Below, piece by piece: positions 1 to 64,000 of a DNA stretch of 64,000 bases (the stretch's first letter is position 1; every line of letters starts with the position of its first letter). Both the position numbers and the translations under genes were made by a program. Source of the DNA: Candidatus Methanomethylicaceae archaeon (lineage in GTDB: Archaea; Thermoproteota; Methanomethylicia; Methanomethylicales; Methanomethylicaceae); the NCBI GenBank assembly GCA_015660995.1, contig JACTUC010000025.1, forward strand, positions 1 to 64,000, given 5' to 3'. The notes beneath the pieces were generated by a model that made no database searches, had not been told where the DNA came from, and saw only the letters and a program-made list of their open reading frames with translations.

Positions 1-16
1 GTCCAGCGACATCTCA

Positions 17-517
17 ATGTTGAGCGGGGGCGAGTCGGACCGAACGATTGGCAAGTCCCTGCGGAGCCTGAAGCTAGCCTCGCGGCAGAGGCGTGCTAAC
101 AATAAGAATGCCAAATATCTGGTTGCCAATAAGGAGGGGCTTTGTCGCATTTTCAGGCGGTATATTCTGGACTGTTTCGATTGTATCGATTGTTTAGAGT
201 GTTACGCAGCTTGGGGCCCCGTTGCTGAGGCTGGAGTTGCCGCAAACGTGCCCATAAGCACGATACATGACGAAACAAACGAAACAAACGAAACAGAGAA
301 GGTTAATGGGACTGATCCACAGCCTCAAGCCGCAGCTTCTAGGAACCCCTCAGCCACTAGCCCTTCTGGGAAAAAGCCCACTGGCAACCTCCAGATCGAC
401 ACCGCGTGGAGCGAGTACCAGGGCACCGCGAAGAAGCCAAGGCCAAGGGTCCCCGAGGGGGAGCTGAAGCATATGTCACCTGCGGCCAGGCGGGCGTGGA
501 AGCAGCTCGCGGGATAG
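17..517 (+). CDS. Hypothetical protein, possibly 5'-truncated by the window edge
   Basis: An open frame of about 166 residues that I do not recognise. The frame stays open to the left edge, so the ATG at 17 may be internal. The N-terminal half is basic with a cysteine cluster (C-F-D-C-I-D-C-L-E-C around residues 53-62). The middle has a short ETN-ETN-ETE repeat encoded by a 9-bp tandem repeat near 271-297. The C-terminal half is rich in Pro, Ala and Ser and probably disordered, ending in a basic stretch. It is more GC-rich than the genes from 2400 to 9800. Nothing in the context suggests a role, and it could be a gene remnant. Confidence 0.4.
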   Translation: MLSGGESDRTIGKSLRSLKLASRQRRANNKNAKYLVANKEGLCRIFRRYILDCFDCIDCLECYAAWGPVAEAGVAANVPISTIHDETNETNETEKVNGTDPQPQAAASRNPSATSPSGKKPTGNLQIDTAWSEYQGTAKKPRPRVPEGELKHMSPAARRAWKQLAG

Positions 518-588
518 CGGGCTAATGGTGCCAGCTCATCTGAAGCTGCTGACGCCAATCAGAGCGAGGCGAATAACCCCTGACGATT

Positions 589-597
589 TTATATAAC
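589..597 (+). promoter_or_regulatory. Probable TATA box upstream of the 98-residue hypothetical gene
   Basis: A TTTATATAA-type box lies about 35-40 bases before the ATG at 630. This is the spacing expected for an archaeal promoter giving a very short leader. The assignment rests on sequence and distance only. Confidence 0.5.
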
Positions 598-629
598 TTG
601 TAGGCCCGTCAATACTGAGATGACCAAGA

Positions 630-926
630 ATGGTCAGAAAAATAACCCTGACTCTATCAGACGGAGCTACTGGATTTACAGATAAGGATGTAAAGGACCT
701 GGAAGGAGCCCTGATTGACCAGCTGGTAATTATTTCATATAGAAAAAAAGACAATATCGTGCGGACCTTTACTACAGATATTGATCCAAGCACAATAGGC
801 TCTGCTATCGGTGGGCTGTTCTATGAAAATGACCCCGAAATGCTTGAAGCGGCAATGCACACGTTGGATTCTTGTAAGTGTGCTTATGGAGACCCTTCAA
901 ACGGCGCTCCAAGGCAAAGCATATAA
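630..926 (+). CDS. Small hypothetical protein (98 aa)
   Basis: A 98-residue acidic protein I do not recognise. It has a plausible archaeal TATA box about 35 bases upstream, no clear ribosome binding site (consistent with a short-leader transcript), and globular-looking composition. A CxC pair lies near residues 82-84. No signal peptide or membrane segment is visible. It is followed directly by the GGCNN pentamer array and a strong inverted repeat, so it may end in an unusual 3' structure. It could be a gene of the accessory island; the function is unknown. Confidence 0.5.
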   Translation: MVRKITLTLSDGATGFTDKDVKDLEGALIDQLVIISYRKKDNIVRTFTTDIDPSTIGSAIGGLFYENDPEMLEAAMHTLDSCKCAYGDPSNGAPRQSI

Positions 927-955
927 TCCCACCGTCCCCAATTGTGATCCCACGC

Positions 956-1051
956 GGCACGGCCAGGCAGGGCTTGACATGGCTAGGCAACGCAATATCA
1001 TGCCACGGCTAGGCTAGGCTTGGCAAGGCGCGGCACGGCTAGGCAAGGCCA
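956..1051 (+). repeat. Degenerate GGCNN pentanucleotide array
   Basis: Units of five bases beginning GGC follow one another from 956 to 1005. After one extra base they run again from 1007 to 1051. Most units read GGC plus two variable bases (TA, AA, CA, AC, TT, AG, GC); four units in the middle are diverged (GAC, CGC, TAT, TGC). The second block is nine perfect GGCNN units. The regular GG doublets could form two-layer G-quadruplexes; that is inference. The array is non-coding as far as I can see and lies just downstream of the 98-residue gene. Confidence 0.85.
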
Positions 1052-1075
1052 GGTGGCCTAGCGCCTGGCCACCTG
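1050..1075 (+). repeat. 9-bp inverted repeat with 8-base loop at the end of the pentamer array
   Basis: CAGGTGGCC (1050-1058) and GGCCACCTG (1067-1075) are perfect inverted arms around an eight-base loop. It directly abuts the GGCNN array. It could be a transcript-end hairpin or a relic of a mobile-element end. The rest of the 927-1330 gap holds an AT-rich stretch with a TATA-like box near 1107-1120 and no convincing gene. Confidence 0.7.
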
Positions 1076-1330
1076 TTGCCATTGGCGGCCATGCATTCAT
1101 TTGCTTAATTATATAAAAGAACAACAACTAAAGGAAAAAATTAAAATTGGCTCAATTGCGCATTGGTCACTATGAGTTCTATCATCAACAATCGGACTTG
1201 GAAGTGACCTTACATGATAATAACCTTTAACGTATAGTTGACTGCCAAACAAAAATTTAATCCCACACACACATTTCCACGGAAAAATTAATAACTCAAC
1301 CAATTCAAGAACCTTTTCTGGGGGGTATAG

Positions 1331-1645
1331 ATGAAAATTATTAGATTATTGAACGTAAATGCCTTTCAGAATCCCCATGCCGTCGAAGCAAAAAGACTCT
1401 ACAATACAAACAATGTTGAAGTTATTCACATGGCCTTAAAACCAGGACAATCGCTAAAAAAACACATCACACCTGTAGACGTCTTCTTCTACATCCTAGA
1501 AGGAAAAGGAGTAGTTGAAATCGGAAACGAAAAACAAGAAGTTGAAAAAGACATGCTTATCGAGAGCCCCAAAAACATACCACACTTATTAAGTAACACC
1601 GGGCAGGACGTCTTCAGGTTTCTCGTGGTTAAACTCCCTAAATAA
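1331..1645 (+). CDS. Single-domain cupin protein (104 aa)
   Basis: A small beta-barrel cupin_2-type protein. The first cupin motif is visible around residues 44-62 (HITPVDVFFYILEGKG, then an EIGNE strand). The second includes PHLLSN near residues 84-89. The first His and the PH pair are candidate metal ligands. The length matches one-domain archaeal cupins. The ATG at 1331 follows a GGGGGG tract about five bases upstream that can act as a ribosome binding site. Single cupins serve many roles (isomerase, dioxygenase, sensor), so no reaction can be assigned. It stands alone between the pentamer array and the DUF6448 gene. Confidence 0.8.
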   Translation: MKIIRLLNVNAFQNPHAVEAKRLYNTNNVEVIHMALKPGQSLKKHITPVDVFFYILEGKGVVEIGNEKQEVEKDMLIESPKNIPHLLSNTGQDVFRFLVVKLPK

Positions 1646-1683
1646 ACACATAGACTCGTGACCCTCACGGCTTATAAATTTCC

Positions 1684-1705
1684 GGTAAATCCTTTTATGT
1701 TGTAG
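1684..1705. repeat. 22-bp direct repeat, copy 1
   Basis: This stretch (starting GGTAAATCC, ending TTGTAG) is repeated base for base at 2417-2438. The two copies flank the DUF6448 gene. A TATA-like sequence lies just upstream of this copy, at about 1671-1680. Confidence 0.85.
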
Positions 1706-1775
1706 TGTTCTGGGTCATAAATCGACTGATGATAGGTAGGGGTATCTGGAGTTGCTAGACCTGCCCTCTTTAGCT

Positions 1776-2330
1776 TTAGTGCTCGTGCGTTTTCAATCCT
1801 TCTTCGCCATGTTCGCCTTTGCCTGTTATTGCCGTGTACAAGCCATGGGAAAACAGCACAAATTGCAGTTCAGCCTGCACATAATCGCGCGCAGCGTCTA
1901 CATTGTTCACATCATACCCTTTTTTCGCTATCGCGTTATTGAATCGTGCCTCGAGTTCTTCTCGCAGTGTGTGCGTCATGAAATCAATGACCTCTCGCGA
2001 ATCTCCAGTTGCGATGGCCTTCTCCGCCCTTGGCACTACAGGTCCCCAGTCCAGCCCTGCCGGCTTAAGACCAGTATAGGGTGCACCCTCTCCTTCCCTA
2101 TGTATCCGCACAACTGTTTCATACAGCCAGTAATCAGCAACCTCCATTGCTTCTTTCCCCTGTCCACGTGCCCTTAGAGTTTTCTCGAAGGCATTAATGA
2201 CCTCCTTCTCTCCTTTTTTAGGGACCCAAGGGAGTATGTAGTTTACATTGCCTTTTTCAAGGGCAATTTTTATTGCCTTGATAACCGGACCATCCAACGT
2301 ATCGCAGTGTGGTGGCATTTTCTTCACCAA
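1776..2330 (-). CDS. DUF6448 family protein
   Basis: A 184-residue soluble protein whose N-terminus carries the signature M-P-P-H-C-D-T-L-D-G-P-V, which I associate with DUF6448. The family's function is not known to me. The His-Cys-Asp cluster at residues 8-10 and scattered His residues make metal binding plausible, but that is inference. There is no signal peptide or transmembrane segment. The protein is mostly helical and charged, with a His-rich C-terminus. The gene is flanked by two exact copies of a 22-bp repeat (1684-1705 and 2417-2438), suggesting it may have moved as a unit. Confidence 0.7.
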   Translation of the reverse strand: MVKKMPPHCDTLDGPVIKAIKIALEKGNVNYILPWVPKKGEKEVINAFEKTLRARGQGKEAMEVADYWLYETVVRIHREGEGAPYTGLKPAGLDWGPVVPRAEKAIATGDSREVIDFMTHTLREELEARFNNAIAKKGYDVNNVDAARDYVQAELQFVLFSHGLYTAITGKGEHGEEGLKTHEH

Positions 2331-2416
2331 ATAAAAATTATTTCATTCCCATATATGTTTATGCGATTTAGGTTAGCGCAATGTGAATCATGGCATGTAA
2401 TATAGCATGGACTCAT

Positions 2417-2438
2417 GGTAAATCCTTTTATGTTGTAG
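2417..2438. repeat. 22-bp direct repeat, copy 2
   Basis: Identical to 1684-1705. It lies 38 bases before a tRNA 3'-end fragment, so two possible recombination scars sit side by side. Confidence 0.85.
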
Positions 2439-2475
2439 ATGCCTGAGAAATCCAGTCTGTTTCACGCATATTTGA

Positions 2476-2500
2476 TGGTGGACCGGGTTGGATTTGAACC
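2476..2500 (-). other. tRNA 3'-end fragment (putative attachment-site scar)
   Basis: On the minus strand this reads GGTTCAAATCC, then a short spacer, then CCGGTCC and ACCA. That is the T-loop, the 3' acceptor strand, the discriminator and an encoded CCA of a tRNA. Upstream sequence cannot form a T-stem, and no matching GGACCGG 5' acceptor strand is present, so it is not a complete tRNA. Archaeal integrative elements recombine into tRNA 3' ends and leave such fragments. The host tRNA would start GGACCGG. Confidence 0.7.
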
Positions 2501-2575
2501 GCTAACGTTGGAGATTATAGCTATTGGCAGCTTATGGCACACACTAGCCGACAAACTTGTGGTATTATATTTTGC

Positions 2576-2926
2576 TCATTTTGACTTTTTCGCGATCTTC
2601 TCTAGGGCTGCAATGTCTTCTTCAGTGAGTTCCATATTATGGAGTTTTATCAGCAATATTCTTTTTCTTAATTCATTTTGTCCTCTTGGCAATGACCAAT
2701 AATACGATTTGCCCTTGAGAGATGATTCAGCAACTTCTTTTCGCTTAATGAGGGCTGAGATGTCTATGCGTAATTGATCTGGACTCTCTCTATATCCTAT
2801 TTTCCTTAATCTTTCCAAGAGTTCTTCGATAGAAATAGCCAAGGATTCTGCTGATGGAAGTGATTTTATTATGAGATTAAAGCGGTGACCACTTCTTCTG
2901 ACGAATTCTTCTCCTGTTTTTTCCAT
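2576..2926 (-). CDS. Hypothetical protein, possibly a winged-helix-like small protein
   Basis: A 116-residue soluble, charged, mostly helical protein that I do not recognise. The stretch around residues 35-75 (two helices, then a basic segment and a W-S-L strand) could be a winged-helix fold, but no diagnostic motif is present. The C-terminus ends in a helix with E-D-I-A-A-L-E. A TATA-like ACATATATACTG lies just upstream of the start on the minus strand. It lies between the tRNA fragment and a ferredoxin gene in the accessory island. Sequence and profile searches would be needed to place it. Confidence 0.5.
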   Translation of the reverse strand: MEKTGEEFVRRSGHRFNLIIKSLPSAESLAISIEELLERLRKIGYRESPDQLRIDISALIKRKEVAESSLKGKSYYWSLPRGQNELRKRILLIKLHNMELTEEDIAALEKIAKKSK

Positions 2927-3025
2927 AACATATATACTGATTGCGTAATATTAAAGTTAGCACGTCTTAAAGTCAGGATTTTAAATATCTAATTACTTTG
3001 ATCAAGGCAGCCTGTCCTTTTCATG

Positions 3026-3352
3026 CTATGCAATAATGCTATACTTTTTGCTTAAATTTTCAAAGATTATTTTTTCTTCATCGTTCAACTTTCGGCTGAA
3101 TCTAAACCAGTTTTTTTTTGCTTTTGCTTCTTCGGGTGCCTCAGATGATTTCCAAATGCAACTTACAGGGCACGAGCCAATGCATGAGAAATCGTCCTGG
3201 CATTTGTCCCATATGAGTCTTGCCTTGCTACTCTCGTCTAATTCCCATGCCTGAAAGGGACAGGCAGCAACGCAGGCTCCACATTCAATGCAAATATCCT
3301 GATCTACAATGACTCTCTGAAATTTTTCCAACTCCTTTCCTTCAACCATCAA
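3026..3352 (-). CDS. Small ferredoxin-like iron-sulfur protein
   Basis: A 108-residue protein with eight cysteines for iron-sulfur binding. C21-x2-C24-x2-C27-x3-C31-P is a standard [4Fe-4S] motif. C51-x5-C57-x3-C61-x3-C65 is a second, atypically spaced set. Two 4Fe-4S clusters are likely, so it should be an electron carrier or a redox subunit. The basic C-terminal 40 residues lie outside the ferredoxin fold. There is no partner oxidoreductase nearby. Translation may start at the first or second Met. The 721 bases that follow (3353-4073) are AT-rich and hold no convincing gene apart from the repeats listed next. Confidence 0.8.
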   Translation of the reverse strand: MMVEGKELEKFQRVIVDQDICIECGACVAACPFQAWELDESSKARLIWDKCQDDFSCIGSCPVSCIWKSSEAPEEAKAKKNWFRFSRKLNDEEKIIFENLSKKYSIIA

Positions 3353-3868
3353 ATCACCTTATAATAACTCAATATATTATACTGCTAGAAATGCCTTTAT
3401 CCCCGCTACAGTAATTGGAAATGTGGCAAAAATCACCAGTTAAATTTTAATCCCCAAGCCCGGGCAAAGACCTGGCTCAGAGGACCTTTAGCGTATAGAT
3501 GGCGGGGGAGACTTTACAAAAATCTTGAAATGGCAATTGCGCATATTCTCAAATTACCTCGTTCTATCTGAAGTAGGTTTTTGAAGGGTTCATGGAGCGG
3601 GAGCTTTGAAAGGCGAGATGATTTTCTTTTAGCTTAGAATTATTTAAACAAAAATTTTCCACGTGGCCACTTGGGAAACCCTTGGATCCAAATGGGCGAA
3701 CAAATAGGCTCAAAGACAATTTGGCGGAGTTCTTTCTTTATTTTCTTTTCTTCTTTATATTAATAAAAAAATTATCAACAAAAAAATATAAAATAATTAG
3801 AGAAGGAAAAAAAGTGGTCATGAGGCTTCCAAGTGAAGCTTTCGGAGCCTTCTCTATCCAACCTATTG

Positions 3869-3932
3869 CCTTTTACTTTCAATATTCACTATTCCTAACG
3901 CCTCTTACCCTCAATATTCACAATGCCTAACG
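3869..3932. repeat. Two tandem copies of a 32-bp repeat
   Basis: 3869-3900 and 3901-3932 are adjacent 32-base copies sharing the core TCAATATTCAC and the ending CCTAACG, with a few substitutions. A separate 9-base direct repeat CCCTCTATA follows at 3953-3961 and 3979-3987. The whole block is AT-rich and lies 140-200 bases upstream of the operon that encodes an MCM-like ATPase. It resembles an iteron/origin or operator region; that role is inferred. Confidence 0.75.
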
Positions 3933-4016
3933 TGTTTATCTATTCATAGTGTCCCTCTATACATCTATTGCATATTACCCCTCTATAGTTGTATTTCATA
4001 TAATATAATGCCAAAA

Positions 4017-4025
4017 GTTTAAATA
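4017..4025 (+). promoter_or_regulatory. Probable TATA box of the MCM-like operon
   Basis: A TTTAAATA-type box lies about 50 bases before the ATG at 4074, following AT-rich sequence. Placement is by pattern and distance only. Confidence 0.4.
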
Positions 4026-4073
4026 AAGTCAGAATTGAGGCTAGCCAAAGAAAGAATTTTGGAGATGAGATAG

Positions 4074-4367
4074 ATGAATTCGAATGATGCGCTTGCCGGC
4101 AAAGGTTTAGAAAAGAATGGGCTCTCGCCTTTTGTCCTTCGAAGATATCAATATGCGCTCAAAGGATTTGCAGACATCAATTATCATGCGAAGAAACATT
4201 TGCTAGAATTGAAGCTAATGAATTTTAAAGGCAAAACAACCGACTACTTTTCTTTCAAACTAAATGCTGATCTAACAATAAATCTGTTTGAAGCCATTGA
4301 GGCAATAATCATAGCATACTGGGTGCAAGAGCTTCGTAAAGAATCAATGGGGGGATTGGCCCATTGA
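4074..4367 (+). CDS. Hypothetical protein, first gene of the MCM-like operon (97 aa)
   Basis: A 97-residue basic, helical protein that I do not recognise. It has no Cys and no membrane segment. Its stop codon overlaps the TTG start of the downstream AAA+ ATPase (4364), so the two are translationally coupled and probably act together. A purine-rich GGGGGGATT stretch inside its 3' end serves as the next gene's ribosome binding site. By position it could be a loader, adaptor or DNA-binding partner of the ATPase. That is inference from gene order. Confidence 0.6.
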   Translation: MNSNDALAGKGLEKNGLSPFVLRRYQYALKGFADINYHAKKHLLELKLMNFKGKTTDYFSFKLNADLTINLFEAIEAIIIAYWVQELRKESMGGLAH

Positions 4368-5821
4368 TTGCAGAGAATAATACTGCAACGCTGTCGGATT
4401 CTGCCAAGAAGATTTTGATAGATGGTGAAATCTTAAAGAAGAATGAGGAACTAGCGCTTCAGATTGGCAATGGCTACAATTTCACGCGACGCATTTTCCA
4501 GGAAATATCGTTGATCATTGCAGGTCAGCTAATCAAATGGATAAATAGCACTGATGTTTTGCGAGGCTACTCCCATGCGGGGATCTACGCTTCACCTGGG
4601 CTTGGGAAAGATTATGCTTGGACACTTGCTGAAAATTCGAACATATTTCCTTTTGATTTGTTGAGAGCCAGCAGAGTTGACAACTTAACTACAGCAACGC
4701 TATATGGGACTATCAGCGCAGGAGGATGGATTGTTCCTCCAGTAACAATAACTAATGACATCATATTTGTTGGGGAATATTCGACTTTACTCCGCGGGAA
4801 TGAACAAGCAAATTTGGCTGCAGATTTGCGGGTATTCCAGGAAACCGGGCATTACTCACGTCGGTTAGCAATGCTTATGGAATTAAAAACAGAGCTAGAA
4901 AATCCTCATAAAAAAGCCATAATCGAAAATGAACTTCAAAGATTGAAAGCCCAAGGATTAACGATAGACCTAGAGAAAAGCGAGTTAACAGTTAATAGCA
5001 CTACTTCATGGATGATCAATAGCGCTAGGTTTGGTACTCAGACCTCCTTTGGGAGACCGTTGCTGGCCATGGGGGATATCGATAGGTTACGATGGAGAAG
5101 TTATCTGCCTGATGTTGATGAACGAAGAAAGATCGTCCTCGATGTTGGATCTTTTCCTTCCGTATCTATAGATATTGCAACGGCAAAAGCCCTGAACGAA
5201 GCTTGGAAATACCTAGCAAAATTCTACAAAAACAACAATATCGGAATTAGCATACCATTCGACGAGGCAAGTCATCAAAAAAGAAAAGAGGTTTGGATTG
5301 CTACTCAAAAGGAGATCGAAGAGAAATACGGTCAACTTGAAGATAAATACACTGAGCAACTCGTAAATTTGAGATCTTCCTCAGAATTCCATCGTATCAT
5401 GTACCAGTATGCTGCATTGAAGCAATTTCAACGTTGTCAAGGATATGACTTCTCTATCCCCGATAAATTTGTCATCGACTATAAGGAGGACGGTGATTTT
5501 GCAAGGAAACTATGGGTTGAGGAGTATGTTCCAAGCCTAATTGATGTTGTAAATGATGTACTGAAGTTAGATCACCGGGGTTCTATGAAAGGACCAAAAC
5601 TCAAAGAGATAGCAATAAGGAAAATCTTAGACATTTTGGGCAATGGCCCCATGAGCTTCGAGGACATTCATAGCAGTTTTCAAGAAGCTGAACAAATTAG
5701 TCAGCCATACCTGTACAAGCTTCTTAGGAAACTGGTTGATGAAGGTAGCATCTCCAGAAAAGATGGATTTTACGAATCGGTTCAAGCTCATCAACCGGTG
5801 AGTGGAGGTGAAAAAGAATGA
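4364..5821 (+). CDS. MCM-like AAA+ ATPase with C-terminal winged helix
   Basis: A 485-residue protein. Residues 76-83 read A-S-P-G-L-G-K-D, a Walker A loop in the MCM style but with Asp where Ser/Thr is usual. Residues 133-139 (I-I-F-V-G-E-Y) sit where the Walker B strand should be, with Gly replacing Asp and Glu138 kept. Further on, segments resemble the MCM sensor and arginine-finger region (about 220-260). A helical stretch follows, and the last 80 residues look like a winged helix. There is no N-terminal MCM OB/zinc domain. The start is TTG, coupled to the upstream gene with a strong GGGGGG ribosome site; the end overlaps the next gene by four bases. Likely a mobile-element helicase or DNA-dependent ATPase, possibly with altered catalysis. 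Confidence 0.65.
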   Translation: MIAENNTATLSDSAKKILIDGEILKKNEELALQIGNGYNFTRRIFQEISLIIAGQLIKWINSTDVLRGYSHAGIYASPGLGKDYAWTLAENSNIFPFDLLRASRVDNLTTATLYGTISAGGWIVPPVTITNDIIFVGEYSTLLRGNEQANLAADLRVFQETGHYSRRLAMLMELKTELENPHKKAIIENELQRLKAQGLTIDLEKSELTVNSTTSWMINSARFGTQTSFGRPLLAMGDIDRLRWRSYLPDVDERRKIVLDVGSFPSVSIDIATAKALNEAWKYLAKFYKNNNIGISIPFDEASHQKRKEVWIATQKEIEEKYGQLEDKYTEQLVNLRSSSEFHRIMYQYAALKQFQRCQGYDFSIPDKFVIDYKEDGDFARKLWVEEYVPSLIDVVNDVLKLDHRGSMKGPKLKEIAIRKILDILGNGPMSFEDIHSSFQEAEQISQPYLYKLLRKLVDEGSISRKDGFYESVQAHQPVSGGEKE

Positions 5822-6141
5822 GCGAAAACGAAGATGAAATATTGCATCATGGTCTTAGCACCGGAGAATTTAAGCCAATCCTAACGCCTACAGATTACTT
5901 TGTATTTGGACATGAACCGTGTAAAGAAAAAAAGAATGCTGGAAGTTGCGACATTACTGCCGTACTGTTGGATAATAGCACACGCGTTATCTTCAATTTG
6001 AAATGTCAAGATTGCGGGAAAATAGACGCCTTAAAGGTCGCAGTATTTCCATTTTCAGTGATGGTGCCTTCTCGCGCATATGACTTATTCCATATATCCC
6101 CAAAATACAAAAACCGCATTACTTCGCATTGGTGGGATTAA
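5818..6141 (+). CDS. Small cysteine-containing protein, third gene of the MCM-like operon
   Basis: A 107-residue protein overlapping the ATPase gene by ATGA. It has one Cys pair (C-Q-D-C near residues 63-66) and two further cysteines about 20-30 residues earlier (in EPCKE and GSCD), so it may be a single zinc-binding module. The C-terminus is aromatic and ends in W-W-D. I do not recognise the family. Tight coupling suggests it works with the ATPase. No promoter of its own is visible. Confidence 0.6.
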   Translation: MSENEDEILHHGLSTGEFKPILTPTDYFVFGHEPCKEKKNAGSCDITAVLLDNSTRVIFNLKCQDCGKIDALKVAVFPFSVMVPSRAYDLFHISPKYKNRITSHWWD

Positions 6142-6227
6142 TTTTTTAATTAACCCCATTTTTCTTTTTTCTTTTTACTGATGATCTTTTTTCTACGAAT
6201 TCCAAATTTGGATATTGGATAAAGAAT

Positions 6228-6265
6228 AATTTTCCTGCCCCGACCCGTTATATAGTGGCCCTGGG
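6228..6265 (+). promoter_or_regulatory. Duplicated promoter block, copy 1
   Basis: This block shares AATTTTC, CCCGACC, T-x-ATATAG, GG and CTGGG, in order and spacing, with 9830-9868. The TTATATA core is a good TATA box for the small membrane protein gene starting at 6295. CCC and GGG arms flank the TATA, so a regulator could bind across it. Confidence 0.65.
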
Positions 6266-6294
6266 AAAATTATCTGCCTTGGGAGGCGGACAAA

Positions 6295-6477
6295 TTGTTC
6301 CTTTTGTTCTTCTTCTTGTTTATGTTCCTTGGAGCGATAATCTTTCTTCCAGCGCTATTTCTTGTTGGTCTCGGCTTACGAAGATTAGCTCATGGAAAAG
6401 GCGTAAGCGGAATGTTGCTTATGGTGTTAGGCGTGACATGGATTGTGTTTGTTTTTGGAGAAATGCTTGCTGGTTGA
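6295..6477 (+). CDS. Small two-helix membrane protein (60 aa)
   Basis: A 60-residue protein with two strongly hydrophobic segments (about residues 2-27 and 37-57) joined by a short basic loop (R-R-L-A-H-G-K-G). It should be a small integral membrane protein with both ends on the same side. The TTG start is supported by a GGAGG eight bases upstream and a TATA box about 45 bases upstream. A longer frame starting at 6255 in another register has no such composition and I rejected it. No function can be inferred. Small membrane proteins next to nucleases sometimes act as toxins or effectors, but nothing here proves that. Confidence 0.6.
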   Translation: MFLLFFFLFMFLGAIIFLPALFLVGLGLRRLAHGKGVSGMLLMVLGVTWIVFVFGEMLAG

Positions 6478-6484
6478 GTTATTC

Positions 6485-6766
6485 TTAAGGATACTTCTCT
6501 TGAATTGCTGTTACAACTGCTCTTGCCAGCATCACATCGTCAATCCAGATGCATTCTGCATGTATGGTATCCGCTTCTTGTTTCATGTCATAATTTTTCG
6601 TAATAACAATCATGCTATTGTCTTTTGCAAATTGGACAATATCTCCATCTTCATGATTCTTCAAAGTACCTTTCTCCATTTCTTTTTGAACGGTAGTAAT
6701 TTCCCATTTTTGATGGCGCAATAATTTTTCTAGACCATAGACATTCTCGTCAAGTAGGATTTTCAT
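6485..6766 (-). CDS. DUF5615/Mut7-C-like PIN-fold protein (putative toxin nuclease)
   Basis: A 93-residue protein starting M-K-I-L-L-D-E-N-V, the hallmark of DUF5615 PIN-like proteins. A second acidic stretch follows near residues 38-45 (N-H-E-D-G-D-I), then I-V-I-T-K-N-Y-D around residues 53-60. These are the positions of the metal-binding acidic residues of PIN ribonucleases. Family members often pair with a DUF433 antitoxin, which is absent here. Instead the gene lies six bases downstream of a PD-(D/E)XK nuclease on the same strand and probably shares its transcript. RNase or toxin activity is inferred from family. Confidence 0.75.
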   Translation of the reverse strand: MKILLDENVYGLEKLLRHQKWEITTVQKEMEKGTLKNHEDGDIVQFAKDNSMIVITKNYDMKQEADTIHAECIWIDDVMLARAVVTAIQEKYP

Positions 6767-6772
6767 CAGGGC

Positions 6773-7723
6773 TCATCTCTCGATTTTACCCCATTCTACT
6801 TCATCAAGAATGGGTTTCAAAGTTTTCACATACTCACATAATAAATTAGAAACCTTGTCTAATAATTCTCCATTCAACGAATTGATTTTTCCGTCCCATT
6901 CTATATTTTCATAGATCTTTCTCCATGAGCGTCTTCTGCCATATTTCTTTTCGAATTGAGCATAGGGGAGAATTGCTGAAATCTTCTTTTCATACTTAAG
7001 CAACATTTGGAATAGTTTATGATTATTTTTCTTATCGCGTTCCATATAGAATCCTATTTCAATGGGACCGTTTCGTTTCAACCATACTTTAAAAGTAAAA
7101 CTACCATGGTTACCAAAATAGTATCGGATAACGTTTCGTATAGAGTTAAATTCTACCTCTGTAGAATTTACAAGAGTTTTTTCTTTTATGTCTTTGAGGA
7201 ATTCTTCTCTTTTTCGGTAATGCCTTTCTATTGGAATTTTATAGGGTTTGGGTTGCTTAATAATTTCACATTTTTTGTTTTTGTCAACCAAGATTATTCC
7301 TAGATGATCGTCGAGAATATTTTTATCAATCCATTCAAGATGATGAATATTTTTTTGCGCATTTTCCTTTTTCAGAGCTACAAAAAATTTAACGGGAAAT
7401 TCATTCTGTAAGATAATTCGTTCATTATCTCTAAATTGAAACCATTCTCTTTCTTTGCTTGAATTGACCTTGTCAAGAAAAGCATGGGAGTAGTGTGCTA
7501 TAGCAGAATGATAACCCAATATTTGGCCGAGAGTTTTACCTATTCCTGCTATGCTTTTACTTAGTTTACATTCAACTACATAGAAACATTTTTCATCTTC
7601 GTTATAGCCTAAAACATCGAATCTGGTGCCTTTAAAACTAAATTCAGTGGTAGGAATCCTTTTTCCTTCCCGTAGAAAATCAGCTACAGGTTTAGCGATT
7701 TCCCGTTTTTCCTTATCTGCCAT
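6773..7723 (-). CDS. PD-(D/E)XK nuclease-like protein (316 aa)
   Basis: The N-terminal 100 residues carry a restriction-endonuclease-like core: R-F-D-V-L-G-Y with Asp36, then Y-V-V-E-C-K-L with Glu51 and Lys53, then G-Q-I-L-G-Y at about 66-71. These are the D, E-x-K and Q of PD-(D/E)XK nucleases. The C-terminal two thirds is helical and basic, with aromatic residues, and may bind DNA or RNA; I do not recognise it. There is no methyltransferase nearby, so it is not an ordinary restriction-modification pair. The gene precedes the PIN-like gene by six bases and diverges from the second nuclease module. A host-defence role is inferred from this company. Confidence 0.7.
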   Translation of the reverse strand: MADKEKREIAKPVADFLREGKRIPTTEFSFKGTRFDVLGYNEDEKCFYVVECKLSKSIAGIGKTLGQILGYHSAIAHYSHAFLDKVNSSKEREWFQFRDNERIILQNEFPVKFFVALKKENAQKNIHHLEWIDKNILDDHLGIILVDKNKKCEIIKQPKPYKIPIERHYRKREEFLKDIKEKTLVNSTEVEFNSIRNVIRYYFGNHGSFTFKVWLKRNGPIEIGFYMERDKKNNHKLFQMLLKYEKKISAILPYAQFEKKYGRRRSWRKIYENIEWDGKINSLNGELLDKVSNLLCEYVKTLKPILDEVEWGKIER

Positions 7724-7807
7724 AATTAGACTTATTGGTATAACATATTTAATTAATTAATTGCATATTAGGATATTTCATGCTATTTTTTGTTCCCGGA
7801 AGTTCAT

Positions 7808-7888
7808 ATGAAGTTCGAGAGAATACCTAGATCAAAAAGTGAAATTATTAATGCAGTAAGCAGAATAGGATTCAAGCGACGTGGTAAT
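7808..7888 (+). pseudogene. Possible HicA-like toxin remnant (N-terminal ~25 codons)
   Basis: Starting at ATG 7808, about 25 codons read as a basic peptide resembling the start of HicA mRNA interferases (I-P-R-S-K-S-E-I-I-N-A-V, then I-G-F-K-R-R-G). The frame then runs out of register into the nuclease gene that begins at 7881, and the expected G-S-H with catalytic His is absent. This looks like a toxin gene cut off by the neighbouring module, or chance similarity. Confidence 0.25.
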
Positions 7889-8639
7889 AGTGCTTCAAGC
7901 CCAACTTCGAGGAAAACTTTCAAGAAACGAGGAAGACTCAGAAGATTTGCTAACATCAAACGTGTTTGGTTCTTTGAAGTATGTGCCAAAAGAAGCTGGA
8001 ATAGTGCCAATTTTATCATTAGTTAAGAATATTGATGGAGACCCGCTAAAATTAGACGCCGTTGCGGATATTAAATATGATTTTTGGCCATGGATAGAAA
8101 GAGTAAAGGGACATGGTTGTGAACCCGATGTTTTGATCATAGCAAAACAATCCAATAATAATAAAGTAATGATATTGGTAGAGTCGAAATATTTTTCCGG
8201 AAAATCCAATAGTGAAAATAGCGAGGAAGAAGCCGAGAGATACATGATTCATGATCAATTGGCAAGGGAATGGGATAATCTAATAATTGAGGCGGAAACG
8301 AAGGATGCAATTCCTGTTCTATTATACGTCACTGCGGATTTTTCTTTTCCTAAGAGAGAGATCGAAGAATCTGTTGAGGATTTCAAAGCACAGCGTCCAT
8401 CCGCACAAACAATGAACATTTATTGGACATCTTGGAGATTCATACAAGACTTACTGTCTAAATCAGATTACGATATTTTAAAGGATGTTGCAGAAGTTCT
8501 TCGTAAACAGGGTTTAAAACTCTATAGCGGAATTACAATAATACGGTCATTAAAAATTGGCTGGAAGTTCGATGCCCTCGAATCAAGGCTTCTATGGAAA
8601 TACGCGCCTCTAAAGATCACTTGGAGATTTGAAAAATGA
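7881..8639 (+). CDS. PD-(D/E)XK nuclease-like protein, first gene of a two-gene module
   Basis: A 252-residue protein. The N-terminus (residues 5-35, including E-D-S-E-D-L-L-T-S-N-V-F-G) is typical of a family of nuclease-like proteins. Glu81-Pro-Asp83 followed by I-L-V-E101-S-K103 gives the D and E-x-K of the PD-(D/E)XK core. A helix with D-Q-L-A-R-E-W follows. The frame has a stop at 7866, so translation begins at GTG 7881 or GTG 7890; neither has a clear ribosome site. The stop overlaps the next gene's ATG, so the two products are likely partners. No methylase is present. Likely DNA or RNA cleavage; the trigger and substrate are unknown. Confidence 0.65.
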   Translation: MVIVLQAQLRGKLSRNEEDSEDLLTSNVFGSLKYVPKEAGIVPILSLVKNIDGDPLKLDAVADIKYDFWPWIERVKGHGCEPDVLIIAKQSNNNKVMILVESKYFSGKSNSENSEEEAERYMIHDQLAREWDNLIIEAETKDAIPVLLYVTADFSFPKREIEESVEDFKAQRPSAQTMNIYWTSWRFIQDLLSKSDYDILKDVAEVLRKQGLKLYSGITIIRSLKIGWKFDALESRLLWKYAPLKITWRFEK

Positions 8640-9217
8640 GTGAAGATGAAAAAAATATTTTAAATGCGATGAAGCAGGTCAGAAATCTATTCAAAGAATT
8701 TGCGCTAATACTTGAAACAATAGATGATCAGTTAGAAGGAAAAGGATTCGAAACCATTACTGGAAGCACATGTCTAGCAGACGGTTCGTCTTCATTATAC
8801 TCCCCAACTTATTGGATGCCGACTCATGTTCTCAGGTTTTATCAAAACGCACATTACAGCAATCTGCAACTCTATGTTGCTATTTATTTTGATGATGATA
8901 ATCGCCAAGATTATCTTTTAAATCAACCAATAATTTCTGCAGGTGTATTCGATTTCCAAACAAAGAAAGTAACTTTTAATGGAGATTATGATCGAGCCAA
9001 ATTTTTCTTCGAAGCATTTACCTTCTTGAAAAAGACGCAGTTCATACCAGGTGAGATATTGACGCTATCGATAGATATGGATTGGAAGAAAGAGGTAGGG
9101 GACTATGCCTTTGACTCTGCAACATGCTTTGCATATCCTTTATTATCCATCAAAAATTCATCAGATATTGAAGAAAAGATCACCAAAGTATTATTGAAAA
9201 TTATTGAAGAAAAGTAG
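8636..9217 (+). CDS. Hypothetical partner of the PD-(D/E)XK nuclease (193 aa)
   Basis: A 193-residue acidic, soluble protein overlapping the nuclease gene by four bases. It begins with a helical segment. A beta-rich aromatic region follows (about residues 60-150, with several Tyr, Phe and Trp and a Y-F-D-D-D-N-R loop), and it ends in a charged helix. I do not recognise the family. Translational coupling suggests it forms a complex with, or regulates, the nuclease; an immunity or sensor role would be inference. Confidence 0.6.
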   Translation: MSEDEKNILNAMKQVRNLFKEFALILETIDDQLEGKGFETITGSTCLADGSSSLYSPTYWMPTHVLRFYQNAHYSNLQLYVAIYFDDDNRQDYLLNQPIISAGVFDFQTKKVTFNGDYDRAKFFFEAFTFLKKTQFIPGEILTLSIDMDWKKEVGDYAFDSATCFAYPLLSIKNSSDIEEKITKVLLKIIEEK

Positions 9218-9337
9218 AAAAAGGTACCTATCATAAAAGTCTGAGTTCGGCAGACAATGTTGCTCCATACCATTGAAATAGAGCCATATTTCTAGCAATT
9301 TTATATGCCATCACAAACATAGAATTGGCGAATAGTT

Positions 9338-9805
9338 ATGAGCATAAAGATCGTCGATTGTTTTGTTGTAGATTCTAATTATATCATGTCTTATCATCAA
9401 CGTCTCAATGGTATGATGCGCGAGCTTATTCAATATTTACAGGGACAAAAAATTGAATATAACATAATAATGCCATTCTTAGAAGAACAACAAAAACAAG
9501 TTAAAAAGATGAAGGAAGAGCTCTCTTTGTACAAGGTGCAATGGTCAGAATCTATCAGCTTCAAAGAGAGCTACCTCGTTGTTCTTGAACAGTATAATTC
9601 AATACTTGAAGTAATGATTCAAGAAACCAATAATTTTGTACATTCTGCTGAAAAAGGAAATACAAATGTACCTAAGATGAATAATGCCCGAATTCAAGAA
9701 GAATTTGATAAATTTACTTTACGTGGGAAAATCGCGAGCGAAAAATATCGCATAATAAAAGAAGAATACGAAAAAGAGATGTTGAGGTTCAGTAAAAGCG
9801 AATAA
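9338..9805 (+). CDS. Hypothetical coiled-coil protein (155 aa)
   Basis: A 155-residue charged protein, almost entirely helical, with heptad-like stretches around residues 45-75 and 120-150. No Cys motif or membrane helix is seen. A TATA-like TTTTATATG lies about 35 bases before the ATG, so it probably has its own short-leader transcript. It is the last gene of the accessory island before the tRNA-Ser-like fragment. No function can be assigned. Confidence 0.55.
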   Translation: MSIKIVDCFVVDSNYIMSYHQRLNGMMRELIQYLQGQKIEYNIIMPFLEEQQKQVKKMKEELSLYKVQWSESISFKESYLVVLEQYNSILEVMIQETNNFVHSAEKGNTNVPKMNNARIQEEFDKFTLRGKIASEKYRIIKEEYEKEMLRFSKSE

Positions 9806-9829
9806 AAAAAACGATTTCGGAAAAGAACA

Positions 9830-9868
9830 AATTTTCATATTCCCGACCATTGATATAGCGGTTCTGGG
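9830..9868 (+). promoter_or_regulatory. Duplicated promoter block, copy 2
   Basis: This matches 6228-6265 at AATTTTC, CCCGACC, ATATAG, GG and CTGGG. It contains a GATATAG TATA-like core but no gene follows within the expected distance, only the tRNA fragment at 9911. It may be a relic promoter or a regulator site. Confidence 0.55.
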
Positions 9869-9910
9869 GATTTATTCATCGATAAAATATGACTCCATTT
9901 GATGAATCTT

Positions 9911-9952
9911 CCTCTTCGGGGGTGCAAGGGTTCGAATCCCTTCCCCGGCGCC
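9911..9952 (+). other. tRNA-Ser-like 3'-end fragment (putative attachment-site scar)
   Basis: The plus strand reads a long variable-arm hairpin (CCTC-TTC-GGGG). A perfect T-arm follows (AAGGG-TTCGAAT-CCCTT, 9926-9942), then acceptor CCCCGGC, discriminator G and CC. The long variable arm and the CCCCGGC acceptor fit archaeal tRNA-Ser, whose 5' strand would be GCCGGGG. No such strand occurs upstream, so only the 3' part is present. It lies exactly where AT-rich island sequence gives way to core genes, so it is a good candidate for an integration scar. The rest of 9806-10109 holds a promoter-like block and the permease promoter. Confidence 0.75.
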
Positions 9953-10060
9953 TACATATTTAAGATTTCATCTCACTCTTTGCGCTGGCAATCGCAGAAC
10001 AATATTGCTCGCGGGCCACGTTTATACTTGATCAATTTTCGCTACTCGGGGGATCGTAAA

Positions 10061-10079
10061 ACAATTATAATATAATTGT
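10061..10079 (+). promoter_or_regulatory. Palindromic promoter element of the permease gene
   Basis: ACAATTAT (10061-10068) and ATAATTGT (10072-10079) are perfect inverted arms around AAT. The element contains the likely TATA core and lies about 30 bases before the permease ATG. A dimeric regulator binding here would block the promoter. Confidence 0.55.
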
Positions 10080-10109
10080 AAGCATAGCAGAAGCGGAGCC
10101 TAGGATTAA

Positions 10110-11561
10110 ATGGCAGACACGGAAGGGCGCTCAAAGCTATCCCTCTTCGATGTTGTGAACCTGGTAGTTGGCGCGATAATAGGGGCTGACATCTATGTGG
10201 CATCGTCGTTCGGGGCAGGTTATCTTGGGCCAGGTTCCATTTTGGTCTGGATTATCGCCGGAGTCATAGCCATCATTCTTGCGCTATGCTTTGCTCAGTG
10301 CGCCTCCTACGTAACAAGGGTTGGCGGCACTTATGCCTACGCCAAGGAAGCTTGGGGAACTTTCGCAGGATTCATTGTGGGATGGTCGATATGGCTTGCA
10401 GAGTGGATGTCGTTAGCTGTTTTCCCAGTTGCTTTCGTTGAATACTTAATGTTCTTCGTCCCCAACCTTGGCTGGTATGAGCAGAGTGCTGTAAAACTCG
10501 TATTTGTCATCTTCCTTGCACTCAGCAACATTGTTGGCGTCAAGGCAGCTGGAAGGACGAACGATGTACTAACCATAATTAAGCTGGTTCCCCTGCTGCT
10601 CTTCTCAGCAGTGGCCGCAATCTTTGTGTTTCAGAACCCATCAATCGCCGCAGGGAATTATATGCCTTTCCTTCCGCTCGGTTTCTCGGGCTTTGGGTCT
10701 GCACTTGTGCTTATTTTTTGGGCCTATGCGGGTTTTGAGATAGCTGCCATCCCAGCGGATGAGATAAAGGATGCAGGTAAGAATATCTCAAGGGCGATCA
10801 CCATAGGGATTGTCATAGTCACTGTTTTCTATCTGACTACAAATGCACTACTCTTCGCGGTTCGGCCCTGGACTCAGTTGGCAACTGACACAACCCCCCT
10901 CACCTCAGCCACACAGTACATACTGACCTCCGTACCGCTCCTAGCAATTATTGGTGCAACGGTAGTGGGGATAGGAGCCCTTGTCTCAATTGCCGGGTCC
11001 GACGAGTCCGGAATGATTGGGACTTCAAGGCTGGGCTACGCCATGGCTGTGGACGGGCTTTTCCCCAAGTCTTTTGCTAAAGTCCATCCTAGGTTCAAGA
11101 CACCTTACATAGGGATAATAATACAGTCGGCGACTGCGTTTGTTGCTTCCCTTTTTGGTGGGCTGGGGATGCTGGTTGCAACTGCGGTGTTTCTCCTTGC
11201 AGTCGGGTATGCAGCGACCTGTGCCTCCATATTCCCGCTACGGAAGAAGAACCTCAATCCACAATTCAAATTGAAAGGGGAATCGGTAATCGCAGTGGCG
11301 GGGTTGATCTTCTCGATTTATCTGATCACACAATGTTCATTCACTCAGATTGGGCTGGGAATGGTCATGCTTCTAGTAGGGGTGCCAATTTACATCAAAT
11401 TCACGCCGAAAAAAGAGCTGACCGAACTCAAGAAGAATCTCATCTCAAATGAAGCAAGATTTGACGAAGTTATCGAAATAGAACACAGGTTCCTTGCCCA
11501 CCCATTGTATCACATAAAAATGGCGTACAGGCGTAGGAAAAAGGGTGGACAGCAGCAGTAA
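10110..11561 (+). CDS. APC-family amino acid permease
   Basis: A 483-residue polytopic membrane protein of about twelve helices. The first helix carries the APC substrate-backbone motif V-G-A-I-I-G-A-D, a variant of the common G-x-G-I/T-G. Helix 6 contains W-A-Y-A-G-F-E, a typical APC feature. Length and pattern match amino acid/polyamine transporters of the APC superfamily. The substrate cannot be read from sequence. The C-terminal 60 residues are cytosolic and basic. The gene has its own palindromic promoter and stands alone, convergent with rps10. It marks the return to core-like composition. Confidence 0.9.
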   Translation: MADTEGRSKLSLFDVVNLVVGAIIGADIYVASSFGAGYLGPGSILVWIIAGVIAIILALCFAQCASYVTRVGGTYAYAKEAWGTFAGFIVGWSIWLAEWMSLAVFPVAFVEYLMFFVPNLGWYEQSAVKLVFVIFLALSNIVGVKAAGRTNDVLTIIKLVPLLLFSAVAAIFVFQNPSIAAGNYMPFLPLGFSGFGSALVLIFWAYAGFEIAAIPADEIKDAGKNISRAITIGIVIVTVFYLTTNALLFAVRPWTQLATDTTPLTSATQYILTSVPLLAIIGATVVGIGALVSIAGSDESGMIGTSRLGYAMAVDGLFPKSFAKVHPRFKTPYIGIIIQSATAFVASLFGGLGMLVATAVFLLAVGYAATCASIFPLRKKNLNPQFKLKGESVIAVAGLIFSIYLITQCSFTQIGLGMVMLLVGVPIYIKFTPKKELTELKKNLISNEARFDEVIEIEHRFLAHPLYHIKMAYRRRKKGGQQQ

Positions 11562-11637
11562 TCTTAAAAAAAATAAACTGCCAAAAAGATCGGAAAAATT
11601 TCAAGCACTGTGGTGCCTAGCCTTTGTAAAAACAGGG

Positions 11638-11946
11638 CTAAACTAGTTCTATCTCGATGAACACGTCATCTGGGACTTGGATCCTCATCATCTGCCGCAT
11701 GGTCCTGTCGTCGGCATCCACATCGATAAGTCTTTTGTGGATCCTGAGCTCCCACTTGTCCCACGTCTTGGTTCCTTCGCCAGCAGGGGATTTCATGGTT
11801 GGAACCACGAGTCTCTTCGTAGGAAGCGGAACCGGACCTGCGATCTTTACCCCCGTCTTCTCAGCAATCTTCTTAATCTGTGAGCAGACATCCTCGAGCT
11901 TCTGGTAGTCAGTGCTACTGAGCATGATCCGGGCTTTCTGGGGCAT
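11638..11946 (-). CDS. rps10: Ribosomal protein uS10
   Basis: A 102-residue small-subunit protein of the 30S head. Recognisable features are the opening A-R-I-M-L-S-S-T-D, the loop V-P-L-P-T-K-R with V-P-T-M-K-S-P, the segment [11 protein letters not shown] and the C-terminal [11 protein letters not shown]. Length is normal for archaea. It is the last gene of the tef1a transcript, 24 bases after the elongation factor stop. This tef1a-rps10 order is common in archaea. Confidence 0.96.
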
Positions 11947-11970
11947 AAAAAAACCTCATAAAAAAAGGAA

Positions 11971-13281
11971 TTACTTAGCCAGCGTTGCTGGCTTGATCTC
12001 TGTTACGACACCGGCTGCGACTGTGCGGCCCATATCCCTGAGCGCAAATCTTCCCAATGGCGGCAAATCGGTGTAGACCTCAATTGCAAGCGGCTTCGTT
12101 GGCTTGAATGTCACGATTGCGCTGTCTCCCTGCTTCAGGAAGGTTGGCTTCTCTTCTATGACTGCACCTGTCTTGGGGTCGATCTTTTTTTCCAAGTCCA
12201 TGAATGTCGTTGCAACCGTAGCCGTATGTACGTGGAGCACTGGAGTGTATCCTGCTGCAATGGCTGTAGGGTGGTAGAGTACGAAAATCCTTCCCTTGAA
12301 GGTTTCAGCGACTGCTGGAGGCTTTATTGTGTCGCCGCAGACTTCGCCCCTGTGGATATCGGTTTTGCCAACACCCTTTACGTTGAACCCTACGTTGTCG
12401 CCTGGGACTGCCTCCTCGATCTTCATGTGGTGGGTCTCGATGTCCTTCAGCTCACCGGTCTTGTTGGCAGGCATGAAGACAACTTGCATGTTCTTCTTCA
12501 TAATGCCCGTCTCGATCCTGCCGACGGGGACCGTACCCACACCGGTAATTGTGTAAACGTCCTGAATTGGTACGCGAAGCGGCTTGTTGATTGGTTTCTC
12601 TGGGGATACGAAGGTATCCATGGCCTCGAATAGGGTCGGGCCCTTATACCATGGCGTGTTCGGGCTCTGTTTAATGATGTTATCACCCTTCCATCCGGAG
12701 ATCGGGACTGTGATTATCTTTGATGTGTCATAGCCGATCATCTTGAGGAATTTCAGTACTCCGTCCTTTACTTCGTTGTACCTAGTCTCGCTGTAGGCGA
12801 CCGTCTGGTCGTCGATCTTGTTTACAGCAACAACAAGCTGGTTTACACCCAGAGTCTTCGCTAAGAAGGCGTGCTCTCTGGTTTGACCACCTGGACCCAT
12901 GCCAGCCTCGTACTCTCCCTTCTTGCAGGAAATGACAAGGATTGCAGCATCAGCCTGTGAGGCGCCTGTGATCATGTTCTTTACGAAGTCCCTATGACCG
13001 GGGGCATCGATGATTGTGAAGAAGAACTTGGGAGTCTCGAACCTCCAGAAGGAAAGGTCGATCGTCATATCTCTCTCCCTCTCCTCCTTCAGCTTGTCTC
13101 CTAGCCAAGCGTACTTTGCGAACTCTTTTCCAGTCTTCTTTGCCTCTTCCTCTAGGGCCGCCAATGAACGGTCGTCAAGACCACCGGCGAGAAAGAGCAG
13201 ATGTCCTACTAGAGTGCTCTTGCCGTTGTCAACGTGCCCCATCACTAGCATGTTTAGGTGTTCTTTCTTCTGGGATGACAT
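11971..13281 (-). CDS. tef1a: Translation elongation factor aEF-1 alpha (EF-Tu homologue)
   Basis: A 436-residue GTPase that delivers aminoacyl-tRNA to the ribosome. G1 is G-H-V-D-N-G-K-S-T, G3 is D-A-P-G-H-R-D-F, G4 is N-K-I-D, and beta-barrel domains II and III follow. Two positions differ from the usual archaeal consensus: Asn replaces His in the G1 loop (VDNGKS), and switch I reads R-E-R-D-M-T-I-D-L with Asp where Gly is normal. The invariant switch I Thr is kept. A strong TATA (13338-13350) drives it, and rps10 follows in the same operon. Confidence 0.97.
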   Translation of the reverse strand: MSSQKKEHLNMLVMGHVDNGKSTLVGHLLFLAGGLDDRSLAALEEEAKKTGKEFAKYAWLGDKLKEERERDMTIDLSFWRFETPKFFFTIIDAPGHRDFVKNMITGASQADAAILVISCKKGEYEAGMGPGGQTREHAFLAKTLGVNQLVVAVNKIDDQTVAYSETRYNEVKDGVLKFLKMIGYDTSKIITVPISGWKGDNIIKQSPNTPWYKGPTLFEAMDTFVSPEKPINKPLRVPIQDVYTITGVGTVPVGRIETGIMKKNMQVVFMPANKTGELKDIETHHMKIEEAVPGDNVGFNVKGVGKTDIHRGEVCGDTIKPPAVAETFKGRIFVLYHPTAIAAGYTPVLHVHTATVATTFMDLEKKIDPKTGAVIEEKPTFLKQGDSAIVTFKPTKPLAIEVYTDLPPLGRFALRDMGRTVAAGVVTEIKPATLAK

Positions 13282-13337
13282 TTAGCATCTTCTCTTGTTA
13301 TCCTTTTATTGACTGTTGAAGTGTAAAAATAGCACGT

Positions 13338-13350
13338 AATATATAAAGTT
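13338..13350 (-). promoter_or_regulatory. TATA box of the tef1a-rps10 operon
   Basis: On the minus strand this reads AACTTTATATATT, a near-ideal archaeal TATA box. It is about 57 bases before the tef1a ATG, predicting a leader of roughly 30-35 bases. The 170-base gap to rps7 indicates a separate transcript from rps12-rps7. Confidence 0.7.
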
Positions 13351-13457
13351 TGGTCAAAAAGTTCTGTCAGTTTTTTTCTGATGGGAGGCTTTAAAGAAAA
13401 TCAAAAAAGGAAAATCGAGCTTTGATAATAACCCGCCTGATCCCATATTCCTGAAAT

Positions 13458-14024
13458 TTATCTGGCTGAAATGGCTATGCGCTCTATCTCTTCTCGTTTT
13501 TGGACTGCGTAGCTCTTGTTGTCGTTAGCGCCGGCTAGCGAGACCTCGTCTGCAAGGCACTCCTCAATGGGCTTGTTGCTGCTGAAGGAAGCATTCCTTG
13601 AAGCATCAGTTATGAACCTCAGCGCGAGATCGACCCTTCTCTGTGGCGAGGCGTCAACGGCCTGCGGATAGGATATGCCACCGTAGCTGATCCTTGTCAC
13701 CTCTTCCCTCGGGGCGGAGTTCTCTATTGCCCTGACCAGGACCTGGAGCGGGTTCTCGCCAGTCTTGAGGCTGATGATCTGGAGGGCGCCGTCGACGATG
13801 TTCAGTGCTAGGATCTTCTTTCCACCATTCTTGCCGGGCCGCATTACCCTGTTGGCGAGTCTCTCGACAATGTTCACCTTAGCCTTGCCGAAACGCTTGT
13901 GCTCGTGCCTGCCACAGGAATGGGGGACCAGAGTTGGCGAGACTGTGATGTATCCTTTTAGACCTGGATCCTTGAGATCTATGTTAGCTGTGTCCCACTT
14001 GCCGAAGATCTTGATTTCGGACAT
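13458..14024 (-). CDS. rps7: Ribosomal protein uS7
   Basis: A 188-residue 30S head protein binding 16S rRNA. Typical archaeal features include K-I-F-G-K-W near the N-terminus, [22 protein letters not shown], the Y-P-Q-A-V-D loop, and the C-terminal K-R-E-E-I-E-R-I-A. The ATG has a GAGGT ribosome site seven bases upstream and lies four bases past the rps12 stop. The two genes form the usual rps12-rps7 pair. Confidence 0.97.
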
Positions 14025-14028
14025 TGTC

Positions 14029-14472
14029 TTACCTCACTGGCTTCTGTTTCTTGCCGGTCATGAGCGCCTGCAGCGAGACGCCATTGATCTTGACGACTTT
14101 CCATCTGACGCCGGGGAGATCCCCCATTGATCCACCGCCTGGCCCGCCGATGCCTTCTAAGATTACCTCGTCGTGCTCGTCGACAAAGTTGAGGGCGCCG
14201 TCACCAGGCAGAAACGCTGTGATCTGCTTCCCATTCTTGATGAGCTGAATCCTTGCGCACTTCCTCACCGCGCTGTTAGGTTGCCTACTCTCTACACCGA
14301 CCTTCTCAAGAACAATACCCCTTGCCTGAGGGGCTCCTTCAAGCGGGTCTGCTTTGACGTCAAGTTTGAGCATCCTTCGCTTGAACTGCCTCAAGCTCCA
14401 GCGGAATGATTTCCTCTTTTCGCTGAGCTTTCTTCCAGCAAGCAAGCCCCTTGGTGATTTCGAACCTGTCAT
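14029..14472 (-). CDS. rps12: Ribosomal protein uS12
   Basis: A 147-residue decoding-centre protein. Conserved stretches include [18 protein letters not shown], the loop around T-A-F-L-P-G-D-G and V-R-W-K-V-V-K. I chose ATG 14472 because AGGTG lies seven bases upstream; a GTG three codons earlier overlaps that site. The gene follows nusA after a gap of about 140 bases that holds a possible TATA (TTAAATAAT near 14510-14520), so it may have its own promoter. Confidence 0.96.
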
Positions 14473-14610
14473 AACGTACACCTAAGTGCGGTTTCCGTAA
14501 TTGACTCACGATTATTTAACTTTGTCGGAGTGATCCAAGCGTGCGGGAGAAGAAAAACTGGGATTCGGCTTGCCCTTCCCTGCCTCGGCCAAAGAGGAGC
14601 GCTCAAACAA

Positions 14611-15015
14611 TTATGCTATAACGACGTTTTCCAAGTCGAAGTGGCGTTTCATCAGCAGCCTTGTCTTGACGACATTCTTGCCATTCTTTCCGATCGCCAT
14701 GCCTTTATCGTGAGGGTCGACTGTCACCTGGGCTACTGTGTTACCCTCAGAGTTCTTGCTAATTTTAATCCCTCTGACCTTGGCTGGAGCAACGATGTTT
14801 TTGAGGAATTCTTCGGCGGTCTCAGCGTACTCTACTATCTCCACGGGCCTGCCAATTACCTTTCGCGTCCTCTCGATGTTCATCCCGTTCTTGCCGATGG
14901 CGAGCCCCATGTCACCAGGGCGTATGACAAAGATTATCCTGTTATCCTGGGGCTCGAGGACGCAGTCTTTGGCGATGGCGCCAGTAAGGTTTTCAAGAAG
15001 GGCTATAAAACGCAT
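14611..15015 (-). CDS. nusA: Transcription factor NusA, archaeal KH-domain form
   Basis: A protein of two KH domains that binds RNA. The KH loops G-L-A-I-G-K-N-G-M and G-M-A-I-G-K-N-G-K are clear. The ATG at 15015 gives 134 residues. Homologues normally start seven or eight residues earlier with K-x-T-x-E-E-M-R, and that peptide (I-K-F-T-A-D-E-M) is present in frame at 15036-15013. However, no ATG, GTG or TTG precedes it before the in-frame TGA at 15051-15049. An ATG pair with a ribosome site lies at 15052 and 15049 but in a different register. The true start may be the ATT at 15036, or there is an indel or frameshift. The gene follows rpl30e in the RNA polymerase operon. Confidence 0.9.
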   Translation of the reverse strand: MRFIALLENLTGAIAKDCVLEPQDNRIIFVIRPGDMGLAIGKNGMNIERTRKVIGRPVEIVEYAETAEEFLKNIVAPAKVRGIKISKNSEGNTVAQVTVDPHDKGMAIGKNGKNVVKTRLLMKRHFDLENVVIA

Positions 15016-15048
15016 CTCGTCTGCGGTGAATTTAATCGTTGGAAAGCA

Positions 15049-15342
15049 TCATCCCTCCTGTAGTTTTAATATGGCCGACTCCCCTGGCTCGATGATCGTG
15101 ATTGTTGTCACGTGATAGGGTTTGCCGCAGAGGCCTCCTAGATCCCAGCTGGACCCCGGATATTTGTATAGCGGGATATCGCCAGCTGCTGCCTTCAGCT
15201 TGGCGAAGAGGGTCTCAGGCGTGTTTGAAGAGACTACCACCAGCTTTGCTTTCTTCTTGCTCAGCGTCTTTAGACCAACCTTATAACCGATCTCAATCTT
15301 GCCTGTGCTCAAGGCAACCTTGAGTTCTTTCGAAAGATCCAT
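15049..15342 (-). CDS. rpl30e: Ribosomal protein eL30
   Basis: A 97-residue large-subunit protein. Conserved features include L-S-T-G-K, the G-Y-K-V-G-L-K-T helix start, K-L-V-V-V-S-S-N-T-P and the C-terminal I-I-E-P-G-E-S-A-I. The ATG at 15342 follows AGGAGG inside the end of rpoA2, with one base between that gene's stop and this start. A longer frame exists upstream but lacks support. The eL30 gene between rpoA2 and nusA is the standard archaeal arrangement. Confidence 0.95.
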   Translation of the reverse strand: MDLSKELKVALSTGKIEIGYKVGLKTLSKKKAKLVVVSSNTPETLFAKLKAAAGDIPLYKYPGSSWDLGGLCGKPYHVTTITIIEPGESAILKLQEG

Positions 15343-15343
15343 T

Positions 15344-16702
15344 CTATTCTGCCTCCTTCTGGTTTGAGAACCGCATGAAGAGTTCAACAATCCCGGTACC
15401 CAATGGTATGGGTTGCCCGACTATTACGTTTTCCGTTACGCCCTCCAATGCATCTTCCTCTCCATGTGCCGCCGCATCCAATAAATGCTTTACGGTCACC
15501 TCGAAAGCAGCCCTTGCCAGGACACTTGACTTCTCTCCGCTCACTCCATGCCTGCCGATCTGCCTTATCCTCCCTGTGGAGGTCATCAGGTCGGCAATAA
15601 GAATGACGTGCCTCATATCCACGTCCAGACCCTGCTGATCCAGAACCTGGAAGGCTTCTTTGATAATGGCGGCTCGGGCAGCCTCGATCCCCAGGACCTC
15701 TGCGATCTCGGAGACGTTGTTGGTGTAGACGCGGTTGGGGTCTATCCCCTTGATCTTCAAAACCTCTGAAAGGTTGGAGCCGTCCGTGTGGAGGATGTAC
15801 TCTTCGTTCTCCTTCTGGATCAGGACTCTCTTTATGCTCTTGATGCCCTTCAGCCTCAAGGTAAGTATCCTCTCCCTGAGCCTCTTAATTTTGTCCTGTG
15901 CGGTGACCTCTGGCGTGATTATGATGCCATTGCCCTCGATTTCGACCTTCCCGATCTTGAGCTTGACAATTGACTTTGCAATGAACTCGGCGTCCAATTG
16001 CTTATCCTGAGCAATCTCTTCGTCAACTTCGACTATGAAGGACGCGTTGACCATATCATATTCGATGCTCTTTGCAACGTTCTCGACGGCGATCCTCTCA
16101 ATTCTGGTAACAACTTCCTTAGCCTTCTCGAGGCTCCCTTTGTGGTCATCGTCTAAGAAGACGGTCATGGTGGGTGTTGACGGTATTCGCCTAGCATCCA
16201 CGATCTCGATCAGCCTTGGCAGGCCGAGGGTCACGTTGAGTTCCCTGACGCCCGCGTAATGGAAGGTCCTGAGGGTCATCTGGGTTCCAGGCTCGCCCAC
16301 TGACTGAGCTGCCACGGTCCCTGCCGCCTCCCCCGGTTCAATAAGAGCTTTTGTGTAGGCTTTGTAAGTCTCATCCACGATCTTCTTGACCTGAGCCTCT
16401 TCCATAGTCGCCCCGCTGAGCTTTGCCTCAAGTTGGGTGAGGAGATTGTCTGGCAGCATGCCTTTGTAATTCACAAGCAGCTTTTTCAAATAAGCGGCTC
16501 TGGTCTCGATTGGGGTTGCTTTCAGTCCTTCCGCCTTTGCCTTCTTTGGCTTAGCTTTGGAGGCCTTAGCAGGAGCCTCAGCATGAGCTTCGGCCTTTGT
16601 TGCCTTTCTTGCATACCCTTTCTTCGGGGACGATTTCTTGGCTTTGGCCGCCTTCGCAGTCGCCTTACCCGCTAAAGTGTCTTTTTCATTCTCTTCTGCC
16701 AT
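15344..16702 (-). CDS. rpoA2: RNA polymerase subunit A'' with Lys/Ala-rich N-terminal tail
   Basis: A 452-residue C-terminal part of the split largest subunit, containing part of the catalytic cleft. The core is typical ([19 protein letters not shown] near residue 140, and the trigger-loop/bridge region after it). The first 60 residues are unusual: very rich in Lys and Ala, with S24-S25-P26-K27-K28 and A-K-P-K-K-A-K-A, resembling a histone H1 tail. The ATG at 16702 lies one base after the rpoA1 stop and follows a GGAGG site; a longer frame to 16747 lacks support. Confidence 0.95.
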
Positions 16703-16703
16703 C

Positions 16704-19361
16704 TCATTTGCCTCCTGCGCTAATGACCCGTTCAATAATCTTGTCAATGTTTACGGCTTTGCCGTGGTCGCTCTTGGCGGGGTCTACACCGTCGTCTCCA
16801 TACTTAAACTGGAGTATCGAGCCGTCGGTTCCCCTTACGGTGCCATCGTACTCCACCCTTACATCCTGGAGGGCGTTAATGAGCCGCCTCTGCATATAGC
16901 CGCTCTGGCTTGTCCTGACGGCAGTGTCCACAAGCCCCTCCCTCCCGCCCATGGCGTGGAAGAAGAACTCTATCGGGTTGAGCTTATCTTTGTAGCTACT
17001 ATACACGAAGCCATGTGCCCTTGCGCCCAAATCGCCTTGCTTGAAGTGTGGGAGCGTTCGGCCTTGGTAACCCCTGATGACCCTCTCGCCTCTCACCGAC
17101 TGTTGGCCCACGCAGGCCACCATATGTGCGAGGTTCATGAGGCTCCCCCTGGCGCCCGTCCTTGCCATCAGAAGAGCGGTGTTTCCGTCCTTGAGATTCG
17201 ATCCAGCGATTTCACCTGCCTTCTCCCTCGCTTCCTCAAGCTCTTGCATGATCTTGGTCTCGAGTGTCTCTTCCAAGGTCCTGCCAGGGAGACGCTCGAG
17301 CAACCCCTGGTTGTAGATGGATATGAGCTTGGCAGTCTTGTCCTCCGCCTCGCCCACGACGACGCTTACCTTGTCCTTTGCCTGCTGTGGCAGTTCCTCG
17401 TCGTCAAGACCTATGGTCAGTCCACGGGTGTCAATAAAAGAAAGAAATAGCTTGAAGGCCTTGTCTATGTAGAATCTGCCCATATCGGTGCCATAGTCCT
17501 TGATGAGCCTATGGAGAATGCTCTCCGGCTGGCCAGCACCTATGGCTTTCTTGTCGATGACGCCCGAGATCAACTGCCCGTTCTTTATCACGACGTAGGC
17601 ATCGTGCTCGCATTCCTCCTTTTTGCATGTGGGGCACTTTAGGCAGATGTTTGATTTCAATGTGTAATTGAAGTCCTTGGGGAAGAACAGGCTCGCAAGC
17701 TGCTTGCCGGTCCACAGCTCCTCTGGCTCGGTAATTGCCGGCTCGGGTAGGTCACCGTCAAAGCCCGAACTGGTGAGCAACTGGGACGCCTCCTCTCTTG
17801 TTACCTGGGTCTCCTTCCTTGTGAGCATGTACCCGCCGGAGATGTAGTCTTGTATCCCCCCCATTATGGGTCCGCCATACCTCGGGGAGAGTATCTGCTC
17901 TTGGACTAGCATCAGGACAAGTGCCTCTGCCCTTGCCTCTTCGCTTTGCGGGACATGAAGGTTCATCTCATCCCCGTCGAAGTCAGCGTTGTAAGGCGGA
18001 CAGACACATAGGTTGAGCCTGAATGTCTTGTAGGGCAGTACCCTAACCCTGTGTGCCATTATTGACATCCTGTGCAGGGAGGGCTGCCTGTTGAAAAGTA
18101 CGACATCGCCATTCTTTAGATGCCTCTCAACCTCGTACCCAACCTCTACTGAGTCTGCAATCGTCTTCCTGTCCTTGGGGAAGCGGAGGTCTATCCTTCT
18201 ACCGTCCGGTCGGATTATGTAGTTGGCGCCAGGATGGTCGTCTGGGCCATTCTGGATAAGGATCTTCATCTGCTCCAAGTTGTACTTGTTGATCCTCTCA
18301 GGAATTGTGAGCAGCTTTGCGATGTCGAATGGTATGCCAACCTCGTTAATGCTGATTATTGGGTCTGGGGATATGACTGTTCTCGCAGAGAAGTCTACCC
18401 TCTTACCGGAAAGGTTTGATCTGAACCTGCCTTCTTTGCCTTTGAGCCGCTGTGCGATCGTCCTCAGCGGCCTGCCAGACCTGTGCCTCGCCGGCGGTAT
18501 GCCGGAAGTCTCGTTATCGAAATAAGTGGTAATATGGTACTGGAGGAGTTCCCAAAGGTCCTCGATAATCAGCTGCGGAGCGCCAGCGTCGATATTCTCC
18601 TTCAGGCGCTCGTTGATCCTGATAATGTCGACAAGCTTGTGGGTCAGGTCGTCCTCTGATCTTACGCCGGATTCCAGCGTAATCGAGGGCCTTGCCGCTG
18701 ATGGCGGGACTGGGAGGACTGTGAGCACCATCCATTCCGGTCTTGCTAGCAAGGGATCCAAACCCATCAAAGCTGCATCTTGGTCAGTAAGTCTCTCGAG
18801 TCTCGATCTGATCTCATTGGCTGCCAGCTTGACATTGCCCTCTTTGTGTTCCTCATAGTAGGTGGTCGGCTTCTCAAACTTGATCTTATACTGCTCCTGC
18901 CCGCAGTAGGGGCACTCCGATGTCTTGTTGGCCTTCTTGGTGATTCTGTCTGCAAGCTTGAACCGGAGCTGCGGCCACCTTCTCTTGTAGCGCTCCATCA
19001 TGAGTGTATATTTCTCGTATTCCTCTTTGGCAAGCAACAGCTTGCCGCAGTTCCAGCAGGTCGCCCTGAGCATCAAGTAGACCGTCTTGGCAAAGCCTGG
19101 GTGGATCACTGGCCTCGCCATCTCGATGTGGCCAAAGTGACCTGGGCACTGCCCAACTCGGTTTCCGCAGGTCTGGCACTTTTGGCCGGGTTCGATTGTG
19201 CCGAGCCGTCTGTCCATGAGCCCTGCCTCAATCGGGACGCCGTCCTCGTCGTATGTGTCAGCAGTGATGATATTAACGACGGACATCTTCCTAATGTCCT
19301 CAGGTGAGAGCAGCCCGAACTTGATTGCCTTCATTGCTTTGGCTATATCGCTGAGTGACAT
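16704..19361 (-). CDS. rpoA1: RNA polymerase subunit A'
   Basis: An 885-residue N-terminal part of the largest subunit. It has an N-terminal zinc site (C-Q-T-C-G...C-P-G-H-F-G-H), a second Cys pair C-W-N-C-G, and the catalytic magnesium motif [10 protein letters not shown]. Another C-x2-C group (C-L-K-C-P-T-C) lies downstream. Length matches archaeal A'. It starts five bases after rpoB and runs into rpoA2, the canonical archaeal split. Confidence 0.98.
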
Positions 19362-19365
19362 GTTT

Positions 19366-22300
19366 CTACACCTTCTCCTCTAGTTTCAGCCTCGGCGCTA
19401 TCCCGAGACTCATGAGCTCCTGCAGAAGTAGTTTGAAAGCATATGACATGACAACGCGGGTAGTCTTTGCCTTGTCCCCGCAGATTGGGCAAACATGCTT
19501 GTCCTTAACACGGTCGTAGTAAGCTATCAGGCCGCAATCTTCGCAGATGTTGATCACTGTCCTATCCGACTCGTCCAGCAGCCTCTCCTTGAGGAGCATA
19601 GCAGCTCCATGGGCAATGAGGCAGTCGCGCTCCATCTCCCCGAACCTGAGGCCGCCTTCCCTGGCCCTGCCCTCTGTTGGCTGCCTTGTGAGGATCTGTA
19701 CAGGCCCTCTGGCTCTTGCATGCATCTTGTCGGCAACCATGTGGTGCAGTTTGAGGTAGTAAGCTATGCCTATGAAGACCTCCGCCTCGAGTACCCTGCC
19801 TGTCCTGCCATCATACATAATTTCCTTGCCTGACGGCTTGAAGCCAGCATCCCGCAGCAGCGCCTTCATCGTCTTCTCGTCGCTCCCGCAGAAAGCAGTG
19901 CCGTCGATCGGTTTGCCCGAAACAGCAAAGGCCTTGCCTCCCAGCACTTCAAGGAGCTGCCCCAAGGTCATCCTTGACGGGATAGCGTGGGGGTTGATTA
20001 TGAGGTCTGGCACAACGCCATCCTCGGTGAAGGGCATGTCATACTGTGGCACCAGCATACCTATGACCCCTTTCTGCCCGTGCCTAGATGCGAACTTGTC
20101 CCCAAGCTCTGGGATCCTCTCGTTTCTGACCCTAATCTTTACCAACTTGTTGCCATCCGAGGTTTCGGTGACAAGGACGAGGTCGACGATGCCATCCTCG
20201 CCTGCCCTCATGGAAACGGAGGTCTCCCTCCTCACAGGTCCTGTGGACTCGAACTCCCTGTATTCCTCGAGGAACCTTGGTGGGCTCGTCTTTCCGACCA
20301 AGACATCCCCTCCCCCGACTATTGACTCCGGTTCGATCATACCGTCATCTCCGAGGAAGCGGTAGGACTCGCTTGTCCTATAGCCCCTGACACTAGGTGC
20401 CGGAGTCTCAATCTTGTCCTCCTGGCCACCTGGGTACCTCCGCTCTTCGGTCTCGTAACACCTGAAGAAGGATGATCTGGCTAGGCCCCTGTCGACGGAG
20501 GACTTGTTCATTATTAGGGCGTCCTCTATGTTGTAGCCCGCATGGGAGAGTATGGCAACAACAAAGTTCTGCCCTGCGGGGCGCCTGTCAAGCTCCAGCG
20601 TCTTGGCTGATCTTGTGTTGACCAAGGGTTTCTGTGGATAATGTAATAGGTGCCCTCTGGTGTCGAGGCGCTTTGAGAAGTTTGCAGCGTAGAAACCCAG
20701 CGACTGCTTGACCATTGCAGAGCCGTAGGTGTTCCTGGGCGACTGGTTTGCCTCGAGGAAGGGGATCATTGAGGCGCTGATGCCGAGAATCGTCGACGGC
20801 ACGATCTCCATGTGCGATCTTTCCTTGTCGAGGTCCTCCGTGTTAAGTGCGATGTAAGAGTTCTCTTCTTCCTCCGCATCCAGGTACTCTACTATCCCCT
20901 GTAGAACTAAGTCATTCCACGACCACTCGCCAGCAGCAAGCTTCTCGACATGCTCCTTAGCGAGCCGTGTTGAGCCTCCGTCCACGATTATAAGCGGGCG
21001 CCTCACTCGCCCTGCATCGCAGTTGACGTAAATCTCGTTGATCGTCTCAGTGCTGTAGAGCGCTACGTTTACCTCGTGGCTTACTCTACCCCTCCGCCTC
21101 AGCTTCCTCATCTCGCTGACGAGGAGCTCCGGCTTCTGGTGGATGCCTATCAGCCTGCCGTTGAGTATGACTTTGGCTCCGCTGAGACCCTTCTGCCTGG
21201 CACCCTCTATCTGTTCGGTCTCGAGCTCATAGAGGAGTTCCTCAACGGGTTTCTCATCCACGCCCACGGATATGAAAGCCATGAGCGCAAGGTTCTTGAC
21301 CAGCCCGCAATTTGGACCCTCGGGTGTCTCGCTTGGGCACAGCCTGCCCCATTGCGTCGAGTGGAGGTCCCTTGCCTCGAAGTGTGGTTGGCTCCTGCTT
21401 AGCGGCGAGATTATCCTCCTAAGGTGGCCAACTGTTGAGAGGTAGTTCGTTCGGTCAAGCAGCTGACTCACACCGGCCTTGCCGCCGACCCAGTTGCCTG
21501 TTGCAAGAGCGTGCCTCAACCTTTCAGTTATAACATCAGCCCTTACCAGTGTGGGTATCGAAACTCTTCTGCTCCTGCTCTTGGCTCTCTCGAGCTGGTA
21601 CTTCATGTCACGGCAGAAACTCTTGAAGGCGACGCGGTAGAGGCTTGCAAGCAAGTCGCCGGCGAGTTTCAGCCTTTTATTGGCATAGTGATCCTTATCG
21701 TCGGATTTTCTCCGCCCTATGGAAAGTTCGAGAATCTTCTCTCCCATTTGACCGAGGAAGAGGGACTTCTTCTTTCTGTCGTTGGGGGTCATACCCAGGT
21801 GGGGCAGTAGGTATTTGTCCAGTATCTGCTCGGCTCTCTGGATCCTAAAGTCGCTGGTCTGACCAATAGCGACCCTGTTTCCAATGTAATCAAGAGCGTC
21901 TTTCACGCTGTTTATATCGACGCCAGCCTCGAGCGTGGGGATCAGGGATTTCTGAACTTCTGCCTCGTTGGAGACGAACTCGACTAGCTCCTTGTCGGAT
22001 GCGACACCCAACGCCTTCATTAGAATAGAAAGCGATATCCTCCCGGGTATGGAGGGGAATGTAACCTGCAAGTCTCCTCCTTTCATCCTCTCGACGGTGA
22101 CCGGCACGCGGAATCCCGATGTAGCAGAGAAGACCTTGGCGACGTGAGTGACTGGGGAAGTGCCGTCCATTACATCCACGAGGATTCGGTTAACTGCAAG
22201 ATCTTCCTGTATTACAACAACTCTCTCGGAGCCGTTTATGATGAAATAGCCGCCGGGATCGGCGGGGTCCTCGCCTGCCTTGATGAGCTCTTCCTTGCTC

Positions 22301-22698
22301 ATCTTGGAGAGGATACAGTAGCCTGATTTGACCATAATTGGGAGCTTGCCAACATATACCTCGATTGGTTCTTCCTCATATCCGTCCTCAACTGGGGCGA
22401 CTGTCAGGTACATTGAAGAGGCATAGCTCAGGTTCCTCTGTCTTGCCTCCATAGGTAGGATCTCCTTCTCAGAACCGTCAGCTTCATGGATAGTCGGGCG
22501 CTTGACCGCGAGCTTGCCAAGCTTTATCTTGTAGCCTGGCAGGTCTGTCTCAATGACGCCTTGCTCGTCCACGATCTCTTGCAGCTTATTCTTTATGAAA
22601 TCGTCAAATGAATCGAGGTGTTGTCTGACCAGACCCTTCTCTTTGAAGAAGGACTCCATCAGTACCCATCTATCATCCATACCAATATTGCTCAACAA
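19366..22698 (-). CDS. rpoB: RNA polymerase subunit B (unsplit)
   Basis: A 1110-residue second-largest subunit in one piece, unlike the B'/B'' split of many methanogens and halophiles. Features include [11 protein letters not shown] in the lobe, [16 protein letters not shown], the H-G-Q-K-G-V-I-G motif and a C-terminal zinc finger C-E-D-C-G...C-P-I-C-G. The start may be TTG 22698, six bases after a GGTGA site, or ATG 22680. It follows rpoH directly. Confidence 0.97.
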
Positions 22699-22701
22699 AA
22701 C

Positions 22702-22941
22702 TCACCCTGGAACACAGTAGCGGTAACCCACAGACTGCTCAGCAACGGGGCTCTTTCTGGTAATCTTCAAGACATCCCCAGGCTTTGCGCCTATCTCCTT
22801 ACAGACGGGATCGCTGCGCCTTATCCATGGAAGGTCTTCCTTCTTTATTCCGTAGGTATGCCTTAGAGCCTCAATCTCTTCCTTCTTTAGGATTTCGAAT
22901 TGAGGTACGAGTTCGTGCTTTAGAATTTCGAACTTGACCAT
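22702..22941 (-). CDS. rpoH: RNA polymerase subunit H (Rpb5-like)
   Basis: A 79-residue protein equivalent to the C-terminal domain of eukaryotic Rpb5, in the polymerase jaw. Signature segments are H-E-L-V-P-x-F-E-I-L, L-P-W-I-R-R-S-D-P-V, A-K-P-G-D-V-L-K-I-T-R-K-S and the C-terminal Y-R-Y-C-V-P-G. ATG 22941 follows a GGTGGG site; an upstream Met eight codons earlier adds residues not seen in homologues. It heads the rpoH-B-A1-A2-rpl30e-nusA operon. Confidence 0.95.
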   Translation of the reverse strand: MVKFEILKHELVPQFEILKKEEIEALRHTYGIKKEDLPWIRRSDPVCKEIGAKPGDVLKITRKSPVAEQSVGYRYCVPG

Positions 22942-23066
22942 ATACAATCCCACCATTAACTCCACAAAAGATGCTAAATGCCCAGCAGCAGAGCTATCAA
23001 TTGGAAAAAAAACGTCTTTAATAAAGATTCCTATTTTTCAGGCAGTTTAGAGTTTGAAATGAGTGG

Positions 23067-23208
23067 TGGTCCCGCCCGCCGGACTTGAACCAGCGACCAC
23101 CCGGTAATTGCCCATGCTGGCGCCGGGACATGTACCGCACGAGTGCGAATTCCCCGTCGCGACCACATTGGTCTACAGCCGGGCGCTCTACCACTGAGCT
23201 AGGGCGGG
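23067..23208 (-). tRNA. tRNA-Tyr (GTA) with a 67-nt intron
   Basis: On the minus strand, exon 1 (23173-23208) gives acceptor CCCGCCC, D-arm GCTC/GAGC and anticodon stem CCCGG with loop CTGTAG. Exon 2 (23067-23105) gives A-CCGGG, T-arm GCTGG-TTCAAGT-CCGGC, acceptor GGGCGGG and encoded ACCA. The intron (23106-23172) sits after position 37, the canonical archaeal site. Exon boundaries are set by restoring a seven-base anticodon loop. Confidence 0.95.
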
Positions 23209-23314
23209 TCGAGATAGAATTGACAAACCGAAATTAAAAGCTTTTCTTGAGGAGGGAAAATTTAGGGATACATTAGGGGCTTTTACCAAGAGAGGTAACA
23301 TATTTTGATAAATC

Positions 23315-25324
23315 TCAATGTTGCTGAGAGTAGAAGTTCAGCACCACGCTGTCGAGCGGCTCGCATTCCTCTACGGACCTTAGGCGGCTTCTGATCCATT
23401 CGGGAAGCAAATTCGCCAGGTATCTGGTGGAGTATCTGTAGTCCATGAAGACCACCACCCCCCTATCGTCCAAATTCCTGAAGGGGCGACCTGCGGCTTG
23501 GGAGGCTTTCCGCATAGCGGGCAGGACATAGCCGTACTCCTTACCCCTGCCCGGGAAGACCATATCATAGTATTCTATCTGGGACTCGACCTTCTCAGTG
23601 GGCTTCGGGTACGGTACACCGACTATCACCACAGAGTTCATCTCGTTCCCAGGGTAATCCTCGCCTTCGCTGAACCTTCCGCCCATTACGCCGACAAGGA
23701 CTGCCCCACCCTTCAGACCCATCGATTTGAACTTGTCAAGCAGTTTGTCCTGGTCTGTTGATCTAACCTTCTGACGCTCCACAAATGCGGGCTTCGCAAC
23801 GGAAGCCTCAAGGCCGCAGCCTAGCAAGCCCTCCATGACATCGTAGGAGGAGCAGAAGACCCCAGAATTCCCAGGCGTTGACCGGACTACCTCGGAGATC
23901 TTTGAGACCATTTTGCGGTAAACATCCTCGCCGCGCCGTTCGTAATGGGTGGAAAGACCTTTGCAGGCTAGGAAGAGAGTCTGCCCATCCTCGAAGGGCG
24001 AGGGAAGCGTTACCTTGATGGATTCTTCTGGGAGGCCCACCATCTCGCGGTAGGCATCCATATTCTCTAGCGTGCCAGACATGCTTATGGTTGATGGGAC
24101 GGATTTTATTACCTCGGAAATAGAGGAGCGCGGATCGAGAGAGACTATCTCCAATCGAGATGGTTTCACCCTATTGGTTTCCTCGTCGATCGGACCACCA
24201 AGCGTAGCTTTGCCAACAGATTCTATTATGTGCACAAAGTCGCGTCTTTCTGAGGTCTCCACTGCTCTTATGAAGAATTCGCAGAGCCTATGGATGTAGG
24301 AGCGCGGCAGCTTGCCCTTGGAGAGGAGGTGCGCTTTTATGCTCTCTCCAAAGGCATGTGACTCCTCAAGGAATATCGGTAAGGGATTTCCGACATGTGC
24401 ATTCTTTGCAGCTTTTTCAGCCAAGCCCTTCAGGTCGACAATATGCTCTCCCATTTCCATGCAACTCACATCGTCTGCCAGCAGCTCAGAGAATCTTTTC
24501 ATGGAGGCTTTGCCGTAACGGTCCGCCTCCTCGGTTGCGTAAGTGATCGAGATGGATGTGATCTGATCGCTCTCAAATTCGTTGGCTATTTCGGGTAGGT
24601 TGTGAGCCTCGTCCAGGATCAGTGCATATTGCGTTATGGATCTCCCGGAGCCACCTAATTTCTTGAGGAAATTGTCCCTGATCTTCCTGTTGAACAGGTA
24701 GGCGTAGCTGAGGGCGACGACGTCGACGTGCGGCAGCAGAAGCTTTGTGATCTCGTAGGGGCACATCTCGTTCTCCTTGGATCTGGTGATCAACTCATAG
24801 GCAGGGGTCGGCACGCTCAAGATTTCGTCCCGCAGGGCGCGCCAGACCCTACGATCCTCATCGACGTTTGTGTAGTAAGGGCACTTCCCGCTCTCAATTA
24901 GATCTGAGCAGAGCTCCATCATCGTCCGGGAATCCCTCGAAAGGCGGAGCACCGCCTCGTTGACGCACATTTCCGCCCTCCCCCGGATGGATATCCCAGA
25001 GACCCTTTCCTTCCCATTTATCGCCACAAGCTCCTCGACGACCCTGTCGAGCTCCTTGTAGGTTCTGGCTGCGTAGAGTACCCGAAGGTTGAGCTCCTTG
25101 CAAGCCTGCAATCCCCCTGCCAAGGCACCTACGGTCTTGCCCAGGCCGCTAGCACCATCAACAATGGCGTGGGTGTTCCCCTTGATAGCATCGTACACCA
25201 CAGAAAGAAGCCGTTCCTGGTTAGGCTTGAAGGAAGGGTATGGAAAATACCGCCATTCGGGTGGGGGCAAAGAATGCACCACTGCTCTACATAATGGTGG
25301 GTAATTAATAGCTTCCTGATACAA
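23315..25324 (-). CDS. xpd: XPD/Rad3-like 5'-3' DNA helicase with Fe-S domain
   Basis: A 669-residue superfamily 2 helicase. Walker A is D-G-A-S-G-L-G-K-T at about residues 56-64. C120, C139, C148 and C188 are the four ligands of the [4Fe-4S] cluster typical of XPD. Motif II is L-I-L-D-E-A-H-N. The C-terminal domain has the G-R-x-x-E-G-E-D-Y-P-G motif and Q-A-A-G-R-P-F-R. It unwinds DNA in repair and related processes. The start at 25324 may be slightly early; a GTG about 15 codons in precedes the conserved region. It diverges from the mevalonate-pathway operon. Confidence 0.93.
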   Translation of the reverse strand: MYQEAINYPPLCRAVVHSLPPPEWRYFPYPSFKPNQERLLSVVYDAIKGNTHAIVDGASGLGKTVGALAGGLQACKELNLRVLYAARTYKELDRVVEELVAINGKERVSGISIRGRAEMCVNEAVLRLSRDSRTMMELCSDLIESGKCPYYTNVDEDRRVWRALRDEILSVPTPAYELITRSKENEMCPYEITKLLLPHVDVVALSYAYLFNRKIRDNFLKKLGGSGRSITQYALILDEAHNLPEIANEFESDQITSISITYATEEADRYGKASMKRFSELLADDVSCMEMGEHIVDLKGLAEKAAKNAHVGNPLPIFLEESHAFGESIKAHLLSKGKLPRSYIHRLCEFFIRAVETSERRDFVHIIESVGKATLGGPIDEETNRVKPSRLEIVSLDPRSSISEVIKSVPSTISMSGTLENMDAYREMVGLPEESIKVTLPSPFEDGQTLFLACKGLSTHYERRGEDVYRKMVSKISEVVRSTPGNSGVFCSSYDVMEGLLGCGLEASVAKPAFVERQKVRSTDQDKLLDKFKSMGLKGGAVLVGVMGGRFSEGEDYPGNEMNSVVIVGVPYPKPTEKVESQIEYYDMVFPGRGKEYGYVLPAMRKASQAAGRPFRNLDDRGVVVFMDYRYSTRYLANLLPEWIRSRLRSVEECEPLDSVVLNFYSQQH

Positions 25325-25382
25325 AAAGGTTTTAGCTCTGGCGATGTCCTATGATATTGTCAATAGTTTGGGGGAGGCCATA

Positions 25383-26687
25383 ATGAGCCTTAGGCTCTTT
25401 CTCGACAGCGAATCAGCCATTCCAGGTGAGATGCTCGTGGAGGAAAAGGAGCGCTCGCCAATGTACGATATTCCTGCTCTTATGAAGAGGCACGATAACG
25501 GGCCAGTTCTTGTTTTTAACAAGGTAAAGGGCAGCAGCTTCAAGATAGTGAGCGGCCTATGCGGGACGAGGAATAGAATCTTCAGGGCGATAGGTGCGGA
25601 CAGCCAGACCTACTACTCAAGGATAATCGATGCCACAAATCATCCCGTTCCCCCAATACTGGAGGAAAGCGGGCCAGTTACAGAGGTCCGCGAGAAGCCA
25701 GATCTCATGAAGCTCCCTGTACTGACCCATTACGAGAAGGATCCGGGTCCGTACATCACCTCCGGGATCGTGGTTGCGAGAAGCCCCGATGGCAAGTTCC
25801 AGAACGCGTCTATGCATAGACTGTTGGTGCTAGACAGGGACCATATGGCAATAAGGATAGTCCCTCGCCACTTGTATGCACTTCACCAGGAAGCGAAAAA
25901 GCAGGGGAAGGATCTGCAGGTAGCAATCTCTATTGGCAACCACCCTGCCGTGACTGTGGGAGCCAACTCCGGCCCCAAGTTCGGCGTCGACGAGCTGGGT
26001 GTAGCCAATGCGCTGCTTGGTGGTGAGTTGAAGCTGGTGAGGTGCAAGCATGTCGATGTCAAGGTGCCTGCGGAGAGTGAGATTGTTATTGAGGCGGTAA
26101 TCAAGAAGGACAAGCTGGTAGATGAGGGGCCATTCGTCGATCTTACGGGGACCTATGACATAGTCAGAAAACAGCCCATAGTTGAGGTCGTCGGAATAAT
26201 GAGGAGGAAAGATCCTATCTATCAGGCAATACTGCCTGGCGGATCCGAACACAAGCTGCTCATGGGTCTGCCCAAAGAGGCAAGGATGTACGACGGGATA
26301 ACAAAAGCCGTCCCCGAGGTTAGGGGTGTGAGGCTTACACTTGGAGGGTCGTGCTGGTTCCATGCAGCCGTTTCCATAAGGAAACAGGCGGAGGGCGACG
26401 GTAAAAATGCACTACTGGCTGCATTTGGGTCCAACCCGAGCGTCAAGCATGTTGTTGTAGTCGACGAGGACATAAACATCGATGATGTGAACGAGGTGGA
26501 GTGGGCCCTAGCCACAAGGTTCCAGGGGGATGAGGACATGATTAAGATTAGGAAAGCAAGGGGGTCGACGCTCGATCCTTCCTCTGATCAGGAGAAGATA
26601 CTTACAACTAAGATCGGCTTCGACGCGACAATACCTTGGAACAAAGCCAAGGAGAAGTTCGAGAAGGCAAAGATGCCTGAGAAGTGA
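25383..26687 (+). CDS. UbiD-family decarboxylase, probable anhydromevalonate phosphate decarboxylase
   Basis: A 434-residue UbiD-type protein, a family that uses prenylated FMN. Conserved pieces include S-L-R-L-F-L-D at the start, the region around residues 140-200 including the E-x2-x2-R-I-V-P-R-H pattern, and L-P-G-G-S-E-H-K-L-L. The ATG at 25383 has GGGGAGG five bases upstream; an earlier ATG at 25344 gives 13 more residues without a ribosome site. It is followed by both AcnX-type phosphomevalonate dehydratase subunits. From this context it should convert trans-anhydromevalonate 5-phosphate to isopentenyl phosphate, the archaeal mevalonate route. Confidence 0.88.
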   Translation: MSLRLFLDSESAIPGEMLVEEKERSPMYDIPALMKRHDNGPVLVFNKVKGSSFKIVSGLCGTRNRIFRAIGADSQTYYSRIIDATNHPVPPILEESGPVTEVREKPDLMKLPVLTHYEKDPGPYITSGIVVARSPDGKFQNASMHRLLVLDRDHMAIRIVPRHLYALHQEAKKQGKDLQVAISIGNHPAVTVGANSGPKFGVDELGVANALLGGELKLVRCKHVDVKVPAESEIVIEAVIKKDKLVDEGPFVDLTGTYDIVRKQPIVEVVGIMRRKDPIYQAILPGGSEHKLLMGLPKEARMYDGITKAVPEVRGVRLTLGGSCWFHAAVSIRKQAEGDGKNALLAAFGSNPSVKHVVVVDEDINIDDVNEVEWALATRFQGDEDMIKIRKARGSTLDPSSDQEKILTTKIGFDATIPWNKAKEKFEKAKMPEK

Positions 26688-26707
26688 GCGTTTAGGCGGT
26701 CTTTTCA

Positions 26708-27910
26708 ATGCACCTTTCGAAAGTGGAGGAGGAGATGCTCTCAGGCGGCAGTGGAAAGGCAACTGAGAAGGCTATGCAGCTCCTCGTCGCCCTTGGTGAC
26801 GTCCTGGGAGCACCCAGGCTGATCCCCATTGTGAGCGCTCAGATCGCAGGCGTCTCATACGGCAATATAGGCGACGCAGGCATGGAGCTTCTGGAGGACT
26901 GGGCAAGCCAAGGAGCAAAGACGCAGGTCAAGGCTACATTGAACCCAGCTGGAATGGATCTTGATAGATGGAAGGAGATGGGAGTCGACGAGGAGTACCA
27001 CGCTAAGCAGTTGAGAATCATAAAGGCGTTCGAGATGATGGGAGTGCAGGCCACTTGCACATGCACACCATATTTGGTTGGCAATAAACCTAGGCGGGGT
27101 TCACACATAGCTTGGTCGGAGTCCTCTGCGATTTGCTATGCAAACTCTGTGCTTGGGGCGATGACCAATAGAGAGGGGGGGCCTTCCGCTCTAGCAGCAG
27201 CCCTGACAGGGAGGACACCGTACTACGGACTTCATCTTAAGGATAACAGGAAGCCAACAATTGTTGTGGACGTGAAGGCTAGGCTTTGTACGACCTACGA
27301 CTTTAGCTTACTGGGGTACACTGTGGGGGGCATCATAGGCTCGGGCATTCCGATCTTTAGGGGGATAGGGCATCCTGATTCTGACAGAATGAAGATAATG
27401 TCAGCTGCCCTGGCCGCGTCAGGAGGGATCGCCATGTTTCATGTGGAAGGAGTAACGGGTGAGGCGGAAGGGTTCGATTTCAACTCGGTAGAGAGAGTCT
27501 GTATTGGCCAGAAGGAACTGGAGGCATCTAGAGAGAAGCTTACATCGGAAGGTGACCCTGACTTTGTATGCATAGGGTGCCCCCATTGCAGCCTCGAAGA
27601 GATGAAGGATCTTGCGAGGATGGTGAAAGGTAAGAGTGTGGGAAGGGGTAAGGCGCTATGGATCTTGACATCAAGGGGTATATACAAAAGATCCAAAGAG
27701 AAGGGCTATGCTGGCGTTATAGAGAAAGCAGGCGGTAAGATCTTCGTTGACACCTGCATGGTTGTTTGCCCCCTTGAGAAGGCTGGATACAAGCACATGG
27801 CCTCAAACTCATGCAAGGCAGTCCACTATGTTCCATCCACGTCCAGGATAAAAGCGTCAGTCATGGAGCTAAGCAGTGCTTTGGAGAAGATGATGGAGGC
27901 TGGACAATGA
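26708..27910 (+). CDS. Phosphomevalonate dehydratase large subunit (AcnX type)
   Basis: A 400-residue aconitase-X protein. The opening L-S-K-V-E-E-E-M-L-S-G and S-A-Q-I-A-G-V-S-Y are diagnostic, and cysteine-containing segments (C-T-C-T-P-Y, then G-C-P-H-C-S) can hold the iron-sulfur cluster. In archaea this subunit with the small DUF126 subunit dehydrates mevalonate 5-phosphate to trans-anhydromevalonate 5-phosphate. It starts 20 bases after the UbiD-family gene and overlaps the small subunit by four bases. Confidence 0.92.
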   Translation: MHLSKVEEEMLSGGSGKATEKAMQLLVALGDVLGAPRLIPIVSAQIAGVSYGNIGDAGMELLEDWASQGAKTQVKATLNPAGMDLDRWKEMGVDEEYHAKQLRIIKAFEMMGVQATCTCTPYLVGNKPRRGSHIAWSESSAICYANSVLGAMTNREGGPSALAAALTGRTPYYGLHLKDNRKPTIVVDVKARLCTTYDFSLLGYTVGGIIGSGIPIFRGIGHPDSDRMKIMSAALAASGGIAMFHVEGVTGEAEGFDFNSVERVCIGQKELEASREKLTSEGDPDFVCIGCPHCSLEEMKDLARMVKGKSVGRGKALWILTSRGIYKRSKEKGYAGVIEKAGGKIFVDTCMVVCPLEKAGYKHMASNSCKAVHYVPSTSRIKASVMELSSALEKMMEAGQ

Positions 27911-28317
27911 GAGGTGAGAGGGCATACATTGGCAGGGGTGTTGCAAAGTTTGTTGGCGAGGGCGAGGCACTTGTCTCAAAGCAGGGGATATCATTCTTTG
28001 GCGGTGTGGACCCCAAGACGGGCATCGTAAGAGAGAAGGGGCACGACCTATGCGGTGCAGACATAACTGGCAAGGTTTTGGTCTTTCCGAAGGGAAAGGG
28101 GAGCACAGTAGGGTCTTACGTCATATATCAGCTGAAGAAGAACGGCCACGCGCCAGCTGCCATCGTGAACATTGAGACAGAGACCATAATCGCAACCGGG
28201 TGCATACTCGCCGAAGTCCCGCTCGTGGATAAGCTTGAGAAGAACCCGCTCAAAGAGATAAAGACAGGGGACCTTGTTCTCGTTGATGGAAAAACGGGCA
28301 AAGTAGTGATAAGGTAG
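27907..28317 (+). CDS. Phosphomevalonate dehydratase small subunit (DUF126)
   Basis: A 136-residue swivelling-domain protein. Conserved features are the G-R-G-V-A-K-G-E-A-like start, G-V-D-P-x-T-G, G-K-V-L-V-F-P-K-G-K-G-S-T-V-G-S-Y and the C-terminal G-D-L-V-L-V-D-G. ATG 27907 overlaps the large-subunit stop (ATGA). The two subunits form the AcnX enzyme. With the upstream decarboxylase, this gives the two steps specific to the archaeal mevalonate pathway. Confidence 0.93.
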   Translation: MRGERAYIGRGVAKFVGEGEALVSKQGISFFGGVDPKTGIVREKGHDLCGADITGKVLVFPKGKGSTVGSYVIYQLKKNGHAPAAIVNIETETIIATGCILAEVPLVDKLEKNPLKEIKTGDLVLVDGKTGKVVIR

Positions 28318-28362
28318 AAGGCGTTTTATCATACTGATAGGCAATACGGAAGGTGCGCCAAA

Positions 28363-29628
28363 ATGCAAAGATCTTGGGGCATGATCAAGGATCCCATATA
28401 TGGCTATGTTCACGTCTCAGAGCCTGAGATAGATGTAATCGATACCCTCCCGATGCAGAGGCTTCGGAGAATAAAGCAACTGGTTTTTGCGGACTATGTT
28501 TATCCGGGTGCCAACCATTCAAGGTTCGAACACTCTATCGGCGTAATGCACCTGGCAGGGCTCCTTGGGGAATCTCTGCCAGTAGAGATGCCAAAGGAAG
28601 ATGTCCAGAAGGTAAGGCTTGCCGGCCTTTTCCACGATCTGGGGCACGGGCCGTTCTCCCACACTTTCGAGCAGATTCTCATGAAGAAGCTGAACAAGAC
28701 TCACGAAGACCTAACCCCTTGGATAATAATGGGGACAGAACTCAAAGACATACTCGCAAAACACGGGTTCAAGGCAGATGAAGTGGCTAACCTGTCGGTG
28801 GGGAGGGGCAATAAAGAAAAGGCTTTCATGAACCAGATCATTACGAGCAGCGTTGACGTGGACAAGATGGACTTCCTCGTCAGGGATACGCACCATACGG
28901 GCGCAGAGTACGGAAAGGTGGACGTATATAGGCTAATATACACAATGGGTGTGGCCGACGACAACCTCGTTGTGGATAGCTCAGCGCTTCCAACGTTGGA
29001 GGCGTTTCTCATTGCTAGGGTAGAATCCTTCAGGGCTATCTATTACCACAAAACTGCCAGGGCGGCTCAGATCCTTCTCGTAAAAGCCATGGAGGCTGCG
29101 GACGAGGAGCTTGACCTATGCGGTTTCAAGAGCCCGGAGGAATACCTTGAGATGGACGACTACACCGTATGGAGCAAACTGAAGACGTGCAAGAAGTCAA
29201 GCAAGATAATGAAGGACCTTGAGAGAAGAAGGTTGCTGAAATGCGCTTACGAGTTGGAGATGCAGGCCGAAGATAAATCTATCAGTAGCCTCTTTGGCCT
29301 GGAGGGGATAAGGAGCCAGGTCGAGGATGAGCTTGCTGCTAAAGCAGGCGTCCCTGCAGGGGAGGTCTTCATCGATACCCCCTCCCTTCCATCCATCCCC
29401 TACCAGCACATGATGGACTTCGATCCCATGGAGATCCCGATAATCGATGTCGAGGGGAACTCGAGGAAGGTCCTTAGGGCTACTAAGCTTTCTAGGACAA
29501 TAGAGGTCCTTAGGGGATTCGTAAACATAGTCAGGGTCTACACTTATGAGAAGAACCGCGAGAAGGTAAAATCTGCAGCGGAGAAAGTTTTAGGAAACCT
29601 TCCTGAATCTGGCCGCGTCTCATATTAA
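28363..29628 (+). CDS. HD-domain phosphohydrolase
   Basis: A 421-residue HD-superfamily protein. The metal site is R-F-E-H-S-I-G-V near residue 57, then G-L-F-H-D-L-G-H-G-P-F-S-H and a later D-V-D-K-M-D-F. The opening D-P-I-Y-G-Y-V and Q-R-L-R-R-I-K-Q-L are typical of the dGTPase-like branch. It likely hydrolyses nucleotides or phosphoesters; the substrate is not readable. The ATG follows GGAAGGTG, and a TATA-like TTTTAT lies about 40 bases upstream. It overlaps tmk convergently by nine bases. Confidence 0.9.
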   Translation: MQRSWGMIKDPIYGYVHVSEPEIDVIDTLPMQRLRRIKQLVFADYVYPGANHSRFEHSIGVMHLAGLLGESLPVEMPKEDVQKVRLAGLFHDLGHGPFSHTFEQILMKKLNKTHEDLTPWIIMGTELKDILAKHGFKADEVANLSVGRGNKEKAFMNQIITSSVDVDKMDFLVRDTHHTGAEYGKVDVYRLIYTMGVADDNLVVDSSALPTLEAFLIARVESFRAIYYHKTARAAQILLVKAMEAADEELDLCGFKSPEEYLEMDDYTVWSKLKTCKKSSKIMKDLERRRLLKCAYELEMQAEDKSISSLFGLEGIRSQVEDELAAKAGVPAGEVFIDTPSLPSIPYQHMMDFDPMEIPIIDVEGNSRKVLRATKLSRTIEVLRGFVNIVRVYTYEKNREKVKSAAEKVLGNLPESGRVSY

Positions 29629-30225
29629 GCCCTTTACAATGGCGAGGGTTGCACGGAGTATATCCTGGTGAACCTCCTTCGATGGCTTCATTGCGTCGAT
29701 GACCAGATACCCCTTCATTTTCGCCCGTTCCAAGAAGTTATTTCTTACCTTTGACAAAAAGGCAACATTCTCGAAGCGATCAGGATCCATGGACTTCCTT
29801 TTGAGCGAAAGGTCTGGGTCAATGTCAAGGATAATGGTTAGGTCAGGCTCGATGACGTTGCGGTTTATTGAAATGATCCACTTCTCGTCTAGCCCTTCGG
29901 CCTTCTGGTATGCGATGGAGGACTCGAAGTACCTGTCGGTAACCACGATCAGCTTTGAGGCTACTGAGGGTTTGATCACCTTCTCCATGTGGTCTACCCT
30001 GTCTGCTGCGAAGAGGAGTGCATCCATGGTGGGAACCGTTCTTTCATCGCGCAGGAGAGTCCTTATTACGGGCTCCAACTTTCCCTCTGGATTTGGCTCC
30101 TTGGTGGCTATGGCAGGGTAGCCCTGCTTCTTCAAGGATTCCACAAGCAGCCCCGTCTGTGTTGTGGAGCCTGCGCCGTCCACCCCTTCTATGGCAATAA
30201 ACGCCCCTCTCCTGAGTTCGACCAT
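29620..30225 (-). CDS. tmk: Thymidylate kinase
   Basis: A 201-residue P-loop kinase making dTDP from dTMP. Walker A is G-V-D-G-A-G-S-T-T-Q, an accepted variant of the usual G-x-G-K-T pattern with S replacing K. The D-R-Y-x-x-S-S-I-A-Y-Q motif follows near residue 97, and D-I-D-P-x-L-S-L-K-R is the lid region. The substitution at the P-loop Lys is notable because Lys normally contacts phosphate. A TATA box at about 30246-30256 (minus) predicts a leaderless message. Confidence 0.88.
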   Translation of the reverse strand: MVELRRGAFIAIEGVDGAGSTTQTGLLVESLKKQGYPAIATKEPNPEGKLEPVIRTLLRDERTVPTMDALLFAADRVDHMEKVIKPSVASKLIVVTDRYFESSIAYQKAEGLDEKWIISINRNVIEPDLTIILDIDPDLSLKRKSMDPDRFENVAFLSKVRNNFLERAKMKGYLVIDAMKPSKEVHQDILRATLAIVKGLI

Positions 30226-30359
30226 ACCACGATATCTATTTGAGAGCGATTATATCTCTATCGAATATAGAACTGGCAAGATTTTTGATAGCTTCGATAA
30301 ACAAGATAGTGTTATGTCTTTGAGCTGAGATAGAAATCGTTAATCGGGAGGATAAATGT

Positions 30360-31133
30360 GTGAGTGGCAAGGAGAAGCAGTTTGATTTGGCGAGTCAGAA
30401 GAGTCTTGAGACGTTCTTGCCTAAGGAGAAGAGCACAGGGCCAATCAGGATCATTGTAGACCATAGAGAAAGACCCTCCCAGACTGTTTCAGAGCTCAGT
30501 CGGCTAGGCGCAGCGCTGGAGTTCAAGAGCTTGAAGGTGGGTGATTATGTGGTTTCGGACGAGGTTGCGATCGAAAGGAAGACCTTTGATGACTTCGCGA
30601 CATCGATACTCGACAGAAGGCTATTTGAACAGGCAAGAGCCCTGAAGGATACTTACGGCAGACCATTATTGCTCCTCGAAGGGAGGGGGCCTTTGAGGAG
30701 GGGTATATCGGAAGAGGCACTCAGAGGGGCAATCGTGAGCGTCATTCTGGATCTTGGTGTTTCCCTGCTCTGGGCAGAAGATGCCGATGAGGCTGCAAAG
30801 CTTTTGATGACTATAGCTAGGAGAGAGCAGAGGGACTCTTCGAGGGGCATCTCTCTTAAAGATAGGAGGCGCCCGGTTACTCCTGACGAGGAGAGAGAAT
30901 ATGTTGTAGCAAGCTTACCCATGGTCGAGGCAGCAACGGCCAAGAAGCTGCTTATCGCTTTGAAGTCTGTGCAAGCTGTGTTTTCAGCAAGCGAAAAGGA
31001 GCTGATGGAAGTAGATGGCATCGGACCCAAGAAGGCGAGGAGAATAAGGGACGTGATTAGCCAAGATTATGTTATCAGACCTTCGTCTTCCGAACCTTCT
31101 CGAGGGTCTCATAGAGAGACGAGAGGCTCCTAG
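30360..31133 (+). CDS. xpf: XPF/Mus81-type structure-specific nuclease (short crenarchaeal form)
   Basis: A 257-residue ERCC4-domain nuclease with C-terminal helix-hairpin-helix motifs and no helicase domain. The active-site region reads V-D-H-R-E-R, then V-G-D-Y-V-V-S-D-E-V-A-I-E-R-K-T-F-D-D-F. This is the E-R-K-x3-D signature. The HhH segment D-G-I-G-P-K-K-A-R-R-I lies near residue 220. It cuts flaps and forks in DNA repair, usually with PCNA. The GTG start has GGGAGG seven bases upstream. Its 3' end overlaps the next gene on the opposite strand by 59 bases. Confidence 0.93.
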   Translation: MSGKEKQFDLASQKSLETFLPKEKSTGPIRIIVDHRERPSQTVSELSRLGAALEFKSLKVGDYVVSDEVAIERKTFDDFATSILDRRLFEQARALKDTYGRPLLLLEGRGPLRRGISEEALRGAIVSVILDLGVSLLWAEDADEAAKLLMTIARREQRDSSRGISLKDRRRPVTPDEEREYVVASLPMVEAATAKKLLIALKSVQAVFSASEKELMEVDGIGPKKARRIRDVISQDYVIRPSSSEPSRGSHRETRGS

Positions 31134-31440
31134 AGAGCTTCCCCAGCTCCTCTGGATCGTCCGTTTTTGCTAGCTTATCTTTGATCTGGCTAATCTTTTC
31201 TAGCAAGATCATTTCAAGCTCAGAGGTTGTATTCGATTCAGCGGCCACCTTTTCAACTTCTGTGGACTTTGTGAAGATAACCCTACGGTTGCACCCTGGG
31301 CAGATCATCTCACCTGTGGTCAGTCTGAATATCGGTATTTTACAGTCTGGGCACGTATCGGAGAGCATGGTTGCCCCTCCCCGGAGGAGATCCGCCATCT
31401 TTTTTATGTTAGCGTCCCTTTTGCTGATTTTTTCTGCCAT
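31075..31440 (-). CDS. Zinc-ribbon protein of the autoantigen p27 (SSSCA1) family
   Basis: A 121-residue protein. The zinc ribbon is C-P-D-C-K-I-P...M-I-C-P-G-C-N near residues 29-52, followed by a charged helix. The opening with K-K-M-A-D-L-L-R-G-G-A-T-M matches the archaeal members of this family. Function is not established. The gene converges on xpf with an unusually long 59-base overlap. Confidence 0.85.
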   Translation of the reverse strand: MAEKISKRDANIKKMADLLRGGATMLSDTCPDCKIPIFRLTTGEMICPGCNRRVIFTKSTEVEKVAAESNTTSELEMILLEKISQIKDKLAKTDDPEELGKLSRSLSSLYETLEKVRKTKV

Positions 31441-31589
31441 GATCTAGGTAATACCCTTAGGGGAGTAATAATGTTCTCGTTTGATTAAAAAAAGGACGAT
31501 GGAGCTGGCTAGTATACCTTCAAGACCCGCAATATATTTATTATAAAGCGATATATGTGTGGGTTGCAACTTGTAGAGTGGTGGCGCTT

Positions 31590-31844
31590 ATGGTCGATGA
31601 TAAAATAGTTCAGGCTTTGGGAGTACTTCAGCAGATTGCGGAGGACAACGGAGTCCCTCGGAATATCAGACGATCTGCAACAGATGCAATGAAGGTGCTT
31701 CAGGGAAAGGAGTATTCAAAAGCTGTGAATGCGTCCAATGCCATAAGCATTCTGGAAGAATGCAGCCAAGATCCCAACATGCCCCTTTTTGCCAGGACAG
31801 CCATATGGAAGGCAACAAGCATTTTGGAGCAAGTCAAGGATTAA
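31590..31844 (+). CDS. UPF0147 family protein
   Basis: An 84-residue all-helical protein widely conserved in archaea, function unknown. Diagnostic stretches are [12 protein letters not shown] and the C-terminal [12 protein letters not shown] 31590 matches the usual N-terminus (M-V-D-D-K-I); an open frame back to 31557 adds unrelated residues. It overlaps the IMPase gene by 11 bases convergently. Confidence 0.88.
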
Positions 31845-32676
31845 TTTCTTTAGCCACGTTTTTTCCAGTTACTAATCGTTTTCCATATATTAGTGACAGG
31901 GCTTCCCTACAATTAGCTTCAGACCCCGCTACTAGCGAGATCCTTTCACTTAGGCTCAATTCACAGTCAAGTGTATTTCCATTTAGATCGAGCATCGAAC
32001 CACCAGCTTCAAGAATGATTACATATGCCGCGGCTATGTCAGTCACCCTAAGCATACTCCGGTTGTCAGCATACAGATCAAGACCACCGCTGGCGACGTA
32101 GCAAAGTTCTAAAGCGGCAGATCCCATGTTTCGGATATGCTTGACGCCGAGGCAAAGGGGAAGGATCTCAAACATCTTCTGCTGGTTGCCCAAGACGTTG
32201 AAGTCGACACCGATGAGGCCATCGCGCAACGATGATTTTGCCCTAACACCTATTCTTTTGCCGTCCATGAAAGCGCCTTTCCACTTCTCAGCTGTAAAGA
32301 GTCTGCCAGACGGGAGCTCCATCACCGCACCAGCGATTACATCAGAAAGTAGAGCTCCTGAAGAAAGTGCTACCGATATTGAGAAGAAATTGATCCCGCG
32401 CGCTGCATTTGTAGTTCCATCAACTGGATCAAGCACAATCAATGGAAAGTCGTCGGCACCGAATCGCTTTTCGCCCAGCTCCTCGCTCAGCAGGCGACCC
32501 CTGAAGCTTACAGACTCTAAGTAAGAGATTGCTGCCTCCTCTGCGACCAGGTCGATCATCCTAGTGTGATCACCTCCTGCCCCCTGCCTGACTATCTTCT
32601 CCACGAGATGAGGCGCTAGTTTTGATATCGCTTCCACCTCGGCCCTGCAGATGCCCTCTAGAAAAGTGGTGTCCAT
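31834..32676 (-). CDS. Inositol monophosphatase / fructose-1,6-bisphosphatase family enzyme
   Basis: A 280-residue magnesium-dependent phosphatase. The metal motif is L-D-P-V-D-G-T-T-N near residue 89, an acidic E-E-L-G lies just before it, and a C-terminal segment [13 protein letters not shown] matches the second signature. Archaeal members often act on both inositol-1-phosphate and fructose-1,6-bisphosphate. ATG 32676 was chosen because a TATA (32701-32710 read on the minus strand) places the transcript start at about this base, so the message is likely leaderless. Confidence 0.88.
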
Positions 32677-32680
32677 AGCT

Positions 32681-32710
32681 ACTAAAAATATATGTGTGGA
32701 TTTATAAAAT
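32681..32710. promoter_or_regulatory. Overlapping divergent promoters for tRNA-Leu and the IMPase gene
   Basis: AAATATAT near 32685-32692 is at the right distance to start tRNA-Leu at 32723. TTTATAAAAT at 32701-32710, read on the minus strand, is at the right distance for a leaderless IMPase message at 32676. The two boxes thus interleave within 30 bases. Confidence 0.5.
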
Positions 32711-32722
32711 AGTAGGAGCAAC

Positions 32723-32810
32723 GCGGGGGTCGCCAAGTCAGGTCAAAGGTGCAAGGCTCAGGACCTTGTGGCGCAGGCCTTCGAGGGTTCAAATCCCTCC
32801 CCCCGCACCA
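32723..32810 (+). tRNA. tRNA-Leu (CAG)
   Basis: Acceptor GCGGGGG pairs with CCCCCGC, followed by encoded ACCA. The anticodon stem-loop is CAAGG-CTCAGGA-CCTTG with anticodon CAG. A long variable arm and T-arm GAGGG-TTCAAAT-CCCTC are present. No intron. Confidence 0.97.
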
Positions 32811-33077
32811 CGTCTTTTAGGTTAATTCGAACAAGAGATGGTACAACGAAGGAGGAGGAGAGAATCCTTCTAAACACGAGCCAAGGGCAAAATGCCTTAT
32901 TTGCAGTTGATCATTTTGGTAAAGCAAGCACCGATAATGTTATAGTCATATTGATAAAAAGTTAGAAATATAATATTAGAAGAAAATGGATAATGTGGGT
33001 GTGGCAAAATCACCTCCGGGGGAGTTCCAGGGACGAATTATGAAAAACGGGCTAGTGCAAGATCTTTTGACCGAATT

Positions 33078-33677
33078 TTGCTGAACAAGAGAGTCTTAAG
33101 ATATTTCTTTATTGTTTTAGTTGCCTGTTTGATTGTCTCAAGTTACATTGCAATTTTTTCTCCACCGTATTTAAAAATTATTGCTGGAATAGCCCCACTT
33201 TTAGTAATGCTGGTCACAATATATACGGTCATTAAATTATTCAGACTGGGTGAACAGGGAGGTGTTTATGAAAAGATCATGGAGAAGTATAATTCGATAA
33301 TAGTAAATTCCAAGGCAGTTTTTTCAGGAGACCTTGGAAAGGCGACAATTCAAGTTGAGACAATAGAAGATCTGGTAAAAGTATCGAATCTTTCCTCCCA
33401 ACCAATAATCCATTATCAAGAAGGCTCGGTACATTATTTCCACATAGTGCTTGCAAATGAAAGGGTGTACGAGTATAAGCTGGGGCTGAATGTGGCAGAC
33501 AGTTTAACGGCCCCTCCTGAAACCAGGATAACAATTGAGATGAAAGATTTAGAAGACGTAGCTAAGATGGCAGAGATCCTTACCAGGCCAGTGCTGCATT
33601 ATAAGGGAGCGGATTTTGACATCTATTATATCATAGACTATGATACGAAATACCAATCGAAGAGGACTTCAGGATAA
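33078..33677 (+). CDS. Membrane-anchored protein with a duplicated C-terminal domain
   Basis: A 199-residue protein with two N-terminal hydrophobic segments (about residues 8-28 and 32-54) and a soluble domain. The soluble part contains two related units: V-E-T-I-E-D-L-V-K-V...P-I-I-H-Y and M-K-D-L-E-D-V-A-K-M...P-V-L-H-Y. This pattern resembles the C-terminal domain of archaeal DUF5305-type proteins; that link is uncertain. The TTG start at 33078 overlaps the stop of a 32-codon upstream frame that begins near 32987, so either a short leader peptide or a frameshifted N-terminus is possible. 32811-33077 otherwise holds only a TATA-like AAATATAATA near 32968. Confidence 0.6.
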   Translation: MLNKRVLRYFFIVLVACLIVSSYIAIFSPPYLKIIAGIAPLLVMLVTIYTVIKLFRLGEQGGVYEKIMEKYNSIIVNSKAVFSGDLGKATIQVETIEDLVKVSNLSSQPIIHYQEGSVHYFHIVLANERVYEYKLGLNVADSLTAPPETRITIEMKDLEDVAKMAEILTRPVLHYKGADFDIYYIIDYDTKYQSKRTSG

Positions 33678-33751
33678 TTGTTCTTTATTAGAGTACTCTA
33701 GTGCTTGGGGTAGACATAAAGAAGAGAATGACATCAATATATTCCAGATCT

Positions 33752-34669
33752 CTAGAATTTACGAATGAGGTATTCTGCTATTCCGTAGCCGGTCATGTCT
33801 TTATAGGTGAATTTCGCAAGAGGTTCGTGCAAAAACGATAGAGCCTTGCCATCGTTTCCTTCAAAGGAGAGTATTGTTCTTTTTATGACTTCAGCTTGAA
33901 CATGGTATTGGTTACAATCCTTATCCTTGAGAAGGATTTTGAGAGAGATGGGTGATCCTTCCTCGTTGTAAATAGTATCAATATCTGCTTTGACAAGCGG
34001 TAAATTTTTGCCATCAGTGTAGAAGAAGCCAGCATCAACTTCACCCCGGTCGACGACCAGTTTTGTCACATTCAGGGCACATTTTTCAGAAAATTGGCAA
34101 GTTAGCCATATCCACATCTTCGGTGCGTTCCAGTCCCTTACCCCCCAAGAGTGATCCCTTTCGCCAAGCCCAGTAATATGGTAACCCCTGTCCCCTACGA
34201 CCAAATAGCCTGCTGCTTTCCCGAACTGCTCCAAATGTTCGGACGCCACACTCTGCGAGATCTCTTCTTTAAGACCGCTAATGCAATTTCTATAATCAAA
34301 AACGGGGTTCAGTGATTCAAAGTCAAGGTCAAAGGAGACCCTCTCTTGCGTCTTGATCCCTTTCTTGACCTTCGATAGCATTCCAGAAAAAGTAAGCTTC
34401 CACTTCTTTTCCGAGATTAATTTTTTGAAGCTGAGGCCTTTCGCATTAAGGGTCGGGTTGTCGCAGCTCTGCTGGTCCTTTACACCAATAAGAGAGCCGT
34501 CTGGCATCATGAAGAAACAGAACAGGCTCTTCTCGTTCTTGTTGGGCTTCAATCCAATCCTCATGAAGGCACAAACGTCGTTCTTTTTATCGTAAAAGTT
34601 GAAGTAGAAACTTTCGTTCCAGTCTGGATGATTGCCGAAGTCGTGTATAACGTCAGTGTTCATAATCAT
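33752..34669 (-). CDS. DUF7064/DUF7065-type protein (hydroxyneurosporene-synthase-like fold)
   Basis: A 305-residue beta-rich protein with the motif G-E-R-D-H-S-W-G-V-R-D-W at about residues 168-179, which I associate with the CrtC-like/DUF7064 group. Early residues (H-D-F-G-N-H-P-D-W-N-E-S-F-Y-F-N) are consistent with that family. Members are thought to act on lipid-like or hydrophobic substrates; the reaction here is unknown. The start is ATG 34669 or 34663; no ribosome site is visible. It follows a truncated PEP-synthase-like gene by about ten bases. In some bacteria such domains occur near phosphotransferase domains. Confidence 0.6.
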   Translation of the reverse strand: MIMNTDVIHDFGNHPDWNESFYFNFYDKKNDVCAFMRIGLKPNKNEKSLFCFFMMPDGSLIGVKDQQSCDNPTLNAKGLSFKKLISEKKWKLTFSGMLSKVKKGIKTQERVSFDLDFESLNPVFDYRNCISGLKEEISQSVASEHLEQFGKAAGYLVVGDRGYHITGLGERDHSWGVRDWNAPKMWIWLTCQFSEKCALNVTKLVVDRGEVDAGFFYTDGKNLPLVKADIDTIYNEEGSPISLKILLKDKDCNQYHVQAEVIKRTILSFEGNDGKALSFLHEPLAKFTYKDMTGYGIAEYLIRKF

Positions 34670-34679
34670 CACTGTTACA

Positions 34680-35090
34680 TTATGTAAACTTATCTTGTTG
34701 CCCGGCGAACGAGGCTTCAGGTAGATCTTCAGCTTCTGTAGAAGAGCACACAGCCCAAAGGAGGTCATCTCCGGTTTCGTGTAACGTTAAGGCGATCTCT
34801 TTAACAAAATCTTGATCCATTTCGCCAGATTGCACCAGATCCTTGATTGCTTGAGAATATTTTGATATACTCTCCTCGTCGCTAAAGTCAATTGTTTCGA
34901 GGTAGTTTGTAATTTTATCTTTCAAACCATTTATGGAGATGAAATTTTCATAAACGGCGACAGGCACCACGTACCCTTGAAGCACTGGAAAACCAGCGGA
35001 GAGAAGCTTGGCAAGATGAGACGCTTTTCCACCTATCCTTGCGGAGGTCGATTCTTTATACTCCGAGAGAGGAATCAAGTTTTGGATCAT
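34680..35090 (-). pseudogene. Truncated PEP/pyruvate-binding (PPDK N-terminal) domain
   Basis: The 136-residue product begins like PEP synthase and rifampin phosphotransferase: I-G-G-K-A-S-H-L-A-K-L and G-F-P-V-L-Q-G-Y-V-V-P near residues 20-45. It reaches A-V-C-S-S-T-E-A-E-D-L-P, then A-S-F-A-G-Q-Q, and stops. The full ATP-grasp domain needs about 330 residues and a downstream His domain; neither is here. It is either a 3'-truncated remnant or a free-standing partial domain working with the next gene. The frame extends upstream to 35204 but ATG 35090 fits the family start. Confidence 0.65.
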
Positions 35091-35170
35091 GGCGCTGTCA
35101 CGTCGCAAATGACAACTAATCTTCCATTTCTGTTTTTTACAGCAATTAAGGTTAATGCCTAGATGGGGGG

Positions 35171-36091
35171 TCACTTCAGGATTTTTCCGGTCATAATGTA
35201 CCAAAGATACAGATCAAGCTCTGCTAAGTTGAGATTTAGTTTCTTCGCTATTGCTATTAGGATTTTTTCCATTTCCAAGTATCTCTTCCTGTTAAAGGTC
35301 TTTGGCATCTCAATGAGGCCCATTTCCTTCAAGTATTTGAGTATGTGGCGGTCAATTATTGCCACGTCGGTGAAGCCCACGTTCCTGAGGAAGTGGCTTG
35401 CCTCTTTATAGCCGAAGCCCTTGACAGTCTTCACTAACCATTCTCTTGCAGTCCACCCATCCTTGAATTGACTCAGAGCGCCATTCAGGGAACCGTAAAG
35501 AAACCTGTTTTCGCAGATGTAAGACGCCCTAGAGGTGGGAAACCTGTGCCTCAGTGATTTGAGCTTGCCAGCAAGATCGCGTTGTGTGAGCGAGCTAAAT
35601 CCGTCGCCTATCTGTTCCTGGATGCGCACCCCGCCCTCAGCAGTGAAATTGGCAGTAAGTATGCAGAAACACATTTCATTGAAAAGCAGTCTCTCCTCCT
35701 TACCAGTGATTTCGAAATCTTCCAATCTCTTCTTTACGGTTGCTTCGACCTTTTTTATAGCAGAACGTATTTCATCAAGAAAGTCCATTTTGATTATCTT
35801 CACAGCATAGTGCGACTGTGCATTTCCTCCCGTAATTGAAACTTCCAAAATTGAATACGCGATTCCTGTGGACTCTTCAAGCATTTTGACAAAGTCGTCG
35901 AAGTAGGAGAATGCGCAACAACTTTCGAAAACCTGACCGAAGAACTCAAATTCAAGAACCCGCCCTCGGAACGAGATAAGTCGTACTGCCGCCTCTGTGC
36001 TGAAATGCAAATTGAAAGCCTCGAGAGGATTTGTAACACCAGAACTGTTGGATTTATCGTTTGGGAGGGGGGACAATGGGCAGAACCTCAT
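35171..36091 (-). CDS. Ogg2-like 8-oxoguanine DNA glycosylase/AP lyase with N-terminal extension
   Basis: The C-terminal 205 residues match archaeal Ogg2: F-N-E-M-C-F-C-I-L-T-A-N, then K-G-F-G-Y-K-E-A-S-H-F-L-R-N-V-G with the helix-hairpin-helix, and D-V-A-I-I-D-R-H-I-L-K carrying the catalytic Lys/Asp region. A Met at 35788 would give the standard-length enzyme. The frame continues about 101 residues further upstream with protein-like sequence (F-R-G-R-V-L-E-F-E-F-F-G-Q). That part could be a fused domain or a separate start choice. It removes oxidised guanine from DNA. The 264 bases before the aldolase (36092-36355) show only TATA-like patches. Confidence 0.8.
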   Translation of the reverse strand: MRFCPLSPLPNDKSNSSGVTNPLEAFNLHFSTEAAVRLISFRGRVLEFEFFGQVFESCCAFSYFDDFVKMLEESTGIAYSILEVSITGGNAQSHYAVKIIKMDFLDEIRSAIKKVEATVKKRLEDFEITGKEERLLFNEMCFCILTANFTAEGGVRIQEQIGDGFSSLTQRDLAGKLKSLRHRFPTSRASYICENRFLYGSLNGALSQFKDGWTAREWLVKTVKGFGYKEASHFLRNVGFTDVAIIDRHILKYLKEMGLIEMPKTFNRKRYLEMEKILIAIAKKLNLNLAELDLYLWYIMTGKILK

Positions 36092-36355
36092 TGGTGCTTA
36101 CGGTTTCAATTTACTGCAATCTGTCGCTAATAATCTTTCTAGTCTAGGGGAAAATAAGAGGCGCTGATTGTGGTTCGGAATTGTTGAGATTATCCCAAAG
36201 TTGCAAATCTGTGGGTGCGAAGATTGCATAAATTCGTCCTTATGATTAGTGCCACGTGGGAATGGGTTACCGTTTATCCAATGCTGCTTGCCAGAGACAA
36301 ACTTGTTTTTTCATCGATCATAAAGGATTTAGGCGATGCATAGTCAATAACAATT

Positions 36356-37186
36356 ATGCTCAATGGAACACCTTCCAGCATCGGCAAAAACGTCCACCTG
36401 AAGAGAATTCTAAAAGGAGGAAAGGCGGTTATTTTTGCGTTTGACCATGGCTTCGAGCATGGCCCGTCTGACTTTGAGGGGGATAGGATTGACCCTAGAG
36501 TCGTAGTAAAACTGGCAGTTGAGTCAAAGTTTGACGCGATTATGGCTATGCCAGGGATTGCGCGGGCGACTTGGGACCTTTGGGCTGGTAGAATCCCCAT
36601 GATCATCAAGTTGACTGGGAAGACCTCGCTCAGACCCGCCGAGTTTCAATTCCTGCAATATAAGATAGGGGAAGCTCAAGACGCGGCTGTGATGGGTGCT
36701 GACGCGGTTGCAGCGACAGTTTATTGGGGAGCTGTGCAGGAGGATGTGATGGCTGAGAGGTTTGCCAAAATCGCAACGGAGTGCAATCTTCTCGGAATGC
36801 CAACATTAATGCTTTCATACCCTCGAGGGCCTTCCATAAAAGATCAGAACGATCCTGAGATCGTGAGATATGCTGCAAGGGCTAGTGCAGAGATTGGGGC
36901 AGACCTTATTAAAACATATTATACTGGTTCAGCGGAGAGCTTCAGGAGGGTTGTGGAAGCTTCAACGGTGCCGGTCATGATGAGCGGCGGGGTCAAATAT
37001 AAGGCAGGTATCGACTTTCTGCGAGCGGTTGAGAATGTGATGAAGGCTGGTGGCGCAGGGGTTGTTACTGGGAGAAATGTGTTCCAAAGCAGGGATTTTG
37101 CGCCCTTGGTAATGGCTACAAGGGCGATCGTTCATCAAAGGTTAACTGCCAACGAAGCTGCCGATAAATTCAAGGTAAAGGGGTAG
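36356..37186 (+). CDS. fba: Class I fructose-1,6-bisphosphate aldolase, archaeal (DhnA/FbaB) type
   Basis: A 276-residue TIM-barrel aldolase. The start G-x-G-K-x-V-x-L-x-R-I-like region, F-D-H-G-F-E-H-G-P, and the Schiff-base Lys in A-D-L-I-K-T-Y-Y-T-G near residue 186 are all present. S-G-G-V-K and G-R-N-V-F-Q are phosphate-binding loops. It splits or forms fructose 1,6-bisphosphate in glycolysis and gluconeogenesis. A PfkB kinase follows five bases later. Confidence 0.92.
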   Translation: MLNGTPSSIGKNVHLKRILKGGKAVIFAFDHGFEHGPSDFEGDRIDPRVVVKLAVESKFDAIMAMPGIARATWDLWAGRIPMIIKLTGKTSLRPAEFQFLQYKIGEAQDAAVMGADAVAATVYWGAVQEDVMAERFAKIATECNLLGMPTLMLSYPRGPSIKDQNDPEIVRYAARASAEIGADLIKTYYTGSAESFRRVVEASTVPVMMSGGVKYKAGIDFLRAVENVMKAGGAGVVTGRNVFQSRDFAPLVMATRAIVHQRLTANEAADKFKVKG

Positions 37187-37191
37187 ACTTC

Positions 37192-38106
37192 TTGGCGTGC
37201 CGAATTTTTTCCGTCGGGCACGTGCTAATTGATATGAGGGTTAGGGTTGACGAGTTCAGCGGGAGCGATCTTCTGAGCCCGATAAAGGAGATCAGCTACG
37301 GTGTTGGGGGATCTGCGGCTAACGTTGCAATAGGCATTACGAGGCTTGGAGGCTCCTGCACGTTGGTTGGCAAAATCGGCATAGACAACTTCGGCAGGAT
37401 GGTTGTCGACGAATTGATGAAGGAAAACGTGAGCCTCGACCATGTAAAAGCGGATCTCGTAGAGAAGACCGGTCTGACAATAGTCATAATAAACAAAAAA
37501 GGGGACATTGCCATGTATGGAGACAAAGGAGCATCGGACAGCTTGAAACCTGAAGACGTCACTGGCATAAAGCCCATAGGTTGCGAATATGTGCATATAG
37601 CAAGCTTAAGGATGGATACGTCGATTGCAGTTGCAAACCTTTCGAAAAAAAGTGGGCTATTCGTGGCCTTCGATCCAGGCAGAGAGCTGGCTGTAAAGGG
37701 TTTGAAGCACATAAAGCCAATATTCAAGTACTTGGACCTTCTGCTCATGAACTCCAAAGAAGCTAAAGCCATCACAGGCTACGATGAGCCTGAAAAGGTA
37801 TGTGGCTTGCTTAGGAAGGCTGGGGCGAAAGGTGTCATTGTGAAGCTGGGGGGGAAGGGAGCCTACTACTCTAACCAGCAAGACGAAGGCATGGTAACGG
37901 CATTCAATGTTAAGGCGATAGACACAACAGGCGCAGGGGATGCCTTTGTGACTGGCCTGCTACATTCATTGGGCGGTGGAAATAATTTCAAAGAGGCTAT
38001 GAGGTACGCTAGCGCCGTAGCAGCGATAAAGGTCACCCGTCTTGGCTCGCATGTTATACCCAACGGCGATGAGGTAGAAGAATTTCTGTCGTTGGCAAAA
38101 AAATAA
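37192..38106 (+). CDS. PfkB-family carbohydrate kinase
   Basis: A 304-residue ribokinase-like sugar kinase. The N-terminal G-G-S-A-A-N-V-A-I-G-I-T-R-L-G motif and the C-terminal D-T-T-G-A-G-D-A-F motif with catalytic Asp are clear. Coupling to FBP aldolase suggests a hexose or hexose-phosphate substrate in the same pathway, possibly fructose 6-phosphate; PfkB specificity cannot be read from sequence. The TTG start at 37192 follows a purine-rich AAAGGGG region. Confidence 0.85.
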   Translation: MACRIFSVGHVLIDMRVRVDEFSGSDLLSPIKEISYGVGGSAANVAIGITRLGGSCTLVGKIGIDNFGRMVVDELMKENVSLDHVKADLVEKTGLTIVIINKKGDIAMYGDKGASDSLKPEDVTGIKPIGCEYVHIASLRMDTSIAVANLSKKSGLFVAFDPGRELAVKGLKHIKPIFKYLDLLLMNSKEAKAITGYDEPEKVCGLLRKAGAKGVIVKLGGKGAYYSNQQDEGMVTAFNVKAIDTTGAGDAFVTGLLHSLGGGNNFKEAMRYASAVAAIKVTRLGSHVIPNGDEVEEFLSLAKK

Positions 38107-38153
38107 CAATTGCCTAAAGAATAAAAAAAACCAACGGTTGTTGGAGCTATTGT

Positions 38154-38165
38154 AATACGCGTATT
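38154..38165. promoter_or_regulatory. 12-bp perfect palindrome upstream of glnA
   Basis: AATACGCGTATT is its own reverse complement. It lies about 90 bases before the glutamine synthetase start and about 50 before its TATA box (38214-38222). It does not match the GGA-N6-TTC operator of NrpR. It may bind a regulator of glnA. Confidence 0.4.
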
Positions 38166-38213
38166 GTATTTCCCTTCATAAAGTATATACTGTTCACTTT
38201 TTTACCAGTAAGT

Positions 38214-38222
38214 TTTATATAA
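38214..38222 (+). promoter_or_regulatory. TATA box of glnA
   Basis: TTTATATAA lies about 34 bases before the start codon, predicting a leader of less than ten bases. Confidence 0.6.
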
Positions 38223-38251
38223 CATTAGAAAACAGTGTTAAAAATTATTGT

Positions 38252-39628
38252 TTGGTGAGATCATTGAAGAATTTCAAGGATGCCATGTGGAAGGAGAAGG
38301 TAAACGAGGTTATTGTAAGAGTGCAAGCAGAGCAGATAAAGTTCGTAAGGCTCCAATTCACGGATCTAAATGGAATCCTGAAAAGCCTTGCTGTGAACTC
38401 GAAAAATCTTGAGAATATTTTCGAGAACGGACAGTCCTTTGACGGGTCATCTATCACTGGATATAGGTCGATAGAAGAGTCTGATATGGTTCTCTTTCCT
38501 GACCCGACAACATTTGCAGTATTGCCTTGGAGACCAAAGGAGAGGTCGTCGTGCAGGATGATCTGCGACGTCCACACCCCAGACAACAAAAGGTTTGAGG
38601 CCGATCCCAGGTACATCCTTGAGAGAGCGCTTGCAAAGCTCAACGCAGCTGGAATGGACTATAAGTGCGCACCTGAGTTAGAGTTTTTCATAGTGAAGGA
38701 AGACGGTGAAGGCAATGTGCCAAAGCCCATAGACATGGCCGGGTATTTCGATTACCACCCTGGCGATCTGACTGACGACATAAGAAGGGAGATAGCCGAC
38801 AATGCGGAGGCGTTTGGTATAGACATCGAAATATCCCATCACGAGGTGGCTTTGGGGCAGAATGAGATCGATTTCAGGTATGACGAAGGCTTATTGACTG
38901 CCGATAGAGCGATCACGATGAAGATGGTCACCAAGGTCACGGCGGCAAAAAACGGCTATTTGGCGACCTACATGCCAAAGCCTTTCTTCGGTGTCAATGG
39001 GTCAGGAATGCACACACATCAGAGCTTCTGGGACAGAGATGTCAAGCACAATTTGATGTTTTCTGAGAATGAAAGCTCTGGCTACCTCTCGGACCTAGCC
39101 AGGTTCGCCATCGGCGGGCAGCTTATGCACGGGCGTGAGATGAGTGCGATCCTTGCTTCATGGCCCAACTCCTACAAGAGGCTTGTGCCGGGCTATGAAG
39201 CGCCAGTCTACATAGCTTGGGCGTTCAAGAACAGGTCTCCCCTCATAAGGGTGCCAAACTTCGGAGGAAAGAGGAATGCAGCAAGGTTCGAGATACGCTG
39301 CCCAGATCCAGCAGGTAATCCCTACCTCCAGTTCGCGGCCCTCTGCTTGTCAGCACTTGATGGAATAAAGAAGAAGGCAGATCCAGGCGAGCCGACGGAG
39401 ATGAATGTCTACAAAATGAGTTACGAGGAAAGGAAGGCCAAAGGCATAATCTCTCTCCCAGAATCGCTGAAGGAGGCTCTGGACGAGATGGATAGGAGCG
39501 AATTCATGAGGGACGCATTGGGAGATACAGCTTTCGAGAATTATCTTGCTGTAAAGAGGAAGGAATGGGATCTCTACAGGATACAGGTAACGGATTGGGA
39601 AATAGCAAGATACATTAGAAGACTTTAA
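38252..39628 (+). CDS. glnA: Glutamine synthetase type I
   Basis: A 458-residue enzyme forming glutamine from glutamate, ammonia and ATP. Motifs include F-D-G-S-S-I-T-G-Y near residue 66, A-P-E-L-E-F-F with metal-binding Glu, G-S-G-M-H-T-H-Q-S in the ammonia/glutamate pocket and the R-N-A-A-R-F-E-I-R region. Length is normal for archaeal dodecameric GS. The start is TTG 38252 or GTG 38255; the short leader fits archaeal leaderless translation. It is a single-gene transcript. Confidence 0.96.
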
Positions 39629-39708
39629 GGAACAATTCCCAAACCTTTTTTTTATTTTCTATAACTTTATATGCTGTTTTTTTCAAATCCCTTCTAAGGG
39701 GCTCGACA

Positions 39709-39981
39709 ATGAAAAGGAGACTTTTAGAAATTCTAGCTTGCCCAATGTGCAAGCATCATCCATTAGAACTCAAAGTATTTGATGAAAAACAGGAGATTGA
39801 AGAGGGAGTCTTGATGTGTGAAGGCTGTGGCAGATGGTACCCAATCATCGAAACCATACCACACATGCTACCGGATGATTTGAGGGAAGAGATCGAGGAC
39901 AAGGATTTCTTAAAGAAATGGAAGAAAGAGTTACCCAAGAGAGTGCTTGCAAAAGGCAAGCCCTTCAATCTTGAAGAATAA
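39709..39981 (+). CDS. Trm112-like zinc protein
   Basis: A 90-residue protein with a zinc ribbon: C-P-M-C-K-H near residue 11 and [10 protein letters not shown] near residue 38. The [14 protein letters not shown] continuation is the typical Trm112 segment. Trm112 activates several SAM-dependent methyltransferases of tRNA and release factor; no partner lies nearby. A TATA box (TTTATATG near 39667) supports the transcript. Confidence 0.88.
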
Positions 39982-40031
39982 AAAATAGCCAGTAAAAATA
40001 TCCTCATAAAGAGTTCGAGTGGAAGGATAAT

Positions 40032-40175
40032 TTACTTTTTATACGAACATTTCTGGCAGTGAATCTCGCCGTTGGCTAACATCGTACCCTCATCATTAAA
40101 GGGCGGGCGATGGCAGATATAGTAAGTGCTACCAGAAGGGGTCGTGTACTTTTCAAATAATGTGCATGTTGGCAT
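40032..40175 (-). CDS. 47-residue zinc-ribbon-like small protein
   Basis: A minus-strand frame encoding 47 residues with cysteines at 4, 21, 40 and 43. The C40-x2-C43 pair and earlier Cys/His residues suggest one zinc site. The ATG is preceded by AGAGGTG at a good ribosome-site distance, and the frame closes just before the C-terminal Y-K-K. I do not recognise the family. It mirrors the other 47-residue zinc protein across the nitrilase gene. It lies in a gap that otherwise appears empty. Confidence 0.6.
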   Translation of the reverse strand: MPTCTLFEKYTTPSGSTYYICHRPPFNDEGTMLANGEIHCQKCSYKK

Positions 40176-40318
40176 CTTGCGTTACACCTCTGTCTTTAGA
40201 CAACTCCAGAATTTGGATCAAATATATAAACATTTTTCTGTCCCACTCAGGTGGGATTAAGGTAAAGATTTAGATGATTTATATTTTGGCATTGCAAAGT
40301 ATTGTGCGGTGGGAGGCC

Positions 40319-41137
40319 ATGTCTGTTAGAATAGGAATCGCCCAGATGGTGAGCGGCGAAAACAAAGTCAAGAATCTTAAAGTGGCAAAGGGAATGGTCA
40401 TCTCCGCAGCAGAGAAAGGAGCAGAATTGGTTCTCCTCCCAGAACTATTTGGCTACCTTCCCCCTACGATTAACAGGAAGGGATACTTGCAAAATGCTGA
40501 AAATATTAATGGCCAAACCTTAACCATGCTGTCGAAGATCGCGAGGGAGGGGGGGCTGGCGATCATAGCTGGCAGCATAATAGAAAAGAGCAAATATGAA
40601 CTATTTAACACATCTTGCCTGGTTGCACCTGATGGGAAATTATTTTCTTATCGGAAGGTTCACCTCTTCAAATTCAAAGGTATCAACGAGAGCAGTATTT
40701 TTTCGGAAGGAACTGAACCATCAGTTGCTGAATTTCTCGGTAAAAAGATAGGTCTAACGATCTGTTTCGACCTAAGGTTCCCTGAGATCTACAGGGCAGA
40801 GATGCTCATGGGAGCAGAAATGATATCAAACGTAGCCGCTTTCTTGGAGAAGACAGGCAAGGCGCACTGGATGACTCTATTGAGAGCACGGGCAATAGAG
40901 AATCAGGTCTTTGTTTTAGCAGCTAATCAAGCCAAAGGGGAAGGCGAAGGACCGGTCTACTTTGGAAACAGCTGTGTGATAGGCCCATGGGGGGAGTTAG
41001 TTGCGAAAGCGGGTCAGCAGGAAGAATTACTCATTGCTGATGTTGACTTGCGCAAGGTTAGAGAGGTAAGACGGGAGCTTCCTTGCTTAAACGCAAGAAG
41101 ACCGGAAGCATACATAATTAACAAAATAAAAAAATAA
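40319..41137 (+). CDS. Carbon-nitrogen hydrolase (nitrilase superfamily)
   Basis: A 272-residue amidase-type enzyme. The catalytic Glu is in L-P-E-L-F-G, the Lys in R-K-V-H-L-F-K, and the Cys in T-I-C-F-D-L-R-F-P-E, the standard Glu-Lys-Cys triad. The R-F-P-E and A-A-N-Q-A-K-G segments place it near the NIT/omega-amidase-like branch; the substrate is uncertain. ATG 40319 has GGGAGG just upstream; a longer frame from 40274 has no such support. A TATA-like patch lies near 40225. Confidence 0.9.
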   Translation: MSVRIGIAQMVSGENKVKNLKVAKGMVISAAEKGAELVLLPELFGYLPPTINRKGYLQNAENINGQTLTMLSKIAREGGLAIIAGSIIEKSKYELFNTSCLVAPDGKLFSYRKVHLFKFKGINESSIFSEGTEPSVAEFLGKKIGLTICFDLRFPEIYRAEMLMGAEMISNVAAFLEKTGKAHWMTLLRARAIENQVFVLAANQAKGEGEGPVYFGNSCVIGPWGELVAKAGQQEELLIADVDLRKVREVRRELPCLNARRPEAYIINKIKK

Positions 41138-41152
41138 AAGGAAATGAAGAGT

Positions 41153-41296
41153 TTACTTCATTGCAGCTCTAAAGAAAGCGCCACAGCTTGGGCACTTGTA
41201 AAGGCCAATATCGATTGCTTTTTTGCCTTTTGGAGCTAGTTTCCAAGTCTTTGTTGGCTTAGCAACTTCTTTTTTGCATTTAGGGCATTTTGCCAT
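41153..41296 (-). CDS. Cren7-like zinc-ribbon nucleoid protein candidate (47 aa)
   Basis: A 47-residue minus-strand protein. Residues 16-31 (K-T-W-K-L-A-P-K-G-K-K-A-I-D-I-G) and L-Y-K near 32-34, with F-F-R at 41-43, align well with the crenarchaeal chromatin protein Cren7 (W-A-L-A-P-K-G-R-K then I-G-L-F-K and F-R). Unlike Cren7, C4-x2-C7 and C35-x2-C38 form a zinc knuckle pair across the sheet. A GGAGGA ribosome site lies six bases before the ATG. It probably binds and bends DNA as an SH3-like barrel stabilised by zinc; that is inference. Confidence 0.75.
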   Translation of the reverse strand: MAKCPKCKKEVAKPTKTWKLAPKGKKAIDIGLYKCPSCGAFFRAAMK

Positions 41297-41493
41297 ATGA
41301 TTTCCTCCAATCTTCGCTTTGTACTATCATCACGCTCATGATCAATAAAAGTGTTATGGTGAGGTAGTAAAGGAAATATCGCCAATAATGCTCCATTGAG
41401 ACTTGACGATGAGCTTTATTGGCAAAGCTCAAGAAAAGTGTTGGAATATACATTGAAGATGTAAATGAAAAATAAAAAAATTAATTATTTTAT

Positions 41494-42000
41494 TTAAAGG
41501 TGCATTGCTTTGTCTTTGTCAAGGAGCGTGGAGAACTTATAGTGGTGATCCTCTTCTTGTTCTAGGATCTCTTGGAATATGAATGCGGTTGTCGGGTCAT
41601 TCTGCGCTTTTGCAACACTTATGATCTCCTTGTAAAGTTTTATTGCTTCTTCTTCGGCCTTCTTGTCCAACTCAAGCATCTCTTTTATGCTATCGCCAAA
41701 CTTAATCTCGGCGGGTTTTGTTGTTGGCCTCTGACCAAAGTAGTCTATTCTCTCTGCAATTTTTTCATAATGCTTCATTTCAGCTATGGCAGTTTCTTCA
41801 AGCACCTTGGATACGCTCTCGCTCATAATACCACGTGCCATGATATGTTGCCAGATGTACTGAATAGCAACTTGGATTTCCCTAGAGGCACCAGCATTCA
41901 TTAGATCTATGAGTTTTTTACTAGCCCCAGGACTGTATGGCTTTGCTCCTTTTGCCTCCTCGGCTATCACATCAGCGTGGGTTAGCAGTTCTTTTGGCAT
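41494..42000 (-). CDS. Ferritin-like (bacterioferritin/DPS-type) protein
   Basis: A 168-residue four-helix-bundle protein. Conserved iron ligands are suggested by N-A-G-A-S-R-E-I-Q-V-A-I-Q-Y, E-E-T-A-I-A-E-M-K-H-Y-E-K-I-A-E-R-I, and E-I-L-E-Q-E-E-D-H-H. These give the E and E-x2-H repeats of bacterioferritin. It likely oxidises and stores iron or protects DNA. The ATG follows AAGGAGG. Confidence 0.88.
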   Translation of the reverse strand: MPKELLTHADVIAEEAKGAKPYSPGASKKLIDLMNAGASREIQVAIQYIWQHIMARGIMSESVSKVLEETAIAEMKHYEKIAERIDYFGQRPTTKPAEIKFGDSIKEMLELDKKAEEEAIKLYKEIISVAKAQNDPTTAFIFQEILEQEEDHHYKFSTLLDKDKAMHL

Positions 42001-42064
42001 TTTGAAATTCCTCCTTTTTCATTGCTTAGTTGTACTAAATATTGATCAGCTATTGAATAAAGTT

Positions 42065-42766
42065 TTAGGTCATTGGAAGGAGGATCAGAAGGGTAACAAA
42101 CGACGTAACGGTGATCAGGACATTGTCGTCAATGGGACCGAACTCAAAGTGCTCTGCGATGGATGCTACTACAGCAGCGGCAATCCCTGCAAGAGGAAAA
42201 CCTGCCAAAGCGGTATAATAGTAACCGATGGGGATGCAAACTGCAAGCATGGCAATGTTGCCCAGCCAGCTCTTAGTTCGCCTTTTGTAAACTGCATTTC
42301 TGACTATACCTGTAGCAGCATCACCAAATGACATAAATGCTGCCGGGATAACGCCATAGACGGGATTCCCTGTGAGGATCCAGGAGAGCCCGATAGCAAA
42401 ACCCCAAGCGATGATGAAGTTGACCTCATACGTGTTTTCTTCAACTTGGAACCAGTAGAATAGTTTGTGCACTCGATGAGGAATGTAGGTGATTATTGCC
42501 AGCAAGGTGACAAGGATCAACGGGATTGTTACCGCGGAGAAGAAGATCGGGAAGAGTAGTGTTGGTACACCACCAGCAAAGATGTGAATTAGCTTTCTAT
42601 CATAATATTTAGCGACGTTAGTGGGAAAATTCCTTTTCATGAATATTTTATAGGCATATCTGGTGCCATAGACTACGCAAAGGATGTAGACGAACAGGAT
42701 TATCCCAATTATTCCCTCTTGGACCCAGTTTTGGCTAATGAACACATCGTGTAGCCCAAGAGACAT
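42065..42766 (-). CDS. Dolichol kinase-like (phosphatidate cytidylyltransferase-fold) membrane protein
   Basis: A 233-residue polytopic membrane protein of about six or seven helices. It has D-R-K-L-I-H-I-F-A-G-G, M-S-F-G-D-A-A-T-G-I-V-R-N, R-R-T-K-S-W-L-G-N and the C-terminal A-E-H-F-E-F-G-P-I-D-D-N, the pattern of CTP-dependent polyprenol/phytol kinases (SEC59/VTE5). It probably phosphorylates an isoprenoid alcohol used for glycan carriers or lipid salvage. The substrate is not readable. Confidence 0.8.
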   Translation of the reverse strand: MSLGLHDVFISQNWVQEGIIGIILFVYILCVVYGTRYAYKIFMKRNFPTNVAKYYDRKLIHIFAGGVPTLLFPIFFSAVTIPLILVTLLAIITYIPHRVHKLFYWFQVEENTYEVNFIIAWGFAIGLSWILTGNPVYGVIPAAFMSFGDAATGIVRNAVYKRRTKSWLGNIAMLAVCIPIGYYYTALAGFPLAGIAAAVVASIAEHFEFGPIDDNVLITVTSFVTLLILLPMT

Positions 42767-42900
42767 GGAGAGACCTTCGAGGGATTATAGCGATACTTTG
42801 AAACTTTCGAGTTAATATTAGTTTGGATTCTGTCTGTATATTCCGTAGAGTACAAGATCTAGAAGTGTCTGTTTTATGGAAACAATTGATTCCACCAAAA

Positions 42901-42912
42901 AAGATTATAAAC
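42901..42912 (+). promoter_or_regulatory. TATA box of tRNA-Gln
   Basis: AAGATTATAAAC is centred about 29 bases before the first base of the tRNA, the standard archaeal spacing. Confidence 0.6.
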
Positions 42913-42934
42913 GATCTCTTCAATCACTCATAAT

Positions 42935-43007
42935 AGCCCGGTGGTGTAGTGGCCAAGCATAGCGGGCTTTGGCCCCGCCGACGAGAGTTCGAATCTCTCC
43001 CGGGCTA
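42935..43007 (+). tRNA. tRNA-Gln (TTG)
   Basis: Acceptor AGCCCGG pairs with CCGGGCT and discriminator A; the CCA is not encoded. The anticodon stem-loop is GCGGG-CTTTGGC-CCCGC with anticodon TTG. T-arm GAGAG-TTCGAAT-CTCTC. No intron. Confidence 0.95.
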
Positions 43008-43050
43008 CACATCATAAAAACATGTTCAAGAGATGTGGCAGTATTCCCCG

Positions 43051-44301
43051 TCATTGGGGCGTGACAGCTTTCTTTCCCTGAGGGGGAGACTTCGCCGTAG
43101 TGGTCTTCTTTCTGCCCCAAATGAAGTTGATAACGAGAAAGATTGCTATTAGAACGATAATTATTGCAAGAATTATCTGACCGATATAAGGCATAAAGGC
43201 AGAAGGCGAGTAAGTCAGACTGAACATCTGGTTAGTGTATGGGGTCAGCAGTGAAGCAGAGACTATTGCACCAGTTGAAATCCAGTTGGGGACTATCTGG
43301 CCACCGACAATCTGAGCATTTGAGCTCCCAAGCGGCAACAATATGGTTAAGGATGCATTGCTCACAGGCATGTTTAGCCAGTCAGGAAGAATATCACTGG
43401 AAAATGCTGTTTTGCCATTCTCACTTTTCAGCACGCTAAGAGGAAGTGAGTATAGAATCGAGATTTGGAAGCCTACGTTATAGCCAATGGATTGTCTGGT
43501 TGTTACTGTAACCAAAGAGCTGTTCTGCGAGAGGCTCAGGTACCCAACAGTATCCATGGCTTTAAGATTGTATGCGCCAACGGGAGCGCTGAAGGTAAAG
43601 TTTGTTATATCATCATTACCTGTATTTCTAAGGTTCAATGTGTCCTTAACTTGTATTTCTGAAGAAGTTATCTGAATCATTCTGTTCATTGAATCAGCCT
43701 CAATGATTGCAAAGTTACCTGAGTATTGCACGACGCCCAATGTGTTGTTGGAGGGAGTCATCTCCACTGAACCACTTATCGCAGGTCTTTCTCCTGTCGT
43801 ATAATTGGACAGGTACGGGAAGCTATAGCTAAGCAGTGTCGATCCTTGGGGCAGATATATTGTAGTTGTGGTAGTATAATTCTGATCGAGAACTGGGAAG
43901 AAATCAACATATGCTGTGTTGTTACCTATTACAAGGTTTAACCCGTGGATAACAGTCACTAGCCTGAAGGTTTGGGTGTTTGAGGTATCCACGTCTATCG
44001 TGTATTCTATCATGTAACTACCAGCAGGGGATTCCGAGTAGATAGTTGTATTCAGGGACTGGTTTGTCGGACCATAGGCATTCACAGAAAAAACTTCGCT
44101 CGTAGAGAACAGATTGAAGGTCACATTGGAGCTCGTTGCTGGGCTAGGGATTGTAACTTCGTCGATGTAGACCTGATAGGACGGTTCAATGTACACGGTC
44201 CTATTTGCAACTGGGGAGTCAGTACTCTGGCTTAAAGTGGCTTGCGTGGAAATCGCAAGAATGAGCAGGAGTGCCAAACTGCCGACGCATAGTTTTCGCA
44301 A
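43051..44301 (-). CDS. Secreted or surface protein with C-terminal membrane anchor
   Basis: A 416-residue protein. It has an N-terminal signal peptide (residues 1-26, R-K-L-C then a hydrophobic core, cleavage near A-T-L-S-Q). A Ser/Thr/Asn-rich beta-type ectodomain with many N-x-S/T sites follows, then a C-terminal transmembrane helix (about 372-395) and a short basic cytosolic tail (G-R-K-K-T-T-T-A-K). It is likely an extracellular adhesin-like or envelope protein. I do not recognise a family. It precedes tRNA-Gln on the opposite strand and diverges from gcvPA. Confidence 0.7.
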   Translation of the reverse strand: MRKLCVGSLALLLILAISTQATLSQSTDSPVANRTVYIEPSYQVYIDEVTIPSPATSSNVTFNLFSTSEVFSVNAYGPTNQSLNTTIYSESPAGSYMIEYTIDVDTSNTQTFRLVTVIHGLNLVIGNNTAYVDFFPVLDQNYTTTTTIYLPQGSTLLSYSFPYLSNYTTGERPAISGSVEMTPSNNTLGVVQYSGNFAIIEADSMNRMIQITSSEIQVKDTLNLRNTGNDDITNFTFSAPVGAYNLKAMDTVGYLSLSQNSSLVTVTTRQSIGYNVGFQISILYSLPLSVLKSENGKTAFSSDILPDWLNMPVSNASLTILLPLGSSNAQIVGGQIVPNWISTGAIVSASLLTPYTNQMFSLTYSPSAFMPYIGQIILAIIIVLIAIFLVINFIWGRKKTTTAKSPPQGKKAVTPQ

Positions 44302-44367
44302 TTATAAGACCTCTTAGATGAAATTACTTATCTTACACGGTAGAATATTAATCTAGAGGTTTGGATC

Positions 44368-45738
44368 GTGATCAACACTCATCCTTACATTCCCAATGCC
44401 TCCTCTGTGACAAAGGAGATGCTCAGAGTCGTAGGCGTAAGAGGCTTAGACGACCTATTTGTCGATATCCCGAGCTTCCCATTCGAGATCGATGAATTGC
44501 TTCCAGAGCCTATTGGCGAAAGCGGCGTCAAAAGGATCGTCGAAGAGACCCTTTCGAAGAATAAAGTGTATGGTACAAAGTGCTTCGCAGGAGGGGGGCC
44601 TTGGTTCCACTTTATCCCCAGCGCAGTAAGGCACATAATATCAAGGGGGGAGTTCCTGACCTCATACACTCCTTATCAGGCAGAAGTAAGCCAAGGTATT
44701 CTTCAAGCGTTTTTTGAGTTTCAAAGCTTGATCTGCGAGCTGTATGATATGGAGGTTGCGAACGCCTCCATGTATGATCTTTCAACAGCTGTAGCAGAGT
44801 CCGCTCTCCTTTGCGCAAGGGTGACAGGAAGAAAGAAGATTATAATTCCGGCATGCCTCCCATGGGAGAGGAAGAGCGTTATTGCCAACTACACAGAGCC
44901 GCAGGGGGTCCTAATTGAGGAGGCCCCCTACTCTAAGGAGAACGGAGGGGTTGACTTGGAAAGGCTTAAGGAGGTAATCGACGATGATGTGGCTGGAGTA
45001 TACGTTGAGAACCCTTCATTTCTTGGCATGATAGATAACGGCGTCAAAGGGATCGTAGAGATAAGCCACGACTCTGGGGCGCTGGCCGTTGTTGGATGCG
45101 ACCCCCTTTCACTTGGAGTTTTGAAACCCCCAGGGGAATTGGGAGCGGATGTAGCTGTAGGAAATGGCCAGCCATTGGGGATAGCACCAGCGATGGGAGG
45201 CAATACTTTAGGCATCATGGCCTGCAGAGAAGACCCTGGGATAGTTAGACAGATGCCAGGCAGGATTGTCGGAATGACAAAGACTGCCGATGGCAGGAGG
45301 CGGGGCTATGTCTTAGCCCTTTCGACGAGGGAGCAACACATCCGGAGGGAGAAAGCAACATCGAACATATGCACCAATCAAGCTCTTCTTGCCGTTGCGG
45401 CCACCATCTACCTATCCATGATGGGGCGCACAGGTTTAGCTTCTATTTCGAGGAAGATTATCGCAAATACAGAATATGCCAAGGATAGGATGCGGATGGA
45501 TGAGCTGATAGAGCCTATATTCCAAGGCATTAATTTCAGGGACTTCGCAATGACCATAAAAGGGGCGGACGATGTCGACGGGAAGATCCGTGAAAAAGGG
45601 ATGGTCGGTGGGAGGAATCTCTCAGAAGACTTTCCAGAGATGAAGGATGGCAGGCTATTCGCGGTCACAGAGGTTCATACTAAAAAAGAAATAGATGAAT
45701 TGACCAGTTCCATTCACGAAGCTCTGGGAGGTGCATGA
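44368..45738 (+). CDS. gcvPA: Glycine dehydrogenase (decarboxylating) subunit 1
   Basis: A 456-residue alpha half of the P-protein of the glycine cleavage system, which decarboxylates glycine onto the H-protein lipoyl arm. Conserved pieces include the H-P-Y-I-P-N start, F-A-G-G-G-P-W, T-S-Y-T-P-Y-Q-A-E-V-S-Q-G and the G-Q-P-L-G-I-A-P-A-M-G-G loop. The start is GTG. The 66-base gap to the divergent surface-protein gene must hold both promoters. It is coupled to gcvPB. No gcvT or gcvH lies in the window. Confidence 0.95.
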   Translation: MINTHPYIPNASSVTKEMLRVVGVRGLDDLFVDIPSFPFEIDELLPEPIGESGVKRIVEETLSKNKVYGTKCFAGGGPWFHFIPSAVRHIISRGEFLTSYTPYQAEVSQGILQAFFEFQSLICELYDMEVANASMYDLSTAVAESALLCARVTGRKKIIIPACLPWERKSVIANYTEPQGVLIEEAPYSKENGGVDLERLKEVIDDDVAGVYVENPSFLGMIDNGVKGIVEISHDSGALAVVGCDPLSLGVLKPPGELGADVAVGNGQPLGIAPAMGGNTLGIMACREDPGIVRQMPGRIVGMTKTADGRRRGYVLALSTREQHIRREKATSNICTNQALLAVAATIYLSMMGRTGLASISRKIIANTEYAKDRMRMDELIEPIFQGINFRDFAMTIKGADDVDGKIREKGMVGGRNLSEDFPEMKDGRLFAVTEVHTKKEIDELTSSIHEALGGA

Positions 45739-45739
45739 C

Positions 45740-47230
45740 ATGTATAGACAGGCCTTGTTCGAGGAGCCGCTAATCTTTGAGCTTGGGAAAGCTGGGAGGG
45801 TAGGGATCTTGCTGAACGATGAAAACCAAGTTCCAATCGAACAATACGAGGGCGCCATTTCAAAATCGATGCGCAGAGAGAAACTCAACTTGCCAGAGGT
45901 GTCTCAGGTAGAAGTAACGAGGCACTTCACGAAACTTTCACAGATGAACTGGGGAGTCGATTTGGGTCCATACCCCCTCGGATCATGCACAATGAAATAC
46001 AATCCTAGGCTCAACGAAGATCTTGCGACCCGAGAACAGGTTGAACAGATGCATCCGAGGCAAAGCGTGGAAAGCTCTCAGGGATCCTTGGAACTGATGT
46101 TCCGCTTGGAAAGGGCGCTTTCGTCAATTACAGGTATGGATGAGTTCACACTACAACCAGCTGCAGGTGCGCAGGGAGAACTTACAGGGTGTCTGATAAT
46201 CAGGAAATACCACCGTAAAAGGGGAGATCATAGGGATGAGATAATAATTCCAGACTCTGCGCACGGCACAAATCCAGCAAGCGCGGCAATGGCTGGATTC
46301 AAGGTGGTAGTTGTCAGAACTTCAGAGGACGGATACATAGATCTTGACATGCTCAAGTGCGCTGTTAGCAACAAGACCGCGGGGCTCATGATGACTAATC
46401 CAAATACGCTTGGAATCTTTGAGAACAAAGCTTGCGAAATAGCTGAGGTGGTACATCGCGCAGGTGGGTTAATGTATTACGACGGGGCGAACCTACAAGG
46501 TATCGTGGGAAGAGCTAGGCCAGGCGATCTTGGATTCGATATTGCCCATATCAATCTTCATAAGACCTTTTCGACACCTCATGGGGGAGGGGGACCTGGG
46601 GCAGGTCCAGTAGGGGTCAAAGAGGGTTTGAGTGGATTTTTACCAGTTCCAATGGTCGAACAAAAGGAGGGAAAGTATGAATTTAATTGGGACAGACCAG
46701 ATAGCATCGGAAAGATAAGGGAAGATTATGGAAGCTTCCCAATTCTTGTTAGGGCATATGCATACCTGTTATCAATGGGCGTAGAAGGATTGAAGCTTTC
46801 TAGCGGGATAGCCGTACTAAATACAAACTACTTCGCAAGGAAGGTTTCAGGAATAAGGGGATTCTCGGTGCCCTTTGGCAATGCGATAAGGAAACACGAG
46901 GTTGTCATAAGTGCTGCTGATATTATGAGGGAGACAGGCGTCAGCGCCTATGATATTTCCAAAGCGTTGTTGGACAAAGGACTCCATGCGCCGACAATTT
47001 ACTTCCCACTTATAGTGAAGGAGGCGCTCATGTTTGAGTTCACCGACGCAGAGCTAAAAGAAAACATCGACCTATACGTTGAGGCATTGGAAGACATATC
47101 GCAAAGGGCCTATACAGATCCCTCGGGGGTCAAGGCACAGCCAAAAAACACGTCAGTAGGGAGACTAGATGAGGTCAGGGCAAGCCACCCAAGAACTATG
47201 CGCTTAAGCTATAGAATGCATTCCCACTAA
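45740..47230 (+). CDS. gcvPB: Glycine dehydrogenase (decarboxylating) subunit 2
   Basis: A 496-residue beta half of the P-protein. The PLP Lys is in H-I-N-L-H-K-T-F-S-T-P-H-G-G-G-G near residue 275. W-G-V-D-L-G-P-Y-P-L-G-S-C-T-M-K-Y-N-P and Q-P-A-A-G-A-Q-G-E are family signatures. ATG 45740 follows GGGAGGTG by six bases; the GTG at 45731 is three codons earlier. It directly follows gcvPA and completes the two-subunit archaeal-type enzyme. Confidence 0.95.
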   Translation: MYRQALFEEPLIFELGKAGRVGILLNDENQVPIEQYEGAISKSMRREKLNLPEVSQVEVTRHFTKLSQMNWGVDLGPYPLGSCTMKYNPRLNEDLATREQVEQMHPRQSVESSQGSLELMFRLERALSSITGMDEFTLQPAAGAQGELTGCLIIRKYHRKRGDHRDEIIIPDSAHGTNPASAAMAGFKVVVVRTSEDGYIDLDMLKCAVSNKTAGLMMTNPNTLGIFENKACEIAEVVHRAGGLMYYDGANLQGIVGRARPGDLGFDIAHINLHKTFSTPHGGGGPGAGPVGVKEGLSGFLPVPMVEQKEGKYEFNWDRPDSIGKIREDYGSFPILVRAYAYLLSMGVEGLKLSSGIAVLNTNYFARKVSGIRGFSVPFGNAIRKHEVVISAADIMRETGVSAYDISKALLDKGLHAPTIYFPLIVKEALMFEFTDAELKENIDLYVEALEDISQRAYTDPSGVKAQPKNTSVGRLDEVRASHPRTMRLSYRMHSH

Positions 47231-47301
47231 ATCTATGGTTGTCGTTAAGGTCATGAAGCAGAAGACTATCTCGAATAAAGGTTCTCAAAGAAGGAAGAAA
47301 A

Positions 47302-48714
47302 TCAATGAAAGAATATCGTCAACCATATCGTTCCAACAAGCATCGGGAGAAGACCTCCGAGCAGACCTATCCAGAACCATTTGAAGAATCTCATATGGTA
47401 ATTGAAGTTCTTTTCGAGCATGCCAAGTGCGACGATGTTCGCAGTGCTGCCTATCATTGTGATGTTACCTCCATAGGTCCCCCCAAACAATAGGGCAAAC
47501 CAGAGAGGAAATCCGTTGAAACCTAACGCTATTAGGCTATTGACAACAGGAATTAGTGCTGCGACCAGAACGACATTATCCAGCACTGAAGAGGCGATTC
47601 CGCTGAACCACACCATAAATATCTGCATCTGGGGTTGTGTGGTTACAATTGAAGATATTGCTGAGGCGAGTACATTGGTCAGGCCTGTATATTGAAGGGC
47701 GCCCGCTTTTGCGAAAAGAAACATGAAGAAGGTCAGAGTCCACCAATCGACACCCTTCTCGACTATGTGCTGAGCCTGACCTCTCTTCCATAGAAGACCA
47801 ACAGCTGCGCCAGTATATGCAGCCACAAGAAGGAGGACATCTCTCTCAACATCCAATGCCAATTCAAATCGGTAATGTAGTGCGATCATAATTACTGTTG
47901 CAAATAGCAAGATTCCACTAAGTCTAACGTCTTTCATCTTTTCAGGAGGGATAGAACCAAACACCGCAGTTTTGCCATCATTCATCTTTTCAACAACTTT
48001 GAACTTGGCCGCTTTCAAATCCTTTCTATACCAGAAGGTGCAGAGGACAATTATGACGACAAGTGACATCAGCGCGACAGGCATTGACCAAATCAAGAAA
48101 TCTTCGAAAGTGAGACCACCCCTTAAACCTATTAAAATCCCCACCGGGTTGCCTAGTAGCGTGGCCGAACTTCCGACATTGGTAGCTAGTACGGTTGATA
48201 TCGTATATGGATACGGATTTAGTTCATAATATTTACAGTATTCGAACGAAATGCCTATGATAAAGAGAATGGAGGTTACCTCATCAACCAGGGCAGCCAT
48301 CAGGGTAGACATTATGAGGAGAATTATCAAGACTTTTCTGGGGTCGTTCTTTGTTAATCTAAGCAATTTTCCTAAAAGCCAAGTGAAGAATCCGCTCTCC
48401 TTTGCTATATAAACAAGAACCATCATGGCTATGAGGAATGTTATGACATCGATGTTCATGTAGAAGATCATGTTTTGAATTGAAAGGGTTCCCGTTGCTA
48501 ATAGAGTGGCTATGCCAGCAAAGGCTATCGCTAGCCTAAAGCGCCAAAATGCTAACGTTCCCAAGACTGTAGCAATGAATACTGTGCCAGCAATTATCTG
48601 TGCCTCCACGCTCAAAAGGTGCCAGAGCAAAATTGCTGTTGCAGCAACGGCAAGTATGTAGATGATGACGTCGCGTTTGCGCGTCACTGGCTCTGCAGAC
48701 TCGGGCTCGCCCAT
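47302..48714 (-). CDS. ArsB/NhaD (ion transporter superfamily) permease
   Basis: A 470-residue membrane protein of about 11-12 helices in the IT superfamily. Two related halves carry S-A-T-L-L-G-N-P-V-G-I-L-I-G and N-I-T-M-I-G-S-T-A-N-I-V-A, the re-entrant T-x-x-G-x-x-x-N loops. D-E-V-T-S-I-L-F and L-D-N-V-V-L-V-A precede them, as in arsenite and Na+/H+ antiporters. The substrate is not determined by sequence. It diverges from the DUF59 gene across a region with strong palindromes. Confidence 0.85.
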   Translation of the reverse strand: MGEPESAEPVTRKRDVIIYILAVAATAILLWHLLSVEAQIIAGTVFIATVLGTLAFWRFRLAIAFAGIATLLATGTLSIQNMIFYMNIDVITFLIAMMVLVYIAKESGFFTWLLGKLLRLTKNDPRKVLIILLIMSTLMAALVDEVTSILFIIGISFEYCKYYELNPYPYTISTVLATNVGSSATLLGNPVGILIGLRGGLTFEDFLIWSMPVALMSLVVIIVLCTFWYRKDLKAAKFKVVEKMNDGKTAVFGSIPPEKMKDVRLSGILLFATVIMIALHYRFELALDVERDVLLLVAAYTGAAVGLLWKRGQAQHIVEKGVDWWTLTFFMFLFAKAGALQYTGLTNVLASAISSIVTTQPQMQIFMVWFSGIASSVLDNVVLVAALIPVVNSLIALGFNGFPLWFALLFGGTYGGNITMIGSTANIVALGMLEKNFNYHMRFFKWFWIGLLGGLLPMLVGTIWLTIFFH

Positions 48715-48805
48715 TGTTGTCTACAACCTCACATAGCACTATGCTGACAACTTGAAACTAGGACTAATCATAAAGTTTTATCAATATAAAAAGCTTCCTA
48801 ACATT

Positions 48806-48819
48806 TTCTTATATAAGAA
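48806..48819. promoter_or_regulatory. Palindromic TATA-like element between the transporter and DUF59 genes
   Basis: TTCTTATATAAGAA is a perfect 14-base palindrome containing TATATA. It lies within a larger inverted repeat of AAGCTTC (48791-48797) and GAAGCTT (48817-48823). It could serve as a bidirectional promoter or an operator. A separate TTTTATAAG at about 48915-48924 is better placed for the gene at 48957. Confidence 0.4.
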
Positions 48820-48956
48820 GCTTATAAATTAATAGTTGCACAATAAATGATGGTGTGAATATAATTATAGGGGAGCGCATAGCATTAAACCGTGCATTTA
48901 CCCACTGAGTTTAAACTTTTATAAGAGGCATCAAGAGAGAGAGAAGGGGATTTGAA

Positions 48957-49244
48957 ATGGGAAAAGAGATCGAAAGTCAAGTTATTGATGCTCTAAAGAA
49001 TGTGATGGATCCAGAAACGGGCATGAGCATGGTTGATATGCAGCTAATCAATAAGGTTGAGGAGGTTGACGGAATAGTCAGCATTGAGTTCATCCCGTCT
49101 AGCCCAATGTGCCCCATAGCATTCTATCTTGCACAAGAGATTAAGACTGCTGCCTTGAAGGTTCCTCAAGTTAAAAAGGTCAAGGTCTCTTGTAAGGGGC
49201 ACATGATGGAGGAGCAGATAAATAAGAGTGTCAATGAGGACTGA
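48957..49244 (+). CDS. DUF59/MIP18 (SufT-like) iron-sulfur assembly protein
   Basis: A 95-residue protein. V-I-D-A-L-K-N-V-M-D-P-E-T-G near the start and the S-P-M-C-P motif are characteristic of the MIP18/DUF59 family, which takes part in Fe-S cluster assembly on target proteins. A GGGG ribosome-like site lies six bases before the ATG. It overlaps or abuts the MoaD-like gene, so the two are likely co-expressed. Confidence 0.85.
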   Translation: MGKEIESQVIDALKNVMDPETGMSMVDMQLINKVEEVDGIVSIEFIPSSPMCPIAFYLAQEIKTAALKVPQVKKVKVSCKGHMMEEQINKSVNED

Positions 49245-49248
49245 ACGG

Positions 49249-49524
49249 ATGGTAAGGGTCGAAGTTAGGCTCTTTGCAAACTTGAGGGAGGATGTTGGTA
49301 AAGATAGCATTTTCTTGGATTTTGCCAACTCCCCCACTATGCTTGATGTGATAAAGGAACTCATCAAAAGGGAGCCGAAGCTTCAAAGGCGTCTGATCTG
49401 CAATGAAGGTTTTAACGAACATTATAAAATTCTTATTGGGGCAGATCTGGTTTTTCCAGAAGATTTTTCAAAAATCCTGCGGGGGAACAAGGTAGCAATC
49501 CTTCCACCCGTCAGTGGTGGATGA
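49249..49524 (+). CDS. MoaD/ThiS-like ubiquitin-fold protein
   Basis: A 91-residue beta-grasp protein ending in V-S-G-G, with the V-R-V-E-V-R-L-F-A-N-L-R opening typical of MoaD. The C-terminal Gly-Gly can be adenylated and thiocarboxylated for sulfur transfer in molybdopterin or tRNA thiolation, or conjugated as an archaeal SAMP. ATG 49249 was chosen; earlier ATGs at 49234 or GTG 49228 are possible. Its end overlaps the methylthiotransferase gene by 14 bases convergently. Confidence 0.85.
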   Translation: MVRVEVRLFANLREDVGKDSIFLDFANSPTMLDVIKELIKREPKLQRRLICNEGFNEHYKILIGADLVFPEDFSKILRGNKVAILPPVSGG

Positions 49525-50773
49525 TTTCACCTTTCATATAGAATGGAGTACAGGAAAGAACGTTCACTAGAACCCTTCTGCCAAGCATTGAGGGCTTACA
49601 ATCGCTTATCGCTACGGTCTTGTATTCGTCAGTCCTGGCTATCATTCCACCATGAAGGTACCTGTCGACAATGGTGGCTTCAAAGGTTTTTCCAACACAT
49701 TCCATATTCTTTTCAAGTTGTATTTTGCATGCGAGGAGTGCCAAAGCTTCGCTTCTACGTTTCTTGATAGCCTCTGGCGTCTGCTTCATAAATGAAGCTG
49801 GTGTATGGGGGCGTGGAGAGAATCTAGCGATGTGCGTCTTGTCTGGGCGTACGGATTTAATTATCTCGTAAGTCTTCTCAAAATCTTCATCTGCTTCGCT
49901 GGGGTAGCCTACGATAATATCAGTGAAAAGCGTGATCTTCGGATACTTGGACCTGAAGGAAGCCACAATTTCTTTAAATGAGCTAGTTGTATACCGCCTT
50001 TCCATGCTTTCCAGCACGCGATCGCTTCCACTCTGGACGGGGATATGGATGAATTTGTATACCTTTGACGGTTCAAATGAGGCTATGAGACGTTCAATAT
50101 ATGCCTGTACCGATGAAGGGTTGAACATACCTAAGCGGACCCTGAAACTGCCTCCCACGTTTATGATCTTATTAAGAAGGTTTGGAAGGTTCGTTCCTAT
50201 ATCATTTCCATAAACGCCCGTGTCCTGCGCAGATATTTGTATCTCCCACGCACCCCCGTTGACAGCATGCGAGATATGGGAGAGTATTCGTTCCTCGGGA
50301 AGGCTCACGAGCTTGCCTCTGGCTAGTTTGACTATGCAGTAGGAACAATTTCCCAGACAACCCCTTGAAATGGCTATGGTATATTTTGCGCCCATCGCGT
50401 AAGGAGCGGGTTCTGGCATAGAGTTGCTAGGGCTTAATGTTACTGTCCTGGAGTTCATACGCAGTGCAAGCGGTATCGACGGCAGGTTGTGCGGGGTGAC
50501 GATTGAAAAATTGGGGGCATGGCGAGCGATCAGAGCGGGCTGGGCTGCAGCCATACAGCCGGTAACGACGACTCTCTTCCCTGCAAGCGCAGAAAGGAAT
50601 TTCAGTACCTTGCGCTCCGTCTCGCCTCTCACTGTGCAAGTGTTGACGATAACGGCGTCTGAATCGCGTAGCGAGGGGGTCAGCTTAAAACCCGCTGCCA
50701 TCATCAGTTCTTTTATGGCAGCTGTCTCTGCCCTGTTGGAAGAGCATCCAAAGGTCTTGATGTAGACCAACAT
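49511..50773 (-). CDS. MiaB-like tRNA methylthiotransferase (archaeal e-MtaB type)
   Basis: A 420-residue radical SAM enzyme. The N-terminal UPF0004 domain has Cys residues in T-F-G-C-S-S-N and N-T-C-T-V-R. The radical SAM cluster is S-R-G-C-L-G-N-C-S-Y-C. A C-terminal TRAM-like segment follows. Archaeal/eukaryotic members (CDKAL1 type) add methylthio to t6A37 in tRNA. It faces the MoaD-like gene convergently. Confidence 0.9.
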   Translation of the reverse strand: MLVYIKTFGCSSNRAETAAIKELMMAAGFKLTPSLRDSDAVIVNTCTVRGETERKVLKFLSALAGKRVVVTGCMAAAQPALIARHAPNFSIVTPHNLPSIPLALRMNSRTVTLSPSNSMPEPAPYAMGAKYTIAISRGCLGNCSYCIVKLARGKLVSLPEERILSHISHAVNGGAWEIQISAQDTGVYGNDIGTNLPNLLNKIINVGGSFRVRLGMFNPSSVQAYIERLIASFEPSKVYKFIHIPVQSGSDRVLESMERRYTTSSFKEIVASFRSKYPKITLFTDIIVGYPSEADEDFEKTYEIIKSVRPDKTHIARFSPRPHTPASFMKQTPEAIKKRRSEALALLACKIQLEKNMECVGKTFEATIVDRYLHGGMIARTDEYKTVAISDCKPSMLGRRVLVNVLSCTPFYMKGEIIHH

Positions 50774-50801
50774 AAGCTAGTAAGTAATAGTTCGCGCACT
50801 T

Positions 50802-51467
50802 CTAAAGCTTGGCGTGTTTTATGAATTTTTTCAGGATACTCTGCATGGTGGTTGTGAAAAGTGTCTCATTGCCTTGTGCTTGTGTTCTTCCTTTCTTGAT
50901 TGCATCAAGAATAGCATCCACGGTTTGATCCTGTGATTCGATTATAGTGAACGCATCTCCAACAACTGGGGCCCAATGCGCGTCACTCCCACCCAACTTG
51001 GCTAGGTTTAGCGTATCAGCCAATCGAGCGGCACTTATGTTGTATCTGTGAAGAGTTGAGGCATTAATAACCTCCAGCGGCAGCGAGTATGGCAATGATG
51101 ATTTCACACTCTTTTCGCCAACACCATGGCTAAAGGGATCAGTTGGATGGGGGATTATGACGGTTGAGCCATCGGCAATGGCAGTCTTCACTACCTCAAG
51201 GAAAGGAGCATTGAAGTAAAAGTTTCTTCTAGGATCTAGCACAATCAGGTGCCCAAAAGAAGTTGTAATCTCGACGCCAGGTATCAATAGAAAACCCATC
51301 TCACCAGACAGTTCGATGGCTTTGTTCCTATTCAATGGAAGATCATGATCAGTGATTGCGACACCGTCGAGGTGTTTTTCTTTGGCTGACTTCACAATAT
51401 CGCGGATGCTCGATACACCATCTTTGGATGCCTCACTATGCACGTGAAGGTCTATCTTAAGCAGCAA
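50802..51467 (-). CDS. PHP-domain phosphoesterase
   Basis: A 221-residue metal-dependent protein. Metal motifs D-L-H-V-H-S-E-A-S-K-D-G at the N-terminus, I-T-D-H-D, I-I-P-H-P and G-S-D-A-H are the four PHP signatures. It may hydrolyse a phosphoester such as a nucleotide or histidinol phosphate. It sits 22 bases from metG on the same strand. Confidence 0.88.
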   Translation of the reverse strand: MLLKIDLHVHSEASKDGVSSIRDIVKSAKEKHLDGVAITDHDLPLNRNKAIELSGEMGFLLIPGVEITTSFGHLIVLDPRRNFYFNAPFLEVVKTAIADGSTVIIPHPTDPFSHGVGEKSVKSSLPYSLPLEVINASTLHRYNISAARLADTLNLAKLGGSDAHWAPVVGDAFTIIESQDQTVDAILDAIKKGRTQAQGNETLFTTTMQSILKKFIKHAKL

Positions 51468-51488
51468 TACATGTCCCCTAGTTTGCCT

Positions 51489-53498
51489 TTACCTGATGTT
51501 CGAGCCGGGCGGAACTGCACGATCGGGAGAAAGAAGTGATACAGTGTCTTCGCTCTCAGCAGCTAGCAGCATAACTTCAGATTTTAAGCCAAAGAGCGTA
51601 GCTGGCTCGATGTTGGTCAGCACTGCAATCTTCTTCTTCAAAAGCTCCTCGGGTGAGTAGTATTTTGCTATCCCCGCAACGCAGGATTTCCGACCAAACT
51701 CACCAAGGTCCACCTCAAGGTGTAGCAAGTCTCTAGAGCCTTTGACGTGCTCCACCTTGACTACCTCTCCTATAGCAATTTTTGCTTTTTTGAAGTCCTC
51801 GATCTTGATCCTCGGTCCGACGTCCTTGAAGGGTATAAGGTTTGCCTTGACTTGACCAACATCTGCCGGCAGCACTTTCTTGAATAACGGAGTCGATTTA
51901 CCTAGTTCATGCCCTGCCTTCATTGGTTCTTTGCACGCTGACCATTTGGTCTTATGGACTGAGCCTTCAATATTAAGTACGTTCCATATTTTTTCCGATG
52001 TGAACGGCAGGAATGGCGACAGAAGGCTGCCAAGTGCCTTTACTACTTGGGCAGATGCGTAGAGTGTAGCAGCTGCCTTGTTGGGATCAGTCTTTATAGT
52101 GATCCAAGGAGCGGAGTTGTTGAGGTACTTGTTCCCCTCATGAGATAACGCAAATATGCTCATCAATGCATCTCTGAACCTGAAGGCCTCGAGCGCTTCC
52201 GCGACCTCCTTCTCTGTCTTTTCAACCAAAGCCAACAAGTTGTTGTCTTCATCAGATAGGGTTGCCTTAGGGATCCTTGAATTGAAGAATCTCTCTATGA
52301 AGGTAAGGGTCCTGTGTATAAAGTTGCCAAGCACATCTGCCAGCTCATCATTGTGGCGTTTTATGAACTCGTCCACCGAGAAATCCGCATCCCTCTCGAG
52401 GGGGGCGACTGCCAACAGGTAGTAGCGCATTGGATCTGGGTCGAAGTTCTTGAGATATTCGTCTATGCCGATGAACCAGCCCCTGCTCTTTGACATCTTC
52501 TTGTTCTCAAGAGTCAGGTACTCCCCTGCGATGATAGAGCGAGGGAGATTGTATTCCGCTGTACCCATTAGGATGGCTGGCCAGAAAATTGCGTGGTGGT
52601 ATATTATGTCCTTGCCTATGAAGTGGATTGCCCTGCCATTCCCCTGCCAATACCTTTTCCATCCATCAGGCTCCCCCTTAGATGCAAAATAAGCTTTTGT
52701 GGACGAGATGTATCCAATTGGAGCATCGAACCAGACGTAAATGACCTTGCCATCCGCTCCTTCGACTGGAACGGGAACACCCCATGTCATGTCTCTGGTG
52801 ATGCACCAATCTTTAAGTCCCTCTTTTATCCAACCCAGAGCATAATTCTTCACGTTTGCTGGGATATTCGGGTTGTTCTCCAGCCATTCCCCTAATCGAT
52901 CCTGAAATGCAGTTAGTTTGAAGAACCAATGCTTAGTGGTGGAAAGCTCTGGCTTTGTTCCGCATATAGCGCAAGATGGCCCCTTGAGGTCTATTGGGCG
53001 CAAGTACCTGCCACACGAGTCGCACGAATCCCCACGTGCGCCATCAAAACCACAGTACGGGCATTGTCCTTCCACATATCTATCTGGAAGGTATTTTTCA
53101 CATCTTGGGCACCGGAGTTGCTCCAGCTCCTGCTCGTAGATGAAGCCATTGCCAAGGAGTTTTATGAAGAACTCCTGCGTAGTTTCGTAATGTATCTTTT
53201 CAGTAGTTCTTGAAAAGAAATCGAAACTGCAACCCATGCGCTCGTAGTCGTCCCTAATTAGCGGGTAGTAACGATCGACAATCTCCTTTGGAGAGACCTT
53301 CTCTTTCTCAGCCCTCAAGGCTATTGGAGTGCCATGCTCATCGGTGGCACAAATGAATATCACGTCTCTCCCAGCCCGCCTGAGATACCTGACATAGACG
53401 TCGGCTGGGAGATAAGTTGACCTTAAGTGCCCCAAATGAGGACGGTCGTTGGTATAGGGTAATGCTGAAGTTACAACAAGTGGCTCGTGCTTCTCCAT
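51489..53498 (-). CDS. metG: Methionyl-tRNA synthetase with C-terminal tRNA-binding domain
   Basis: A 669-residue class I synthetase. P-H-L-G-H-L is the HIGH motif, K-K-M-S-K-S-R-G the KMSKS loop, and several C-x2-C pairs near residues 135-190 are the zinc knuckles. The last 110 residues form an EMAP/Trbp-type OB domain (R-I-K-I-E-D-F-K-K-A-K...G-L-K-S-E-V-M-L), here fused rather than separate as in some archaea. The start at 53498 is well placed before V-V-T-S-A-L-P-Y; the frame extends upstream without homology. Confidence 0.95.
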   Translation of the reverse strand: MEKHEPLVVTSALPYTNDRPHLGHLRSTYLPADVYVRYLRRAGRDVIFICATDEHGTPIALRAEKEKVSPKEIVDRYYPLIRDDYERMGCSFDFFSRTTEKIHYETTQEFFIKLLGNGFIYEQELEQLRCPRCEKYLPDRYVEGQCPYCGFDGARGDSCDSCGRYLRPIDLKGPSCAICGTKPELSTTKHWFFKLTAFQDRLGEWLENNPNIPANVKNYALGWIKEGLKDWCITRDMTWGVPVPVEGADGKVIYVWFDAPIGYISSTKAYFASKGEPDGWKRYWQGNGRAIHFIGKDIIYHHAIFWPAILMGTAEYNLPRSIIAGEYLTLENKKMSKSRGWFIGIDEYLKNFDPDPMRYYLLAVAPLERDADFSVDEFIKRHNDELADVLGNFIHRTLTFIERFFNSRIPKATLSDEDNNLLALVEKTEKEVAEALEAFRFRDALMSIFALSHEGNKYLNNSAPWITIKTDPNKAAATLYASAQVVKALGSLLSPFLPFTSEKIWNVLNIEGSVHKTKWSACKEPMKAGHELGKSTPLFKKVLPADVGQVKANLIPFKDVGPRIKIEDFKKAKIAIGEVVKVEHVKGSRDLLHLEVDLGEFGRKSCVAGIAKYYSPEELLKKKIAVLTNIEPATLFGLKSEVMLLAAESEDTVSLLSPDRAVPPGSNIR

Positions 53499-53667
53499 TG
53501 TAATTACCTCGGGATTGGTTCTACTATTGGTAGTGGTGCTTATTCTTATTTCATTTTGTTTTTGGTTTATTTGAGGCGATCCTAGACACACCAAGGAGGT
53601 ATGATGCAAAAACGATGCGTCTAAGGTTTATTAAGGTGGTGCTAATTTCTCTAATTGTGGAATTCAT

Positions 53668-54075
53668 ATGGATTACGATGCCCTTTTGGAGAGAGGTCTC
53701 TCGAAAATACCTGAGAAGGCGACGAAGTCGTCTAAGTATGAGACGCCGCAGACCGAGCCTTCTATAATTGGTGCAAAGACCGTCATCTACAACTTCAAAG
53801 AGATCGCTGAAAGGCTGAACAGGACCCCGAATCATCTACTGAAGTTCATTGTGAGGGAGCTTGCGACTTCGGGTGCCCTTGAAGACTCAAGAGCGACCCT
53901 TCAGGGGAGGTTTACGAAAGAGGCTCTTGACGAGCTGGTTGTGAGGTATATCAAGGCTTATGTTTTGTGCGGATCCTGCAACAAGCCTGACACGAAGCTT
54001 GTAAGAGAAGACAGGCTAACGTTCATATCATGTGAAGTTTGTGGGGCCAAGAATCCCGCAAAGACTCTGATGTGA
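53668..54075 (+). CDS. Translation initiation factor aIF2 beta
   Basis: A 135-residue subunit of the heterotrimeric factor that brings initiator tRNA to the ribosome. The N-terminal helix, the R-T-P-N-H-L-L-K-F motif, the Q-G-R-F region and the C-terminal zinc ribbon C-G-S-C...C-E-V-C-G are all typical. It heads the conserved archaeal cluster aIF2 beta-DUF424-NMD3. Confidence 0.97.
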   Translation: MDYDALLERGLSKIPEKATKSSKYETPQTEPSIIGAKTVIYNFKEIAERLNRTPNHLLKFIVRELATSGALEDSRATLQGRFTKEALDELVVRYIKAYVLCGSCNKPDTKLVREDRLTFISCEVCGAKNPAKTLM

Positions 54076-54085
54076 GTGAAGGACA

Positions 54086-54394
54086 ATGGTTGAAGGGGCA
54101 GTCTACGTCAAGGTATGGCAGATCAGACTTGGCGAGACCATGGTCGCGGTTTGTGACTGCGACGTTATGGGAAAGAAGATTACCGATGGAAAGCTTGTAC
54201 TCGACGTCTGTAAGGAATTCTATGGCGAGGAGAAAATTGCGGCTGATGCGGCGATAGATCTCCTAAAAAGAGCCACAGTGGCAAACCTTGTCGGGAAAGA
54301 TGCTGTGAAGTGCGGAATTGAAGCTGGATTGATCCACAGAGAAGCGGTGATATGTGTCGGAGGGGTCCAGCATGCGCAGTTCATCCAGATCTGA
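54086..54394 (+). CDS. DUF424 family protein
   Basis: A 102-residue protein with the family features V-A-V-C-D, G-K-x-I-T-D-G-K-L-V-L-D-V and F-Y-G. Its role is not firmly known, but it sits between aIF2 beta and NMD3 in many archaea, which suggests a part in translation. It starts ten bases after aIF2 beta. Confidence 0.9.
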   Translation: MVEGAVYVKVWQIRLGETMVAVCDCDVMGKKITDGKLVLDVCKEFYGEEKIAADAAIDLLKRATVANLVGKDAVKCGIEAGLIHREAVICVGGVQHAQFIQI

Positions 54395-54405
54395 AGGGCT
54401 GAAAC

Positions 54406-55506
54406 ATGCGTAGATTCTGTCCCAAATGCGGATCCGAAGGGCAGAGCTTGATCCATGGGTTATGCGAGACATGTTTTTGGGAGGATGCGCTGGACGCTTT
54501 TCCTAGGCTAATATTGCTGACGATGTGCAGCTCCTGTTTCTGTCATTTGCAAGGCAAGAGGTGGGTACGAAGGAGGGAGGGAGCCGATGAAGAGAAAGTC
54601 ATAGAGGGAGCAAAAGAGGAGCTGCTCAAGACCGCAGACTTGACTGAGGGCGTCGAGATCCGTGATATTGATGGAAGGATTACTGAGTGGTTCAAGTCCG
54701 GTCTCCCGAAGACGGTGGAGTTGGAGGCAGAGGTCCAAGAAAAGTCCAGCGGATTGTCCAGAAAAGCGAAGACTTTGGTAAGCATTGATTACAGGCTCTG
54801 CCATGATTGTTACTGCGTTGCCAGCGGCAAATATGACGCTCTAGTCCAGATAAGGGCAGACGGGAGGAAGCTTGACAGCGAAGACAGAAAAATCCTGAAG
54901 ACTATCTTTGAGAGATTTTATAGAAGAACGGAAGGTCGTGGGAGATCAGATGTCACAGACGTGAAGGACAATGAGGGCGGAGTAGATGTAAAGTTTCTGA
55001 CCATGAATATGGCAAGAATGTTTGTCAGGGAATTCTCAGACACCACTGGTGCCTCTCTGTTTGAAAGCGCAAGAGTCATGGGGAGGAGCACCGGGGGTAC
55101 TCACTACAGGACGACGATCGCGGTCAAGCTGCCAATATTCAGGGTTGGCGAATTGATTGAGGGAGAAGGAACGTTATACCAGATCGTGGGATACCACAGG
55201 GGAAGAGCTGTTGTAGAGGCGCTCAAAGAAAGAGGAAGGAAGAGATCACTGTCCAGAGATCAATTGGATGCCTCCCACAGGGTAGGGTTCAACGAATACA
55301 AAAGGGTAAGACTTGATTCGAAGACGAAAGTTGCGGGCACCTTCTTCGATTTGGAAGAGAAAAGGTTTTTTGAGTTACCTTCTGGGATCGTTCCACGCAA
55401 CATGAATGAGGGGGATGTGGGAATAATGATAACCATCGATGGAAAAGAAAATATTTTCAAGACAGGCGAGAAGAGCTATCAAAAGAGTGAAGGTCAGCTA
55501 CAGTAA
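54406..55506 (+). CDS. NMD3-like large-subunit ribosome maturation factor
   Basis: A 366-residue protein with an N-terminal zinc region (F-C-P-K-C-G...C-E-T-C-F, then C-S-S-C-F-C-H) as in NMD3, which binds nascent 60S/50S subunits. Later Cys pair C-H-D-C-Y-C also binds metal. Eukaryotic NMD3 exports 60S; the archaeal role is in ribosome maturation or quality control. It follows DUF424 closely. Confidence 0.92.
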   Translation: MRRFCPKCGSEGQSLIHGLCETCFWEDALDAFPRLILLTMCSSCFCHLQGKRWVRRREGADEEKVIEGAKEELLKTADLTEGVEIRDIDGRITEWFKSGLPKTVELEAEVQEKSSGLSRKAKTLVSIDYRLCHDCYCVASGKYDALVQIRADGRKLDSEDRKILKTIFERFYRRTEGRGRSDVTDVKDNEGGVDVKFLTMNMARMFVREFSDTTGASLFESARVMGRSTGGTHYRTTIAVKLPIFRVGELIEGEGTLYQIVGYHRGRAVVEALKERGRKRSLSRDQLDASHRVGFNEYKRVRLDSKTKVAGTFFDLEEKRFFELPSGIVPRNMNEGDVGIMITIDGKENIFKTGEKSYQKSEGQLQ

Positions 55507-55546
55507 ATACTAGTCAGTTGTAGTACGCGCGAGCTGGCAGGATTGT

Positions 55547-55636
55547 TGGCGGGCCCGTCGGGATTTGAACCCGAGACCAACGGGTTTCTTCGTTTTCTTA
55601 AAAGCCCGCTGCTCTACCGTACTGAGCTACGGGCCC
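55547..55636 (-). tRNA. tRNA-Lys (TTT) with a 13-nt intron
   Basis: On the minus strand: acceptor GGGCCCG, D-arm GCTC/GAGC, anticodon stem GCGGG with loop CTTTTA, a short A/G-rich intron (about 55586-55598), then A-CCCGT, T-arm TCGGG-TTCAAAT-CCCGA, acceptor CGGGCCC, discriminator G and encoded CCA. The intron is after position 37. Its exact edges are ambiguous by a base because of repeated A residues. Confidence 0.95.
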
Positions 55637-55790
55637 TCATTAGAGGGAAGTGCGGCTTACTATTAAAATTTTTCAATTGCATTCATGCTGAGAGTGTATT
55701 ATAGGAAAGGTTGTCGAGTTGGCTTTCATGGTTTCATGTTTTTAGCACAATTTATAAAGAGCCGGGGAAAAAGAGGGGTTGGAGATTCCG

Positions 55791-57086
55791 ATGAAGTTTG
55801 GAAGACCAAGAGGTACTAGGGACTTCCTGCCACCAGAAATGAGGATAAGAAGGTCCATACTGGACAAGGTAAGGCAAGTCTTCGAACAACATGGCTTCGA
55901 GGAGATGGATACCCCGGCCATGGAGTTGTGGGAAGTCCTATCAACCAAGGGTGGGGATGACGTCGAACGTCAGATCTATAAATTCCAGGATAAAGGCGAA
56001 AGGTGGTTGGGATTAAGGTTTGACCTCACTGTTCCACTCGCGAGGGTAGTTGCTGGCACACCTGACCTTGTCAAGCCTTTTAAAAGGTACAACATCTCCA
56101 AGGTTTGGAGGTACGAGGAGCCTCAAGGCGGCAGGTTTAGGGAATTTCTCCAAGCAGACATAGACATCGTCGGCTCCTCAAGGATGGAGGCAGATATGGA
56201 ATGCGTCTCGACAGCCGTGGATGCACTCAAGGAATTGGGGTTGGAGGACTTCGAGGTTAAGATGAACGACAGGAAATTGCTTGAAGGAATGGTCGAGAGC
56301 CTCGATATCAAGGAACGGTTCGGGAACAGCGTCTTCAGAGCGCTCGATAAGCTCGAGAAGATAGGGGAGGAAGGCACTATGAAAGATCTCGCCGAGATGG
56401 GGCTTGATGAAGTAACTGTTGAGAAGATAACAGGATTCACACGCCTAAAAGGTGAAGAGGCACTGGAATATGCGAGCAGTCAATTTGGATCATCCAAGAT
56501 GACTCTGGACGGGATAGCTGAGCTGAGAAGGCTTGCAGAACTGTCGGATTCCTTCGGCCTTAGTAACTTGCGCATAGATTTCAGCCTTGTCAGGGGATTG
56601 GATTACTACACTGGGCCGGTGTTTGAAGTCAAGGCAGGCGGTGTCCAAGTGGGTAGTGTGGCAGGAGGGGGAAGATACGATGGTCTAATTGAGAAATTTG
56701 GCGGACCACCCACTCCTGCTACAGGAATATCCTTGGGCATAGAGAGGCTGTATGAAGTTCTCTTTGAAAGGGTGAGAAACGAGATGAAGCCCACCAGAAT
56801 AGAGGTGTTTGTAGCCAATGTAAACGAGGGCGTAGCGTTGGACGCAATAAGGTTAAGCCAGGAACTCCTTAGAAGGGGGGTTGCAGCGGAGCCAGACCTC
56901 ATGGGGAGAAAGCTCGGTAGGCAGCTCGAATATGCTAATAGCAAAAGGATACCATACGTTCTTGTCGTTGGTCCTGACGAGCTTAAAACGAAAAAGTTCA
57001 AGCTCAAGGACATGGTGGGGAACCGTGAGATTGTTGCCGGTCTTGATCAAGTCGTCAATATTGCAAAGGGGCAGATTAACGAGTAA
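55791..57086 (+). CDS. hisS: Histidyl-tRNA synthetase
   Basis: A 431-residue class II synthetase. Motifs R-G-T-R-D-F-L-P-P-E-M near the start, L-R-F-D-L-T-V-P-L-A-R in motif 2, and G-L-D-Y-Y-T-G-P-V-F-E with A-G-G-G-R-Y-D-G are diagnostic of HisRS. ATG 55791 has GGAG six bases upstream; a TTG twelve bases earlier is less likely. It overlaps the UbiA gene by 11 bases at their 3' ends. Confidence 0.96.
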   Translation: MKFGRPRGTRDFLPPEMRIRRSILDKVRQVFEQHGFEEMDTPAMELWEVLSTKGGDDVERQIYKFQDKGERWLGLRFDLTVPLARVVAGTPDLVKPFKRYNISKVWRYEEPQGGRFREFLQADIDIVGSSRMEADMECVSTAVDALKELGLEDFEVKMNDRKLLEGMVESLDIKERFGNSVFRALDKLEKIGEEGTMKDLAEMGLDEVTVEKITGFTRLKGEEALEYASSQFGSSKMTLDGIAELRRLAELSDSFGLSNLRIDFSLVRGLDYYTGPVFEVKAGGVQVGSVAGGGRYDGLIEKFGGPPTPATGISLGIERLYEVLFERVRNEMKPTRIEVFVANVNEGVALDAIRLSQELLRRGVAAEPDLMGRKLGRQLEYANSKRIPYVLVVGPDELKTKKFKLKDMVGNREIVAGLDQVVNIAKGQINE

Positions 57087-57942
57087 TGCCGCCAACGAAG
57101 AAAGCCACCAACGCAAGCAGCATCCAGATCCTTGCCTGAGTCTTCACCTTAAGGGCGGCTTCTCTGCTTTGATTTCTCATGATATAGACTGAGGAGTATA
57201 CGAAACCGGCATCTACGATCAGGACGATCAACAAGTAGAAGATGCTAAGATTTCCCCAGATGTATGGGATCGGCGTTATCAATACAGGCAAGATGTAGAA
57301 GATTGCAGCTCCTAAAGCGGCAGTCTTAGACCCGTTGACCAAGGCGATTGTCTTTATCCCTTTTATTCTGTCGCCCTCAATGTCAGCAATTCCTTTGGTG
57401 ATCTCCCTGCCTACGCTGGCAAGGAATGCCAGTAGGAAAAATACAGTGACGGTAACGTCGATAGTGTTAGAAACAGCGATCCCTCCAAAAAGGAAGGGGA
57501 CCGCGATGCAGAAGGCTACCATCATGTTCCCTGGGAGGCCTAGCTTTTTGCCATGCAAGTTGTATGACAGCGAGATTATGAAAGTGAATATGGCAAGAAT
57601 CACGGCGTAAGTCGATATTGGGACAGCGGAAAGGACCCCGAAAAAAACAAACAAAACGCCAAATGTGGTGGCAGCATTTTTTGATACAGCGCCGGAAGGG
57701 AGAGGCCTATCCGGTGCATTTATTCGATCGATTTCAATGTCTACTATGTCATTCATCACCATGGCAGAGGCGGTAAGGAAGAAAGAGACCAAGAAGCCGA
57801 AAAGCATCTGGAATGCGCCAGGTATTCCTCCCGATATGGCGACCTCACCAACGATTACCGCAAGCCCCATCATTACAGCATTTACAGGGCGGATAATTTT
57901 TACATAGGCTGATATCTTATAGGGTGACTTCGGAGGCGTCAT
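57076..57942 (-). CDS. UbiA prenyltransferase, probable digeranylgeranylglyceryl phosphate synthase
   Basis: A 288-residue membrane protein of about nine helices. The two Asp-rich motifs are N-D-I-V-D-I-E-I-D-R near residue 65 and D-I-E-G-D-R-I-K-G near residue 190. Archaeal members of this length attach the second geranylgeranyl chain to glyceryl phosphate in membrane lipid synthesis. The substrate is supported by family size but not proven. This step uses isoprenoids whose precursor pathway is encoded at 25383-28317. Its start overlaps the endA 3' end. Confidence 0.87.
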   Translation of the reverse strand: MTPPKSPYKISAYVKIIRPVNAVMMGLAVIVGEVAISGGIPGAFQMLFGFLVSFFLTASAMVMNDIVDIEIDRINAPDRPLPSGAVSKNAATTFGVLFVFFGVLSAVPISTYAVILAIFTFIISLSYNLHGKKLGLPGNMMVAFCIAVPFLFGGIAVSNTIDVTVTVFFLLAFLASVGREITKGIADIEGDRIKGIKTIALVNGSKTAALGAAIFYILPVLITPIPYIWGNLSIFYLLIVLIVDAGFVYSSVYIMRNQSREAALKVKTQARIWMLLALVAFFVGGITR

Positions 57943-58447
57943 AGTAGGTTATCTCCCCCTGACGGTCGATTATCGCAAGGATTAAGTCTTTCTTGGAGAG
58001 TTTTGCAGAACTCGAGATTGAGGAGAGTTCATTTATTGCGATTGGTTCCCCTTCAATGAGCCCATAGATAAGATATTTCGCAGGCTCTTTTCCCATAAGC
58101 GCTCCCCTTCGATAGACCCTGTATTCAAGCTGTGGTCCATAGCCAGGTTTTACCAAGTAGCCTCTTCTGCGCAGATCAGAATATAGGAGAAAGCGAAGCC
58201 AAAGATCCTGATCTTCCTTTGAAAGGGATTCTACGAGCTCCGGAAAGGTAAGCTGTTTGCCAGACTCTATCAGTTGGATCTTGTCCCTTTCCAGAAGGTA
58301 AAGGATCTCTACATCGGATAGGATCAGCTTGCCCGAGTCCATCTCACCAATTGATCCCTGTTGGCAAACCCGATCAGCATCTGGCCCGGAGATCGACCCT
58401 TTCTTGTTATTCAGGATGCATTTAGGGGACTCCGACAACGCGAACAC
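57917..58447 (-). CDS. endA: tRNA-splicing endonuclease EndA-like subunit without the catalytic His
   Basis: A 176-residue protein of the tRNA intron endonuclease family. L-I-L-S-D-V-E-I-L-Y-L-L-E is the N-terminal signature. Y-R-V-Y-R-R-G-A keeps the catalytic-Tyr region, and K-K-D-L-I-L-A-I-I-D-R carries the likely catalytic Lys. The expected His in the G-x-E-H-A/S-K-Y-L-V-Y loop is Pro (G-K-E-P-A-K-Y-L-I-Y). It is therefore probably a structural subunit in a heteromeric (alpha-beta)2 enzyme, as in crenarchaea, with the catalytic subunit elsewhere. It diverges from the protease gene. Confidence 0.85.
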   Translation of the reverse strand: MFALSESPKCILNNKKGSISGPDADRVCQQGSIGEMDSGKLILSDVEILYLLERDKIQLIESGKQLTFPELVESLSKEDQDLWLRFLLYSDLRRRGYLVKPGYGPQLEYRVYRRGALMGKEPAKYLIYGLIEGEPIAINELSSISSSAKLSKKDLILAIIDRQGEITYYDASEVTL

Positions 58448-58478
58448 CTTAATTCCTAGTAAAGGTAATGCTATCTAT

Positions 58479-58979
58479 ATGCCCTTCGAAGAGGAGTTAT
58501 TAGCGTTTCTAAAGGGCAATAGAAGATTATTGCTGGTCGGCATTGGTAGCAGCGTTAGGAAGGATGATGCTGCGGGCGTAAGGGTTATTTCAAGGCTTCG
58601 TGGGAAAGTGCCTAAGGTCGTAGGGTTAATGAACTGTGGCACCATCCCAGAGAACTTTTTTTCCAGCATAAAGAAGCTGGCCCCATCGTACATGGTCTTC
58701 TTCGACGCAGTTGATATGGGGGAAGAGCCAGGGTTTTTTACATTTGTGGATGAGAATGCTCTAGTCGCCCAGTCAGTTTCAACCCACAAGCAATCTTTGA
58801 AGATATTCTTTAATGTCTTGAGGGGGGGGCTCCCTACTGCGCAGATTCGCTTAGTGGGGATCCAACCGAAGACAACTGATTTCGGAATAGGGCTCAGCGC
58901 TCCCGTCGATAAGGGCTTAAGGGCGCTAACGGAGATAATCATCAATGCACTGAAGGAGAGAGACCATGAGGACCATTGA
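58479..58979 (+). CDS. Hydrogenase maturation protease (HycI/HyaD type)
   Basis: A 166-residue protease that clips the C-terminus of a NiFe-hydrogenase large subunit after nickel insertion. The G-I-G-S-S-V-R-K-D-D-A-A-G-V start, G-T-I-P-E-N-F, F-D-A-V-D-M-G-E-E-P-G and S-T-H-K-Q-S-L match the family, with acidic and His nickel ligands. No hydrogenase genes lie in this window. ATG 58479 is at the family start; upstream frame is not homologous. The end overlaps mtnA by 14 bases. Confidence 0.85.
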   Translation: MPFEEELLAFLKGNRRLLLVGIGSSVRKDDAAGVRVISRLRGKVPKVVGLMNCGTIPENFFSSIKKLAPSYMVFFDAVDMGEEPGFFTFVDENALVAQSVSTHKQSLKIFFNVLRGGLPTAQIRLVGIQPKTTDFGIGLSAPVDKGLRALTEIIINALKERDHEDH

Positions 58980-59988
58980 GTGGAAGGGCGATGCCGTATA
59001 TTTTATTGATCAAACCAAATTGCCGAGAAGGCTTATCATAGCTAAATGCGACGATCACGAGGAGCTTGCCAGAGCCATTGAGAACATGAAGATTAGGGGC
59101 GCTCCTGCATTGGGAGTGGCTGCAGCAATGGGGATAGCTCTGGCAGCAAAGAACAGCAAGGGCAAGACAGCTGATGAGATTAAAAGTGATCTCGTCGCGG
59201 CATCCAAGCGAATACGGTCAACAAGACCGACCGCCAGAAACCTCTTTTGGGGGCTGGAACGCATGGAAAGAGTGTGGAGGAGGGAGAAGGATCCTTCAAA
59301 ACTCATTGATCGTGTCATCAAGGAAGCGGGCATTATCGCAGATGAGGATGTGCAGCTTTGCAGAGGAATAGGAAGGCATGGAGCTGAATTGATCTTTGAT
59401 GGAGACAACATACTTACGCACTGCAACGCAGGTGGTCTTGCATGTGTGGAATATGGGACTGCACTCGGCGTAATCCGAAGCGCTGTGGCAGGCGGAAAGA
59501 AGGTATTCGTCTACGCAACAGAGACAAGACCCCTGCTTCAGGGAGCACGTCTTACCGCATTTGAGCTGAAGAGCGAGGGGATTCCATTCAAGCTGATCAC
59601 GGACAACATGGTTGGATACGTGATGCAGAAGGGTTTGGTGGACAAGGTTGTCGTTGGAGCAGATAGGATCACGAAAAGAGGGGACGTCATCAACAAAATA
59701 GGGACCTACGGAATAGCGGTCTTAGCAAGAGCACATGGCATTCCTTTTTATGTGGCAGCCCCATCATCAACCATTGATCTTTTGGTAAGGTCGGAGGAGA
59801 TAGAGATAGAGGAACGAAAGGCGGAGGAGGTGACAACTGTCTGTGGCAAGAGTATCGCACCAAGGGGTACAGATGTGCTTAACCCTGCCTTCGATCTTAC
59901 GCCAAAGGAGCTCGTGAGTGCCATAATAACCGAGAAGGGAGTTGCCTACCCCCCCTACGACTTGTCAGTCCTTCTCGGGAAGAGTTAG
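58966..59988 (+). CDS. mtnA: Methylthioribose-1-phosphate isomerase
   Basis: A 340-residue aIF2B-related isomerase of methionine salvage. Family motifs are I-R-G-A-P-A-L-G-V-A, H-C-N-A-G-G-L-A-C with catalytic Cys, E-T-R-P-L-L-Q-G-A-R-L-T-A and G-A-D-R-I-T-K-R-G-D-V-I-N-K-I-G-T-Y with catalytic Asp. They fit MtnA better than ribose-1,5-bisphosphate isomerase, though the two are close. It is coupled to the protease gene and converges on the regulator gene with a 24-base overlap. Confidence 0.88.
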   Translation: MRTIEWKGDAVYFIDQTKLPRRLIIAKCDDHEELARAIENMKIRGAPALGVAAAMGIALAAKNSKGKTADEIKSDLVAASKRIRSTRPTARNLFWGLERMERVWRREKDPSKLIDRVIKEAGIIADEDVQLCRGIGRHGAELIFDGDNILTHCNAGGLACVEYGTALGVIRSAVAGGKKVFVYATETRPLLQGARLTAFELKSEGIPFKLITDNMVGYVMQKGLVDKVVVGADRITKRGDVINKIGTYGIAVLARAHGIPFYVAAPSSTIDLLVRSEEIEIEERKAEEVTTVCGKSIAPRGTDVLNPAFDLTPKELVSAIITEKGVAYPPYDLSVLLGKS

Positions 59989-60726
59989 GATAGAGTGAAT
60001 GGGGTACTTCGAGTTTTCATCAATCTCTTTCTTCCAGCGTTCGCCGACTGCGATGAGAACAAACACTGCGGCTATTTCAGCGCCGCTTCTACGTGCTAGA
60101 TTTACAAGAGCTTTGAGCTGCTCCCCGGATCGCACTACGTCGTCAGTAATTAGGATGCTGTCTCTCCGCTCGATCCCGTTCTTTGGAAGGTAAAGGGAGA
60201 CTTGGATGCCTGCCCTTGAGACTGTATAGGTTTCCTCAATGAAATTCGCTACGCCAATCTCCTTCTCCTTTTTTGCGTAGATGAACGGAACCCCGAATGC
60301 GTCAGCAATATGAACCGCAAGAGGGATGCCGTCAACAGCGACCGTAAGCACTTTGCTCACTCGTTTTCCGGCAAGTTTCTGCACAACGTGGTTGGCAATG
60401 AACCTCAGTAGAAGTGTATCGCCCACGATCTTTGTGTTGTCCAAAAAGCCACCCTTGTCAAAACCTACTTTATCCATTATGTGCCTGGTTACATCGTAGC
60501 CCTTTTCCAGCTTTGCCAGTATAGAGGTTGCCCTTTCGGGGCTAGGAAGTATATGTCCTTTCACGTAGCGGTTCAGAACCGTTATTGGAATGCCTGTAAG
60601 TTGCATAAGTTCCTGGTAGCTGTATAATTCCTTGGCGAGACGGAGGAACTCGACAGATCGTATTTGCATTTTAAGATATTCATACCTCGTCTCGTCTATC
60701 AAGCATGACCCCTCTGCAATACCCAT
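59965..60726 (-). CDS. GfcR-like phosphoribosyltransferase-fold transcription regulator
   Basis: A 253-residue protein. An N-terminal helix-turn-helix (about residues 35-65, Y-Q-E-L-M-Q-L-T-G-I-P) is followed by an orotate-PRTase-like domain with PRPP motif I-L-I-T-D-D-V-V-R-S-G-E-Q near residue 205. This combination resembles GfcR, a regulator of sugar catabolism in haloarchaea. TATATA near 60757-60766 predicts a short leader to the ATG at 60726; Met20 (60669) is the alternative. The sugar or nucleotide ligand is not known. Confidence 0.8.
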   Translation of the reverse strand: MGIAEGSCLIDETRYEYLKMQIRSVEFLRLAKELYSYQELMQLTGIPITVLNRYVKGHILPSPERATSILAKLEKGYDVTRHIMDKVGFDKGGFLDNTKIVGDTLLLRFIANHVVQKLAGKRVSKVLTVAVDGIPLAVHIADAFGVPFIYAKKEKEIGVANFIEETYTVSRAGIQVSLYLPKNGIERRDSILITDDVVRSGEQLKALVNLARRSGAEIAAVFVLIAVGERWKKEIDENSKYPIHSILTLPEKD

Positions 60727-60769
60727 ATCATTTTTTACACAAGGGCTATTTTAATTTTTATATATTTGA

Positions 60770-61210
60770 TTAAAAATTCCTCTTGCTGCTGACAGTACCT
60801 GTGCTGTTCTGGTACCTTCCGGAGTAGGGTTTACTTGAGGAGGAGCCCATTTTGTTGAAGACGACCTGTGCTATCCGCTCACCCTCTGCGATCTCCACCC
60901 TAGAGATCCCCATATTGATAAATGCTAATGTCAATTGCCCTTTAAAGCCAGGATCTATAAAGGCAAAGCTCCCTACGAGGCCCTCTCTCGCGAAGGAGGA
61001 GCGGATATAGATCTGCCCGCATATTGAGGGCCCTATCTCAAGGCGTTCCATAGTGTGGAGCAGGCTCTGCTTGCCTACGTCAATAGCTGTCGAGGCGCCA
61101 TTACGCAGATCATAACCAGCAGGGGAGAGAGACTTGTCCGAGAAGGGATCAATCCTGAGCTCTCCGCTGCACAAACATTCGAGTATCTCTGCATCTGACA
61201 AAATGGTCAT
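60770..61210 (-). CDS. dcd: dCTP deaminase / dUTPase family
   Basis: A 146-residue trimeric beta-barrel enzyme. Signatures are P-A-G-Y-D-L-R near residue 31, R-S-S-F-A-R-E-G-L with substrate-binding Arg/Ser, D-P-G-F-K-G-Q-L-T-L, G-E-R-I-A-Q-V-V-F and the C-terminal Y-S-G-R-Y-Q-N-S-T-G. It is shorter than typical Dcd (about 170). It makes dUTP from dCTP, or dUMP if bifunctional. It lies 43 bases from the regulator gene on the same strand. Confidence 0.85.
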   Translation of the reverse strand: MTILSDAEILECLCSGELRIDPFSDKSLSPAGYDLRNGASTAIDVGKQSLLHTMERLEIGPSICGQIYIRSSFAREGLVGSFAFIDPGFKGQLTLAFINMGISRVEIAEGERIAQVVFNKMGSSSSKPYSGRYQNSTGTVSSKRNF

Positions 61211-61216
61211 GGTGGA

Positions 61217-61639
61217 TCACTCGAAATCCAGAATATAAGGCACAGTTACACCGCTCTCAGCTAAGCTTGCTTCGTATTTTCTAGTCAGTCTCATTTCTGT
61301 TGGGATTATCGCGATCTCGCAGAAGACGTCAACGACACCTTCGAGAAGATGACCGACCAATACGCCTTTATCACTCCCCGCAGAGACGTGAATGTGCACG
61401 AATGGCTCTCCTTTATAGTAGGACAGGTTTCCATTACCCACTGCTTCCATGTGGGTCTTGACTGACTCCTCCAAGCCCTTTTTGAGGATGAGGCGGCAGC
61501 TCTTAAGGGCGCCTATGAAGGAGACAACTATTCCAGAAACCAGCTCTTCATGTTTCATAATGTCTTTGATTGAAGAGACCACTTCATCGTCTTCGTCAAG
61601 GCGAACAATGAGCACATTGCCAGCACTCTTAGTCTTCAT
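61217..61639 (-). CDS. PPC-domain (DUF296) DNA-binding protein
   Basis: A 140-residue PPC/AT-hook-type fold protein, often trimeric, seen in archaeal and bacterial DNA-binding proteins. V-S-F-I-G-A-L-K-S-C near residue 40, F-V-H-I-H-V-S-A with metal-binding His, and G-H-L-L-E-G-V-V-D-V are family features. The exact role is unknown. It is co-directional with dcd, seven bases apart. Confidence 0.85.
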   Translation of the reverse strand: MKTKSAGNVLIVRLDEDDEVVSSIKDIMKHEELVSGIVVSFIGALKSCRLILKKGLEESVKTHMEAVGNGNLSYYKGEPFVHIHVSAGSDKGVLVGHLLEGVVDVFCEIAIIPTEMRLTRKYEASLAESGVTVPYILDFE

Positions 61640-61756
61640 GCTGTGAACCTCACTATCACAAATTCATAGCTTCTTAATATTTTCATGATAGCGATCGCCA
61701 CTTTCAAGAATAGCCGACTTAACAAGTTATAAATTGATTGACATAATGATAAAAGT

Positions 61757-61775
61757 TTAAATATTAAGTATAAAA
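61757..61775 (+). promoter_or_regulatory. Promoter region of the MmsA-like dehydrogenase operon
   Basis: GTTTAAATATTAAGTATAAA contains a TTTAAATA box and a second TATA-like stretch about 60-75 bases before the start at 61834. It fits an archaeal promoter with a 30-40 base leader. Confidence 0.45.
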
Positions 61776-61833
61776 CAACCTTAGAAGTTAATAGCATAAA
61801 CTGGCATTATTAGTCAATTTGGGCGGGTAAGAT

Positions 61834-63285
61834 ATGGTGGAACTCTTAAAGAATTATATCAAAGGCGAATGGGTCGAGGCAAAGGGGAAGGAGACGCTCG
61901 ATGTAGTTAATCCGGCCACACTAGAGATCCTGGCCAAGGTTCCCAAGTCAAACAAAGAGGATGTCGAAGCGGCAATAAAAGCAGCGAAGGAAGCAACTTG
62001 GGAGTGGAGGTGCACACCCCCAGCGACAAGGGTGAGGTACTTATACGAATATCGGAGCCTCCTAGACGAGAATTTTGAAGAGATCGCGGAGATCATTGTT
62101 AAGGAAAATGGCAAAACGCTCGACGAGGCTAGAGGAGACATAAAGAGAGGTATTGAAACCGTCGAACTTTCAACAGGCATCCCAACAATGATGTTGGGCG
62201 ACATTGAGTGGGATGTTGCGAAGGGGATCGATGAGTCTTATTGCAGGGAGCCGTTGGGCATCTGTGTGGGGCTTACGCCCTATAATTTCCCTGCAATGAT
62301 CCCTCTGTGGTTCCTTCCCATGGCGATAGCGTGCGGTAACACCTTCATCCTGAAACCATCGAGCCAGGTTCCCTTAACTGCTCAAAGGCTGATCCAGCTT
62401 GCCGATGAAGCAGGGTTTCCACTAGGTGTCGTAAACCTGGTGAACGGAAGCAGGGATGTGTCCGACGCTCTTCTTTCAAGCCATGATGTCAAGTCAGTGT
62501 CCTTTGTCGGATCATCGGCAGTTGCGAGGCACATTTACAAGAAGGCAGCCGAGACAGGCATGAGGGCGCAGTGCCAAGGACAAGCGAAGAACTTCATTGT
62601 CATAATGCCTGACACAGATATGAAGAATACGATATCCGCGAGCATTACGTCAGCATGTGGATGCACGGGTCAGAGATGCCTCGCTGGTGAGAATTTTGTT
62701 CCAGTTGGGGAGGCATACGAACCTTTCAAGAAAGCATTGTTGGAAGCCGCTTCTAAAGTCAAAGTAGGCTATGGCCTGGATTCCGATACCCAGATGGGGC
62801 CACTCGCCTCAGAGGGGCAACTTCAGACTGTCTTGAAATACATCCAGAAGGGAATAGATGAGGGAGCCACACTGATTCTTGATGGAAGGAGGGTGAAGAG
62901 TGAGAAGTACCCTAGGGGTTATTTCATAGGACCAACCATCTTCGACAATGTTACTCCTAATATGACGATATTTAAGGAAGAAATATTCGGCCCAGTAATT
63001 GGCATCACGCGGGTAACGACCCTGGACGAGGCAATAAAGTTAGCCAACACCTCAGTTTACGGCAATGCGGCCGCGATCTTCACCACTAATGGCAAGACAG
63101 CGAGAGAGTTCACATATAAGGTCGACGCAGGAAACATTGGCATAAACATCGGTGTCCCAGCGCCCATTGCCTTCTTCCCATTCGGTGGTTACAAGGAATC
63201 TTTCTTTGGGGACCTCCATGGCCAGGGTATGGATGGAGTAGAGTTCTACACACAGAAGAAGATTGCCATCACCAGGTGGTTTTAG
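61834..63285 (+). CDS. mmsA: Methylmalonate-semialdehyde dehydrogenase-type (MmsA) aldehyde dehydrogenase
   Basis: A 483-residue aldehyde dehydrogenase, CoA-acylating branch. The nucleotide fold contains F-V-G-S-S-A-V-A-R near residue 226. The catalytic Cys is in A-C-G-C-T-G-Q-R-C-L-A-G near residue 282, and Q-A-K-N-F-I precedes it, as in MmsA. It likely oxidises an acyl-semialdehyde (methylmalonate semialdehyde in valine/inositol breakdown) to an acyl-CoA. The next gene begins one base after its stop. Confidence 0.87.
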   Translation: MVELLKNYIKGEWVEAKGKETLDVVNPATLEILAKVPKSNKEDVEAAIKAAKEATWEWRCTPPATRVRYLYEYRSLLDENFEEIAEIIVKENGKTLDEARGDIKRGIETVELSTGIPTMMLGDIEWDVAKGIDESYCREPLGICVGLTPYNFPAMIPLWFLPMAIACGNTFILKPSSQVPLTAQRLIQLADEAGFPLGVVNLVNGSRDVSDALLSSHDVKSVSFVGSSAVARHIYKKAAETGMRAQCQGQAKNFIVIMPDTDMKNTISASITSACGCTGQRCLAGENFVPVGEAYEPFKKALLEAASKVKVGYGLDSDTQMGPLASEGQLQTVLKYIQKGIDEGATLILDGRRVKSEKYPRGYFIGPTIFDNVTPNMTIFKEEIFGPVIGITRVTTLDEAIKLANTSVYGNAAAIFTTNGKTAREFTYKVDAGNIGINIGVPAPIAFFPFGGYKESFFGDLHGQGMDGVEFYTQKKIAITRWF

Positions 63286-63705
63286 GTGCAGTTGGGTACG
63301 TTCGGTGCCATACTGAAGTACGCCATCGAGATCGAGGATACGACATCCAAGTTCTATGATGGCCTCTCCCAGAAAGCCTTGGAGAATGCAAAGGGGAGCA
63401 TCTGCGAGTTTTCTGATGCCTCGAAGAAGAATAAGCAGACTTTGGAAAAGACGAGGAGGATGGAGATGCAGGAGATGATTCTCGAGGCTATAACCGGGAT
63501 AGACTCTACGAATTACGAAGCAAAATTCGAAATCCCTGACTTTGCGGGAGGGGCGAATAATGCAGTTGGGATCGAGCAGAAAGCGTCGTCGTTCTATTTT
63601 GACGCATCAAAAAAGCTGGGGTTCCTTCCCAACGCAGCCAGGACCCTTGAGAGGATAGGTAAGGAGAGAGAGAGCAGGATTGAAAAGATCAGAGCCTTTC
63701 TCTGA
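63286..63705 (+). CDS. Ferritin-like four-helix protein
   Basis: A 139-residue helical protein starting with GTG right at the mmsA stop. The opening A-I-L-K-Y-A-I-E-I-E-D-T-T-S-K-F-Y resembles rubrerythrin/ferritin-like domains, with E-x6-Y near residues 15-24 and Y-F-D-A-S near 103. However, the typical E-x2-H pairs are missing, so metal binding is doubtful. Coupling to mmsA suggests a partner or stabiliser role; no direct evidence. Confidence 0.65.
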   Translation: MQLGTFGAILKYAIEIEDTTSKFYDGLSQKALENAKGSICEFSDASKKNKQTLEKTRRMEMQEMILEAITGIDSTNYEAKFEIPDFAGGANNAVGIEQKASSFYFDASKKLGFLPNAARTLERIGKERESRIEKIRAFL

Positions 63706-63736
63706 TTTCTTTCTAGCAAATTTATCGAAAGAAGCA

Positions 63737-64000
63737 TTATGCGACCCTGATACTCATAAATTCAGGGTTAGAACTCCTGAGATTGACCAGATCCACAGCG
63801 CGGAGTCTGGAAGATTCAACCTGCTTCAGGTGTTTTCGAGAAGCAATCACTGCCACTTTCAATTCATCGCTAGTAGGGGCACGGAGGGGGACGCCAGGAA
63901 CTGGGATATAGCCAGTTATGTGAAAGCGGATATTTGGATCGATCTTTGCAATGTACTTTGCCACTTGTTCGACTTCAGTTGCTGGGATCATGTGCGGGAT
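63737..64000 (-). CDS. Radical SAM protein, C-terminal part (runs off the window)
   Basis: The frame is open to the right edge; about 88 C-terminal codons are seen. The segment G-Y-I-P-V-P-G-V-P-L-R-A-P-T-S-D-E-L is characteristic of the C-terminal part of archaeal radical SAM proteins related to pyruvate-formate-lyase activases. The cluster motif itself would lie beyond base 64000, so identification is provisional. Confidence 0.65.
   Translation of the reverse strand: MPHMIPATEVEQVAKYIAKIDPNIRFHITGYIPVPGVPLRAPTSDELKVAVIASRKHLKQVESSRLRAVDLVNLRSSNPEFMSIRVA

Follow-up and report, generated by a model that had tools for sequence, protein, structure and literature searches.

Organization of the operon and upstream repeats

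The window, by which the whole 64-kb stretch of analysed DNA is meant, represents contig C7 of the source genome (G000). As the first-pass annotation described, three of its genes overlap end to start, and repeats lie just upstream of them. The features are as follows:

3862 to 3931, plus strand: iteron-like tandem array with 2.2 units of 32 bp, some 140 bp ahead of gene 1
3945 to 3996: weaker 26-bp repeat pair, directly after the 32-bp array
4014 to 4027, plus strand: candidate BRE/TATA-like stretch AAAGTTTAAATAAA, read by eye, about 50 nt upstream of gene 1
4074 to 4367, plus strand: gene 1, 97 aa, ATG start, matching no known family
4364 to 5821, plus strand: gene 2, 485 aa, TTG start, AAA+-like ATPase
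5818 to 6141, plus strand: gene 3, 107 aa, ATG start, CX8C and CX2C, matching no known family

The overlap is 4 nt at each junction (TTGA between genes 1 and 2, ATGA between genes 2 and 3), and the three genes therefore probably share one transcript. The TTG start of gene 2 agrees with the ATG start of its single homologue, found in a Bathyarchaeota genome (G300, see below), and the gene is single-copy in its own genome. No family match was obtained for any of the three proteins in Pfam, NCBIfam, PADLOC or PDB, in accordance with the earlier statement that both small partners were unrecognized, and comparison with PHROGs gave marginal matches (E 0.003 or worse) to families with unknown function or unrelated names. 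Genes 1 and 3 had no relative in IMG/VR. The gene 1 product had been called basic, which is correct, but just mildly so (net charge about +3, counted by hand). The Cys content noted for the gene 3 product amounts to four residues, which were read from the sequence as CX8C...CX2C, and a zinc ribbon is possible on that pattern. With a score of 21.5, where 300 shuffles reached 13.5 at most, the 32-bp array is the top tandem repeat of the window. By their sequence, the repeats upstream of gene 1 would fit iterons or operator sites; no array like the 32-bp repeats was present in the 220 bp around the start of the G300 homologue.

Integration into tRNA-Ser(CGA)

The operon lies inside an insertion of at least 16.5 kb plus the gap between the starts of contigs C1 and C7. 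The right side of this element is on C7, the window, and the left side on C1 of the same genome:

Window 1 to 9954: right part of the element, of low GC, ending in attR
Window 6485 to 6766, minus strand: DUF5615/PIN-like protein, element cargo
Window 6773 to 7723, minus strand: nuclease-like protein, weak PDC-S18 match, element cargo
Window 7881 to 8639, plus strand: PDC-M15A-like PD-(D/E)XK nuclease, candidate defence cargo
Window 8636 to 9217, plus strand: 193-aa partner of the preceding nuclease, 4-nt overlap, the two forming a candidate defence pair
Window 9911 to 9954, plus strand: attR, an exact 44-nt copy of the tRNA-Ser(CGA) 3' end
C1 1 to 6621: left part of the element, carrying the integrase
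C1 5672 to 6652: tyrosine integrase (Phage_integrase, 79.9 bits), adjoining the tRNA
C1 6622 to 6729, minus strand: intact intron-containing tRNA-Ser(CGA)

The 3' end of the intact tRNA points toward the start of C1, and the next gene in that direction is the integrase. The assignment to Ser(CGA) is our own and is based on the anticodon loop and the long variable arm; the label Ala given by ARAGORN is due to the intron. Beyond about 1 kb, the element part of the window has a GC of 0.33-0.45, with 0.33-0.41 between roughly 2.5 and 9.5 kb, as against about 0.5 in the host flank with its ribosomal-protein and EF1A genes, and GC in C1 is low as far as the integrase and tRNA. Relatives keep S10, tRNA-Ser, archease and RtcB in one uninterrupted stretch, with a spacing between tRNA and S10 of 12 nt in one case (L107) and about 0.3-5 kb in five others (L103, L105, L106, L109, L111). 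The source genome has S10 on C7 but archease-RtcB on C1, from which it follows that one insertion has the start of C1 as one side and the start of C7 as the other. The membership of the operon in an element integrated at tRNA-Ser(CGA) is firm.

A 41-nt intergenic repeat shared by C1 and C7 was also considered as a link between the two halves, but it recurs several times in C20 and was dropped as evidence. A family of intergenic repeats of about 40 nt, some with CCTTTARCGTATAG, is scattered over at least three contigs belonging to the source genome (window 1223-1271 and 3461-3501; L116 669-709 and 3221-3261; L120 11896-17338).

Several other features of the region deserve mention in their own right. 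The neighbours of the integrase in the left part of the element include an HNH/endonuclease VII-like gene together with a gene for a DnaQ/RNase H-like exonuclease (L116 4391-5541). A second tRNA 3'-end fragment (GGTTCAAATCCAACCCGGTCCACCA) is located at 2480-2504 of the window on the minus strand, under a spurious 'VDRVGFEP' ORF, and may be the attachment scar of another, nested insertion. Between attR and S10 there is an amino acid permease (10110-11561), which is missing at this position in the relatives examined and may therefore be a separate acquisition.

A single homologue and its genomic context

The sole homologue of the ATPase was found in Candidatus Bathyarchaeota archaeon 8_1_Jan_SF_Bin96 (JAOULW01; G300), a MAG in which the gene is split by a contig boundary. 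The N-terminal half is on contig C32 (49% identity) and the C-terminal half on contig C9 (40%), and the two halves meet within two or three residues. When 398 genomes across the phylum were searched, with the single sequence and then with a profile, G300 was the only carrier besides the source genome; profile searches gave no further member in 91 genomes of the family of G300, 257 of its class or 40 of the class of the window. The ATPase and its halves had no relative in IMG/VR, nor had the ATPase in INPHARED phages or PLSDB plasmids, and a wider search of genome contigs returned the same MAG alone. A weak match in G256, lying antisense to phosphoglycerate kinase, was rejected. The distribution is patchy: two of the genomes searched across the phylum carry the gene, and the above identities span different classes.

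In G300 gene 1 is missing upstream of the ATPase and a divergent HTH regulator occupies its place. The position of gene 3 is held by a 121-aa winged-helix-like gene, again with a 4-nt overlap, which has no similarity to gene 3. The G300 ATPase itself has a Cys/His cluster at its end (DCKNCQYRETCPH) that might stand in for the Cys-rich gene 3. What is conserved is thus the ATPase together with its coupled-gene layout, but not the gene triplet. An undescribed ATPase-based system had been put forward as one possibility, for which conservation of the triplet would speak and homologues lacking the neighbours would speak against. The search for the same triplet in other archaeal genomes found no second one and the sole homologue stands without both partner genes; a three-gene system is therefore not supported.

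The G300 gene is likewise situated in a tRNA-Ser-flanked island, between a tRNA-Ser(GCT) at C9:3331-3419 and a degenerate 39-nt copy of the 3' region of this tRNA (87% identical, E=4e-7) at C32:18605-18642. Its neighbours include a DNA methyltransferase, a DpdB-like/PDC-M34B-like protein and nucleases; no integrase was found in the island. The ATPase is the one protein of the window element for which a match was found in the G300 stretches. The DpdB-like protein of this island (L033 11608-14034) is 808 aa long, with HEPN-Swt1 and PDC-M34B similarity.

The ATPase active site

The Walker A motif of gene 2 is ASPGLGKD (residues 76-83), with the P-loop ending in Asp, and the Walker B motif is IIFVGE (residues 133-138), with Gly for Asp. 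Both changes had been pointed out before, and both are kept in the homologue, the two motifs being the same in the two proteins apart from S77P. Lys82 and Glu138 are retained in both. In the comparison of the two homologues, the best-conserved stretches were the P-loop, the Walker B strand, TTSWMIxSARFG...GRPLLxMGDxxRxRWR and EQLVNLR...RIMYQxAALKQF. Substitutions per codon position were 0.49/0.32/0.67, which indicates a genuine ORF and a protein under selection.

In ordinary P-loop ATPases, the last Ser/Thr of the P-loop and the Asp of Walker B both help to hold magnesium. The joint conservation of the two active-site changes across classes argues against simple decay. Judging from these two sequences, the Asp at the end of the P-loop and the Gly in Walker B may be a compensated swap. 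Carried further, this would make them a new family of initiator ATPases used by mobile elements, namely by archaeal elements that integrate at tRNA-Ser. Walker B would have passed its Mg-binding acid to the last P-loop position (GK[S/T] to GKD, hhhhDE to hhhhGE), and the AAA+ site would be active with its metal chemistry rearranged; we put this forward as a tentative reading, which at present we hold to be unlikely.

Relationship to MCM

The protein had been described as a degenerate MCM-like ATPase without the MCM N-terminal domain and with a C-terminal winged helix. The absence of the N-terminal domain is clear, since just 65-70 residues or so precede the P-loop and the domain has about 250. 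The winged helix also found support: in hhalign, residues 395-475 scored 29.3 against the MCM C-terminus (shuffles 14.9+-2.8, z=5.2, at sequence level), the C-terminal region reached z of 2.5 or less with the other tested templates, and weak NCBIfam/Pfam HTH matches also fall in gene 2. The general likeness to MCM is less well defined. Gene 2 did not match the Pfam MCM profile PF00493 even at E=10, and its Walker motifs depart from the MCM pattern (GDPxxxKS, DE). The profile-profile score with MCM was 29.7 (shuffles 17.9+-2.6) and that with MoxR 26.6 (shuffles 15.2+-2.8; z about 4), both via the P-loop, and there was no Pfam match to MoxR. Residues 92-400 compared with MCM at shuffle level (z=-0.2). 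In the same comparison an ABC transporter template reached a z of 6 that arose spuriously in its membrane region, and z values of 4-5 are therefore suggestive and were not taken as proof.

AlphaFold2 models of the ATPase had pLDDT of 35.6 (one sequence) and 36.4 (three sequences); these low-confidence models place a long charged helical insert at about residues 146-196, after Walker B. As the similarity does not extend beyond the P-loop and winged helix, the scores are suggestive and pLDDT is about 36, the protein was not filed as an MCM, and kinship with MCM may be called weak. Of the earlier description, 'MCM-like' holds for the P-loop and winged helix but not for the centre, where similarity was not detectable, and the conserved paired changes argue against 'degenerate'.

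Proposed function and alternatives

We give about an even chance to the reading that the operon serves as replication module to the element in tRNA-Ser(CGA), an integrative element of plasmid-like type with a size of at least 16.5 kb. The suggestion of a mobile-element replication initiator made in the first-pass annotation has gained strong contextual support from the integrase-bearing insertion at tRNA-Ser and from the homologue in a tRNA-Ser-flanked island. The replicative role itself is suggested by analogy, by the upstream repeats and by there being no other recognized replication gene in the sequenced part: no further replication ATPase was recognized among the sequenced element genes. 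The patchy distribution and the pairing of an AAA+ P-loop with a C-terminal winged helix of MCM type also speak for this reading. The centre of the element falls in the contig gap, so that another Rep could hide there. The absence of a primase, polymerase or known Rep gene near the operon, the shortness of the repeat array and its absence at the G300 gene start, the lack of an integrase in the G300 island and the restriction of the MCM similarity to P-loop and winged helix speak against it.

If the operon is indeed such a module, the integrase would first excise the element. The 485-aa ATPase would then bind the upstream repeats by its C-terminal winged helix, form a ring on the origin and open or unwind the DNA, either as an initiator or as a self-loading helicase. 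It would remain active because the metal-binding acid has shifted, Walker B Asp being replaced by Gly and the P-loop Ser/Thr by Asp. Genes 1 and 3 would be dispensable, lineage-specific accessory DNA-binding factors.

The main rival, owing to the nucleases carried by both islands, is that the ATPase is an anti-virus defence cargo motor of the tRNA-integrated island, working with a nearby nuclease in the manner of MoxR or McrB; we consider this unlikely, though it is the strongest of the alternatives. The PDC-M15A-like nuclease and PDC-S18-like protein of the window would agree with it, as would the DpdB/PDC-M34B-like protein, DNA methyltransferase and nucleases of the G300 island, and the P-loop of the ATPase is equally close to MoxR and MCM. 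However, none of the three proteins matches PADLOC, the nuclease neighbours differ between the islands and stand outside the operon, and the winged helix matches MCM and not MoxR.

It is rather improbable that the ATPase has lost hydrolysis and serves the element as a DNA-binding regulator or scaffold, such as an AAA+-derived transcription or copy-number factor. The alteration of both canonical Mg-ligand positions and the presence of a winged helix are in line with this, but the two homologues agree fully in the Lys of the P-loop, the Glu of Walker B and an Arg-rich block, and these motifs belong to the most conserved stretches, which would be odd for a dead ATPase. Least probable is an accessory ATPase for integration/excision or transfer, like MuB/TniB or a partition ATPase, since the gene, for all that it sits within an integrase-bearing element, lies far from the integrase at a different end, has been retained in G300, whose island yielded no integrase, and has no similarity to such families.

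The ORFan-like operon and the integrated element are both real. Many archaeal integrated elements have no recognizable replication protein (PMC6563490; PMC6972569), and if the replication-module reading is true, some of these cases would be explained by a family of initiator-like ATPases that go unannotated and are linked to tRNA-Ser insertions. Should the swapped Asp restore activity, the protein would show in an instructive way that the Walker A/Walker B rule has exceptions, and would warn against labelling such proteins dead.

Comparison with known systems

Archaeal MCM (PF00493) resembles gene 2 in profile over the P-loop and C-terminal winged helix (z about 4-5) and in the order of P-loop, Walker B, conserved Arg block and C-terminal winged helix. 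Gene 2 differs in the changes of Walker A Ser to Asp and Walker B Asp to Gly, in the lack of an N-terminal domain, in the long charged insert after Walker B and in residues 92-400, which have no detectable similarity. The host also encodes a normal MCM (G000:C5:44845-45516). In seven other genomes (G002, G004, G005, G016, G023, G029, G240) MCM genes with frames of 1162-1792 codons and split PF00493 matches were observed, which suggests one or more inteins in the chromosomal MCM of relatives. Similarly, about 1.4 kb interrupts the RtcB match in G016 (L103 2702-5569), and this RNA ligase gene may hold an intein or insertion.

Two mobile-element ATPases of the same phylum, L079 and L080 of G027, are also MCM-like with an altered Walker B and a winged-helix-like C-terminal end; one is beside a primase-like gene, and L080 is near a tyrosine recombinase. 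However, they keep the Walker B Asp and have Glu replaced by Gly (hhhhDG), the reverse of hhhhGE in gene 2, possess long N-terminal regions, and their pairwise profile score with gene 2 is at shuffle level.

SCCmec elements of staphylococci carry Cch/LP1413 and CCPol-MP-Cch2 operons, in which Cch is MCM-like and Cch2 acts on a repeat-containing origin (PMC7581432). They share with the present case an integrative element with a small operon of a replication helicase and small partner proteins (PMC7581432). The operon described here differs in having no DUF927 domain and no polymerase gene, and the element has another type of recombinase; DUF927 (PF06048) had no match in gene 2, and the Cch-type domain was absent from the 151 genomes of the phylum that were searched for it.

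Among archaea, the pT26-2-family plasmids of Methanococcales have MCM-like Rep genes, with tRNA-Ser as the usual integration target (PMC6972569), and thaumarchaeal integrated elements carry MCM or Cch-like genes (PMC6563490). Those Rep proteins were recognized by their authors as MCM-like, whereas the similarity of gene 2, compared by description, is much weaker, and in pT26-2 the MCM-like gene adjoins the recombinase, whereas the operon here is at the opposite end from the integrase (PMC6972569). The common point is a single MCM-like ATPase per integrative element as the proposed starter of replication (PMC6972569; PMC6563490). An element-encoded initiator-like ATPase is thus of a known kind, and the conserved change in its active site is what is unusual.
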